A model generated the notes under the pieces. The model was not told the origin of the DNA, made no database searches, and worked only from the letters and a program-made list of their open reading frames with translations. A stretch of DNA of 64,000 nt from Chlorella sorokiniana. Taxonomy: Eukaryota; Chlorophyta; Trebouxiophyceae; Chlorellales; Chlorellaceae. The stretch covers positions 2,792,001 to 2,856,000 of the forward strand of contig CP084613.1 in the NCBI GenBank assembly GCA_025917655.1, written 5' to 3'. The position numbers were made by a program, and so were the translations under genes. This document shows, piece after piece, positions 1-64,000 of the stretch. The number at the start of each line of letters is the position of its first letter. The first letter of the stretch is position 1.

Positions 1-958
1 GGGAGTCAAACCCGCCCAACACTGCCAGCGGCACCTTGACTTGGCGCTTGCGCATCTTGGGAGCCTCGGCAGTGGCGACGGCCTCGGCACCCGCACTGCC
101 CTCGACGTCGCCAGCCGGAGGTGCTGCCTCGGGGGTGGGCGCGCTGGTGGCGGTGCTGTTGGTGGCATTGCCTTCAGCCGCGCCGGCGCTGGCGTTTGTG
201 GGGGCTGGCGAAGGTGGGGGCGGAGGCGGCACAGCCTCCCACACCTCCACAGTCGCGTCTGCAGCAACAACAGCCTTGTGTTGGCAGCTGTGCACAATGA
301 GGTCCGGCTGGTCAGAGCTGAGTCACCGTATTTTCAGCTGATCAGTGATGCTGCAATGCCGCCACCAACCCCTGCTCACCCGCGCGGTCCACGTGAAGCA
401 GCCCGCTCTGGTCCACCCGCGTGTGAATGCTGACCTTCCCTGCTCGGGGGCGCGGAGGAGGCGCCGTCAAGGGGTGAGCAGGGCAGCTGGGGCATGCAGC
501 CTGCACCCTCAGCGGCAAGATGCTGCGTTTTCCAACAGCATGCCACAGTAGGCCCCCCAAAAACACACACACACACACACACACACACAACCGTCCCCCT
601 CCAATCAGCAACCCACCCGACTCGTTGTACTTGGCTGCCACGGCGGCGATGCCCGTCACGTTCCAGGCGCCCAGGCGGAACGAGCGACGGCAGCAGGGCA
701 TGGCGCCTGCAGCAGGCAGGCGTCTTGTGTCAGTGGCGGTGCACCAGGTGGCTGCCTCCAGCCCCCCATTCCGGGCAGCACGGGCCTGCGGCAGCAGCAC
801 ATCCAGCGCGTGCGAGCCCCCAAGCCCAGCCCCCACCGGCTCCGTTGTCGTAGTCGAGAGCAAAGGCCAGGGAGTCAGAGGTGAGGTTGTGCAGGTGCAC
901 CGCGCGCTTGGTGGGAAGGCGCTTCATGGCGGGGACCAGTGTCTTGGGCGCTGCATGC

Positions 959-996
<38 letters not shown>

Positions 997-3228
997 TGGT
1001 GGTGGTGGGGGTCCTTGCACAGATCCGCCGAGCAGGGGAGCCCCCAGAACGCATGGACTCAATTTTCAGGGCTCAAGGGCGGGCGCCCTGCGCCCAACCG
1101 CCCCCTCCCCCGGGCGCGCCCACCTGCCTCCCCCTCCAGCGTGATGGCCACGCTGTAGGGCACCTTGTCGCTCATGCCAAACTGACGCAGGCGGAAGATG
1201 GTGGACAGGTTGGCAGCAAAGAGGCCCGCTCCCAGCACAACCGCCTCGTCAGCGTCCAGGTGCCTGTGGAATGATGTGTGGGCGTGTGTGTCGGTGGACA
1301 GGTTGCGGGAGCGGGAGCACGCAGTGGTGGGGAGGGGACGGGGACACAGAGGGGCAGAGCAGCGCAAGACGCCGCCTGCCCCCAGCCACAGGCCGCAAGG
1401 TCGCGGGTGAAGGCGCAGCCGGCGCTGCGGGCTACCCACATGTCCAGAGCGCGTCCCCCAGGGCCTCTGACAGCGCCTGCTTCACGCGGGGCACACGGGA
1501 CGTGCCCCCAACAGCTCAAACGCGTCGATGTCGGCGGCGGTCAGGTTGTTGCGGGTCAGCAGCTCGGTCACAGGCTCCACCGCCTTGACCCAAAAATCGC
1601 CTGCAGCGCGGGTGGGTCGGCCACCGCCGAAACGACACAGTTGGGGCAGGCAAAACCTGCAGGCTGCCCAGCCTGCCAGCCCTTGCCTCCCTCGCCTGCC
1701 ATCATGCTGCCGCGCCGCCTGCCCCCGACCTGCCAGCTCCTCAAACTTGTCGCGGGTGATGGAGGAGCGGAAGTCGCGGTCCAGCCACAGCTCCTCCACC
1801 GACAGCGGCGCCTCGCTGTTGGCCGACAGGATGTGCTTGGTGCGCGCCACCTGCTTGCGCAGCTTGGCCATGGCGCGCGGCGACGATCGCACGTCCTGCC
1901 CTCCCCCAGCTGCGCATTGAACTCATCGGCAAAGTGCTCCATCAGCACTGGAAGTGGGGGCGCGCAGGAGGGGGCTCAAGCGCCAGCAGGCAGCGGCACC
2001 CCGGCTGCCCAGCACCCTGGGGCGACGGGCGTTGCCTGCTACATTGCAAGTGGTTGCCAAGCCGCCGCCTGCTCGGCTGTTGAACCTTCCTGCCCCTGCC
2101 CCCCCCTTCTGCCGCCTCACCCAGCTCCAGCTGGTCGCCCCCACGTCCTCGCGCCACACCACGTCCCGCACTTCAAACTGGCTGGTGGCGGCGCCCCTGG
2201 GCCCCGTGTAGGCCGAGTAGGTGACGAGGGCAGCCTGCAGCGAGGCGGCCCCAGGTCGTACAGGACCAGGCTCTCGGTGCGGTTGGCAAAGTCGCGCTCG
2301 ATGCCATACTGCAGCGCGGCGGCGGCGTGGCTGTGCACCAGGCCCAGCACGCTGAGGCCCGCCAACCGGGCCGCGTCCAACAGCGCCTGGCGCTGCAAGG
2401 AGCAACATGGGGGCTCCACGGGGCGCATGGGTGCAGGCGCAAGGCGGTGCACGGAGCGGCGCAGACGGGTGGCCAGTCGGCTCCGCGGCGTGGGGCACGA
2501 AAAGCGGTGGAGCAGCGCACCATGGAGGGCCAGACAGGCGCGACACGCACAACTCGCCATCACAGCACTGCCCACCTGGCGCTGGGTGTAGGAGGCGGGC
2601 ACCACCAGCACGCAGTCGGTGACGGGGGAGCCCTCAGCGGCAGCCTCGCCCAGCCCCTTGGCGTACTCAAGCAGGCTGGCCTGCAATGGGGTGGGGGATG
2701 CGGAGCATGCTCACACAGCAGCTGCCCATAGACAGGACCACGCAGCGCAAAATGCTGCAGAAAGAGCCACAGCGGAAAGCCAGCGGCGCGCACCACGAGC
2801 TCCTCCGCCGAAATCACATCGCCACGGTCGGTGAGCACAGCGGCAGCGGCGGTGCTGCGGTTGGCGGCGGGCACGAGTGTATAAGGCCGGTAGCTGGCCT
2901 TCAGCATGGCGACGAGACCAGCGTCGTCGGCCGGGCGGCCCAGCAGGTCTGCCACGCGGGCGTACACCCGCTCAGGGTAGCGCGCGGCCAGCGAGGCAGC
3001 CTCCTCGCCCACCAGCCGATCGCCATCCACAAACGCGACCAGCGCAGGCGTCTTGCGCTTGCTCATTTCATTGATGACAATAGAAATCGGGATGCGGCCG
3101 GGCTTCACAATGGACAGCTTAAGGAACTCGCTGCCCAGGTCGATCGCCAGCAGCGCACCAGCCGCAGGCGCCACCAGCAACACCAGGCACAGCCCCGCCA
3201 GCAGCGGGCCAGCACCCTCCCGCCGCAT
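1..3228 (-). CDS. HYOU1: HYOU1/HSP70-17-like ER-lumen Hsp70 family chaperone (3' end outside window)
   Basis: An Hsp110/GRP170-class Hsp70 of the ER lumen; in the family it acts as co-chaperone and nucleotide exchange factor for BiP. The start is the ATG at 3228-3226. A hydrophobic signal peptide (LLAGLCLVLLVAPAAGA) is followed directly by the Hsp70 phosphate-1 motif AIDLGSEFLKLSIVKPG. Exon 1 is about 2797-3228. Later exons give YGIERDFANRTESLVLYDLG, the VARTKHILSANSEAPLSVEE block typical of this subfamily, and HLDADEAVVLGAGLFAANLS near 1200-1270. The last exons in the window (HNLTSDSLAFALDYDNG near 850-910, ATVEVWEAVPP near 215-252) match the linker after the substrate-binding domain, with an Ala/Pro/Thr-rich stretch and NXT/S glycosylation sites. 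The frame breaks at a C5 run (1505-1509); one added base would restore a conserved GGTSRVP motif. The C-terminal helical part and any ER retention signal lie outside the window. Confidence 0.88.
563..589. repeat. (AC)n microsatellite
   Basis: A run of AC dinucleotides of about 13 units lies in an intron of the HYOU1-like gene, just beyond the exon at about 605-700. Confidence 0.9.
961..1008. repeat. (GT)n followed by (GGT)n microsatellite
   Basis: About 17 GT units run into a GGT repeat, within an intron of the HYOU1-like gene between the exons at about 850-950 and 1130-1270. With the AC run at 563 it makes two dinucleotide repeats in neighbouring introns of one gene. Confidence 0.9.
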
Positions 3229-3727
3229 GGCAGCCGACTTCAGTCAGACCTGCAGAGCAAAAAGCAGCAATGCAAGCGCATGCGGCCGATTCAAACAAGC
3301 CTGGAAGGTGTGTCAATAGCGGCTCGAAGCCCCAGGCCTGCAAATGCGACGCAGCGTCTGCAGCGAGCAGTAATCAAATAGAATGCATGGACATGGAGTA
3401 AGAACGCGAGGAGCACACATACGTAGAGCTCGCCCTGCTTACCGATCAAGACTTTCAAGGGAACCAAACAGTTCAACTCGACCGGCAGGTCTACAGCCCA
3501 TGCACAAGTAAACTGAACTGAACCCCGATGACATGAAGGAGGGGCGGGGTGGCAAGTCATGCCGTACAAACAAAGTACTGAAATTGGCAGGAGTGAGATT
3601 GGCAGGAGTGCAGAGTAGGTCAACAAAAGGCAGGTTGCAGCGCCTGGACAAACAGCGTACACCTCTGCTGCCCCCTTTGCCGTTGGCAAGTTGTTGCGCT
3701 CCCAGCGCCGTCGGGCGACCTTCTGGA
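3229..3727. promoter_or_regulatory. Divergent intergenic region between HYOU1 and ankyrin gene
   Basis: 499 bp separate two divergent start codons, so it must hold both 5' leaders and probably both promoters. No clear TATA box was identified. The ankyrin reading frame stays open upstream to 3533 but without a coding-like composition. Confidence 0.5.
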
Positions 3728-4661
3728 ATGCTTGCTGACGAAATTCACGAAAAGGGGGTCTTGATAGCGCAGCGAACTGACGCCACGGGGCAGATCTCCA
3801 GCCTCTACAGCCTGAAGCGACGGGAGCCGGTGACAGACAGTGAGGAGCGTCCTGGCCATGCCTCGGCCAACAAGCGCCAGCGCCCCCACTTCAGAGAGTT
3901 GAATCTTGGGGAAACAGATAAAATAGGCAGGCAGCCCAGCATAGAACCAGAGGTGCTAGAAGTGGAGACAGGTGCCAAGGCACCGGTGTCTGAGGCAGCA
4001 ACAGGCGAGAAGCCGCAACCCCAAGCCCCTTCCTGGTGTGACCGTCCGTTGGTGACGCGGGCAGACTATCCAGAGGATGCACAGGTGGGCTGCGTACACG
4101 GCTAAGCGTCACCACTGCTGTTTTCCTGGCGCCCTGTGCATGTCACATGCAAGGCTGCACCCTTCAACTTTGCAGATCGATGCGTTCTGTTACTTGCCTG
4201 GCCACCCGCTGCTTGCACTTGCGGCGGAAGGGCAGGCATCTCTGCTGCGGAAAGTGCTTGAGCAGGGTGCAGACCCAGACGCGCAGGACAGCCGCAAATA
4301 CACAGGTGTTGCTGACTGTGATGCGCCTGTTATGTGGAGCAACCTCAATGAACGTTCCAGCGCTGGCAAGCCGGTTGCTGCTGCCGCGCCGGTGCCTTAC
4401 TGTCTCATGTCATGCCCCTGCCCTCATCCCACATCATATCCGCCTGCAGCACTGCACTTGGCTTGTTGGCACGCCCGCCTGGGCTGCATACGGGTGCTGC
4501 TGGATGCGGGCGCATCCTTGCACGTCCGGGATGCAGGAGAGCGCACCGTGTGGGACCTGGCACACGCAGCACAGCAGCCGGATGTGCAGGCGATGTTGCA
4601 GCAGCATGAGGAAGCTCAGCAGGCATTGCAGGAGCAGGACAAAAGGAGCAGGAGGGGCTAG
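3728..4661 (+). CDS. Small ankyrin-repeat protein
   Basis: Three exons (3728-4084, 4176-4305, 4450-4661) join in phase to give a protein of about 233 residues. The N-terminal half is polar and probably disordered, with a basic KRQRPH patch. The C-terminal half carries ankyrin repeats: HPLLALAAEGQASLLRKVLE, then ALHLACWHARLGCIRVLLDA and the start of a third (GERTVWDLAHAAQQ). It ends in a short Gln/Glu-rich charged helix. Ankyrin repeats bind protein partners; nothing here indicates which one. The ATG at 3728 was chosen because the frame upstream of it (open to 3533) is poorly coding; an earlier start there cannot be excluded. A TGTAA poly(A)-type signal lies 270 nt past the stop. Confidence 0.75.
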
Positions 4662-4931
4662 CAGCGCTATATTCAGAGTAGCCCCCACCTGTCCTTGAGA
4701 CTCCAGTCCTTTCACGCGCAAAGTTTGCTGACTTTTCTATAGCACACGCGCACAGGTCACTGCTCTTGCGCTTTGGGTGGGGCAGTAGGCTAATCAAACG
4801 GTTTGGCTTGCTCCAGTGATTACTACTTTGCCACAGGGTGCCGGTCAGCTGCACCTCACCTTCCAGTGCCTGCCACTGCTCGCAACTAGGGCTGGATGCC
4901 AATCCGTTACGTTGTGGCGGCTTCATTTATC

Positions 4932-4936
4932 TGTAA
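4932..4936 (+). other. Putative TGTAA polyadenylation signal
   Basis: TGTAA, the usual chlorophyte near-upstream poly(A) element, lies about 270 nt after the ankyrin gene stop. The 4662-5373 interval otherwise shows no coding signal. Confidence 0.4.
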
Positions 4937-5373
4937 AATCTGCGTACAGGCGAAGTTGAGGCATGGTTGAGGATTCCGACGTTCTTCCTGGCTTTCCACC
5001 CCTCGCCGCGCCTTGTTCCGGCCCCAATGAACCCCCTCTCTTCAGGGAAAATCTTCTTCTGGCGGCGCGACTCGCTTGGCATACCTAACACTGCAGGTGG
5101 GGCTCCTGGGTGCGCAAGGATGTGCCTGCACAGGGGGCGGCATCGCCCTAGCTGCACTCGATACCGTACATTTGCGAGCTTGCAGCGATACAAGTGTCTG
5201 TATAGATGTAACCATGTGCTGATCGCGGTTTTGACTGACGGCGCTCGACAAAACACCTGCTCAAAGCCAAGCGCCGGCTGCGGCGATACCGTGCTTGACA
5301 GCGGTGCTTTCTGTTCCTTGCTTAAATTTGCAGATATCTGGGCAGGGATCTGTGCGAGCCGCCCCCATACAAC

Positions 5374-8053
5374 ATGCGCTGGGCGCCCGGCATGGCGGCG
5401 GCCCTCCTGCTGGCCAGCCTGGCCTCCCATGCCAGCGCCCTGGGGCCTGTGTCCCCTGCAGGAACGCCTGACGTAGTCTTCAACGGGAAAGAGGGGCCAA
5501 AGGTGCTGATGGCCAAGGACGACGCAACGGCGGCCGTCACCCAGCAGCTCCTTGCCGCGCTCGCCCGCAGCGCTGAGGCATTCGTCAAGGGCACAGATGT
5601 ACCAGCGGGCCCGTCCATTGCCGCCGCAGCCCCCGCCAACGTGTCTGCCGCCACCGTAGCCTCCGTCATGGGCTCCATCATGGCTGCTTCTGTCTTCGAG
5701 GTTATTGCAAGCAGAACGCTGGGCGACCCAAAGTTCTACCCGTGAGACAGCAGCATCTTCCACATGCTTCTTGCTGCTTCAAGCCTGCTGGGCTTTCTGA
5801 AGGGCTCTGCTGCTATTAATCATTTCCCTGAACCACCACTTTGTGCATTCTTTCAGTTGAAACCGCACACACCCACCATCTTCACCAATCTAATCACGCA
5901 TCTCCCAACTGACCCTCCCTCCCTGTTGCTCTCTCAGCTACAACGACGGCACTGGCCGGGTTGCCCTGTATCGCTTCCCCAAACGTCGCGCAAAAGGCAC
6001 CTGCATCTTCGTCCACGGTTGCAAGCACGACCCCTACTCCTGGTTCTACAAAACTCGAGGGTGCCCCATGTGCACAGGTGAGCAGCGCCATGCGATGACG
6101 CCCGTTGAGCGGCATCAAGCAGCCTGCAGTTGCTTCCTCTGCTGTGCCACCGCCTCCTACCCGCTTGCCACATGCATTCCTCTGGATGCCTGCATGATAA
6201 ATTCCTCCTTTTCAACAGGTCTACCCGAGGAGGTGTCCCACACCAAGCAGTGCCTGGCTCGCGGCTACGCTGTGCTGGCCCTCATGTCCCTGGACCGCTC
6301 GTATCGTTTCCGTTGCTTTTCCTCCTCTGGGGGCCTGACAGAAGTGAGCCCGCCAACCGCCAGGCGCATCGTCTGCTGCATGGGAGGCTGGTGTTGCACA
6401 GCCACCGCATGTTGCAACCCACACACCCCTTCCGGGAACACACATTCCATTCCTTCCCCTTACCCCAACTCTTTCTGCATTTGCACATCATCCTTGCTTC
6501 ATGCCCTGCACCCTGACCCCCTGCCGTTCTCCCGCACCCCCAGATGATCAGCCATCTGCCGGGCGTTGGTGGATCGTTGGATGAAGACGTTCAAGCTTTC
6601 TGGCAAACCCAAGTACATGTTTGGCGTGTCATCGGGAGCCTCATTTGCCATCAAATTCCCCATGACGATGTGGGTGGACGGTGTTGTGAGCGGTGAGGGG
6701 TTTGCTGCCGTTTGACTGGTGGGTCTGGGAGTGCTACAGAAGGAGCGTGTCCTCTCGTAACTTGCTGTCATGTCCCTGGCTTAAGCCTGCTCCACACACC
6801 TTCACAACCCCTTCCCAGAGGTCAACATGCCGTGGGAGAAGGCCTGGGGCGCGACGGATGGTCGCGGGCGCCTGCGCGTACGCTTCCCGCCCACCGCCTA
6901 CTTCATGATGCAGCGCGATCTGCAGACCAAGCGCCAGATTGAGAAGGGTGTGCAGATCCTGCGCAGCAACGGCGTGCCTTCAGACTACGTTTATGTGAGT
7001 GCTTGCCTGCAGCCGTTGAGTGCTGCCCATGCCGGTGCTGGGCGGGGCTGTGCGAACACTGACCGGCACAGACATGCAGCACCCTTGCCTCAGCAGGCAG
7101 TCTGCCCCCTTCCACCCTTCTTCTGCGTGGCAGATCCCTGCCAGGCAAGTCACCAAGGACTGGCTGTCCATGCGTTCCATCTACATCACTCCAACCCAGT
7201 CACGCGCCATCTGGGCAGCCCTGATCAAGGCGCGCGTCATCGACCGCCAGGGCAACGTGCTGTACGATGTCAGGGTGGTGAGAGAAGGACACCTCTGCTG
7301 CCTGTCTAGCCTAGCCGCATCACAATGTATTGCAGAGTCGGGGACATGCAGCCGAGCCTGCAACATCCTCATGGTCTGTCAAGCAGTCCACTCCCCCTTG
7401 CTCTCCTTGCCTGTCCCTGTTCAGAACCGCGGATGGATCAAACTGCTGGCCAAGATCCTGCCCTGGCTCAAGCGCAGCGACCCGTACTACAACCTCATCT
7501 CCGACGAGTCGCAGATCTGGCAGGGTGGGTGGGGCAGCAGCTGGTTGGCGTGCAGCGCTCCGCCCCATGCAGCCTGCATGGCCATGCTTGCATCCGCACA
7601 GCCTGGCAGAGGGTGCGGCTGCCTGCCCCGGAGTGTCTGGTCGCTTGCGCCGCGCCTGGCTCCAGGCGTGCGCATGCCTCCCGCGCTCCCGCCCCACACA
7701 CCTGCACGCATGCGTGCCCCGCAGAGCTCAACCTCGCCTGGTCGTGGCACGAGATTGTGTCGGGTGAGCCCCTGTTGCCGGGGCAAGGCCTTGCATTGGT
7801 GGGCTTTGGCATGCTGAAGCACTGGCCCTGCCCATGTTGGCTGTCCCATGTGCACTGCAGCCGCCCTGCTCAAACCCTGTGCTCTTGTCGCCCCACAGAC
7901 CCTGTGCAAGCAGTTTTGGCCTGGCTGGAGACGGGCGGGCGCGCAAACCTGCAGTCCTTGGTGCGCCGCTACGATCATGGACAATTCATCTCCTGCCTCA
8001 CTGAGCATCGGGAGGGTTGTGGCAGGGGACGGCGCATGATGGCCCAGGAGTGA
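5374..8053 (+). CDS. Secreted alpha/beta-hydrolase-like protein, copy 1 of tandem pair
   Basis: Nine exons were read: 5374-5741, 5938-6077, 6219-about 6342, 6544-6692, 6819-6994, 7134-7274, 7425-7524, 7725-7763, 7899-8053. The N-terminus is a signal peptide (MAAALLLASLASHASALG). The conserved core has an HGC box (CIFVHGCKHDPYSWFYK) resembling a hydrolase oxyanion-hole HG motif, a CPMC pair followed by TGLPEEVSH, and a GVSSGAS serine-elbow-like GxSxG, so a serine hydrolase fold is plausible. The catalytic Asp/His were not assigned. Against copy 2 it lacks one base in the G5 run at 6329-6333 and another near 6558-6562; both break the frame in otherwise conserved sequence. It has two more introns than copy 2. 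The substrate is unknown; secretion to the wall or ER lumen is inferred from the signal peptide. Confidence 0.7.
7525..7724 (+). repeat. Intron nearly identical to an intron of the downstream paralogue
   Basis: This 200-nt GT-AG intron of copy 1 aligns end to end with 11214-11410 of copy 2, with four substitutions and two small indels (about 97% identity by eye). The other introns of the two genes show no such likeness. Confidence 0.9.
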
Positions 8054-9047
8054 ACCCCATGCTAGCATTTCAGCAAAGAACCGTGAGCATCACGCAAACA
8101 TTTCTCGCAGTTGGCCTTCCATTTCCTCCTGATAACTGCCTTGCTGCTGCATTACCATGCATGCATCTCATAACTGCAGTTGCACTGCACAGGACTGATT
8201 GAAACCTACCTCCCTGACAATAGGCAGACAAGGCACAACATCCACCATTTTCAATCGAGATTATACAGTTGCATGCAAGCGTTTTGCGATGTCCTTGCCT
8301 TTCGTCTCCGTCCTTTGCTTGACCCTCATCCCAAGCCCACATTTGAACTTTGTGGCCTCTATTGCACAGCATATACTACCCGTTGTTATTGAGACCATGG
8401 TAGATGGGGTTGAGAAGCTGCTGTTGCGGCTGCTAATGCGGGTGCTCGCGGCGGTTGGGTGGCAGATAAGCACCTGACGACCTGCATAGCCGCATAAGGT
8501 GGGTTGTGAGGTCGACAGTGTGCCGTGGACCACCATCCTCAAATGAATTCCCCCTTGGATGTCTCCCCAACAGGGCGTCCCACTGCTGCTCTGCAGCTAC
8601 TTGCGGCGGTGACGGCAACGCTGACAGCGGCACTCCCCGTGCCTCTGGACAAGGGAGACACAAGGAATTCATTGTGTTTCTCGGAAGCTTGCACGATTTT
8701 AAAATGAAATCCAGTTTGCTCAGAACGCCCCCGCTTGCGCCCTTCATGGAGGTGCCGCGTGCTGAGAACCTGTAGGTGGGACCTGTTCATCGACCGGCTA
8801 ACCCTTAGGGCAGAGTTGATCCGTATCAGTTATTCTCACGTCGCCGGTGAGTTTCCCAGTGCCTGCTCCCCACCCGACGCGGTGGACGGTGCGGCATGCG
8901 GATAGAGGGTTGGAACGCGCGATGGCATCCCATCACCATCGTGCAATGCAGGCAGCCACCATGGCAGCCTTGTCGTGCCTTTGTCGCAACAACTGCCTCC
9001 CCAGCCTGGGCTGACCTCAGGAAACGTTTTTCTACCCTCTAGGAGAC
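8054..9047. other. Intergenic region between tandem paralogues
   Basis: 994 bp hold the 3' UTR of copy 1 and the promoter of copy 2. The base composition is more AT-rich than the genes around 8080-8400. Several short open frames show no family resemblance or coding-like composition. No poly(A) TGTAA motif was seen. Confidence 0.5.
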
Positions 9048-11583
9048 ATGAAGGCCGGCCTTGCATTAATAAGCTTCGCAATCCAACTGTTACGTGCAGG
9101 AGGCCAGCGGACAGGCGCCATCGTCAACTCTCTTGGGCTGCGGTCGCGCTCGTAGCGCTGGCGGCTGCCTGCCCCTCATTGGCGACCGTGACCTTTGACG
9201 ACCCCAGGGGACCTGGCTTTGTGACAGCGTCGCCTGCAGAAACCGCATTCCTGGCCTCGTTCATCCCTGGCATCCTGGGTGCCTCGCAGATGGTGAACAA
9301 CAACCTGACGCAGGTGCCTGCCGCTGCAGCAGCAGCTGCAGCATCGGCCGCCCCGCCCCCTGTCCTCCCAGCCGGGACAGCCAGCAAGGCCCTGGGCAGC
9401 TACTTGGCGGCTGCTGTGGCACAGGCTGATGCCCTCAGCACTCTTGGGGACCCCAGTGTTTTCAAGTGAGCATGCACCATCACTTCTTTCTGGAACAAGC
9501 TGTGGCACTGATTCTGGGCCTTCGTCATCCTGCGCTGAGAACCCTTTCCCTTCCACCCCCAACCCCACCCCTTCCCTGCCTTCTTGCCATCCATCTACAA
9601 AGGTATCCTATGGACAATCGTGTGGCGTTGTACCGTCTACCACGCACCAAGGCAGTACGCGGCACTTGCATCTTCATTCACGGCTGCAAGCACGACCCTT
9701 ACTCTTGGTTCTATAAGAGCCGAAAGTGCCCGCTGTGCACAGGTGGGGCCACGCTTCACGCCTGGCGCTCCTGCCCAGCAGGCCCCTTTGTGGCTTGCCT
9801 CTCAGGGCCGCTCATCTTGCGGCGCATGCGGCCATCGCGCCAGCCAGGCTGGCAAACGTCGGTCGCCAGCCTCTGCCTGCAGGCCTGCCCGAGGAGGTGT
9901 CCCACTCCAAGCAGTGCCTGGCTCGCGGGTACGCTGTGCTGGCATTGATGAGCAAGAACCGCGAGTATCGCAACCGCTGCTTCGCGTCCTCTGGAGGGCC
10001 CGACAAAAGTGAGCCCTGCACCTGCCAGACTTTTCCTCTGCTGCTTGCGAGGCTGGTGCTACGGAACGACTTCGTGTCGCCACTCATCCAACCCGTTTCA
10101 GGAACACACTGACCTTCAATCATCTCTGAATCCTTCCTGTGCGAACTTGCAAAGGCATTGCTTACCAGCAGCCCCGCACCCTCGCCACCTCGCCTGCTCC
10201 CTTGCACCCGCAGACGATCAGGTCGACGCTGGTGTTGTTGTCAAAGCCTGGCTCAAGCGCTTTGGCCTGTCGCGCAAGCCCAAGTACATATTTGGCATCT
10301 CCTCGGGCGCCTCCTTCGCCATCAAATTCCCCAAGACGATGTACGTGGAGGGCGTCATCAGCGGTGAGCTGGCCGCGCGGCGTGTATGTGTGCGTTTATG
10401 TCTGGAGGAGCATTTGCAACAGGTGCACTCTAGGGCTGCCACCGTCAGGTTCCTTGTACAAAGCATCCCTCTCTGCCTGTCCGGCTTCTTTCTCCGCCAG
10501 AGGTCAACATGCCTTGGGAGAAGGCTTGGGGCATGACGGATGCCAACAGCCGCTTCGTGGTCAAGTTTCCGCCCACCGCTTTCTACGAGATGGCGCGCGA
10601 CCCGCAGACCTCGCAGCAGATTGCCGCCGCGCTGCGCATCTTCAAGAGGAACAACGTGCCAGCAGAGTCGGTGAAGGTGGGTGCTGCCGCCAGCGCCTTG
10701 GGTGCTTCCACCAGATGCCTTAACACATCCATGCAGGTCTGCTGTCTGCGCAGCATGCGTGTATTGATCCGCCGCAAGTGCTTTCCATCCCCGCGCGCCC
10801 CCACCCCCACCCCCACCCCCACCACACCACACACACACACACACACACCACCACCACCACCCCCACCACCACCACACACACACTCATACACACGCACTCG
10901 ACACCACACCAAGTAACACTCAGTGCTCACTCGCTCGCTTACCACTTTGACCCGCCGCAGGTGCCCATCCGCCCCGTGACCAAGCGGTTCCTCTCGGACC
11001 GCTCCATCTACATCTCCCCCGCGCAGTCGGTTGCCATCCGGAACGCGCTGAGGAGGATTGGCGTGATTGACGCGCAGGGTTTCATCAAGTTTGACCCGCG
11101 CAAGGACCAACCGCGCACACAGTGGACCGCCAAGCTGGCCAAGGTCCTGCCCTGGCTCAAGCGCACCTCGCCCTACTACAACCTGATCTCCGACGAGTCG
11201 CAGATCTGGCAGGGTGGGTGGGGCAGCAGCTGGTTGGCATGCAACGCTCCGCCCCATGCAGCCTGCATGGCCATGCTTGCATCCGCACGGCCTGGCAGGG
11301 TGCGGCTGCCTGCCCCGGAGTGTCTGGTCGCTTGCGTCGCGCCTGGCTCCAGGCGTGCGCATGCCTCCCGCGCTCCGCCCCACACACCTGCACGCATGCG
11401 TGCCCCGCAGAGCTCAACGTGGCCTACTCCCAGCACGAGATTGTGTCCGACTACGTCCGCCCCACGCTGATGTGGCTGGAGAGGGGCGGCAAGGGGACGA
11501 CCCTCAACTCCCTGGTCAAGCGCTTCTCATTGAACAACCGCATCACATGCCTCACCGAGAGGTACGAGGGCTGCCGCACGTAG
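9048..11583 (+). CDS. Secreted alpha/beta-hydrolase-like protein, copy 2 of tandem pair
   Basis: Seven exons: first exon ending 9465, then 9603-9742, 9883-10008, 10214-10363, 10501-10676, 10961-11213, 11411-11583. The signal-like segment AAVALVALAAACPSLA is followed by an Ala-rich N-terminal region, then the conserved core: CIFIHGCKHDPYSWFYK, CPLCTGLPEEVSH, FGISSGASFAIKFP, EVNMPWEKAWG and the C-terminal SDESQIWQ block. Intron positions and phases match copy 1 except for two introns present only in copy 1. The downstream frame is intact from 9117 on. The start is unresolved: the ATG at 9048 is in another frame from the signal-like segment, so either a short intron or a sequencing indel lies near 9050-9120. 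It is oriented in tandem with copy 1, 1 kb downstream, and clearly arose by duplication. Confidence 0.72.
10798..10893. repeat. C/A-rich simple repeat, (CCCCA)n/(CA)n/(CCA)n
   Basis: A compound low-complexity tract within the intron before the 10961 exon of paralogue copy 2. Confidence 0.9.
11214..11410 (+). repeat. Partner of the near-identical intron at 7525-7724
   Basis: This 197-nt intron lies at the equivalent position of copy 2. The exon just 5' of it (SPYYNLISDESQIWQ) is also very similar in DNA between copies, while the exon 3' of it diverges within about ten codons. That pattern fits a bounded conversion tract. Confidence 0.9.
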
Positions 11584-12208
11584 GCCACGCGCAGCGGCGG
11601 CCGCGAAACAGCCCATGCAAACACGCCCTCCAGCTGGCAGCAGTCGTCGAGCGCCGAGCTGCTGCAATGTGCATGTGTTCTTCCTTCCACCCGCTCTCTA
11701 CATCTGGTCAGTGAGGGCTGCCCACGGCGCCACGCGCCTGCGTCGCTCCTCACTTCATCGATAACCAGCGCCAGGCACCGTGGCTGTGTTGCTCTGCACC
11801 ATCAGGCCTCCCGACCATGCTGTGCCAGCCACACTCTGGCTTCAAGCAATCTCCTGATTGGTCATAATACCTTTCTTTCTGCCGTCTGTTCCTGCCCACT
11901 GGCCCATGTCCTGTGCTCTCCCTTTTGTCTCATTTCTCTCGATTTGTTGCAGATTCCACCAACCTATGCCTCCTGTGCAGCGTCCCAAAAGGACACGTGC
12001 CATCAGCATTCTGCCGCATGCAGGTGGCATGGATAGGTGTGTAAGGCTAGCTGCTGGAGGTTGGCAGGTGGCGGCAGGGGTGTCGTGCGAGCAAAAGGCC
12101 AGATGAGGGTTCACAAGGAAGCAAGGGAGGAAGCACCATCATCAGGCACTGCTGCAACACAACATGTGCGGCAGGAGCAGTCGCCTGCTGCCCGCTGCCG
12201 CACCGGTG
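11584..12208. other. Convergent intergenic region with TGTAA at 12040
   Basis: 625 bp between two convergent genes. TGTAA at 12040-12044 could be the poly(A) signal of hydrolase-like copy 2, though it lies about 456 nt past the stop. No other feature was seen. Confidence 0.4.
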
Positions 12209-14857
12209 TCACCGCTGCGCTCGTGGCGAGCGATGGCCTAGCCCAGGGAGCGAGGGGCCCAGCGCCTTTGAGCGCTTGTCCCATTGCCGCGCCGCCACCG
12301 CCCCCGCCGCCGCCGCGAGGCCCAGCTGCGCCAGCAGCAGCAGCGGCACGCGCAGCTGGTGCACGCTGGACGCCAGGCCAGCCAGCTGCTGCGGCCCACC
12401 CAGCGGGCGCGGTGCCACGGCGGGGGCACCAACCCCTGCCGATGAGCCGTTCGCCATTTGCTGTGGAGGTTCCACCCCCGACCCGCCAGCCAGCACCGTG
12501 CCGTGGATGACTGGGAAGGGGGAAGGCCTGGCGCTGCGCCGCCGCGTTCTCCCGGGTGAAGCCACACATCTGCGCCGCACCAGGCGCAGCGCGGGTGGAA
12601 CAGCTTGCGTGATGCCGGGCAGGTGCGGGTGGCCAGGGCGCAGCGAGAGCGCTGCCAGCTGGGCAGCTGGAGCGCGCCAGCCTGCGCTGGCGCCCCTCCC
12701 ACCCGGCTGCGGGCGGCTGCTGCGCACCTGCCACACTGCGCGCTGCCTCGCCGGGCATGGCGTAGGGAGTGAGCTCGCCGAAGCGCGCGTAGATGCTGCC
12801 GGGCTTCACCAGGCCCAGACGGATGCGCTCAGACACCGTCATCTTGCGGCCTGGGCGTAAAAGGGGGGTGGGGGTGGGGTTGGGGGGGGCGGGGCGCGGG
12901 CCTGGGCCGGGCTGTGTACGGGGCCAAAGCTGCGCTGGCGGTGGTGGGCACGTGAGGCAGCCGACCAGCCGTTTGTCTCACCGACGTCGACGCGCGCCGG
13001 GTGCACCATACAGGCTGCGTCCACGGCCGCCAGCTTGTTCCTGGCAAAGCGGGTGAGGGCGGAGAAGCAGAAGGGCAGGCCCCAGCCTGCGGTGCAGGTC
13101 CAGGCAACGGGTGAAGCGCGGCGGCGGCAGCGCCGTGGCATGGCAGGCGCAAGGCTGGGCCGGCTCAGAGGGGGTGCGCGATGCCGGCAGGCGCAGGCGT
13201 TGCAGGTGCAGCGGCGCGGGCGGCAGCGCGACAGCGGGGCCCGGAGGGTCTGACACACCCTGGTGCGCTCAGCCCCAGCCCCGCCTGCTGGCCCCCTTGT
13301 ACACACCCACGCCCTCACCCCCTCGCCCACCCGAGTAGCTGTGCTTCAGCAGGGGCCGGACGCGCTGGTGCAGGAAGGGCATGTGCAGCGCGGGCGCCGT
13401 CACCTCCACCAGGTTCACGTGGTGCAGCTCCAGTCCCGGCAGCTGCCAGTGAACCCTGCGGCGGCAGCATGCGCGTGGCGTGGAGGCATGGCACGGAGCG
13501 GCCTCGCGCGGGGCGGGCTCGACATGCACAGCGTGCGGGCCGCAGAGCAGGCCGCAGCAGCGCGGCGCAGGCAGCTGCCGCCACACCAGTACGGGTTGTC
13601 GGAGTCGTCCCCCGGCAGTTGGACAGCTGTGCCGCCACCAGCTGGTGGCGGCGCATGCGCTGCATGGGGAGGGAGGGGGCGGCCGGGCGAGGTGGGCAAC
13701 GGCGGCGGCGGGCGCCCGGCCGCAAACTGCCCAGGCAGGCAGCGCACGATTGCGGGGGTGCGCTGCTCGGCAGCATTGTTGAGGGGGGGTGCGCTGCTCG
13801 GCCGCCTCGACAGCCAGGCAGGCGGCTGTGGGGAGGTTGGGAGAGGCGTGCGCGGCCAGCTGGCGCCCTCACGTCAAACAGCGTGTCGACGGCGCACGCG
13901 TCCATGGCCAGGTCGTCGTCGGCCACCATGACGTAATCGTAGCGCCGCCTGCAGGGGCGGCGGGGTCGTGGCGGGGCGAGATGGGGGCGGGGGTGGGGTG
14001 GGTGGGCGCCGCGCGGGCGCTCCCAGCCGCGCAGAGCGCTGTGGGTAGCAGCAGCCGGGCGGCGCAGCGATGGCAGCGAGCAGGAGCGCTCTGCGCGGCT
14101 GGGTGCTCACTGCAGGCGCGCCCAGATGCCCTTCCACTGCGGCTGCTCCTCCTCCATCAGCGCCCACACCATGCGCCACTTGAAGGAGCCAGGCATACGC
14201 AGCGCCAGCGTGCACTGCGCGGCATTAGACGAACATGTTTAGAGCAGCGACTCCCGGTGCAGCCTGCTTGCAGCATGCCAGGCGCACACGAGCTGACACA
14301 GGAGCGGGCAGCAGCTGCGGCAGGCGGTTGATTGTGCAGCGGGCAGGCAAGGGCGGGGCGGGCTGCCTGCCACCACCCATGTGCAGCAGCCCCACCTCTG
14401 GGCAGTCCCAGTCGGTGCGGTTGCCAAAGTATACAGCCACGAGGTCCCAGTTGGCCCGCCTGCTGAAAGACCACCTGCAGGCGAGGGATTGGCGTGGGCA
14501 GCCTGGGTTAACGGTGCAGGCAGCCTGTCGTGCCCTCCTTCAGTCGCAGGCTACAGCGAACGCTCACAGGCTTGGCGACCACTTGTCCCCTACTGCCGCA
14601 AACACCAGATTCCTAGTTTTGGTGCCAGGCTGGCGGGGAACTGGGCAGGGGGCCTGGTGGAAGCGGGACTTTGGGGGTCTGGCCGCGGCACGTATGCCGC
14701 TGCTGGCGGCCATGCCGCCGATCAATGGCACGTCATGCTGGCGCAGCGTGTGGCATGCCAACGCGCCCAATATGAATGAAATAAAGGCCAAAAGTAGACC
14801 CTGCACGCAGACAGCAAGTGCTTGTCGTGGGGAAGAGTGAAAGGGGTGCGCTTGCAT
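12209..14857 (-). CDS. Type II membrane protein of the DUF707 (glycosyltransferase-like) family
   Basis: The start ATG is at 14857-14855. An N-terminal signal anchor (ALAVCVQGLLLAFISFILGA) puts the body in the lumen, probably Golgi. Successive exons join in phase. They give NLVFAAVGDKWSPSLW, then NWDLVAVYFGNRTDWDCPE, SFKWRMVWALMEEEQPQWK, and YDYVMVADDDLAMDACAVD, the family's Asp-rich YDYIFIWDEDL-like motif. These are followed by HQLVAAQLSNCRG, LVEVTAPALHMPFL and GWGLPFCFSALTRFARNK with AAVDAACMVHPARVDVG. That is the complete order of plant DUF707 motifs, including the final GWGLDF...VVD...VH block. One C5 run (13609-13613) lacks a base between CRG and DDSDNPYW. The last exon (12209 to about 12520) adds an Ala/Gly/Pro-rich tail with a second hydrophobic stretch. 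The Asp triad suggests a GT-A-like sugar-nucleotide fold, but no activity is established for the family. Confidence 0.75.
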
Positions 14858-15251
14858 GCGATTCAAAGGTGCTGGCACATGCGCAACCCCACCTGGCGCC
14901 CAATACAAGCTCCTGGTGCTGCTTTCATCTAGGACTTCAATTGTTATTGGGAGATGGCGAGGGAAGTTGTCATCACATGACGAATTGAAGTGTGCAACTG
15001 AAGAGGTGGCTTTTTTGAGTGGATGTCGTCCAAGCCGCTCGTAGGAACAAGTCGTGCTCACCGCCCAGCCCAGTACGCGTTCCTTGGTTCTGCTGTTGTC
15101 GGCCACCTGGCACCGTGCTGGCACCTTGCAAATCGCGACACTCTGACTGCTGGACAGTGGGCCAAGGTGTGCGGACATTTTGCTGGTGGATCAATCAAGG
15201 GCTGTTGTCCTAATGATTTCAAATGTAGATTAAACGCTGTAAGTTGAGTTT
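14858..15251. other. Intergenic region between VPS34 and DUF707 genes
   Basis: 394 bp between two genes on the minus strand. It is more AT-rich than the genes and must hold the VPS34 3' UTR and DUF707 promoter. Nothing specific was recognised. Confidence 0.4.
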
Positions 15252-20265
<5,014 letters not shown>

Positions 20266-20593
20266 AGCGCGCCCCCTTTGAGGCGCACTGGTGACTTTGA
20301 ACTGATTGATGATCCAACAAGAAAGATGCGAAGGTCGCGATCAACATACAACCGGCCAGCGTGTCTGCCGTGCTCCGACGGCCCAACTGGGAAGGCAGTG
20401 AACGCTTATTGTGTTCCCTCTGCTAAATTTCAAACACATAAGAGTTTCCTTGTCATTGTTGGTGTCGCTCGCTTTCCCGACATTCTTGGACGGAGTCAAA
20501 CTTGAGGAGTGGCAGCCGCCCTTGTTGCCCCGCTTTCGAGCGGCTCAGAGCCCCAGATGGGCTCTCCAAGGCCGCCCGGTCTTGCTGGAGGGT
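20266..20593. promoter_or_regulatory. Divergent intergenic region between VPS34 and CFAP45
   Basis: 328 bp (or 397 if CFAP45 starts at 20663) separate the two divergent starts. The part at 20280-20500 is AT-richer than the genes. No TATA box or X-box-like ciliary element was confidently identified. Confidence 0.45.
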
Positions 20594-23172
20594 ATGTCCA
20601 GGCAGGAGGATAGCATTATTGTCAGCGGCGGTTGGCCGCCGTCTGCTGCGTGCCCTGTGCGCATGCTGCACCAGCGCCCCTGGCATGTCCTCTGCAGGCA
20701 TCCCCACGTCAAAGCAAAGAACAGCTACGTGGATGAAACTTTGTTTGGCTCAGTCCGAGCATGTGGGTCAACCAAGAGTAGCGGCAGCGCATCGCCCACC
20801 CGCGGCGGCATGCGCAGCGGGAGCATCAGCGGAAGTCCTCGCTGTGCAGTGGGCAAGGCTGCAGGCAGCCCCGGCAAAGCCGGCAACGTGCTGCTGACAA
20901 GAAGCCAGCTGGACCGCATGCTTGAGGTGGGTTGCCTGTGCAAGCATGTCGCAACTTGGCAGACGCCGTATGCATTCGCACTAGCAATTCGCTGTACTGG
21001 TGCGCTTGCCATGTTCCCTCCGGCAGAAGTCCCCCGTCCTCACCCCAGCTGAGCTTGATCAGAAGCGCAAAGAGGCAGAAGAGAAGGTGGGGGAGGAGTT
21101 TCGGCAAGCAAAAGCGGCGCGGGCTGCGCGAGAGGCGGCAGCAGCAGCCAGGGTCGCCGAGGACATGGCTGCCGCCCCCAAGACCGAGATGGAGCAGCTG
21201 CGGGAGAAGGAGCGCCGTGAGATCATCAGCAGGGCACAGCTGGCACTCCTGGTGAGAAGTTCAACGGATGGGCGAAGCCATGCGCAGGGCAGGGGGCAGG
21301 CCCACGGCACCACTGGCTCACGTGCCCCTTCATGCGTGCAGGGGGAGAAGGAGGAAGTCAAGCTGATGAACCAGATGATCCAGTTCGGCAAGGTCATGGC
21401 CACCCGTGACCAGCAGGTGGCGCAGAAGGAGGCTGCCAAGCGTTCGGCGGCTGAGGATGAGCGCAGGGTGGTGGAGGAGATGGAGCAGCGGGGCAGGGCT
21501 GAGCTAGAGGAGCTGGAGGTGAGCTGCCACACAGGAGGGCAGCGCGACGCTGGGTGCGAGCCTTCACGGCTGTCCCAGTGCCACACACAACCAGCCCGGC
21601 TTGTCCCCTGCACAGGAGCGTGAGCGGCGGCGGGCGCTGGAGCAGAAGCGCGGAGCGCTCACGATCCTGGATCAGCTGGCGGAGAGGGAGAGGGAGCGGA
21701 TGGCCAGCGAGGAGCGGCGGCGCATGGAGGGCGAGGAGATGACACGGCGCATACAGCTGCTGCGCGAGGAGGAGCAGCAGGCGCGTCGCTGCCCGCACCC
21801 ACCACCAACCAGTCTGAAGTTCACCCTGCATCACGTCTCTAGCAGCATCTTTCGTGCAATGGCCGTGTCCTCCCACGGTCCCCATCCCCACCCCCTTCCC
21901 GGCCTTGCAGCGTGAGGAGGAGCGCAAGGTGGCGGCACGCGCACTTATGGCGGAGGTGGCCCTGGGCAACGCCGAGCTGGCAGAGCGCAAGCGCCTGCTG
22001 AAGCTGGCCGAGGCTGAGGAGGAGGCGCAGATAGCAGAGTACATCCGCCAACGAGATGCACGGGAGCAGGTGCTAGGGGGCAGGAGGTGCGCCCCGCCTC
22101 AAAGCACGCTGGCTGCACCCGCCGAGGCGTGCTGCCAAGCGTCCGTGCTGCAGGAGCTTGCCGATGAGCGGGAGAGCCAGGCCAAGCTGAGGGAGCTGGA
22201 GGTGGCGCGCCTGCGGGCCATGCAGGAGAAGATTCTGGACAACCGTTCAGCAGAGGTGTGGGGCGCAGGCAGGGGGAGAGGGGTGGGGGCGCGCGCAGGA
22301 GCTGCCGGGGGTGCAGTTGCACCTGCAGGAGCAGGGTTCAACATGCCGACACTGACCATCTGCACCAAACAGCAGCGGGAGGGGCCACCCTCGGGGGGTG
22401 ATCTGTTTGCCCTCCGTCTTGCTGGTCAGCAGTTGAGTTTTAATGCCACCGGCTCTTGCCCAGGCGACAGGCCTCCTCCAAAAAACATCCACCAGGGGTG
22501 CCAGCATGCTGAGGGCGCATGGCTGATCGCGACACTCTTGACGTGCTGGGTCGCTTTGCGCGCATGCCGCAGGACGAGGCGCGGGCCAAGCGGTACCAGG
22601 ATGAGCTGGAGATGGCGCAGCGGGCCAAGGCGGCTGCGGAGCAGGAGAGGCGCAAGGGCATGCAGCGCGAGTTGGAGGCGTCGCGCGTGGCGCAGCTGGC
22701 CTGGAAGCAGGAGCGCCAGGAGGAGGAAGCGCGGCTGGAGCTGGCCGAGTTTGGTCGGATCCTGGCGGTGAAGCGGGACCGGGAGGAGGCGGAGCACGAG
22801 GAGGTGGGTGCTGGGCGCTTGCGCCCTTCAGGAGCACCGAGCCTGCAGCTGCCACATGTTTGCCCCCAAGCAAGCATGCCTGCCACTGCCGTCGCTCCTC
22901 TGGTGCAGGAGATTGCGCGCCTGGAGGCCCGCAAGCGCCACCAGCAGCGCCTGCTGGCCCAGATGGATGAGCGGCGTGAGATGCGCAGCCAGGCGCGTCG
23001 GGAGCTGGTGGAGGAGGGGCGGCACATCCGCGAGCGCCTTGCGGAGGAGAAGGCGTTACTGGAGGCGGTGAAGATGTTGAAGCTGCAGGAGCTGGAGGCG
23101 GCGGGGGTGCCCCAGAAGTACCACTCGCAGCTGGCGCGGCTGCAGGTCGGCAAGCCCAGAGTCGTGAAGTGA
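20594..23172 (+). CDS. CFAP45: Cilia- and flagella-associated protein 45 (FAP45/CCDC19)
   Basis: A coiled-coil microtubule inner protein of ciliary doublets. Exons: 20594-20926, 21027-21251, 21342-21518, 21616-21780, 21911-22069, 22154-22255, 22573-22803, 22909-23172; all junctions keep phase. The N-terminal SYVDETLFG box matches the family's VDESLFG, and LLTRSQLDRMLE matches its ITRDMVREL segment. The rest is near-continuous Glu/Arg/Lys/Ala coiled coil, with ELEVARLRAMQEKILDNRSA, DEARAKRYQDELEMAQR, LAEFGRILAVKRDREEAEHE and the diagnostic C-terminal LKLQELEAAGVPQKYHSQLA. The intron 21781-21910 would need a GC-AG donor (GCGCGT). ATG 20594 was taken as start; ATG 20663 in the same frame is the alternative. 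No frame break was seen, which argues for a functional gene. Confidence 0.88.
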
Positions 23173-23487
23173 GCAGAGTCTGCAGCGAGCAGTCTGCAGT
23201 CGCAGACGGAAAATGTACCATCACTGCTTAACTTGCACTGCCAGGATGCTGACATACACCATGGCATAATGCGATGCCAACGATGGGAATGCACGAGGTG
23301 GTGCCGGTCACTGGCGGTGACCTGGCCGTCCACACCTTCTGTGGGCTGAGGCTGCATGAGGACTGATCGCGCACACCTCGATACGTTTCTACGGCTTGTA
23401 TGTTGTTTGTACCACCGCGAGGGAGCTGAGATCCCTCTGTTTTCAGTCGGTGCTTTGAACCGAGGCGGGGGCCGCGAGCACTCGAGC
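23173..23487. other. Intergenic region between CFAP45 and next gene
   Basis: 315 bp between two genes on the plus strand. It must carry the CFAP45 3' end and the next promoter. No motif was recognised. Confidence 0.4.
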
Positions 23488-26400
23488 ATGGGCAAAAAGG
23501 GTCGTTCAGCGGCGCCTGCCGCAGAGGCTGGCCCCGAAAAGAGGACGCGCACATCGCAGCCAGGAATAGCTGGGGCTTTGGCAGCGGCCGCCGCCGTCAG
23601 CGCTAGCCCCCTGAGCTTGGAGCAGCTGCACGTCCGTGACCTGCTCGATCAGCGCGTAACCGACGAGCTGCCAACCCAAAGGGAGAAGTACTTGCAGGTC
23701 TGGTCTGAGAAATGCTACGGCCTGCGGGACAGCGCTTCTCCCGGCAAGCACGTCACCGCCGTGCCAGGCAGCAGCAGGCTGAGGGCTCGCCGCTCGGCCT
23801 CCAGCAGCTACTCCAAGGAGGATGCAGACCTGGATGGTGCAGGCAAGCATGGAGTCTTGGTTTGATGTCCTGCATTGCGTGCAACAAGGACCGCGTGACG
23901 CTCGTCTGTGTGGCCGTCACCCGACATGCTCAGGCCGGCGTGTGGGCGCCGCCTGTGCAGCGCTGCGCTATCTGGAGGTCATGCGCCACCTGCAGCAGCA
24001 GGCCTTCGCCCAGGACGCCGCCTTTGAGCTGCAAGAGCTGGAGCTGCTGGTGCTCATGGCGCGCTCCGACGTCGTCCACGCCCTCGGAGGTGACGCCGCC
24101 GCCTGCCGGCGCAGCGGCGCGGCTGCGAGCCGTGCTCTCCAGGCACCCGCCACACCCATCATCCTGACAGCACGCCTCCGCCCTCCCGCGCAGATGTGTC
24201 GTACCAGGCGTACGCCCTGCTGGACGCCTACCTGCAGCGCTTCCCGTACGCCGCACAGGGCGCCAGCAGGGCGGCCGGCATGACGGGCGCCCGTGCTGGT
24301 CCTGGACGAGCGGGCAGCCTGGCAGCCGCTGGCAGCGCTTGCGTGAGTGCTGCCTGGAACTGCTTGCACACTGATTGATGCTCTCGATCCTTTGCGGGCT
24401 GCCTGGCAAGGCGCATCAGCCATGCGGCACACGGCCCCAGCTGCACTCTCGTGGGTCGTTCCGGGCTTGCAGGGAGCGGGAGGGCCTGAGCAAAAGGTAC
24501 ATATTCGAGGAGGCGATCAAGGTGGGCAGCAGCCCTGACAGGCCTGCACCACAGCGGCTGCCCATGCGCCCTCGGTCAGCTGGGGAGCAGCGCCCTGAGC
24601 TGTCGCCACAGACTCATCGCCGTGACCACCACAGCCACCGCCCTGCTGCCACCTCCCTTGGGGGCCCCAACAGGATGCGGGGCACAACTACCGACTGGAC
24701 AACTCGGGCAGCAGCACGCTGAGCACGCCGCGCAAGAAGGGCGGCCAGCTCAAGACCTGCTTCGAGCTGCTGCGCCTCTGCTTCGACCGGGCCCTGGCTT
24801 CTGGTGGGTGCCGGCAAGCCGTGGCCAGCCTGGGAAGCCCAGCAGGCGCATCGGCTGCTGGGTTTGTGCCAAACCGGTGACCCGAGACTGTAGCATCGGC
24901 GCCCTCAGCGATGCCTTGACACTTGCAGCGTCCTTGCACCCCCCGTCCCCCCACCCTCACGCCGCCCGGTCTTGAAGCTGAGGAGGACTACAACGGCGAC
25001 CTGCTGCTCCTGCGCTACCTGCTGGGCCTGCTGAGCCAGGACCTGGCCGCGCGCCTCGCAGTCTTCCGCGGCTGGGCCGATGTGGCGGCGGAGGACGGCC
25101 AGGTGGCGGGCAAGCGCGCCGCGCTGCTGTCAAACTCCCTGCTCTGGCGCATCTGGCTGGATCAGGTGGGTGCTCTGCCCAGTCGTGCCACGGCCAGGCA
25201 CGCTGCAAGCCATGTCTTGCCATGCCGCTGCCGGCTGTGCTTCAGTGTTGCTGGCCCCGTGCTGCAGCAAGAGACGAAGAAATCGCAGCAGGACTTTGTG
25301 CGCCTGCTGATGCAGCTGATTGTCGGAGGTGAGGCCGCAGGTGTTGTTTGGAGAAGGTCATGCTCTGCCGGGCTGTCCAGCTCTGCTGCTCACCTGCGGG
25401 CGTACGCGCTGCGCAGGTGGCGACGAGGCGCAGCTGCAGGAGGTGGACACCGAGCAGCAGCAGATGGACAGTGAGTGCACGGCTCGGTGGCCTGCGCACC
25501 TGACGTCGCCTGCCTGCCGCTGCACATCCTGTTGGGTGCGTGCACTGCCTGTGGCCTCCAGGTTCCGCCCCCTCGCCGTGCCTCACCCTGCAGAGGATGC
25601 CGAGCAGGCAGCGCCCTGCATCTGCACGCCGCGTGAGCTGGCTGCCATGGCCGCCCGCTTCCTCAACATGCTGCTGGACCTGTTTGGGGCGGCGGAAGCG
25701 GCCGGCGGCTTCTCCAGCACCGCCGCGGCACCCAGGCGCGCCGCTTGTGCGGGCCAACCATGTTTTCCACTACACATGTATAGCTTCCAGGCTGCTTTGC
25801 CTTGCGCTCCTCCCGTGCCCTCGAGCACGCCATCCCCCAGCCCCACCACCACACACACGCCCGCGTGCAACGTCCCGCAGGATGCACCGCCTGAACATGC
25901 GCCTGCGGCTGGATGAGGCCATGCGCGACTGCATGTGGAAGGGCGGCGAGGCGGTGTGCAGGAACGAGGAGCAGAGCCGCGCCTTCCTGGCCGCCCTGGC
26001 CCCAGCGCACCGCGTCCGCCTGCTCAGCCTGGTGCGCGCCGTAAGCCACAGGCCGTCCTCGCGGTCGCAGCTGGGGCTGCTGCTGGGCGACGCCCCGCCC
26101 CTTGATGACCCCTGCTGCACGGTTGGCTTGCCCCGCTCACACCCCCGCTCGCCACGCGCCGCGCTCCTGCAGGTGGCCATGTCGCGCGTGGGCGGGGCCT
26201 ACCTGCACCACGAGGTGTCGCGGCGGCCCGCCGTGGCGCGCGCCAAGGAGCTGGTGCAGCTCATGGAGCAGGCGGACTCGGGGGAGGCGGCGGGGGCCTT
26301 CGAGGCGGATCCGGTGGTGGTGAGAGGGAGAAAGGGGGGTAGTGCGCGTCTGGGTCGGCGCGCAGTGGGGGGGGGGGTCTTGCAAGGAATTCTGCCTGCC

Positions 26401-26796
26401 GACCTGCTGCCCCCCCCGCCACCGCCCCTGCCGCAGGCGCTGCAGTGCCTGAACCAGGACAGGGCCAAGAGCTTGAGGGTGTTTGACATGGGTGCCGGGC
26501 GGCAGGCGTCCCTCAACAGCCTCACGCTGCTGGCCTGCAGCCTGGCCCTCTCCCTGCACGCGCTCGCCGCCGCCGAGGCGCGGGTGCCTGCCCGGAAGGG
26601 CGCGGCGCATGGCGCCGCTGCCACGGAGGCCAGCAGCGGGGCGGCCTCCCTGCGCCAGCAGCTGTCTGAGCTCCTGGCGTTCCTGGCCACGCAGCAGCGT
26701 GAGGCGCTGGCTGGGGAGAAGCGGGCGGCGGCGGAGCTCAGCAGCGCCTCGCTCTGCGACCTGCTGCATGCACAGGCGGCGCTGGCGGCCATGTGA
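23488..26796 (+). CDS. Helical protein of unknown function, weakly SNI1-like
   Basis: Not confidently recognised. Twelve exons: 23488-23842, 23961-24089, 24194-24342, 24473-24521, 24674-24803, 24978-25165, 25268-25328, 25417-25470, 25594-25735, 25881-26040, 26173-26319, 26437-26796. The product is predominantly alpha-helical, Leu/Ala-rich, with no signal peptide or membrane segment; a basic N-terminus (MGKKGRS...EKRTRT) hints at the nucleus. The block YLEVMRHLQQQ...VHALG...ALLDAYLQRFPYA, then VLDERAAW, and later GDLLLLRYLLGLLSQDLAAR, resembles the order in plant SNI1, the Nse6-like SMC5/6 subunit. That likeness is from memory and tentative. Two introns need GC-AG donors (23843, AG|GCAAGC; 25736). 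Intron phase shows one base missing near 24285-24293. It is convergent with the next gene, 115 bp away. Confidence 0.55.
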
Positions 26797-26911
26797 CCTG
26801 CCCGCCGCCGCCTGCTCTGACCCCTGACCTTTGACAAGCAGCCTTGTGGCCAGTCACAAGCGCAAGCAACGGCACGAAGAGCAGCATGTCAGCACGCAGC
26901 GCCGGGCGTGT

Positions 26912-29833
26912 CACAGGAAGGTGCGGCCGGCCCCCTGGCCCCCGCCAAACTTGCTGCTCAGCGCGCGCGTGCCCTTCAGCAGGTCGGCGGCGCTCTGCCG
27001 AGCGTTCAGCCCCGGCCCCAGGTCTGTCTCGCGGTTGAAGGGGCGCCAGGGGTGGGCCGCGGGGTCGTAGCCCAGGTCCTGGGCGGTACCGCCCTGGCCC
27101 TCCGCCGCCCCCGCCCCCGCCGCAGCCTTGCGCTTCTTGCTCTTGCCCTTCCCCTGCGCCGCGCCGCCGCCCCCTGCGCCGCCATCCGCTCGGCGTGCAG
27201 CTCCACCAGGCTCTTCTTGCGGGAGGCGGAGTTGAATGCGTCCACGGCGGCAGCCATGCGGGCGGCCTGCGCGGGGTTGGCGGCGGCAACGCCGCCGTCG
27301 GGCGCCGCCTGCGCGCCCGCCGCGCCGCGCCCCCGGACGTGAGCATGAGGGGCCCGGCTGCGGGGCCGCCTTCTATCTGGGCGGCGCGCTGCTGGGGCGT
27401 CATGGTCCAGGCGCTGGTGTCGCCGCGGCTCTTCAGCCCCTTCTGGCTGAACCCGGTGAAGGGGCCCTGCGCACGGGCGCAGCAGCACAGGGTGGGCCAC
27501 CGCGCCAGGCTGGAAGGCTGCCGCAAGGGCGGCGCTGGCAGGCGCTGGCTGGCGGGCGGGTGCGAACCGCGGCGGCGCGAGGCGGCTGCTCAGCAACGCC
27601 GGCAGCGGCGTGCAACACCTACCGAGGGCAGCGAGGGCCCGGCGGCGCGCGCCGCTCCGGCGGCAGGTCGGTCATCCAGGTGTCGCGCTCCAGTGGCCCC
27701 GGCCCCTTCACCGGCCCCGCCAGGTCCTCAGCAGTGGCCTGCCCCCGAGCCACGCGCCACTGCCGCTCCCGCTCAGCCTGCGCCGCCGCCGCCGCAAACT
27801 CGCGGCGCAGCTCCGCCTCCTGCCGCCGCTCGTCCACCTTCTTGCGCAGGGCCGTGTCCTGGGGGGGAGGAGAGGAGGGCAGCAAGGGGAGCGCGCAAGG
27901 CTCAGGGTCCCCCGCACAAGGGGTGCTCTCGGGGCTCAGCAGCCGGCAGGGTTGCGCCCTGCTGCTGGATGCGGCTGGCAGCTGCACCCAGCCGAGGGCG
28001 CGCGGGCAGCCCCTGTGCCCTCAGCCCCGCCCACCCACCTGCAGCTCCTTGGCTGCCGCCGTGACAGCCTGAAACGCGTCGTGTGCCCGTGGGTGGCTGC
28101 ACTTGTCGGGGTGGATCAGCAGGGACAGCCGCCAGTACCGCTTCTTCACCTCGCCTGCAGGCAGGCGGGGGTGGGGGCGGAGGCGTGCACCCCGCAAGCA
28201 TGCCTGGGTGCCGCAGCTAGCGGGGCGGGCCAGGCCCTGCACCAAGTGCCCCGCCCTCGCCGGCCAGGCGCTCAGCCCCCATGCCCTCACGACCCCCCCC
28301 GCCCCCGACCACGTCAGCCGCCCACCTGCCGCGGCGCCGTCCCCAGCCCCAGCACCTCGTACGCATCCACGGGGCTGTCGGCGCGCTGGGCGGGGGTGCT
28401 GTCGGCGTGCTGCGCCGCGTGCTGCGCCAGCACACGCAGCACGCGGGACACCTCGGCGCTGCGCTCGTCCATGGAGGCTGCAAGGTTCGGAGGGGGTGGC
28501 ACGCAGCCTGATCAGCCGCAGCCAGCCAGCACGCCTGGCCTCCTCTCGGACAGGGCGCAGGCGGCGGCGGCAGGCCCCCAGGCAGCATGCGCAGGGCCCC
28601 CCCTTCGGGCGTAGTTTGCTCACCCAGGTCCAGCTCCTCGGCCATCTCGGGAGGGGGGTCCCACCAGGAAGTCCTCCCCCTCCTCATCGCTGACCGGGTA
28701 GTCCATCTGGGCAGCCGCGGCCAGCCACTCGGCAGGGGGCATGGCCGGCCCTGCCGCGCGTCTGCCGCCAGCATCGCCCCCTGCCTCTGCCGCCCCATCC
28801 TCCGGGCCGTCAGCATCGCCCAGATCGGGTGCAGGCAACACGTCAGGCGGTGGCACGGCTGGGCCGATGGGCCCCGCCGTCGTTACCGCGCCCGGGCCTG
28901 CGCCGTCGCTGTCGGATGCCAAGCCCTCCACCTCAGCCTGCGCTCCTTGTGCCGGACCCGCTGGCGCTTGCTGCCGCACCTCTGCTCCCTGATCAGAGCG
29001 GCCATCATGCTGCTGCGGCTCCTGCTGTGCTGCAGCCTCCTGCTGCTTCTGCAGAGCCGCCGCCGCCGCCTGAGCAAACTCCTGAGATGCGGCACGGTAA
29101 GGTGCCAGCTGCTCCTCGCCTTCCTCCAAGATTGGGGCCACGAATGAAAGCACAGTGGCGTCCGCTCTGTGCCGCTTGAAATACTGGCCCTGCAGGCGGG
29201 CGGGGGCAGGGCCGGACGAGTGGGGCGCTCAAGGCCCTATGGCATGGCGCTGTGTGCTGCCATAGCCGTGTACTGCCTGCTGAAACCTTTACACCGCACC
29301 GGCTGTGTGCAGCAGTTCGACAGACACGCCAGCCCCACCCACCGCTGAATTCTTGCGCAGCTGCACCAGGTTGTCAAAGAGTGTGAGCAGGCGGGAGCGC
29401 AGGAAGGCGTCGGGGATGCCGCTCACATCCAGGGCGTTGTCATTGTCCAGCTGGCATACCAGCTGCAGCAGCTAGCATGTCGGTAAGCTGGGCTTTAAGG
29501 CGAAGGCAAGTGCAGCAGGGACACTCCGCAGAATGCCCTGCTGAACCGCCGAGTCGGCAGCAGTCGGCGGCAGCGACCCTGCCGCACCTGTCGGAGCTCT
29601 TTGCGGAGGCTGTAGTCGTAAGCCAGTATTTCTCTGGTGGCCTTAGCTGCTCCCCTGCCCATTTGAAGCTTCTTCGTGACATCCAGCCGCTCGCCATCGC
29701 TGCTGCCACTGGACTCGGAGGAAGGACTGCTCGATCTCTTGGTGCGGTGTTTGCTCTTCTTTTCCTTCTTGTGTTTTTTCTTATCTTTGCGGTGCTTGCT
29801 TTTGGTGCCTTTGCGAGATTTCTCGGTTCCCAT
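26912..29833 (-). CDS. J-domain protein with GPALPP motifs and DUF3752
   Basis: Probably nuclear. The N-terminus is extremely Lys-rich (SKHRKDKKKHKKEKKSKH). It is followed by an RS-like serine patch and helices (ILAYDYSLRKELRQ, GIPDAFLRSRLLTLFDNLVQ). A long acidic/Gln/Pro region includes GPIGPAVPP and GPAMPPAEWL, variants of the GPALPP motif. A central J domain is split over two exons: SPVDAYEVLGLGTAPRQ, then VKKRYWRLSLLIHPDKCSHP with the HPD tripeptide that stimulates Hsp70 ATPase. The C-terminus is DUF3752: DTWMTDLPPERRA, RGDTSAWTMTPQQRAAQ, ASRKKSLVELHAERMA and PWRPFNRETDLGPGLNARQS. The start is the ATG at 29833-29831 (MGTEKS); the stop is at 26912-26914. The G6 run at 28653-28658 shifts frame just before PEMAEELDL. 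The same fusion order is known in land-plant DnaJ proteins; the client process is unproven. Confidence 0.78.
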
Positions 29834-30062
29834 CTTTCGCAATCAGTATCGCAAGGCGTTCCAATGGCATGTTTCGCACAGTAATCATCATGCTGCAGCA
29901 GTTCTTGACGAGGCACGCGAATGTCACTGCCCTGCTCAGCACGCAGCAGCAGAGTGCAAACCCCTTCTTTTGTGTGAGCGTGTTGAAGCCGATTGTAATG
30001 CATTGTGGTAAGTAGTGACGCTTCTGTAATTGTTGGAGCCGACACGGAACCAGCAGAGCGCA
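29834..30062. promoter_or_regulatory. Compact divergent promoter, GPALPP/J protein and SRP40-like gene
   Basis: Only 229 bp separate the two ATGs, so initiation elements must be shared or overlap. Both genes encode Lys-rich, presumably nuclear proteins. The interval is AT-rich relative to its flanks. Confidence 0.5.
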
Positions 30063-31769
30063 ATGGCAAAGAAGGCCAAGAAAGAGGCGGCGGCGAAGGC
30101 GTCCGCTGCCGAGGGTGCCCTCAAGGCGAGCCGCGTCAGTGCATACCATAAACATAGAGTTCAGCGCGCAGAGTGCCCTGGCAGCCATGCATGTCGCCAT
30201 GGCTTCCACAGGCTCGCGAAGGCCGTGACTGCTGGTGCACAACTTGCAGCGCGGCAAACTGTTGTTACAGCAACATATATGCCGGTGAATTAGCGTCATC
30301 CGCCAGCTCACAGCTCTGCATACTCTCCCCGCCAGCCGCCCGTCCGCTCAAGGCCTTGACCGTGCCTGCCCGGCCGCGTTTGTGTGTGCAGGTGAAGAGC
30401 AAGAAGGGCCTGAGGATAGAGAAGCGCAAGGCAGAGAAGAAGAGGTTGAAGGAGGAGAAGGCAGCCAGGATTGCGGCCAAGGCAGCAGCCAGGGCGGCGG
30501 CCAAGGAAGCTGCGGCCAACGGCCAGCCCGTGCCAACCCCTGCCCCAGCCGAGAAGCCGAAGCCGGCTGCTCCTGAGGAGCTGGATGAGGCCGCCCTGCT
30601 GAAGCGGCAGAAGAGGCGGGAGAAGGCCCAGCGCAAGAAGGAGAAGCAGAAGCGGCGCAAGCTGGAGCGGGAGATGAAGGAGGCTGAGATGAGGGTGGGT
30701 GGCGGGCTCATTCGCTGCCATCCCTGCATGGGCGGCCTACACCGGGCGGAACGATTGATACAGCCACTGCAAGTGCAGGTGTACTGCCACTGCAGCGCAA
30801 GTGATGCCAGCCAGCCAGCCTTCAGCATCATGCCCCTTTGATGATCATCTGCCATGCCTGCACAGTTCCCCTTCTCCAACTGGACCCCCCTTCCCGCGCC
30901 CTTGCAGGCCAAGCGTCCGCCCAAGAACAAGGACAAGTATGACAAGGAGAAGCGCAAACTGATGAAGGAGGAGAGGAAGCTGAAGAAGCAGGCGGGGATC
31001 TGGCCCTCAAGAGGCCACCCTGCACGGCAGCCTGGGACCCCGGCGCCAATGCGGATGGCTCGCCGGCAGTGCAGGGGGTGTGAAGAAGAAGAAGGAGAGC
31101 AAGAAGCAGCGGAAGGAGCGGATCAGGGCAGCCGCTGAGGCGGTGCTGGCCGCAGAAGCAAGCAAGAGGAAGGCAGCAGCCGCCGCCAAGAAGAGCAAGG
31201 AGGAAGAGGCTGCGGAGCAGCAGGCTGTGCAGCAACAGGCGGAGCAGGCGGAGGAGGCGAAGCAGCAGCAGCAGCAGCAGGAGCAGCAGCCGGAGCTGGA
31301 GGGCAACGACCAGCAGGGGACGCCGGCCAACGGCAAGCAGCCGCGCGGCGGCGACGGCCACTGAGCGACGGCGGCCACGTGAGCGGCGGCAAGCAGGGCA
31401 GCGCGGCGCGCGCCTTCCAGCGCGTGAAGGCCGACGAGTGGCTGGACAAGAAGGGGGCGTGGGACAACAGCTACGAGGGCACGTTTGGGCAGGACGGGTG
31501 GGGCTGGAAGGCGCAGGAGGTGCTGGGCAAGGTGCGCGGCAAGGACTTCCGCCACGAGAAGACCAAGAAGAAGCGGGGCAGCTACAAGGGCGGCGAGATC
31601 AACCCCGACGCCCGCACCTCCTACAAGTTTGACTCGGGTGCGCCTGCCGCCCGCAGTGCCGTCACGCCCCGCCGCATCGCGGGCGCTGCCTGCTGCGCCC
31701 ACAACCTCGTTTGCACGTGGGCCCTGGCTTGACCGCTCGTGTACCTGCTTGGCTGCAGACGACGAGTAG
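30063..31769 (+). CDS. SRP40/NOLC1 C-terminal-domain nucleolar protein
   Basis: Exons 30063-30134, 30392-30694, 30908-31637 and a tiny last exon 31759-31769 (DDE-stop). The first three-quarters is Lys/Ala/Glu-rich (KKAKKEAAAK, KGLRIEKRKAEKKRLKEE, KRQKRREKAQRKKEKQKRRK). The end is the SRP40 C-terminal domain (FQRVKADEW, then WDNSYEGTFG, GWGWKAQEVLGKVRGKDFRH, EKTKKKRGSYKGG, TSYKFDS-DDE), which in Nopp140/SRP40 supports snoRNP and RNA polymerase I functions. Exon 3 changes frame three times: at the G4 of 30994-30997, the G5 of 31074-31078, and near the in-frame TGA at 31362. All three fit one missing base each, and the domain continues in the original frame afterwards. Without those corrections the protein would lose its only conserved domain. 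A TGTAA motif lies about 100 nt past the stop. Confidence 0.78.
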
Positions 31770-32581
31770 CCTGGCACATGCCGCGGCTCGCCTGCGGCTG
31801 AGGGCGGCCAAGCATGCGTGGCAGCGATGATAGGAAGGGAAAGCACGTGTCCTGTAGGCAGGCCTCTACTTGTAACTCGACTGCAGTGTGCCCGACATGA
31901 GGAGAGCTCGCCCCCAACCTGAGGTTGCGGCAGGGCTGCACGGCAGCACCCACTGCTGCCTGCGCTCGCCGCCCCTGGTGCAGCACGCTGCTGGGCGCAA
32001 GGTGGGCAAGTGATGTCACGCAGCATCCGCTCTGCTCCGTGCAGACCCCCAGGGGCGCAGGAGCTGAGGTGCCCGCAAGCCCTTGAGCCCGGCCTGTTCC
32101 TTGGGCTCTGTTGTCTGCCGCCTCCCACCCGTCCTCCCTGGCCGTGGGGGTGAGCGTGCGCGCGTGGCCGCCTTCAGCAGACCCGTTTCCTGTGCAGGGG
32201 TTACATGTTTTTGACTGCCGGGCATGCAGTGTCAGTGCTGTGCTCAGTGATGCGGATCTCATGTCATGGCTGAGGGAATCAAAGGATAGGGATGCGTCAG
32301 GGTTGCGTGTAAGCTAGGGATGTGGGCAGATTGTGGGGCGCAGTGTTGCAGGGCCCCTCATTTATTGTTGGTGGGTTGCGTGCAGTGTCGCCGGCTGCTG
32401 CTGGCTGGGCTACATGGAGGGCTGTGGGCTGAGCAGGCGGCGGATGACGGAGGACATGCGGCGCATGAGGCGGCGCGGGGCGGCTGGTCGCCAGCTGGCA
32501 CGCTGGCCACGCTGCTTCGCGCCAGCATGGAGTCGCGCGCCCCCATGCTGGCCACCACCGACTCCCGCGCAGCAGGGTTCT
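31770..32581. other. Convergent intergenic region with TGTAA at 31871
   Basis: 812 bp between convergent genes. TGTAA at 31871-31875 is a good poly(A) candidate for the SRP40-like gene. The minus-strand frame of the surface protein may extend as low as 32410 if the end is frame-shifted. Nothing else was seen. Confidence 0.45.
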
Positions 32582-35500
32582 CTATCCAGCGCGGGGCTCG
32601 GGGCGGCGGCCGCGCCGCGCCATCTGCGCCTGCGCCCCCGCCGACACGGCGGCCGCCAGCTGGCTGGGGTCCAGCGTCTGCAGCAGCCCCGCCGCCAGGT
32701 GCAGCTGCTGCAGCTGCTGGCGCAGCGCGTCCGCCTCAAAGGTGCCCAGCGCGTCGTCGCCGCCGTCGTCGAACAGCGCGTTGAAGGGCGCGTCGTCGTC
32801 GGCGGCGCCGTGGAGGAGGGGGCGCGGGCGGCGCGGAGCGGCCATGGCGTCGAGAGGCGCGCCGCCCGCTCCGCCGCCCCAAACTCGGCACCGCGGTAGG
32901 CGGCCAGGCGGCTGGGCCCAGCGCTGGCAGGTGGCGGCGGGTAGGCGGGCAGGAGTGCGGGGGTGCCGCCGGGCGCAGGCGATGCCCCGGGGGCTGGGGG
33001 CGCCGCCTGCCTGCCTGCCGGCGTGGCGTGGCGGCAGCAGGCTGCCGTGTGGGGTGCCGTGCTGCGATCCCGCGGGGGTGGACAGCTCGCTGCCCTCGCT
33101 GCCGCCGTCGCCGCCCTCGTAGGGCGGGGCCAGCGCGGCGGCGGCGCTCCAGTGAGAGGTGTGGGGGCGGGGCCGCGGGGCGGGGCCGTGAAGGAGGTGG
33201 GTGCCGAGGCGAAGGGCAGGCCGCTGGGCGTGTCGTACCGCGACTGCTGGCCCAGCCCCGGCGCGCCGCCCTGGGCCGCCAGCTGGGCGGGGAGGGGTAG
33301 CCCTGGCTGGGCGGCGGGGGCGGGTGGCGCTGCGCGGCGGCGGCGGCCGCGTGCTGCTGGCTGGCCCGCCCCACCAGCTTCACCTCCGCCAGCAGCGCCG
33401 CCTGCTGCGACTGCACCTGGTGCAGCAGCGCGTGCAGCTGGGGCCACACCTCGGCACGGAACTCCCGCACCCAGCCCTGCCCGTCCTGCAGCTCCGCCAG
33501 CTCGCCGCGCAGCAGGCCCTCCTGCCGCCGCAGCTCCGCAGCCAGCGCCGCCAGCGCCGCGTCCTCCCCCCGCCTGCACGCCTGCCGCGCTGCGCCCGCC
33601 CCGCCCTCGCCGCCCGCCTGCGCGCCGCCCTCGGCGGTGGCCACGCCGGCCCGGGCGGCGTGGCCGCCGCCGCCCGCCTGCCCGCCCGCCTGCCCGCCTG
33701 CCAGGCTCATGGAGTGGCGCTGGGCCGCGCTGTGCAGCACAGCGGCTGCGGCCGCCGCCGCCGCCGCCTCGTACTCCTCCAGCGAGTGCTGCGAGAAGAG
33801 GGGGTTGGTGGCCGGGGGGGCCTGGGCGCCCGCGGCGCCGCCGCCAACGGCCGCAGCGTGCTCCCTCAAGCCTTGCTGCTGGCCGGAGCTGAGCAGGCGG
33901 CGGTAGGCGTCGGCCGGGCCGCCCTCGGCGCCCGACTGCCCCGCAGCGCCGCCGAGGCCGGCATGCAGGTGCTGCTGGCCCGAGGCCAGCGCCGCTGCCG
34001 CCGCCAGCGCCGCTGCCTGCGCCTCCGCGGCGCCCTCGCCGTCGGCGCCGCCCCCAGGTGGGGGTACAGTGCCTGGCCGGCGGCGAGGGCTGCCGCAGCC
34101 ATGGCCGCCGCTGAGTGGTAGGCGGGGCCTGCGGGGCTGCCGCCGTCGGCGCCCAGCAGCAGGGCAGCAGCCTGGGGGTCGCCCTGCTGCGCCAGCGCGG
34201 CCCGCAGGTGCATCTCTGCGGCAGCCAGCTCCGCACTCGTGGCCGCCATCTCGGCATCCGTGAACACGTGCACCTGGGCAGCGCTGCCGCCGCCGCCGCC
34301 GCCCTGCCCGGGCTTGCTGGCGGCAGCGCCCAGCAGGCCCTGGCCCCGCGGGCCCGCAGCGCCGCCGCCGTCGCCGCTGCGCCGCCGCCGCCGTCGCTGT
34401 CGCCGTCGCTGTACTGCATGGTGAGGCGGCCGGGCGCAGCCGGCCCACGGGCCCCGCGCCGAGCTTGTCAGACAGGCCGTCGTAGGGCGCCACGCTGGCG
34501 CCCACCTGGCGCTGCCGACGGCGGTGCCGCCACACCAGCAGCAGCACGACTGCGGCAGCGGGGGCGCGGGGGCAGGGCATTAAAAGGGGTGTGTCATGGG
34601 GAACCCAAAGGCGCAGCAGTCCATGCCTGAGGCTGCGCACCGTGCCCGCCGCGGCCTGCCCAGCCATCCCCCTCCCCCACACAGCCGCCCAGCGCACCGA
34701 GCAGCAGGGCCAGGGCCCCTCCCGCCGCCCCCAGCACGAGCGCCAGCGGGAACTCCTTGGGCTGGGGCAGGGTGAAGGGGCTGCCGTTGAGCATCACCTC
34801 GGTCACGTCCACCTCCCCCACCCAATCCCCCGGCACCACGCTGCCCAGCTGCGCCAGCAGCGCGGCGGCCAGGGCTGCCGCCGCGGCGCCGTCCACGGCT
34901 GAGAACACGGCCGAGACGTGGAGGCCCGCTGGGGGCGCGTCGGCGGCCGCCAGGCGGCGCCGGCCAGCGGCGTCCTGGCCCAGCTGGGTGGCGGTGACGT
35001 TTGGGGCCTGCGAGGCACCAAACCGGCTGACGCACGCCTCCGCCAGGGTGGACGCAACCAGCTGCGGGCGCTGATGCCCGCCAGCAGCTGGCCCACGGGG
35101 CTGCTGGCCTGGAGCAGCAGCAGGTTGAAGGAGACGGTGGGCGGGGGCGGGGGCGGGGGCGGGGGTGGCGGGCTGGGTGGGGGGGGGGTGCCGCCGGCGG
35201 GGACGGGGACGAGGCGGGGGTGGGCGTGGCGAGGGGGCCTGGGGTGGGGGAGGGGGCGGCGCAGCACCAAAGGGATGAGTTGCAGGGTGGCGGGACGTGC
35301 TGCGGCGTTGCTGGGCCTCGCCTGAGCAGCGCAGCCTGAGCAGCGCAGCCTGAGCAGCACTCACCTGGGAGAGGGTGGCGGGGAGGGCGACGGTGGCGGG
35401 CTGGGAGGCGGCGGGGGCTTGGGGGAGGGCGTGGCGGTTTGGGTGGAGGCGGTGGTGGGCGCGGGGGCGGGGTGGGTTTGGCGGGATGGGGGGGTGGGCG

Positions 35501-37086
35501 GCAGGGGGCGAGGGTGGCGGGGAGGGCGGTGAGGGCGCCTGGCAGCAGATGGGCGCCAGGGACTCGTTCCACACCCCGCCCCACCGCACGCAGTCCTGCT
35601 GCAGCACCTCCAGCAGGTCGGCGTCGCCGCAGGTGGGGGGGGGGGCGGGGGATGGGCGCCGGCGGGGGGCGGGGGCAGGGGCGGGGAGGGGGTTGGGCGG
35701 GTGGGCTTGGGGGGTTGGCGGGGAGGGCGGGGGGGCGGGGGCGGGATGATGGCGGGGTTGATGCAGGACAGCTCGGGAAGTCTGGCGGCGCGGGCACCAT
35801 GCCGATCAGCCCGCAGTCAAACTGGCAGCAGTCGGGGGCGCGGGAGGGGTCCCACACCCCGCCCCAGTACTCGCAGTCCGCCTGCAGCTCGTCCGCGGGC
35901 TCGGGGCAGGAGGGGGAGGGGGCGGGCGATGGCGGGGGCCGGGGCGGAGGGGTGGGTGGCGGCGGCAGCGGGGGCTGGGGCGGGGCGGGGGAGGGGGGCA
36001 GCAGGGTGGCGGGGTCCACGCAGGTGCCCTCAGGGCCCGTCACCATGCCAGATGCCATGCATGGGTCAGGCGGAGGGGGCGGGCTGGGAGGAGCAGGAGG
36101 GGAGGGCGACGGAGGCAGGGGCGGGGGACGGCGGGGTTGGGCTGGGTGGAGGAGGCGAGGGGGACGGCGGGCGGGGGGGGCGGGGGCGGGGAGGGGGAGG
36201 GGGTGAGGGTGGCGGAGGCGGAGGGGAGGGAGGCGGGGGGCGGGGAGGGCGGGCGTGGCGGCGAGGGGGTGGGGAGGCGGCGACAGGGTGGCTGGGTCCA
36301 CACACACGCCGGTTGGGCCGGTGACCAGCCCAAAGTCAAGGCACACGTCCGGAGCGGGTGGAGGCGGGCTGGCAGGGCTTGGAGGGCTGGGGGAGGCGGC
36401 GGGGCTGGAGGGGGCTGGGGCTGGGAGGGGGCGGTGGGCTGGGCGGAGCCGGGCCGGGGGTGGGGACGGCGGCAGGGGCGCACCATGGCTGGGTGGAGGC
36501 AAGGGCGGCAGCGGCGGGTTGGGAGGGCGGGGCGGTGGGATGAGGGCTGGGTTGATGCAGGCGCCTTCGTAGCCTGGGTCTGGCACCATGCCGTAGGGGG
36601 CGCACCCGTCGCCCGGCTCGGGGCTGCCGGGCTGGGGCGGTGGCGCGGGAGGCGAGGGAGGGGGTGGTGGCCGCGCTGTCGTGTGCGACGGTGGCGGCGG
36701 AGACTTGTTGTACTCCTGGTGCAGGCGGCGTGCCTGGCCTCCCTCAACCTGCCATGAGCCGTGGGCCGGTTGGTCGGCGTACAGGGGCTCCACTCGCCGG
36801 CATGAGCCTCGCCCCGCCTCAGCTCCTCCGCCTGCTGGGGGCAACGGCAGTTGACGGCGCGCAGCTCAAACCCTGCCTCCGTCAGCACATTGGCCGAGGC
36901 ATTCGACTGCAGGGCAAGTGTCAAGGATGCAGGAAGCATTCTTTCCTGTCCCAGCTTTCTCACCTCTGTGCTGCGCAGCCTGCGCCGCTTGCGCTGCTTC
37001 ACGTGGGAGGCGGGTGAGCTTCCCTGCGCTGCCGCCGACGCAAGAAGCAGGGCCAAGCCCATCGCAATTCGCCCTTGGAGGCGCAT
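32582..37086 (-). CDS. Large proline-rich, cysteine-module, single-pass cell-surface protein
   Basis: Not matched to a named family. The start is the ATG at 37086-37084 with a signal peptide (RIAMGLALLLASAAAQG). Pro/Ser-rich linkers separate short Cys modules. Module A is GMVTGPEGTCVDPATLxPP-like, near 36530-36615, 36280-36352, 36000-36070 and, shifted in frame, 35744-35830. Module B is DCEYWGGVWDPSRAPDCCQ near 35820-35881 and DCVRWGGVWNESLAPICCQ near 35540-35600. A folded region follows, with ASTLAEACVSRFGASQAPN, an NVT site and GLHVSAVFSAVDGAAAA; it recalls SEA-like pre-membrane domains. One membrane span (FPLALVLGAAGGALALLL, then VVLLLVW across an intron) ends in a basic stop-transfer (RHRRRQRQ). 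The Ala/Gln-rich cytoplasmic tail ends near 32582 with LDPSQLAAAVSAG. Several frame breaks make exact exon limits uncertain. A wall-attached or sensing receptor-like role is inference. Confidence 0.6.
35140..35200. repeat. G-rich low-complexity tract encoding poly-Pro
   Basis: (GGGGGC)n-like DNA encodes a Pro-rich linker on the minus strand of the surface-protein gene. Reading-frame assignment around it is unreliable. Confidence 0.8.
35321..35360. repeat. 14-bp tandem repeat, just under three copies
   Basis: Two exact copies of CCTGAGCAGCGCAG (35321-35334, 35335-35348) and a partial third, directly beside the CTCACCTGGG donor context on the minus strand. It lies inside an intron of the surface-protein gene. 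Confidence 0.85.
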
Positions 37087-37474
37087 GGCGCCATGAAAGC
37101 GCGTGTGATGCGCGGTTTCGCTCGAGTAATCGTGGCCCGCTGTGGAGTTTGGACTACAGGCGTCGAGGTCGGAGATTACCTCGTTGACTCGTTTAGACTT
37201 GTGGAATCCTATTGAGAGAGCTACAGAGACAAACTAGGCTCAGTCAGGCGAAGCGACCTTGAAGAAAGGGTGCCTCGCTCGCTCCCGCCTGTTGGGTTCT
37301 GTCAAAAAGTGACCTTAGCCTACCTGCAGCATGTCTATTGCCCAATTGACCTTGTTGAAGAACCTTTTCCTCCTGCTGCTTGCTGCGGCGTCTCGCAGTC
37401 AACAGCACCGCTACTCCTTCGTCGCCTGACATCGCCCACCGTCCCCCCAGCACGGCTAAACAGCAAGCGAGAGC
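37087..37474. promoter_or_regulatory. Divergent intergenic region, surface protein and membrane protein
   Basis: 388 bp between divergent ATGs. It is AT-richer than either gene, especially at 37160-37240. No defined motif. Confidence 0.45.
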
Positions 37475-39306
37475 ATGGCTTCGACGGTCGTCAGAGCCAT
37501 CCTGGGGCCTGTCAGCGCGACTTATGTTGCGGGGCCGGTGGCGGCGGCGGCCCTCCCCCTGCTTGGCCTGGAGCTGGGGCTGACACTGGGACTTGGTGTT
37601 CGTCCTGGCAGCTTCACGCTTGTTGACGACATCACAGGTGTAAAATGGCCGCAGCCGCGCCAAACAGCATGCAGCAAGGCGCCAAACTTTCGGCTGCAAG
37701 CTGCCATTGCAGCTGCAGGGTCACTGTCCACCCCTCCCTTCTCGCTTGCAGCTGCCATCCTGGCAACGCTGCTGCTCTTGTGGCTGGCGGTTGTTATGTA
37801 CATGACTTTGTGGCGTAAAGTCGAGGTGTTGTTCTGCACGCTCCCATGGCTCAGGTGCGGCAGTTGACACCTGCCGCGCTGTGCTGGCCGAATCCCTCAG
37901 CGCTCCCCAGCGCCCACAGTTCCAACCCCGCCATGCATGCAGGCACAACGGCGAAATGCAGTCCTTGCAAGGCACGCGGAAGTATGCAACACGCTGCCCC
38001 TTCACAGGCGAGCTTGCCGTTGACGGCGGCGCCGTGCTGAATGGGTATAGCTAGGCAGCCAGAAGCACAACCTCCCCTCCTCAGGAACCATTGCATCTGC
38101 CACGTGCTCCCTGCACCCACCCTGCTTTCTCCGTAGGCAATCGTCCCAACATGCGCTGCCCGAGTTGTCAGTGCCGCGTGCACGACAGCGCATTCCACAA
38201 GACCGACCGTCTGGTAAAGTGAGCACTTGCCCTGAGCCGCAGCGAGCCTCGCATGCAGCGCCTGTCTGGCGGTCAGAGCTCCAGTACGTGCCCTCCCCTC
38301 TTTCCCAGCTTTGTGGGCGAGACGGTGCTGCGCTGGGACACTGCCAAGGAAGCCACCGACGTGGAAGATGAGAACCTGAAGAAGGTGGGCGCACAGCTGT
38401 GCTGGCGGCGGACAAGTGGCGAGGCTGTTGCACGTGGGGTGGCCCGTCAGCCCGTCTGAGGCCAGGCCCTGGCCATGGGCTTCCCCCTGCCACGGCCACC
38501 AACACTGCAGGCACGCCGCAGCCTGGACGAAGCGCTGGACTTCCGCGGCAACACAATCTTTGGAACGCTGACGGGTGAGCGCGGCGCCGGGGAGGGCCCT
38601 AGCGGGGCAGGGAGCAGCTGCTTGTTTTGAAGGGACCAGGAACCCTTTGCTCTTGCGGCTGTTCTGATCTGACCGGAGCACCACCTGCACTCCGCTGCAG
38701 CCTGCTGCACGGGCTGCGCCACCTGGCAGCGCTCCTTCAACCTGCTGCCCCGCCTGTCCATCAACCTGGCCCTCTGCTCCCTCTTCCTCGCCCTGCTGCC
38801 CTGGGGCTTCGCCTCCATCCTGGACTCCGACCAGTCCGGCGGCGCTGTGATCGGCAGGGGGAGGTGAGCCCACGGGTCAGGGCAGGCGCTTCCGCGGCGC
38901 CCTCTCTGCCTTTCCTCCCAGCTCTTTGCTGGCCTGGCCGGCTGACCTGCCTGCCCCCGGCCTTGCAGCCAAGGCCATCCACGTCTGCTCCTACGCCCTG
39001 GCCATCTTGTACGCCCAGTGTGCGCTGCTGGTGCAGCTGCACGCGCTGCTGAGGGCCAACCAGTTCCTGCACCGCTACAGGTGGGCGGGGTGGGCGGGCA
39101 GGCAGCAGGAACAGGGGAATCCCCATACTGCGACAACACAAACGGCACGGGACAGCAGAACCTGTGCTCCGCTAGCAGCTTCGTGAGCCCCTGCGCGGGC
39201 GCTGCCTTGCAGGCCCATGATCCCCTCCCTGCAGCCCCTGTTCAAGATGCCTCAGGGGAGGCTGATGGCCCATGTGATGCACGCACCCTGGGGCCAGGCG
39301 GTGTGA
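37475..39306 (+). CDS. Multipass membrane protein with Cys-rich segment, unknown function
   Basis: Not recognised. The start is the ATG at 37475. Hydrophobic segments: AAALPLLGLELGLTLGLG, AAILATLLLLWLAVVMYM, LSINLALCSLFLALLPWGFA and CSYALAILYAQCALLVQLH, so three or four membrane spans. Between them lies a small Cys/His cluster (MRCPSCQCRVHDSAFH) that might bind zinc, a charged helix (VLRWDTAKEATDVEDENLKK), and ACCTGCATW, another Cys-rich patch. The C-terminus is PMIPSLQPLFKMPQGRLMAH followed by VMHAPWGQAV and a TGA at 39304-39306. At least eight exons; phases fail at the 37857 and 38861 junctions (the latter beside a G5 run, 38857-38861), consistent with small indels in the sequence. The conserved-looking C-terminal peptide suggests a real gene. 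Cell location cannot be told. Confidence 0.6.
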
Positions 39307-39975
39307 GGCGGCCAGTGCACTGGAACCAAGTCGAACGGCTCCTTCCATGCACAACCAGCTGCTGTCATAAGTTGCCGTGCAAGACATTGTTGACAGTGAA
39401 GGCGAAAGTAAAGCGAAAGGAAGGAATCAAAGAGGAATCGTGGGATGCAGGCCAGCGCTGCACTGAGGGCGCACAGACAGACGAGGCATGCAAATGCTGC
39501 TGGCACGCTTCTTTTTACTTTGACTTTAAAAGCAGGAGGGAGAACAGGACGGAAGTGGAGAAGGGTGTTGGTGCGTTTGGCATGCGCTAGCAGCAAGCAG
39601 CAGGGTGGCGGGTCACATGTGTTCTGAGCTGGCCAAGGCATCATGGGCGAGAGGTCACTCCAACATGGCCGGCTGCTGAAGTAGGAACCAGGCGGGAAGT
39701 ATAGTTGGGTCCGGGCACGGTTGGCTGTCAAGGGAGGGCGCAGGGCGCTCAGGAAGGCTATGATACAAAGGCGGCGGCGACCCAGTGCGCAGAGCTAGCG
39801 AGGGGTGCCGCCGCGCTAATAACTGCGACTCGGCACATGGAAACAGCATAGAAGGCTGGATAACCCGGAAAACGTTCAGACATGCCGGGGCATGCCACGA
39901 CGGCGAGGAGCGGGGCCAGCCTTGCTTTGAGAAGCAGGGCAAGCGGTGCAGTGTGTGTGTGTGGGGGGACTGGCA
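39307..39975. other. Convergent intergenic region
   Basis: 669 bp between two converging stops. It is AT-richer at 39380-39560 with no supported coding frame. It should contain both 3' UTRs. Confidence 0.45.
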
Positions 39976-42758
39976 TCACTCGTTACACCCCACTGCACCG
40001 GCTGTCCCCTCACCCAAACTTCCACTTGCCGCTGAGTGCGCGCAGGATGGACTGCTGGTGCGTGTCGTGCCCGCTGCCGCCCGCGGAGGGTGCTGCGCCG
40101 CCCCCACCTCGCCGGCCTCGCCGTGCAGCGGGCCCACCCTGCCTGCGCCGGCGGCCACCAGCTGCTGCTGCTGCACGCTGGTGCCCATCAGGTGCGCCCT
40201 CACCACCTCGTAGATGGCCTGGCGCTCGCGCTCGCCGCGGATGGGCTGCCCGTCTGCGGCGGAGGCAGGGCAGATGCCTGTGCAGCCCACCAGCGCGAGC
40301 GAGGGGACGGAGCACACACCACAGCAGTCGTTTCACCCTCCCCCCTCTCACGGCCCTCGTGCCCCTGCTGAGGGCCGCCTTTCAAGTCGCTCGCCTGGCA
40401 GGTGTATGAGGAAGCGGTGCATCTCCTGGGCTACAGGGCCGCCCGGCAGGGGGCAGCCGTAGGGATCCACCTCGGGCCGCTCGATGTAGACTGGTGGCCC
40501 GGGGGCAGTGCTTGCGTGGGTGCTCAGCATGCACACAGCGAAAGGAGTCAGCCGGCAACACCCAGAGGGGGGCGGGGTTGGGGTGAGTGGACACCCTGCG
40601 CGGTGTGCATGCCCGAGCCACACCGCGCCCCTCCCTCACCGTCGGCCATGAACACGCCCACCCCTGCGGCGCTCAGCCCCTGTGTCACGTCAAACGTAAC
40701 GCGTGGCCGGCCACGCCCGCCGCTGTCTGCGGCAGGGCAGCAGCTCAGCGCTGTTGTTATGGCGGGCGGGGCAGCACGGGGCCCGCACACCACATCTGCA
40801 GCCCTTCTCTCGCTGCTACCCTCCTGCTTCTATCTCCTGGCACACACCAGCACGCTCCCAGGCTGCCCCTCCCCGCTGTGCCCACCTATGTTGGCTGTGA
40901 CTGTGAGCTCGGTGCAGCAGGCCTCGCACGCGTCCCGTATGTCGATCTTGACGGGCAGCGCCACAGCGAGGCGCACGCGGCGTGTCACCTCCGCCAGCGC
41001 CTCGGGGTCTGCGACGCGGCAGGCCTCAGCGTCCTGCACAAACAGGTCCACCTCGCAGCCGCCGCTGGGGCCCACCTCCACCCGACCGTACGCCACGCTG
41101 GACGGCGGCAGTTTGGTTGGTTGAGGGCGTGGGGTGTTGTGGTTGTGGTTGAGGGTGGGGGAGGGCAGGAGGGGGCGGGCGCATTACGTGGGAGGTGCTG
41201 GGTTGGTTGGGCTGGGTGCGTGCACCTGCGCACCAGCACTGCCGCGCCGCCGCGCAGCGCCTGGCACCAGCACTCCCGCACCGCCGCGCTCACCGCAGGT
41301 CGATGTCCTTGAGGGCGCGGAAGAGGTCGTAGAGCAGGCCCTTGCGGTCGCGACAGCGCAGCGTCAGCAGCGTGTGGGCGGGCGACGTCTCGTTGTCCGC
41401 GTTCACCTCCACCGCCTCCTGCCGCTGCGCGTGCGAGTCCTTGGGGCGGCGCCCTCGCTCCCACTGCCACCCGGCTGCAGGCTCTTCATGCTGCCCACGA
41501 TGCGGCGCAGGTTTGAAGCTGCAGCGGGGTCAGCAGACGCCGGGTCACGTGGGGCGTGCAGCGCATTGAGGCAGCCAAACAGGCAGCGCCGGGCGGCCAG
41601 GGTGCAGCGGCTCGCCCCTCCCGCCCGCCCCGCTCAGCCTCACATGAGGTGACGTCCTTGCAGGCCTTGCGCCTCGGCACCGTGCTGGCGCCTGCAGCCA
41701 GGCTGTCGGCAGGGGCGGGCGTGATGGTGCAGTCGGTGTCGGGCCCCAGGGCGCCCTTCACGCGGTCGCACACCTCCAACACCCTGCGCACATGGAGGGG
41801 GAGGGGGAGGCAGGGCGGTGGAGCCACACGCAGTGGCGGCATGGCCGCGCCGCCGCAGCGGGCATCCCCACACAGCTGGCTCGCCTGCCGCCGAGCTGGC
41901 TTGCGGGCTATCTTGCGGGCGCCAGCGGGGCGACGCGCCTGTGGTTTTCGGGCAGCTCGTTGCGGTTGTCCACCAGCCAGAAGAGGTCTGCCACCTGGCC
42001 GTTGGGGCTGGTGGTGATGTGTGCCTTGAACACGGTGGTGTCGGCCTCCCAGAGCGCGTGGGACAGGGAGTGCAGCATGCCCTGCCGGTCGTACCCCGCC
42101 ACCTGCAGCAAGAAGGCCTGCTGCTCCTTGGGCGCCGAGCGCCAGCGCCACAGCTGCTGCAGGCTGTCGGTGCCGCTGGGGCAGATGGCCTCCAGGCGGG
42201 ACTTGAGCAGCTGCCAGCGGGGGGCACGCCTGCGACGACGCAGCGCAGCAAGGGAGGCAGCCCGCCAGCCGCACGCTCCTCAGCAGCCAACCCAAGCCAT
42301 AGCTGCAGCATGCTCAGCCCTGGCGACAGGCTGGCGCGCTGTGGCGCAAGCGTGCGACCAAGCCGCTCCCCTCCCGCCCCAGGCCTCCCCCGCGGTCCCG
42401 GCCCCCACCTCCCTCCCCTCGCACCAGCACTGAGGCAGACTTTGAAGATGATGAAGCACCACTGGCCGTCGGTGGAGATGTCGCCCTTGAGGATGCGCAG
42501 CCCAAAGTCGAGCAGCATGCGGGCAATGTCCACGCCCAGCCCGGTGGCGTCGGGGCAGCTGATGCGCATCTCCCGCACGCTGAGGTCCTCCTCGGGCAGG
42601 CGCCTGCGCAGCGCAGCGGCGGTCGCACGGTCGGTCGCGCAACAGCCCGCCCGCACCGCAAGCACAGACATGACTGGCAGGGGAGACGGGGGGGACCCGC
42701 GACGCGATGGCAGCGCTTGTCCTCACCTGATCACTACAGTCTCTTCCTCATAATCCAT
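39976..42758 (-). CDS. ACT-domain-repeat protein (ACR type), four ACT domains
   Basis: ACT domains are small ligand-binding regulatory folds, usually for amino acids. The start is the ATG at 42758-42756 (MDYEEETVVI) and the stop TGA is at 39976-39978. ACT1 (about 42600-42430): VREMRISCPDATGLGVDIAR, GLRILKGDISTDGQWCFIIF. ACT2 (about 42130-41950): FLLQVAGYDRQGMLHSLSHA, TTVFKAHITTSPNGQVADLF. ACT3 (about 41400-41040): TLLTLRCRDRKGLLYDLFRA, DIDLRCVAYGRVEVGPSGGC. ACT4 (about 40900-40400): CTELTVTANIG, then VTFDVTQGLSAAGVGVFMAD and EMHRFLIHLP. No catalytic domain accompanies them, as in plant ACR proteins and unlike bacterial GlnD. A Gln/Gly/Ala-rich tail follows ACT4. A role in sensing amino-acid or nitrogen status is inferred from the family only. 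Confidence 0.8.
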
Positions 42759-43387
42759 GCTGCTCCTGCTCTTCCTTCTGCTGCTGCACCAGCTACGGGA
42801 TTCAGCTGTGTACCGCTCACTGTTGACTCATCTGCTGACGGGTGGCCTGCCGCCTATGCGCGGTGACGCCGACTATGGCGGCAGCGCTCAACCCTCCAGA
42901 CGCAGTGCAGACCCCAAGCATACAGCAGCGCCTGCGGACCCTGCAGACTTCTCTCTACACGGGAAGGGCGCAAAGCAGTTCCGGTGAGGAGCAAACTCGC
43001 CAAACGCAAAAGCGGCCAAAGCAGCTCAGACACGTTCAGCTGTGCACTGACATGGCTTACACGCTATCAAACCCCGTCTGGAGGATCCAAAACGTGAAGC
43101 ACAGAGCAGCCCCCGGAGGAGAGCTCTCGACTGGCGTGAACAGCTTTGGCAGCTGCACACGGAATTGAGGACAGCGCTCCAAAGCAATCAAGCATACAAG
43201 AACATGTCGGCAGCGAGCCGCAGCAAAGGGGGCTCCCGGATCCGACTACGACTCCGAAGGCTTCGATCGCTTCGATCGGACGTCCTGCCCCCAGCCACGC
43301 GGCATCATGGGCGGCTCCCTTGTCGTAGATTGCTACAGACGCCTCCAATTTCCCACATTCAACCACCTAAACTTTCATTCTACCACA
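42759..43387. promoter_or_regulatory. Divergent intergenic region, ACT protein and PSB33
   Basis: 629 bp between divergent starts. Includes a near-perfect direct repeat CTTCGATCGCTTCGATCGGA at 43261-43280 (GCTTCGATC spaced by nine bases). No TATA box was assigned. It must hold the promoter of a presumably light-regulated chloroplast-protein gene. Confidence 0.45.
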
Positions 43388-45113
43388 ATGCAAGCAGTTG
43401 CAGGAGCCTGCGTGTCCACCCCTGTGGTGGTGCTGCCCAGCAGTCAGCGCACCACCGCTGGCGCCCGGGCGGCCTTCCGCCCCACTTGCAGGAGGGCACA
43501 GCGGCAGAGGATGATGCGCGCCGTGGCCAGTGAGGCGGAAAGCGGTGAGCGCTGCAGCAGCACCGCCGCCATGCGCCACCATGCGCCGCCTCAACTGCCA
43601 GCCGCAACCTCTCCTGACCTTCACCACCTCCTGCCTTCACGTCTGCAGCGAGCCCAGCGGCCGAGACTGTCAGCGCGCCGCCGCCTGGCTTTGTGCCCGT
43701 GGTTCGGCCAGAGGACCTGCCAAAGGGTGCGCGCCTGCTCGTCTGCGCTGCTTGCTGGTCGCCAGACTGACTGGCTGGCAAGCCCTGCCACCCGCATTAC
43801 GCATGCTGTACCTGCGACCAGAAAGATCTAGCAGCACCAATCGCCTTCCGTTCCCGGCTGCTGCGCCAAGAAAGGCTGAGCAGCATTTGGGACAGCAGCG
43901 CAGGCTGTCCTGCCGCCTTGCATAGCATGGGTGGCGACTCTCCTCACAACCGCGCTCCTTTTCCCTGGCTGCCGCATGGCGCAGGCGTGCGCAAGGAGGT
44001 GCGCGTGGGCGGCAAGACGGTGCTGCTCTTCTGGTACCGCAACCAGATCTACGCCATTGAGGCGCGCTCGCCCGCCGAGGGCGCCTACTCCGAGGGCTTC
44101 ATCAAGGCCAAGTTCACCCAAGACTTCTGCATAGGTGGGAGGGCCGGGACGGGGTGGCGCGAGCTGGCTGGGTTGAGGCACAAGAGGGGCAACATGATAA
44201 GGGGTCCGGGGTCAAGCTGTGGAGCTGTGCGGCAGGGGGCGGCTTGGCGTGGGCTGTGGCGAGCGGCGAGCCCTGCCCCACCGCCTGCACCCCTCCACCT
44301 CGCAGAGTGCCCTGCCACCGGCAGCCTGTTCAGCCTGAAGGACGGCGGCATCGTGAGCTGGTACCCCAACAACCCCGTGCTGCGCATGCTGACCCCGTCC
44401 TCCACATGCCGCCCACTGGAGATCTACCCCGTCCACCTGGGCGCCACCGCCATCTCGGTGGATGTTTCCGGTGCGCTGCGCCGCCTCTCGCAGGCGCTGC
44501 GTAGCAGCACTCGGGGTCGCTCTGCTCAGGCCGGTACACGGGTTGGCCGGCTGCCCCTCCACCAGCAGCACAGGACCCACCAGAGCTGTGACCGCCCACG
44601 CACGCTCCGCCCCCCCTTTCGCCCTGCAGGCAGCACGGCTGGCGGCGCCCCCACCACCCGCGGCGGCTCCGACACCTCCCTGGAGAACAACAACGTGTAC
44701 GGGCTGGAGCCCAAGATGTATGTTGAGGGCGGCACGCAGGGACAGGGTGAGCCCCAGGGCCAGCCTGGTGGCTGGGTGTAAACGGGGTGGCAGGAGGTGC
44801 AAACGGGGTGGCAGGAGGTGCCAACAGGGTGGCGGGGGCATGGGGTCGAGGCGCTCTCTCCGTCAATACACGGAACATGCGCCCATCACCAGGGCCATGC
44901 AGGCATTCAAGAGCGGGCTGAGGTGCTCATGCTTGGCAGTAGCCCCTTGCATGCGAATCGCCCCTGAATCTGTTCTGTGTTTGTGCAGATGTCACCCCTG
45001 GCGACGCAGGCGTGGCAACGGCAGCCACCCTGACGGTGACAGTGCTGGCAGTGCTGGGTGTGCTGGTGGGCGGCAGCGCCACCTTCTACTACTTCTTTGG
45101 CCCAGGCGTCTGA
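43388..45113 (+). CDS. PSB33: PSB33/TEF5 chloroplast Rieske-fold thylakoid protein
   Basis: A nucleus-encoded chloroplast protein that supports photosystem II in plants (PSB33/LIL8; TEF5 in Chlamydomonas). Six clean exons: 43388-43544, 43649-43726, 43985-44134, 44306-44470, 44630-44746, 44989-45113. Residues 1-45 form a Ser/Arg/Ala-rich transit peptide. Then PPPGFVPVVRPEDLPKGVRK and the Rieske-like beta fold (GGKTVLLFWYRNQIYAIEAR, GFIKAKFTQDFCIECPATGS, LFSLKDGGIVSWYPNNPVLR, CRPLEIYPV). The usual CxH...CxxH iron-sulphur ligands are absent, as in this family: FCIECPATG keeps cysteines but no histidines. A C-terminal membrane span (LTVTVLAVLGVLVGGSATFY) anchors it in the thylakoid. All phases agree and no frame breaks were seen, in contrast to its neighbours. 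TGTAA lies about 210 nt past the stop. Confidence 0.9.
44781..44843. repeat. 21-bp tandem repeat, three copies
   Basis: Three consecutive units beginning AACGGGGTGGCAGGAGGTGC (44781, 44802, 44823; the third is degenerate). They lie at the start of the last intron of the PSB33 gene. Confidence 0.85.
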
Positions 45114-45470
45114 AACATCTAGCGACGGTTCCCTGCACACTTAACGCACCACCTTGCACTGTTTCTTGATCGATGCTCGCGCGTTTTCCGCCGACCTGCC
45201 TTTCCATGCCATGTTGACTGCGTTCCTGATTCCAAGCCAACTTGGATTTTGTTGCTTCCCATGCATCGCCGGCACTTTGCACCGCTGGGCTTGAAGCCAT
45301 GTGGAGAAGTAAAGAATTTGTTGTAAACCATGAAACAGCATGGGCAAGCAGCCGGGAGGCTGCGCTGCGCGCGTGGGTGTCTAATGGAGCATTTCAGCGA
45401 CCTGGTTATTGCAAGTCGGTATGCGTTTCTATGGGTCACTGAAGGTGGCTCCTGAGATGCTCATTTTGGC
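45114..45470. other. Convergent intergenic region with TGTAA at 45322
   Basis: 357 bp between the PSB33 and COX11 stops. TGTAA at 45322-45326 is the likely PSB33 poly(A) signal. Nothing else was seen. Confidence 0.5.
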
Positions 45471-47328
45471 TCACGGTGCCGGGGCCGCCACCGCCAACGC
45501 CGGTGCGGGTGATGCTGCTGCCTCAGTGTCCTCCTCGACATCCTCCTCGGCCACCTTGAAGAAGGTGTAGCTGCAGGTGAGCATGCGGCATGGGGGTTGA
45601 TGGAGCACGCCCACCAGCAAGCTAATCGGGCATGGCCTGCGGGGCAGAGGGAGCAGCCACACGCTGGCCTGGGGCGAGGCGCCGCCCCACACACACCTGA
45701 GGGTGATGGTGTTGATGCCCTTCATCTTGGGGTCGGTGGCAAACTCAGGATCGATGTAGAAGAAGACGGGCATGTCAATGCGCTCGCCAGGCCGCAGCTT
45801 TTGCTCCTGTGACGTAGCGGCGGGGGAGGCGGGGCGCAGATGGAGCCGGCAGGCGCTGCAGCAATCGCCCCAGCGGCGCCGCGGGCCACGCCCAGCAGAG
45901 CAGTTACCGCCGAGCTCGGTGCTGCCCTGCCCTGCACAGCAGCGCCCCACCTCAAAGCAGAAACACTGTATCTTGTTGAAGTACTGGCCCGCCTGCTGCG
46001 GCGCCACGTTGTAGGTGGACACCCCCGTCACCGCCTTGTCGCACCGGTTTTCCGCGGTGTAGAAGGCCAGGGTGGACTGGCCGGGTGCAGCCGCACGCTG
46101 CGCTGCGTGGGCACAAACTTCCACGGCATTCCGTCTGCGGGGAGTGTTCCAGAAAGATGGGCAGGGGCGGTGGCTGGGTTGGGCTGGGAAGGGGGGTGCC
46201 ATGTACACAAAAGGGAAGGTGACATCGGATGCTGCTGGCCTACGGGACACAACCTGCCGCGCTGCCGAACGCCCAGTGGGCTTGCGTCTGGTTGCTTACC
46301 AAGCGCCAACTCGCAGCCGTTCCAGCAAAGCAACGCCACAGCCTGACTATGAACCCTTTTCCGCCAGTCCCCTCAAACACATGCCAATCCCAGAGCCCCA
46401 CAGGCCCCTTGGCGCACGCAACCCCCCCACCCCCCACCCCCACCCCACCCCCACCACCCCACCCCCACCCCCATCCACATCGCCAAAGACCCACAACTCG
46501 TGCCCCCTCACCCCTCCCACACAGCTACCCACCCGATACATCCGAATTGAAGTACACGGTGACATCACGGGCCGCCGCCGCCCGCTCAACCTCGGCGTCA
46601 GGATTCTGCTCCCGTCGCCGTATTTTATCCTCCACCGCCTTGCCCTCCATGACGGTGCCGCCATAGCCGGTGGCCTGCGTGCCAAGGAGGGGGAGGAGGG
46701 GGGCGCGCGGGCGGGGGGAGACCAGTCGTCCAGCTAGCGCGTTTTTATCGTGCATGGTTGTCATGGGCAAGCAGATAACGAGCAAACGTGCAGCACGTCT
46801 CTAATCCCACCTGGCAGAACATGCGGTAGAGGGGCACCGCGGCATAGGTGGCGCCAACCATTGCGACTGCCGTGGCAAGCTGCAGCGGCAGGTCCCATGC
46901 TCTCAGAGCAGGAGGTGCATCGTACCACGTTTTGAGAGGCACCATGAAACAATCGCCTGGAGCCAACCAAACGCAGGCCCGACTCACCAGGTACCAGCCT
47001 TGGTCTGCGTTGCGCTTGCTGACGCCCGCATAAAACTCCTGCCGCCCCGTGGCCGACTGCTGAACAACCGCTGCTGCGACTGTGCCAGCCGACTCCGCCA
47101 ACACGACTGCTGCTGCGGCTGCCAACTGAGCGATTGTTGAAACATAAATGGACTTTGTCCATGTGAATGCAGCCAACGCCGCAGTGCCGCCACCTCTTGC
47201 TGCAAAGCCACTGCCGCCTGGGCTGCAGCAGGCGGCTGCGACGCCACCAGCGCCCCTGCCGCACTTGGAGCCAGCGCGGCCTCTCCGCAGCGCACCAAAA
47301 GTTGAACCGACTGTCTGAGACCGCGCAT
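45471..47328 (-). CDS. COX11: Cytochrome c oxidase assembly protein COX11
   Basis: A mitochondrial inner-membrane copper chaperone that loads the CuB site of cytochrome oxidase. The start is the ATG at 47328-47326; the first 100 residues are Arg/Ala/Gln-rich with no acidic run, fitting a mitochondrial presequence. FYAGVSKRNADQGWYL leads to the single membrane span (LQLATAVAMVGATYAAVPLY, then RMFCQ) and ATGYGG. The beta domain has MPWKFVPTQRSVRLHP, LAFYTAENRCDKAVTGVSTY, NVAPQQAGQYFNKIQCFCFE with the CFCF copper ligands, RPGERIDMPVFFYIDPEFA and YTFFKVAEED. The tail is Glu- then Ala/Pro-rich. One base is missing at the G3 of 46083-46085 (just before QSTLAFYT). The presequence and mature frames also differ near 47170, by a further indel or an unseen small intron. 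Confidence 0.93.
46424..46476. repeat. (CCCCA)n simple repeat
   Basis: Cytosine-rich low-complexity tract in a COX11 intron. Confidence 0.85.
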
Positions 47329-48544
47329 CGGGGGCGTCCCTCTCAGGTTTGGGTTCCTTCGAGCTCTAGTTCACAAAAAGACCTGTGCTAGTGTAGCGTG
47401 ATAGTGTAGCCGTTATCCCGGGTATCGAAAGGCGGAAGATCTGCAATTGCGCAGCCAACATGCTGTTCTGCAAGATGAATGCAAGTGAGGTGGCAAACAC
47501 GAAGCGGCTAACTTGCTCTCTTTAGTGCTATTTAATGCGGAAATATGAGCAAGAAGAGCCTATAAATGCTCTTATTGAGCCTAGGATGAGTTGAGCCGCC
47601 ATTGGTCGGTGGTCAAGAGCGCTGCCATGTTCATGACGGGCGTTGAGACCACAGTTATTGACGTGCTGCAGCCGCATAAGAACCCATAAGCTTTAAATTT
47701 GCCGCAGCGCAGACTGCGGGCGGAGGGGGTGTGGAGGAGTGCTCTATTGGTTGCAGCCCCATTGGGGTGTCAGAGATGCACCAAGCACATTTGCATGTCT
47801 CGTTTCAGTTCAAATCAACAGACTTTAGCAGGTTGATTTCATTTAACGTCTGCATGCCACATACACTGAGCAAGTTAGGGTTGCCCAACAGGCCCACACA
47901 CCGCTATCAAGGACCGCTGCCGATGACGGGCTACTCACCTTCCAGGGCCTGGCGTCGCTAGAATGGTTAGTCAGGGTGCGAAAATTTGATGCCTCCACCC
48001 GTCACATTGTTCAAGTGGATCCTACCTCATGAACAAGAGGCTGCTACGCTGGAGGCCACAGGGATCCGCCCAGTGTTTGACTGGCTTGTCACTCCATGAG
48101 GAGGGAGCTGGGTATGCTTGCTGCCTCTGCTGACTTTTACATGAGAGTCGCATGCTTCAGTGTCGTGCTGTCGCATGTACAAGAACGAATTGTAACCACA
48201 TTGATGGTAGGATGAGCGGGCGGATGTGTCGGAACTCTGCCGCAGAGTGGCGGGACTGCATTTTCTTTAGGCTCTCCTTTTGTGGCCTGTCCTGTTTGAT
48301 CTCAATTTTTGGTGTAGTGTATGCTTTTTCTTCAAGGTCAGGGCCGTTGCGGGCCCCGTACTCGCTCAGCAGAAACACAACTCTCCACTTGCGAGCTCCC
48401 TGCCGACATTCTCGCAACCTTTCCGGGTCGCACCGTTTTTAGGACTGTGTTTGCAGCACTAGACACTAAGGTGCTGCTGTCTACGACTGACCGAAAACAG
48501 GCACCTCGTTTGCGAGTGACGGCCTGCTTGCCATTGACCATGGC
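47329..48544. promoter_or_regulatory. Divergent intergenic region, COX11 and adenylyl cyclase
   Basis: 1216 bp, the longest gene-free stretch, and clearly AT-richer than the genes (47500-48450). Open frames in it (for example 48152-48442) show no coding-like composition. No tRNA cloverleaf, mobile element or strong repeat was found by eye. It probably holds both promoters and a long cyclase leader. Confidence 0.5.
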
Positions 48545-51500
48545 ATGAAAACCGATATCAAAGCGGCAGGCGGCTCGGCGGCAGCGGCCCGAGAGGAGCT
48601 GCCCCTGCCGCCACCGTTGCGAGGCGGCGCCCCCAGGCCGGGCCCCTCTCCTGCTGGTCAAGCCACTGGTCATGCCCCCTTTGCGCCAAGCCCATTTGAT
48701 TCAGCACCAGCTGTACGAAACAAATCCAAGACGGGTGAAGCTGCTGCCACTACCTTGCTGGTTGGTGGCAGCAGCCAAGGGGCCGGTGGTGTGCCGGCCG
48801 GCGCTCGCTCCAGTGAATCGCGGAGCAGCGGCAGCGCTGGCTGGACCTCCAAGCCCCCTTGGCGTCACAGCAGAGGCCCGTCTCTCCTGCGACCTCCTTG
48901 CGTGGACTGATAGCTGGCGGCAGCCGGCCCTCCTCTGCTGCCTGGCACCCTGCCAATGGAGTGCCAGCCGTCACCGATGCAGCTGCAGCGCCCCCGCAGC
49001 AGCGGCAGGGTGCTGCAGGCCAGCCTGCGCAGCGCTGCGCTGGGTGGCCCTCCCTCGGACGATGGTTCAGCCAAGTCGAGCATCACTCTGGACTCGGTCA
49101 TGAGCCAGGTGCGCGGTGCCAGCCACCACCGCCCAGTGCTGCCCCTGCCACCGCAGCCCGGTGTCTCACTCACCTACCGACGTGCCGCTGCTGACCTGTG
49201 CCGGCCTGGCGTGCGTGCCTGCCCGCAGGTCCAGCAGTCTGGGGGTCAGGGCGGCAGCGAGTGCCGCGTGCTGCTGCCGGGTGTGGACCCGCTGGAGCAC
49301 GGGCTGCACCAGCTGGAGCTGCACCCAGAGGGTGGGTGTGGGGGCAGCAGCGCTGGTGCTGCGGGTGCGGGTGCCGGTGGGTGGGTGGGCGGGGAAAGGG
49401 GCCGAGGAGGGGTGACCGAGGCGCGAGCGGGCGTGGAGCCGCACGCGCACGGCTGCTGGGCGGGGGCAGGGGAGCGGCGGCTGCGCGGCGGCTGCACCGC
49501 CTTCCCGTGCATGCGCCTGGTGGGCATACCCCGCGCAGGTGCTGCTGCGCTCCGCCCCACGCGCTCCCTGCACCGCCTGCCGCTGCCACAGGCGGCGAGC
49601 TGCAGGTGGTGAGCGCCCCCAAGGGCGTAGACCTGCGGGCAGCAATCACACAGGCGCTGTCGGTGCAGCTGGAGGCGGCGGGCGGCTCGGCCCCGGGCAG
49701 CGCAGCAGCAGGATCGCAGCACCAGCTGGCCTCCCTGCCCGGCACCCCCGCCACCCTGCCCTGCGGCATTTCCTCGGCAGCGGGCACCCCCTGGGGCCCT
49801 CGCGACTTGTGCCTGTGGCGGGTGCACAGCTGCCCGATGAAGGCCAGGACCCACAGCAGGCGCAGGCAGGCGTGCAGGGCTGGTCTGCGCCGCCGACGGT
49901 GCCCAGCAGCTTGCGCGGCACGGGCCCTGCGCCCCCTGTCGCCCATCCTGGAGCCAGCAGGCTCCAGCCAATCATGCGGCGGCCAGCCTGCGCCGCAGCC
50001 CCTGCCAGCGCTCAACCTCCAGGTGGCGCAGGAGGGGGCGCGGCTGGTGGGGGCGCAGGGCGAGCGGGTGCGCGCAGAGACGCTGGACCAGCGGGAGCTG
50101 CAGGGCAGCGATGCGCCGCCTGTGCGCCTGGCGGGGGCGCGCCCCTGGTCCCACGACGGTACGTCCAGCACCGCCAGCCTGGCGGCCCTGCACCTGCAGC
50201 GCACCCGGCCCTGGACATCGCGTACCGCGCCAGATCCACGGGTGCGGGTGGAACCGGTCGGAGAGGGACCTGGCGCAGCTCGCTGCTTGCCCGCTCGCCA
50301 CCCTCCCGGCTCGAATCCCTGCTCAATCCTCCTCGCTGCCCCTTCTCCCCCCCACACACCTACTCAGCCCGCATGTGGCCCATGCTGGCTCCCTTCGTGC
50401 CTCGCCTGCTGCGGCGCTACATCCTGCAGTCGCACTCGCCGCCGGGCAGCACTGGCGGCAAGGACAGGTGGGGCGCCGCCCAGCAATGAGCTGGCCATGC
50501 AGCTGCCGCCGCCCAGCATCGAGGAATGGCTCGCTGCGGCCTGCCCCCACCGCTGACCTGGGCCCCTCGGCAACCCCCTGCGCCCCCGCCCCTGCAGCCC
50601 CCTGCACAGCAGCTTTGCCAAGTCGCTGGCATCCAGGGCCTCTGCACAGCCAGCCAGCCTGAGCCGCGTGATGCGCCCCTGCATGGACACCTTCCCGGGT
50701 GCGAGCCTGCTGCAGCGCCTGCCGGGGGCAGCGTGCCCCGATGCGCGCCGCAGGGCCCGCCCCCAAACCCAGCTGCCCAGCACGCTGCCTGGCTGGCCCT
50801 CGACGCTGGTCCGCTGGTCCGCACCCCACCCCTGCAGCCGCGCTGATGGTTGCCGACGTGAGCGGCTTCACCGCGCTGACCGAGGCACTGGGAGCCCGGG
50901 GCAGCGCCGGCGTGGAGCTGCTGACCAAGTGCATGAACAGATACTTCACCCAGGTGGGGTGCGCCCTGGGACCTGGCTGCCGCGCCGGCTGGCGTGGCGG
51001 CTGCACCCCGCGTGCAGGCTGAGGGGTGCCTGAGAGGCGCCCTGATGACACCCAGCCCCGCTGCCCCGGCCGCCGCCCTTCAGGTCATCGACCTGCTGCT
51101 GCTGTATGGCGGGGACGTGGAGAAGTTTGCGGGAGACTGCATGATCGTGGTGTTTGTGCCGTCGCAGGAGGAGGCGGCAGGTGCGGCCGCGCAGCGGCAT
51201 GCACCGCAGGCCGACCACCCCGCACCTGCCGCCCACACTCGCTGCTCGGCTGCCGGCTGCAGGTTCCGAGGACGGCGGCCTGGCGGCCGCTACCCTGCGC
51301 GCCGTCACGTGCGGCGCGGAGCTCAGCCGCCGCTTTGGCTCCATGCGCATGCTGCCGAATGGCGAGGTGGTGCCCGTTTCTGCTGCCGAGCGCCTTGCCC
51401 AAGAGGCTGACGCTGCGGGGCAAGGCGTTGACGGCACCCCGGGGGAGGGCAGGGGCGGCCTGCTCCTGCCGCTAGATGCGCTCAAGGTGATCACCACGGC

Positions 51501-54500
51501 GCTGGGGACAGCGGTGGTGCGGGGGCAACCAGGATCAAGATCAGGAGGCCCACCCCACACTCGCTGCCGCCACGCAGGATGCGCTGAGCACCGCGCCCAA
51601 CCTGGTGGTGCGGCCAACCGGCATGGCGCTGTCCATTGCACACGGCGGTGCCAGAGCGGCTGTGAACATGGCTGGGGGCGGGGCCCGCAGAGCCGGCGCG
51701 GCCGTCGGCAGCAGCGCCGGCTTCGCTGTTTCGGCGCTGGGCAGGGCAGCCAACGCCCCGCGGCGGGCCCTGCTGAGCCCCGCAGCGGCGCACCGCCGAC
51801 GCGCGCAGGCTCGGGCAGCCTGCCCATCCCTGTCAGCGCCTTTCAGATCGATGCGGTCGCCACCGCGGAAGTCGGCCCCTCCGGCCTGGACCCGGCCAGC
51901 AGCCTGCTGCGCTCCAACTCGTCGCCAGAGGGATGGCTGCTGGCGGAGGCGTCAGGAGGGGGCGGGGGCAGCGGCAACACAGGGGCCACTGCGCAGCCGC
52001 CGAGCACGCAGCCCTCGCCTGTGCGCAGCATCGTGCGGCAGGGCAGCAGCATTGCAAGCGCCGTGCTGGGCAAGCTGTCCCGCAGCTCCTCGCCGGGCGT
52101 CCTGCCTGCGGGCAGCTCGCGGTTTTCCACCAAGTCCAGCGCGCCGACGCCAGCACGGCAGCAGCCCCCGGCCTCGCGGCCAAGCCTGAAGCCGCGCTGG
52201 CTGCAGACAAACACCGCCAGCTGCACGAGCAAGCGCTTGCAAAACTTGTGGTGCTGGCCGGCCCTGCCTCGGCCTTGAGGCCCCGGAGCTGCCCTCTGCT
52301 GGCGGCACCGCCGACGCCGCCGAGGCGTGTTTTCAGGAGCAGCCGTTGCCTTACGCCCGCCCCTCTCCGTCCCCTCTGCGGCCAGCCAGGCCGTGGGGTG
52401 CTGTGCAGGCGCGCCCAGTCGGCCGCACCGCCACGGCACCGCCGGACGTGGGCCAGCTGCTGACCAATCTTGCTGAGGAGCAGGAGCAGCAGGCAGGCTT
52501 CTTGCTGCATGACGGGGACAGCCCGCCGCTCCCGGAAGGCAGCAGGGCTGTGCCGGACAGCTTTCAGCCAGCTGTCAGCCAGCTGCCATCGGTGCCTTCT
52601 GGGCTGGCAATGGAACTTGGGGGAGGACCCAGATGGTGCCAGCCTTGAGGATGAGCTCAGCGGTTTGGAGCTTGGGAGTGGCGGTGCCTGGGCGGCGGCA
52701 GCTGGCCAGCACCCCCGTGTGGCAGTGCCCTGCTACCCGAGAATGGCGCCTGTGATGCATCGCACCCAGATGCGGCAACGGCGGCGGCAGCAGCAGCTCC
52801 TGGCGCAGTGGAGCGCAAGCCGCGCCCGTCCATCATGCACTGGCTGATGAGCGCCGCCGGCGCGCCCTGGCGCGGTCGTAGCGTCAGCCATGCCCCAGAG
52901 GCACGCCCCTCCATCTCGGCGGATGAACCCTCCACATCCCAGCGCCATGCCAGCACCCTCAGCGTGGCCAGCATGGCGACCGGGGCCCCGAGTCTCGCGG
53001 AGCTGTCAAGTGAGTGCCTGCATCAGCGAGCTCAGCCCCTTGTTCCCACATCACGGCTGGCTGCGTCCTTGCCAGGATCGACTCCCGCCTCGCCGTGCTG
53101 CAGGTGGCCTCGGTCTGCCCGTGTCCCTGGACACCCAGCGGCGCAGGGCGCTCAGCGCCAGCGCCAAGGGGCGGCTCGGTCACGATGTGCGGCGGCGCAG
53201 CTCCAATGCGCGGCGCAGCCGCGACTGGCGGCGGTCTTTCTGGCGCCACCACTCGCACATGGCAGCCATTCGCCTTGCCCAGAGCAGTGATGGCAGCCAG
53301 CCGTCGCCACATCCACGCGGCAACAGCGGGCGGGCATCGCCTTCGGCTGCCGCGCCGGAGCGCGCTGCTGCTGCGGCACCAGAGGCTGCAGGGGCAGCAG
53401 GGGTTGCGCCGCGGGGTGGCAACGGCGGCAGCCAGCCCCGCGCAGGTGGTTCAGCAGGTGGAGCTGTCGCTGAAGGTCACCATTGCGGCGGGCGACGTCT
53501 GCGCCTTCCACGTGGGCGGCGGCCAGGAAACGGGCTTTGAGGACAAGGAGGGGCTGCCGGTGAGGCTTGCACAAAGATTGCCTTCCCCCGCAGCAGGTCC
53601 TGTCTGCCCCAGGTGCCGTCATGCTCGATGCTGCCTGTCATCGCAGCGCTGGGAGTTTTTCATCGGCGACCGCCCACAGCCGGAGGAGGACAACACAGAG
53701 GGTGGTGCAGGGCCCAGCGCCGTGCCTCCACAGCGCAGCTGCGCAAGGCCGAGCAGTACGCAATCTCTGGTACGCCAGCCCAGGGACAGGCCACGTGCGC
53801 TGCGCTGTTCCACCACACGTGCAAGGTTTCCCTGCCGAATTGGCCTGCCATGCTTGGGCTGTCTGTGCAGGCGAGGCTGTGCTGTCACCCGAGGTTGCCC
53901 GGATCGTGGCTCCCATCTGCCTGCTCGAGCCGCTGGGCGGCGGCAACGTCCGCCTGCTGCAGCTGCTGAAGCCCTACAAGCTGCTGCCCGAGGTGAGGGA
54001 GCCCTCTCCCTCTGACTCTGATGCAGTGTGCCGCTTGACTGCTGTCGGGCGTCATGTCCAATCCCCGCCGTGCGGTCGCTGCCCATGTACCACGCTTGTC
54101 CCTGCCCTGCGCGCCGCGCAGATGCAGCACGAAGCCAGCAGCCTGACCTCCCTGGAGCGCGCCGCCAAGCAGGTGGCGCGGGAGCGTGCTGCGATGGCCG
54201 CCCTGCCAGAGGTGGCGCAGGGCCATGCGCTCCAGGTGTGTGGGGGGGTGCGGAAGGGGGGATTGGGCAGCGGCTGAGCGCTGCATCCTCCGAGGTGATG
54301 CTGCCGCCTGCTGCTGGGCGCGCCTGCTGCCCTGCATCAGCGGCCGCCGCTGCCGCCCCCAGCTGCTGCGCATGCACATCCTGGAGAATGTGCGTGTGCG
54401 TGTGGAGGCGGGGCACATCGACTACGTGAACGAGCTGAGGTGGGTGTGTGGGGGGGGCGGGGAGGTGGGGGGCGGGGGAGGTGTAGTGTGGATGGAGAGG

Positions 54501-57500
54501 GCACTGCTTGGGGTCGGGTCTTGGGGATGGACGCATATCCAGAGGCACAGGCGGCACCTCAGTTTTAGGGGCGTCCCCGGGCGCAGGGTGGGCACCGTCC
54601 TCTTCCTGGGCTTCCCCTCGCTCCTGGAGCCGCCGCCGCGGTCGGGGCCCGGCGCGGCGCGTGCCGGGCTGGGCGCTGTGCAGGCGTGTGTGGAGGTGGT
54701 GCAGCGGCGCATGCGCCAGCAGGACGGCAGCTTCCTGCAGGTGAGGAGGGCCTGGGGTGCATGCGTCGAAACGGGGGCTGCTTTCCAGGAGCGCTCGTGG
54801 CGTGCCGAAGGCGCCCTACTCATGACATTACTTTGTGCGCCGTGTGCGCAGTTTCGATGCGATGAGAAAGGCTTCCTGGCCATCTGTGCATTCGGCCTGC
54901 CGGGCGGTCCCATGAAGATGGCCCTGCTCGTGGCATCCAGACCGCCCTGGCAATCGTGGAGGCGGTGAAGCGGCGGGGGGGCCGCGCCTGCTGCGGCGTC
55001 ACCACAGGACACCTCTTCTGCGCGATGGTCGGCTCGCAGCGGCGCTCCGAGTACACAGTGTTTGGCAACGCCATCAACCTCAGGTGTGCGGTCGTGGGTG
55101 TGTGAGGGCTGGGGATACAGGAGTTCCGACTCGTATTTGAAGCAGAGGTTATGCTCGGTTTGCAAGAAAGCTTGGTTCGATCGCGTGTTTTGAAATGCAG
55201 CTGTTCCTTCGATCCAGCCTGAACTGAAGGGGGCTGAAATGGATTGAACAGATCGATGAGCCCCTCAATTCAGTCGCAACCCTACCTTCGATCCAGTTGC
55301 CATGTTCTCGTATTAGAGGCGACCATTTCTTCGATTGCTCCAATTTGCAATTTACGTTTCTCAGAGGTGACCGTTTTCTCGATCACTTATGATCAAGTCG
55401 CGGTCTAATTGACCGTTTTTCTCGATCGCCTGTACAAGTCGCACCAATTAGCTCCTACCCGGTTGGCGGTTCTATTTTGCCAGCTCCTTCGGCCTGCTTC
55501 GCTCCAATCCTTCGATTCGTCCCTTTCTTCGGCCTGCCAGGCTTCAATCATTTTTTCAACCTTGGCCCATCTTTCTCTTTATTTTGATGCATCCATTGGC
55601 TATGTTTACATCCTGTCGTCCCATTTCCTGCTCATCCCATACCCTACTCAAACTTTCCCATCTGTTCGACCTCGTCTCACGTCCTCATCCCTTGATCCGT
55701 TGCTCCCACTCACCTCGGCTTTCAGTCCCACCTCCAGGGCACAGGCTGTCAGACTTACAACCAAATTGCCTGCTCCCAACCTGCAGTGCACGCCTCATGG
55801 TGCGCGCTCGTGACATGAACGCTGATGTGTACTGCGACGTCACCACGCAGCAGCTGGCCAAGGGCAAGGCAGTGTACCGCCAGCTGAAGCCGGTGCAGGT
55901 CAAGGGCCGCCAGCAGCCTGTGGAGGTATTTGAGGTCTCCTCCTTGGATTCTGAAGCGACGGTGGGTCGCGCCAGCCTGTTGCAGTCGCCGCTCGGCGCG
56001 AAGCCTTTGGCCCCGGCGCCCGCGGTGGCGGCTGCAGCCGCGGCCGAGGCAGCAGTGGGGCTGCACGAGGCGCGCGGTCGGCGTGGGAGCTCCGTGCCGC
56101 AGCCCCGCCCAGTGTCTGCGCGGCCCTCGGTCACGGCAGTCAGCCCGCAGGACAGCGCCGGGGCTCTGGAAAGCCTGGCCAGCGCGCTGGCGCCGCAGCT
56201 GCTGCAGCTGGAGGAGGCGGCTGGCGCTGAGCAGGCGCCGGAACAGACCGGGCGCCGCAGCCCGACTCACAGGGCTTGGGCCAGGTGGTGGGCGAGGAGG
56301 AGCGCGTCGTGCCCTCCGCTCCCCCTGGCCGCTCCTGGCCGCGTCGCGCCCAACACCCCGCTGGTCGGTGAGCGTCGTGTTGGGCCCCCAGCCGAGCCTG
56401 CACGCCCGAGCCAAACCCACCTGATTTTGCTTCACGGGCTGGTGCACAGACACGCGCTGGTGATGCCAGTGCCGCCACAGCTGGCCTGCCCTGTCTGTTG
56501 CTGGGCCTGGTGCAGGGCGCGAGGCTGAGCTGGCGGCCATCACGGGTCGGTGCGTGGAGCTGGTGCGGGAGGGGCGGGGCGGGGTGGTGCTGCTGGAGGG
56601 GGAGGCGGGCATGGGCAAGAGCCGGCTGGTGGAGGAGCTGCAGCACAGGTGGGCCCTGCGGCCGGGTGTCTGGCCCCACCTGAGATGCTGTGTTGTGCGT
56701 GCAATCGTGCATGCGCGCCGCCCAGCAGGCCGCCCCTCACCTGAGCGCGCTTCGTGCACGCCGCCCTGCCTGCTGCAGCGAGCTGGGCGGCGTGTACGAC
56801 CAGTGCAACCTGTTCCTGGGGCTGGGCAGGAGGGAGCGCAAGGCGCAGGTGCTGCGGCAGCTGCTGCCTGCCTGGAGCAGCTGGCGGCACGTTTGCTTCG
56901 AGCGCCTTGTCGTTGCTGGCCTGCTCCGAGCCAGTGATGCACCCTGGGCACCGCATGCTTCCCCACGCTCACGTGCAGGCGCTGTACCCCTGGCGGCGCG
57001 TGCTGCGCGAGATGTTCCTGCACGACCGCCAGCTGGGCCAGCTGTACTGCACGCGGGACCCCGTGGTGGTGAGCCAGCTGGCCGCCACGCCGCTGCCCTG
57101 CACGCCCCGCAGCGGATGCCATGTCGGTGCAGCAGCCGTGTGCAAGCAGGGCCGCCCGCTGCTTCTGTGTGGCCAACCCTGGGCCGAGGTGCACCCACTG
57201 CGCAGGTGGTGACGGAGCTGTCGCTGCGGCTGCGGCAGAGCGTGGCCGACTTTGGGCAGTGGCGGCACCTGCTGGCAGATGCGCTGGAGGTGCCGCTGTC
57301 AGGTGCAGCCAGCTGGCATGCCCTGCGGTCGGCCAGCAGCGTACCGTGCATGCCGTGCTTCACCAAGCAGCGATGTTTCATGTGCAGAGATTCCCGAGGC
57401 GGTGCCCGACCCGGAACAGCGCGGCAGGCTGCTGCTGGAGAAGCATCACGAGCGGGGCGGGCCACCCTCCTTGGTGAGCCACGCAGCAGCCTGACCAACA

Positions 57501-60500
57501 GCACCCGCAACAGCCATGTTCTGTCGCAGGAGCAACGCATGGGCCCTCATGCCGCCGCCCATCCACTCAACCTGTGCCTGCCTTTGCGGATCCCGCCCCT
57601 TCCGCGCCAGCAGCCGCTGGAATCGGCTGTCCAGCTGCCCGAGGCGGTGACCAGGACCTTGGACGCAGTGCACCCTCTGGACCTGGGGTGGGTGCGGCCT
57701 CGCCCTGCCTGCCGCGCCGGCGACGGTCGCTGCGGCCAGCGCCTGCAGCTGCCTGCACCTGCAGCCTGCTGACCGCGGCGCTGCCGCCTGCAGGGAGGCG
57801 GAGGAGGCGTTCCTGTTGGGCGCGGGCAGGGCGGGGCCGTTCCCGCCCCGCATCAAGCGTTCGGGTGGGGTGCACGGGCTGCAGGCTGGGTGTGGGGGGG
57901 AGCGAGCCGCATGCGTGCATATTCTTGTGTGATGATTTGCTTAGGGAAGCAGCTGGTTTTCTGGCAGCGGCATACGTGGCGGGAAACCTGCACCCTCTCT
58001 CTTCACGCCTTCCGGGACGCCGACCGTTGCCCGCTCCTTGCTGGCCACGCCCTGCAGCCAGCCTCACGCTGGGCATGCTGGCAGACAGGGCGCGCGACCA
58101 GGACCTCGGGCAGGACGGCAGCCGCGCCTGCCCCCAACCGCGGCCGACCTAGAGCTGCTGCGGGCCGCGGCTGCTCCGTCGCCCCACGAGGCGGAGCAGG
58201 CCCGCCGCCGCCAGGAGGCAGCCATGGGGCAGCAGGCTGCGGAAGCGTCGGCGGACGACGGCGCGTCCCCGCTGCTGCAGGCTGCCAGCGGCAGCAGCAG
58301 CGAGCCGAGCGAGGCGGGCGGTACAGCGACAGCGACTCGCCGTCGCGGTGCAGCAGCCCGGCCTCCTCCTTCACCGCTGGCAGCATGCACAGCACGCACA
58401 GCGCCAGCGCTGCGCACGGCATGCGCAGTGGCGGCCTGGGCTGGTGCCCGCCCGGGGGCATGCGGCGCGCGGCGACGAGCCACGCGCCGGGCGGCCTGGT
58501 TGCGCTGGGCGGCGCGCCGTCGCGGGAGGTCAGCAGCCACCTGCAGGCCCGCAGGGTGCAGGATCTGGTGTTGGCGCTGCTGCGCTGCTTCACCGCCGCC
58601 TACGGGCCCGCGGTGCTGGTGCTGGAGGACCTGCACCACTTTGACACCGCCAGCTGGCGCCTGCTCAGCGCCGCCGTCGCCGACGAGGCCCTGCACGCCC
58701 GCCTGCTGCTGGTGCTCACCTACCGCCCCCACTTTGGCGCGCTGTCGCCCACCCTGCGGCAGCGCCCGGCCCCAGGGAGCGGCGCTACCAGCGGGTGCAG
58801 GCCTCCTACCGCGCCCTGCTGTCACAGGTGAGCCGGGGCCGGGTGCGCGCATGGGGGTGAGGGAGGCGGAGCTTGCGTGCGGAGTGGGCCACTCGGCAGT
58901 GCTGTCCCTCACACTGGCGTGCCCACCCCACACACACACCCCAAACCCCCATCCCCTCCAGCCTTACCCACCCATTGCACCCGCCCCCCCCACCTACCCA
59001 CGCACACACGCCCCTGCGCACGAGCAGCCCGGCGCGCTGCACCTGGTGCTGCGCCCTTTGACGTGGAGCAGAGCAGCGCGTTTGTGTCGGCGGCGCTGGG
59101 CGGCGCGGCGGTGCCGCCCGAGGTGGCTGGCCTGCTGTGGGAGCGCTCCAGCGGGCTGCCCTCCTTCCTGGAGCAGCTGGTCGTCTTCCTGCAGCTCTTT
59201 GTGCAGACGCAGCTGCAGACAGGGCTGGCGGGGCAGGCCGGCATCCTCAGGTGACAACCCAGCCTGCAGGCTGGCCATAGGACAGGCGCGCCAGCCGCTG
59301 CCCCCTGCACTGTGCGAGTGCGTGTGGCGGCCACTCAGCCCCCTCCACACACACACGCACCCACCGCAGGCCTGGTCGTCACAGCAGCGTGCAGGAGGTT
59401 CAGGCGGTGGCTCAGGCTGGCCTGGACTTCATCCGCAACAACGTGTCCATCAACTCCATCATCACGGGTGGGGCCTGGGGGCGCGCCGCTGCCGCCGCCC
59501 CGCCGACGCTCCGTCACAGGGCAGGGCTGGGCCTGCGGCAGCATCCAGTGCCTGCCTGCGTGTGCGCCTCGTCCTAGGGCGCCCCGCACAATGCTCCCCG
59601 TCCGCTTTTGTCGCCTGCGCACAGCCGCTACACCCTGCCCCCTCCCTCCAGACCGCGTGGACCGCCTGCGCCCCGCCGAGCAGCTCACCCTCAAGGTGGC
59701 TTCGGTGCTGGGCCTGACCGTGTACCGCGCCCTGCTGGCAGCCATCCACCCCCAGCACCCGCCCCCGCCGCCCTGGAGGCCAGCCTGCGCGCGCTGGAGG
59801 CCGCCGCCTTTGTGCGCCAGGACCCGGCTGACCCTTCCACCTGGAGGTTCTGCCAGGTGGGCCCGCCGCCGCGCTCCCCACTGCGTGCCCGCCCGACTGG
59901 CGCACACCCTATGGTGCTGCGCAGGCCTGCACGCCTGCCTGCCTGGGCAGCTCACACAGCGAGGCCCCCCCCGCACACACACCCCGCTGCGCAGGTGCTG
60001 GCACGCGACGTGGTGTACGAGATGGTGCCCAGGGAGCTGCGCAGGGAGTGGCACGCGGCAGCCGCCGCCGCCATGGCAGCCTTCTCGTCGGGGGGGGCTG
60101 CGCCGCTGGCTCGTCTGCGGTGGAAGCGCAGCGTTGGGGGCGCAGGGTGGCGCGTCGTGTGCAGGGCCCGCGCCAGGTGTGCCCTTGATTGCCTCCCGCA
60201 CCTCTCTCCGGCCCCGCAGGCCGCTTCCGCCTCCCCCAGCACCGTGGCCTGGCACTGGAGCCAGTCGTGCCGGGACTCGGAGGCCCAGCACTGGCAGCGC
60301 AGCTTCCAGGCGGTGGAGTGGTGGCAGCGCGCGGCGGCGGCGGCCCTGGACAGCGGCGACCACGGCGGGCGCTGCCGCTGCTGCAGCGCGCGCAGGATGT
60401 GGCGGCGGCGCTGGAGAGCTACTTTGAGGGCCACAGCCGCAGCTTCATCCTCATGAGGCAGCAGAGCATGCTGGAAGGGGCGGCGCCGCCGCAGCCAAAG

Positions 60501-63096
60501 GTGGGCGGGCAGGCAAGGGCGGGGCAGGGTGCTCCTCTCTGGTGGGGTGCATGCGCAGCTTCTGAGCAGCTTCTGAGCAGTCGCCGCCAGTGCACCCCTT
60601 CAGGCTCTCTGCCAGGCGACTCCCTCCTGGCAACCCCGCCCGAGTGGCGCACAGCGAGCTCGGCGCATGCTAGTGAGCTCAAGGGCAGCACAGCGCGCCT
60701 GGCTACAGCCCTGCGCCTGGTGCTGCCCGCCAGGGTGCGGGGTTGTGGCCAGCCTGTGCTGACGCGACCCGGTGACCCGGCCAGCCTGGCACGGCCGTGC
60801 CCCCCGCCATCCCACGCCACCCCACCCCACTACACACACATAAGCTGCCCCCACCCACCCATCCATCCACCACTCCCCCCAACCGCAGGCGTGGACCTGC
60901 CTGGCTCCCTGCCCATGGTGCCGCGCCTGCGCCGCGCCCACTGGGAGCGCTGCATGGCTGCCCAGTGCATCTGCGCCGAGCTGAGCGGTGGGGTGGTGCC
61001 GCCGCTGGTGCCTGCATGCGCCGCTGCCTGGCCTGCCGCGAGCAGCGCTTGCGCCGCCGCACCGCCGCACACCTCCAGCTGCTGCATGGGCTGAGGCAGT
61101 TCCCCTCCCCCTCCTACAGGCGAGTCTATCCAGGAGGCCAAGGCGCACTGTCTGCGCGCGCTGCACCTGCTGGGGTGCCGCTGCCCACCAGTGGTGAGTG
61201 GCCTGGGCGGGCAGCAGCCGCTTCCTTGCGCCCCCCCCTTCCCCCGCCCCCCCAGTCCCCCCCCGCGCACACACATCTCACTGGGCGCTGACTCCCACCA
61301 ACACCCCCTCACGCCCCGCAGACGAGTTCCTGTCCTGGCAGGCAGCCCAGCAGCGATGGTGGGCGCTGGAGGCCCTGGCTGGCTGCGCCACACCCGCCTG
61401 CGCCTGCGCCTCTGCCGCAGCGGAGGACCCGCTGCAGCGGCGGCTGGCCGACCTGCAGAGCGGAGCGTACGCCTGGATGGCTCGCCCCGACACAGCGCTG
61501 TGCCGCCCAGGAAGCGCTGGGGCTACCGGCCCCGCTGCAAGCGGCGCACAGCCTGCCATGCCGGATAGAGGGCCCCCAGCAGCGCGGCAGCGACGTGCGA
61601 CGAGGAGGCAGGCAGCCTTGGAGGCTTTCAGCAGCAGCAGGAGGCAGCCTCCGTGGGGGCAGCCGCAGGGTGTCGCTGGCTGGCGATGCCGCCGCCATGC
61701 AGCCAGCCACAATTGCCGCCGCGCCGCGCGATGTTGCCTCCACCGCAGCGACGGAGCGGCCGGAGAGGCCTGCGCCTGGTGCTGCGGGGGCCACCACCCA
61801 ACCCCTGCTGCAGCACCATCCCAGCGCAGCGGCTTCATCTCGCTTTCGCCGCTGTTGCAGCCGGCGGCAGCAGGCCAGCAGCAGGGGCAAGATGCGAGCC
61901 TCGGGGCACGTGTGGGCAACGGCGTGTCGCTCCTCCCAAGCCCCTTTGCCGCCACGCATGCGCTGCTGCCGCCAGGGCCGGCACCTGGGGCGTCCGGCTG
62001 GCTGACGCAGCAGCAGCGCCGCAGCAGCACCGCAGCCTCAACGGGTGCAGGCGCGGCTGGCGGCCGCCCTGGCAGCGGCGCTGCTGGCCACGCTGCGCCG
62101 AGCGGCGGCCTGGGCCTGCCTCTCGCACCGCGGGGCAGCCTGACGCAGCAGCAGTCGAGGTCTGTCCAGGTGGCCAGCCCGCCCAGCTCCAGCCTGGCGA
62201 CCTTGGGCACCGCGTGCAGCCAGCGGCGGCGGCTGAGCGAGGGCTACCGCCATTGGGAGGCGGCTGGGTTGGCTGCAGATGAGACAGGGTCATGGCAGTC
62301 GTCGCAGCAGCCGTCGGCCCGCTCCTCTTTTGCCGCCAAGCCGCCTGGTGACAGCCCTGCTGCCGCCGATGGCCTGGGCGTGGGGCCCGCTGCCAGGGAG
62401 CAGGAAGGCGCGCGCCACAAGCAGCAGCTGCGCGCCGCGCTGCATCAGCACCAGCAGGCGGCGGCTGAGCTGGCAGGCGGCGACCAGCGGTTCAGCCCGC
62501 GCGCCAAGGCGGAGGGCGCTGCGGTGCTGGACCTGCTGTGCTGCCTGGTGCTGACTCAGCAGCAGGCGGACCAGCAGGGGCTGCGCTACCTGCGCTGGGC
62601 GTGCCGCTACCTGCAGGTGCGGCGTGGGGGGCACGCGGCGGGGCGCAGCGTGCATGGTATGTGATAGCTGGGAGGGGCGGCGCCTGCCTCACGTGACCGC
62701 GCCTTCCCTGTGCCCCCTGATGCAGGGCGGGCGGGTGAAGCCGTCCAGCCCTTTCTACGACATCCACCTCTCAGCGGGCCTGGCCCTGCGCCGCGCCCGC
62801 CAGCACCCCGCCAGCCGCGCTGCCCACACGCACCAGGAGGCTGGCGAGCAGCCAGCAGCAGGCGCAGCGGGGCGCAGCCGCGCGCCACGCTGCTCTCCCT
62901 GGGCAGCCTGGCGCGAGCCGCGGGCGCCGTGATGGGCGGCTCCAGGACCGCGGCTGGCGCCCCTGAACCAGAGCAGGTGCCCTCCTGCTCCGCGGCACGG
63001 CCCCCCGCATCACCCACACACCACCTTGACCTAACTTCGCAGCGAGCTGTACCAGTTTCCTTGCCTGCACTGATCCCGCCTGCCTGCCTGCACTGA
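48545..63096 (+). CDS. Very large soluble-type (ADCY10-like) class III adenylyl cyclase
   Basis: Makes cyclic AMP; the animal homologue is bicarbonate- and calcium-responsive. After a disordered N-terminal region (from ATG 48545, start uncertain), cyclase domain C1 begins at 50838. Exon 50838-50953 has MVADVSGFTALTEAL with the first metal Asp. Exon 51084-51180 has GGDVEKFAGDCMIVVF with the second. C1 resumes at about 53460 (LSLKVTIAAGDVCAFHVGGG) and ends about 53990. Domain C2 runs 54370-55940: ILENVRVRVEAGHIDYVNEL, FRCDEKGFLAICAFGLPGG, CGVTTGHLFCAMVGSQRRSE, EYTVFGNAINLSARLM. A P-loop ATPase follows: GVVLLEGEAGMGKSRLVEEL (Walker A, about 56580-56640) and VLVLEDLHHFDTASW (Walker B, about 58614-58660). 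A helical, TPR-like region runs to about 62700. A C3 run at 54909-54911 lacks one base (HEDGPARGIQTALAI lies beyond). The exact C-terminus (62932 or 63096) is unsettled. Confidence 0.82.
55084..55786 (+). repeat. 703-nt AT-rich intron with degenerate tandem repeats
   Basis: This intron splits cyclase domain C2 inside INLSARLM (donor after CTCAG, acceptor CTGCAG). It is much longer and far more AT-rich than other introns here. About every 45 nt a motif like GGTGACCGTTTTCTCGATC recurs (near 55316, 55366 and 55408), and CCTTCGGCCTGC recurs near 55487 and 55529. Long pyrimidine-rich runs follow. It looks like inserted non-coding DNA; no open frame or terminal inverted repeat was identified. Confidence 0.7.
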
Positions 63097-63317
63097 TCCC
63101 GCCTGACCCATCGCAACTGTGGTGCCCGTTTACAATCCTCTGCCTCGCTCTGGCTTTCCGCAAATCCGGCCGTGGCGCCTGCCTCCAACCCACCCAGCCC
63201 TCCTCGTGCTGGCCATGCTGGCGCACAGCCTCCGCTCCTCAAGCTCTGTTGCGCAGGGCCTCTGGCCCCAGAATGTGACACCAGACGGTGCAGGGATGAA
63301 GCCAGCGAGGGGCCGGG

Positions 63318-64000
63318 TCAGTAGGGCGCGAAGCGCTGCTGCCCGCCTGGCTGCTTGCCGCCGAGGCGCGAAAAGACGCTGCCCCTGCCACCCCCTGCCG
63401 CCTGCTGGACGGGGGCAGGCCTGGCGGCGGGCACGCCTGGCGGGATGAAGCCCAGGAAGGGGAGCACCCCGCAGCGGTGGCTGCCGCGTTGGAGGCTGCA
63501 GTGGCGGCGGCGCGCTGCGCGTGGTGCGGGTCCTTCCATGCGTCCAGCAGCTGGCGGGCGCGCGAGGCGTGCTGCGGCCCCTTGGCCGCCAGCACCACGC
63601 CGTCGCTGAAGCGCGTCAACGTGCGCCCGTCGCTGATGCTCCACTCGCCCGTGCGCACGTCGCCGCTGCTGGGAGGGGTATGGGGAGGGGTGATCATCAG
63701 AAGGGGGCGCGCGAGCGGTTGCCGCTGCCAGGGTGTGTGGGCGGGCAGCGAGCGGCCATCGCAGCAAGCAGCGCGGGTCAGGGTCCCGGCCCAATGGTCG
63801 CAAGCGCGCACTTGGGGCAGGTCACGCGTATGCCCAGCAGGTTGAGTGCGTCGTTCAGGGTGGCCACGGTGCCGGCATTGTAGTACCCGCCAGAGTCGAG
63901 CGTGATGTTGCCTGCCGGGCGGGGGCGGTGATGCTGCTGGCAGCAGCGGAAGCGTGGCGCTGCGCATGGCACGCAGGCAACACGGCTGCCTGCGTTGGCA
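63318..64000 (-). CDS. Partial unknown gene (5' part outside window)
   Basis: Two exons are readable. The upstream one (about 63910-63785) encodes GNITLDSGGYYNAGTVATLN, DALNLLGIRVTCPKC. The next (from about 63668) encodes GDVRTGEWSISDGRTLTRFS, DGVVLAAKGPQHASRARQLL and DAWKDP. Both have strongly coding-like composition, but no family was recognised. The C-terminal frame probably changes at 63470 and continues as GVLPFLGFIPPGVPAARP, FSRLGGKQPGG and a stop at 63318. Without that shift the frame would run to 63239. It is convergent with the cyclase gene. The start, any signal peptide and most of the protein lie beyond the window. Confidence 0.5.

Follow-up and report, generated by a model that had tools for sequence, protein, structure and literature searches.

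In the tandem L and M opsin genes of primates, the silent sites of the exons have diverged further than the introns, within which most conversion tracts lie, and the homogenisation of introns by conversion is well known there (PMC3213168). The tandem paralogues analysed here, gene 1 (g1) and gene 2 (g2) of Chlorella sorokiniana, resemble the opsins in that an intron has very probably been converted between neighbouring copies. In contrast to the opsins, for which the same source gives a silent divergence of 6.1-6.4% and exons kept apart by selection, g1 and g2 are very old and a single intron appears to have been replaced; most of their introns are unalignable, unlike those of the much more alike opsin genes (PMC3213168). 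"Intron transfer" denotes an intron moved between paralogues by recombination, and the table of a review lists three unambiguous events (PMC3443670). The present case is similar in having an intron at the matching site of the sister gene, put there in all likelihood by recombination, and an intron stands at the homologous phase-1 site in whichever gene was the donor, since both g1 and g2 carry it. In that review, however, intron transfer is defined by an intron-free recipient site (PMC3443670), whereas the position of the shared intron (intron 7) is old in the family. As in the Solanaceae cox1 gene (PMC3192709), the intron would have moved together with its exon flanks; the cox1 intron, however, is an endonuclease-bearing group I homing intron of the mitochondrion, whereas the intron shared by g1 and g2 is nuclear and spliceosomal, and no third copy of it turned up. 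Among the matches listed for conversion with introns and paralogues, for intron gain with conversion, for Chlorella with gene conversion and for Chironomus globin introns, the g1/g2 case appeared in no title or opening of an abstract. Gene conversion is a known process, of which g1/g2 is very probably a new, unusually clean instance. Introner elements are near-identical introns in different genes, present in many copies through insertion at new sites. Intron 7 of g1 and g2 shares with them the near-identity in different genes; unlike introners, which occur in many copies at unrelated sites, it was found in two copies, at the same old site, by a search that passes over very common words.

The window, that is, the whole 64,000-nucleotide stretch of DNA that was analysed (C3:2792001-2856000 of a 38.8-Mb, 15-contig genome; GC 0.678), holds g1 and g2 as tandem paralogues on the same strand, both members of a multigene family to which seven contigs gave matches (C1, C2, C3, C6, C9, C10 and C12). 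Their models, summarized in Table 1, were built by hand from homology and splice consensus alone, without transcripts, and the 5' limit of g2 at 9100 is arbitrary, the start codon not having been located in the model. Neither Pfam, at E up to 1, nor the PDB sequences, at E up to 10, contained a match to the family, and no relative emerged from a single scan of viral contigs. The motif GISSGASFA and the hydrophobic N-terminus of g1 have the look of what we take to be a secreted alpha/beta-hydrolase-like protein. In the paralogue on C10, a long repetitive P/A/S-rich tail resembling a cell-wall protein was apparent by eye (L023 5727-6040), and a proline-rich stretch also continues in the member in L031, again by eye.

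Table 1. Positions of the two gene models, of the introns and patches discussed, and of similar patches in other tandem pairs (window positions unless a locus is named).
Feature	Position	Strand	Description
Gene 1 (g1)	5374..8053	+	nine exons; hand model from homology and GT-AG sites
g1 exons 1-5	5374-5741, 5938-6077, 6219-6343, 6544-6692, 6819-6994	+	
g1 exons 6-9	7134-7277, 7425-7524, 7725-7763, 7899-8053	+	
Gene 2 (g2)	~9100..11583	+	seven exons; hand model from homology and GT-AG sites
g2 exons 1-4	9100-9465, 9603-9742, 9883-10008, 10214-10363	+	
g2 exons 5-7	10501-10676, 10961-11213, 11411-11583	+	
g1 intron 7	7525..7724	+	200 nt, phase 1, GC 0.73
g2 intron 7	11214..11410	+	197 nt, phase 1, GC 0.72
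Putative conversion tract, g1	7497..7732	+	28 nt of exon 7, whole intron 7 (200 nt), 8 nt of exon 8
Putative conversion tract, g2	11186..11418	+	same limits as the g1 tract; intron of 197 nt
Probable older patch, g1	6218..6437	+	from the 5' half of exon 3 (identity 0.93, 60 columns) to within the 5' half of intron 3 (identity 0.68-0.77)
Probable older patch, g2	9882..10103	+	counterpart of the g1 patch at 6218..6437
g1 intron 6	7278..7424	+	without g2 counterpart; present in C10 and L031 (read)
g1 intron 8	7764..7898	+	without g2 counterpart; in C10 at about the same place
L024 pair (C1:394k/399k)	L024 3357-3511 and 8208-8362		155 nt, 1 mismatch
L027 pair (C3:1649k)	L027 3502-3632 and 5637-5767		131 nt, 2 mismatches

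Several peculiarities of the two genes were recorded alongside. Exons 3 and 4 of g1 could not be joined in frame via a standard acceptor (6344-6587): a TGA lies at 6545-6547 in the conserved frame, and use of the following AG that keeps the phase of the exon 3 donor would place the exon start at 6587 and skip about 14 codons. g1 may be a pseudogene, or the source of a shortened product. Intron 5 of g2 contains a CA/CCA-rich tandem array (10802-10907), and none was reported in intron 5 of g1 at a score of at least 120. When the window was compared with itself at E 1e-6, the one match on the same strand outside g1/g2 was a local DNA repeat at 35366-36024, with about 66% identity over 424 nt.

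The two copies of intron 7, about 3.7 kb apart, start with GT (7525 and 11214) and end with AG (7724 and 11410), which bears out the sequence-only reading in treating both as real introns, and for the g1 copy the splice position finds support in the C10 paralogue, whose exon runs through the site without a break. Their near-identity was likewise as that reading had described it: a global alignment gave 193 identical bases out of 197 aligned, with 4 substitutions and two small indels. All four substitutions (7550, 7555, 7600 and 7650) are transitions, and the indels, one of 2 nt (7608-7609) and one of 1 nt (7688), lie in an AG pair and a C run; such a combination of transitions and run-length indels is the pattern expected of young neutral change after recent copying. 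The tract delimited from the mismatch list, a fragment scan and the pairwise alignment extends over 236 nt in g1 and 233 nt in g2 at about 98% identity, within otherwise strongly diverged sequence. When the 2428 aligned g1/g2 columns were scanned with a mismatch penalty of 9, the best fragment was 7485-7732 (245 columns, 5 mismatches), whose score of 195, compared with the 29 that was the most reached when the columns were permuted 2000 times, marked it as a high-identity tract beyond chance in diverged paralogues. With a penalty of 5 the best fragment was 7445-7732 (score 219, permutation maximum 29), and with a penalty of 3 it was 7445-7761 (242 against 35); the permutation null is coarse, mixing exon with intron and conserved with unconserved columns, and the margin is large.

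The right edge of the tract is sharp, while the left edge varies with its definition, the position 7497 adopted here being the first base past the nearest exon mismatch. The similarity thus defined takes in the 3' end of the preceding exon, as had been proposed from the sequence. The accompanying statement that it fades within about ten codons of the next exon also agreed with the alignment, in which near-identity stops 8 bases into that exon and similarity of the ordinary exon kind, non-synonymous changes included, extends as far as 7761. Farther upstream, in the block 7446-7475, all 8 third positions compared are identical, and this block may reflect the same event, an older one or codon bias. 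Intron 7 is the most GC-rich intron of both genes (others, 0.51-0.71), a composition that would fit GC-biased conversion.

The coding exons of the pair have diverged far in protein, as the sequence-only reading had held: 207 of 329 residues are identical (63%), a difference of about 37%. In a tree of six proteins, two of which (L029 and L028a) are partial and were pieced together from tblastn matches, g1 and g2 appeared as sisters with support of 89/94 and the C10 paralogue formed the next branch. Based on this protein identity and on the position of C10 next to the sister branch, the duplication was judged to be old. Equal silent identity along the whole genes, named beforehand as the sign of a simple recent duplicate, was not what emerged, since only 89 of 152 third positions were identical when shared amino acids of exons 2-9 outside all patches were counted. 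Inside the tract, by contrast, silent sites are identical: 11 of its 11 informative exonic third positions matched, whereas 116 of 184 did so in the rest of exons 2-9 (Fisher p = 0.008), a small sample of just 11 codons in which codon bias could raise the result. Exon 1 was omitted from these third-position counts, as it aligns poorly. A fragment test confined to exons, with codons permuted 3000 times, ranked 7485-7732 first at a penalty of 9 (p = 0.004). At penalties of 5 and 3 the first-ranked stretches were 6069-6279 (p = 0.0003) and 5996-6279 (none of the 3000 permutations as good), both of which end at 6279 in exon 3.

The remaining introns were said to be unrelated, and this stood for introns 1, 2, 4 and 5 and failed for intron 3. 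In local alignments with 60 shuffles each, the z scores of introns 1, 2, 4 and 5 were 2.1, -0.3, -1.0 and 0.6, whereas intron 3 reached 17 and intron 7 reached 49; global alignments with 30 shuffles each gave about 2.8, 0.9, 1.0 and 2.4 for the former four, about 9.7 for intron 3 and about 29 for intron 7. A faint residual similarity in introns 1 and 5 is possible on these scores. Sliding identity together with the z of 17 for intron 3 defined the exon 3/intron 3 patch listed in Table 1, which is probably an older, decayed conversion patch. As for the two introns that g1 has and g2 lacks, intron 6 corresponds in L029 to a gap between exon matches whose splice sites were unread. The boundary of intron 8 in C10 is about one codon off that of g1, and its placement suggests that intron 8 is likely homologous between the two.

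To place intron 7 in the history of the family, its site was compared among the paralogues. The nearest dispersed paralogue, C10, lacks the intron. As judged by eye, however, L031 (C2:4439k) has a GT-AG phase-1 intron and L029 (C2:3923k) a phase-1 intron with a GC donor at the very codon of intron 7, and because codon and phase are the same, the position was considered old, C10 having most likely lost its intron. Intron 4b, which C10 and L031 carry, occurs in neither g1 nor g2, a joint absence that agrees with their sisterhood. The search of the whole genome (38.8 Mb, 15 contigs) with intron 7 and its flanks, which passes over very common words, found no third copy at E up to 10. At the intron 7 site, the alignment score of L031 was 17.7 against a shuffle mean of 10.4 (sd 1.8, about z 4), that of L029 was 16.3 against 11.6, and those of two stretches of L028 were 15.8 against 12.3 and 12.4 against 12.6; the L031 stretch alone is a delimited intron, the other three being fixed upstream stretches of 200-300 nt. 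Given that introns compared across different sites scored as high as z 4.4, the resemblance of L031 to intron 7 counts as weak. The lack of a clear counterpart in the paralogues, together with the absence from C10, argues against a conserved intronic function.

Three further candidate origins of the shared intron were set aside. A new gain of the intron in the pair, suspected from its absence in C10, is out in view of the introns at the same codon and phase in L031 and L029. A transposable or introner origin was considered on account of an imperfect inverted repeat seen by eye near the ends of intron 7, yet there is no third copy in the genome as searched. Coding constraint was considered as well: the upstream reading frame stays open through the intron, as do other frames in this GC-rich DNA, and through the indels of 2 and 1 nt the two copies fall out of frame with each other.

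Patches of the same kind were found in two other tandem pairs of the family (L024 and L027 in Table 1). Both have diverged sequence on either side, both cover the exon matching exon 3 of g1/g2, and their sharp edges speak for conversion. Over an 18-codon piece of that exon, the five tandem pairs were 0.93, 0.98, 0.76, 0.96 and 0.80 identical, compared with a mean of 0.65 and a maximum of 0.87 in 100 dispersed pairs, so that three of the five exceeded every dispersed pair and two fell within the dispersed range. At third positions of the piece the counts were 67 of 80 for tandem and 718 of 1130 for dispersed pairs. The comparison comprised 15 members; it omitted L026, where a match was seen, L029, the plus-strand member of L031, whose exon is split, and the minus-strand member of L030/L031, and the C9 segment finishes in a different frame. 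Part of the excess could be due to tandem pairs being younger. Self-comparison revealed no such patch in L030 or L031, and weaker matches only in L025 (75%, 142 nt) and L028 (86%, 63 nt). From these patterns, conversion seems to recur in the family.

Taken together, a recent ectopic (interlocus) gene conversion between g1 and g2, which copied one intron with short exon flanks, is very probably the explanation of the tract. We infer that the neighbouring gene served as the template for mending a break or gap at the non-homologous intron, with pairing in the conserved exons on both sides; pairing at the exon ends is taken as most likely because the older introns offered little homology. As the old introns were barely homologous, if at all, replacement would have taken in the entire intron and no exon bases beyond the nearest ones, with either g1 or g2 as the donor, after which each copy would have gathered neutral changes. 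The divergence of about 2% indicates an event that is young when set against the duplication. Conversion probably took place earlier at exon 3/intron 3 of g1/g2 as well, and at the matching exon of the two tandem pairs described above. The case is drawn from one genome of one strain.

What speaks against this explanation is that the limits of the tract lie near those of the intron, a situation that selection on the intron could mimic. A functional intronic element (a small RNA, a splicing control or an RNA structure) under strong selection in both copies would account for identity over the whole intron with limits near the splice sites, and the high GC of intron 7, the predicted fold of the g2 intron (z -2.3, with 5 of 200 shuffles as good) and the score of the L031 intron, about z 4 above its own shuffles, could be read in its favour. 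The fold of the g1 intron, however, was no better than shuffles (z -0.9), the three other paralogue stretches scored 12.4-16.3 against nulls of 11.6-12.6, C10 lacks the intron altogether, and a conserved reading frame is incompatible with indels of 2 and 1 nt. Rfam offered no match either, with 0 at E up to 1 in 5000-12000 and 0 at gathering score in the window, and the silent identity of the exon flanks is not predicted by selection on the intron. Such an element is accordingly regarded as improbable. Of the two causes named in the sequence-only reading, conversion or a selected element, conversion was therefore favoured by the sharp tract, the 11 of 11 silent sites, the young mutation pattern and the want of a clear counterpart in the paralogue stretches compared, and it drew further support from the like patches in two other tandem pairs. 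The exon flanks also weigh on transposition at the RNA level, in which a spliced intron would have been reverse-spliced into the mRNA of the other gene and then fixed through reverse transcription and recombination: this would explain in one event both the loss of introns 6 and 8 from g2 and the identical intron, but would not bring along exon flanks, which are identical at silent sites (11/11), and we hold it to be more improbable still. The chance of a recent duplication of the whole pair, or of an assembly artefact, is negligible; the high identity itself, and nothing more, recommends it, whereas the proteins are 63% identical, the silent sites are far apart, and the copies sit in diverged flanks and differ in six places.

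A special case of conversion between g1 and g2 is intron loss followed by re-acquisition. Here a cDNA made from the mRNA of g2 would have recombined with the gene and erased introns 6, 7 and 8 together, after which exon-anchored conversion from g1 would have restored intron 7. The introns missing from g2 are exactly those flanking intron 7, and both are found in g1 and in the outgroup C10, intron 6 also in L031 and, as a gap, in L029; moreover, one contiguous loss plus one conversion makes fewer events than two losses plus a conversion, and the exon flanks of intron 7 look co-converted. Introns are nevertheless lost freely in this family, as C10 without intron 7 and g1 and g2 without intron 4b demonstrate. 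Intron 8, whose boundary is unlike in g1 and C10, may not be one ancestral intron, and the sole, indirect pointer to an earlier intron-free site in g2 is the absence of introns 6 and 8, the intron 7 site itself being old. Because two independent losses would be ordinary too, this sequence of events was judged unlikely, though a good deal less so than the foregoing alternatives.

With conversion between g1 and g2 as the preferred explanation, the locus provides a clean example from nature of how tandem genes of old standing can convert each other over a short tract, in which pairing must have used short conserved exon stretches. Were the loss and regain of intron 7 true, it would amount to an observed instance in which exon-anchored gene conversion undid the loss of an intron, with a direct bearing on intron loss and regain in gene families: the presence of introns in tandem families would be resettable, and the age of an intron position would say little on the age of the intron residing there. 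The patches in two further tandem pairs make tract length, exon anchoring and recurrence amenable to study in one genome.
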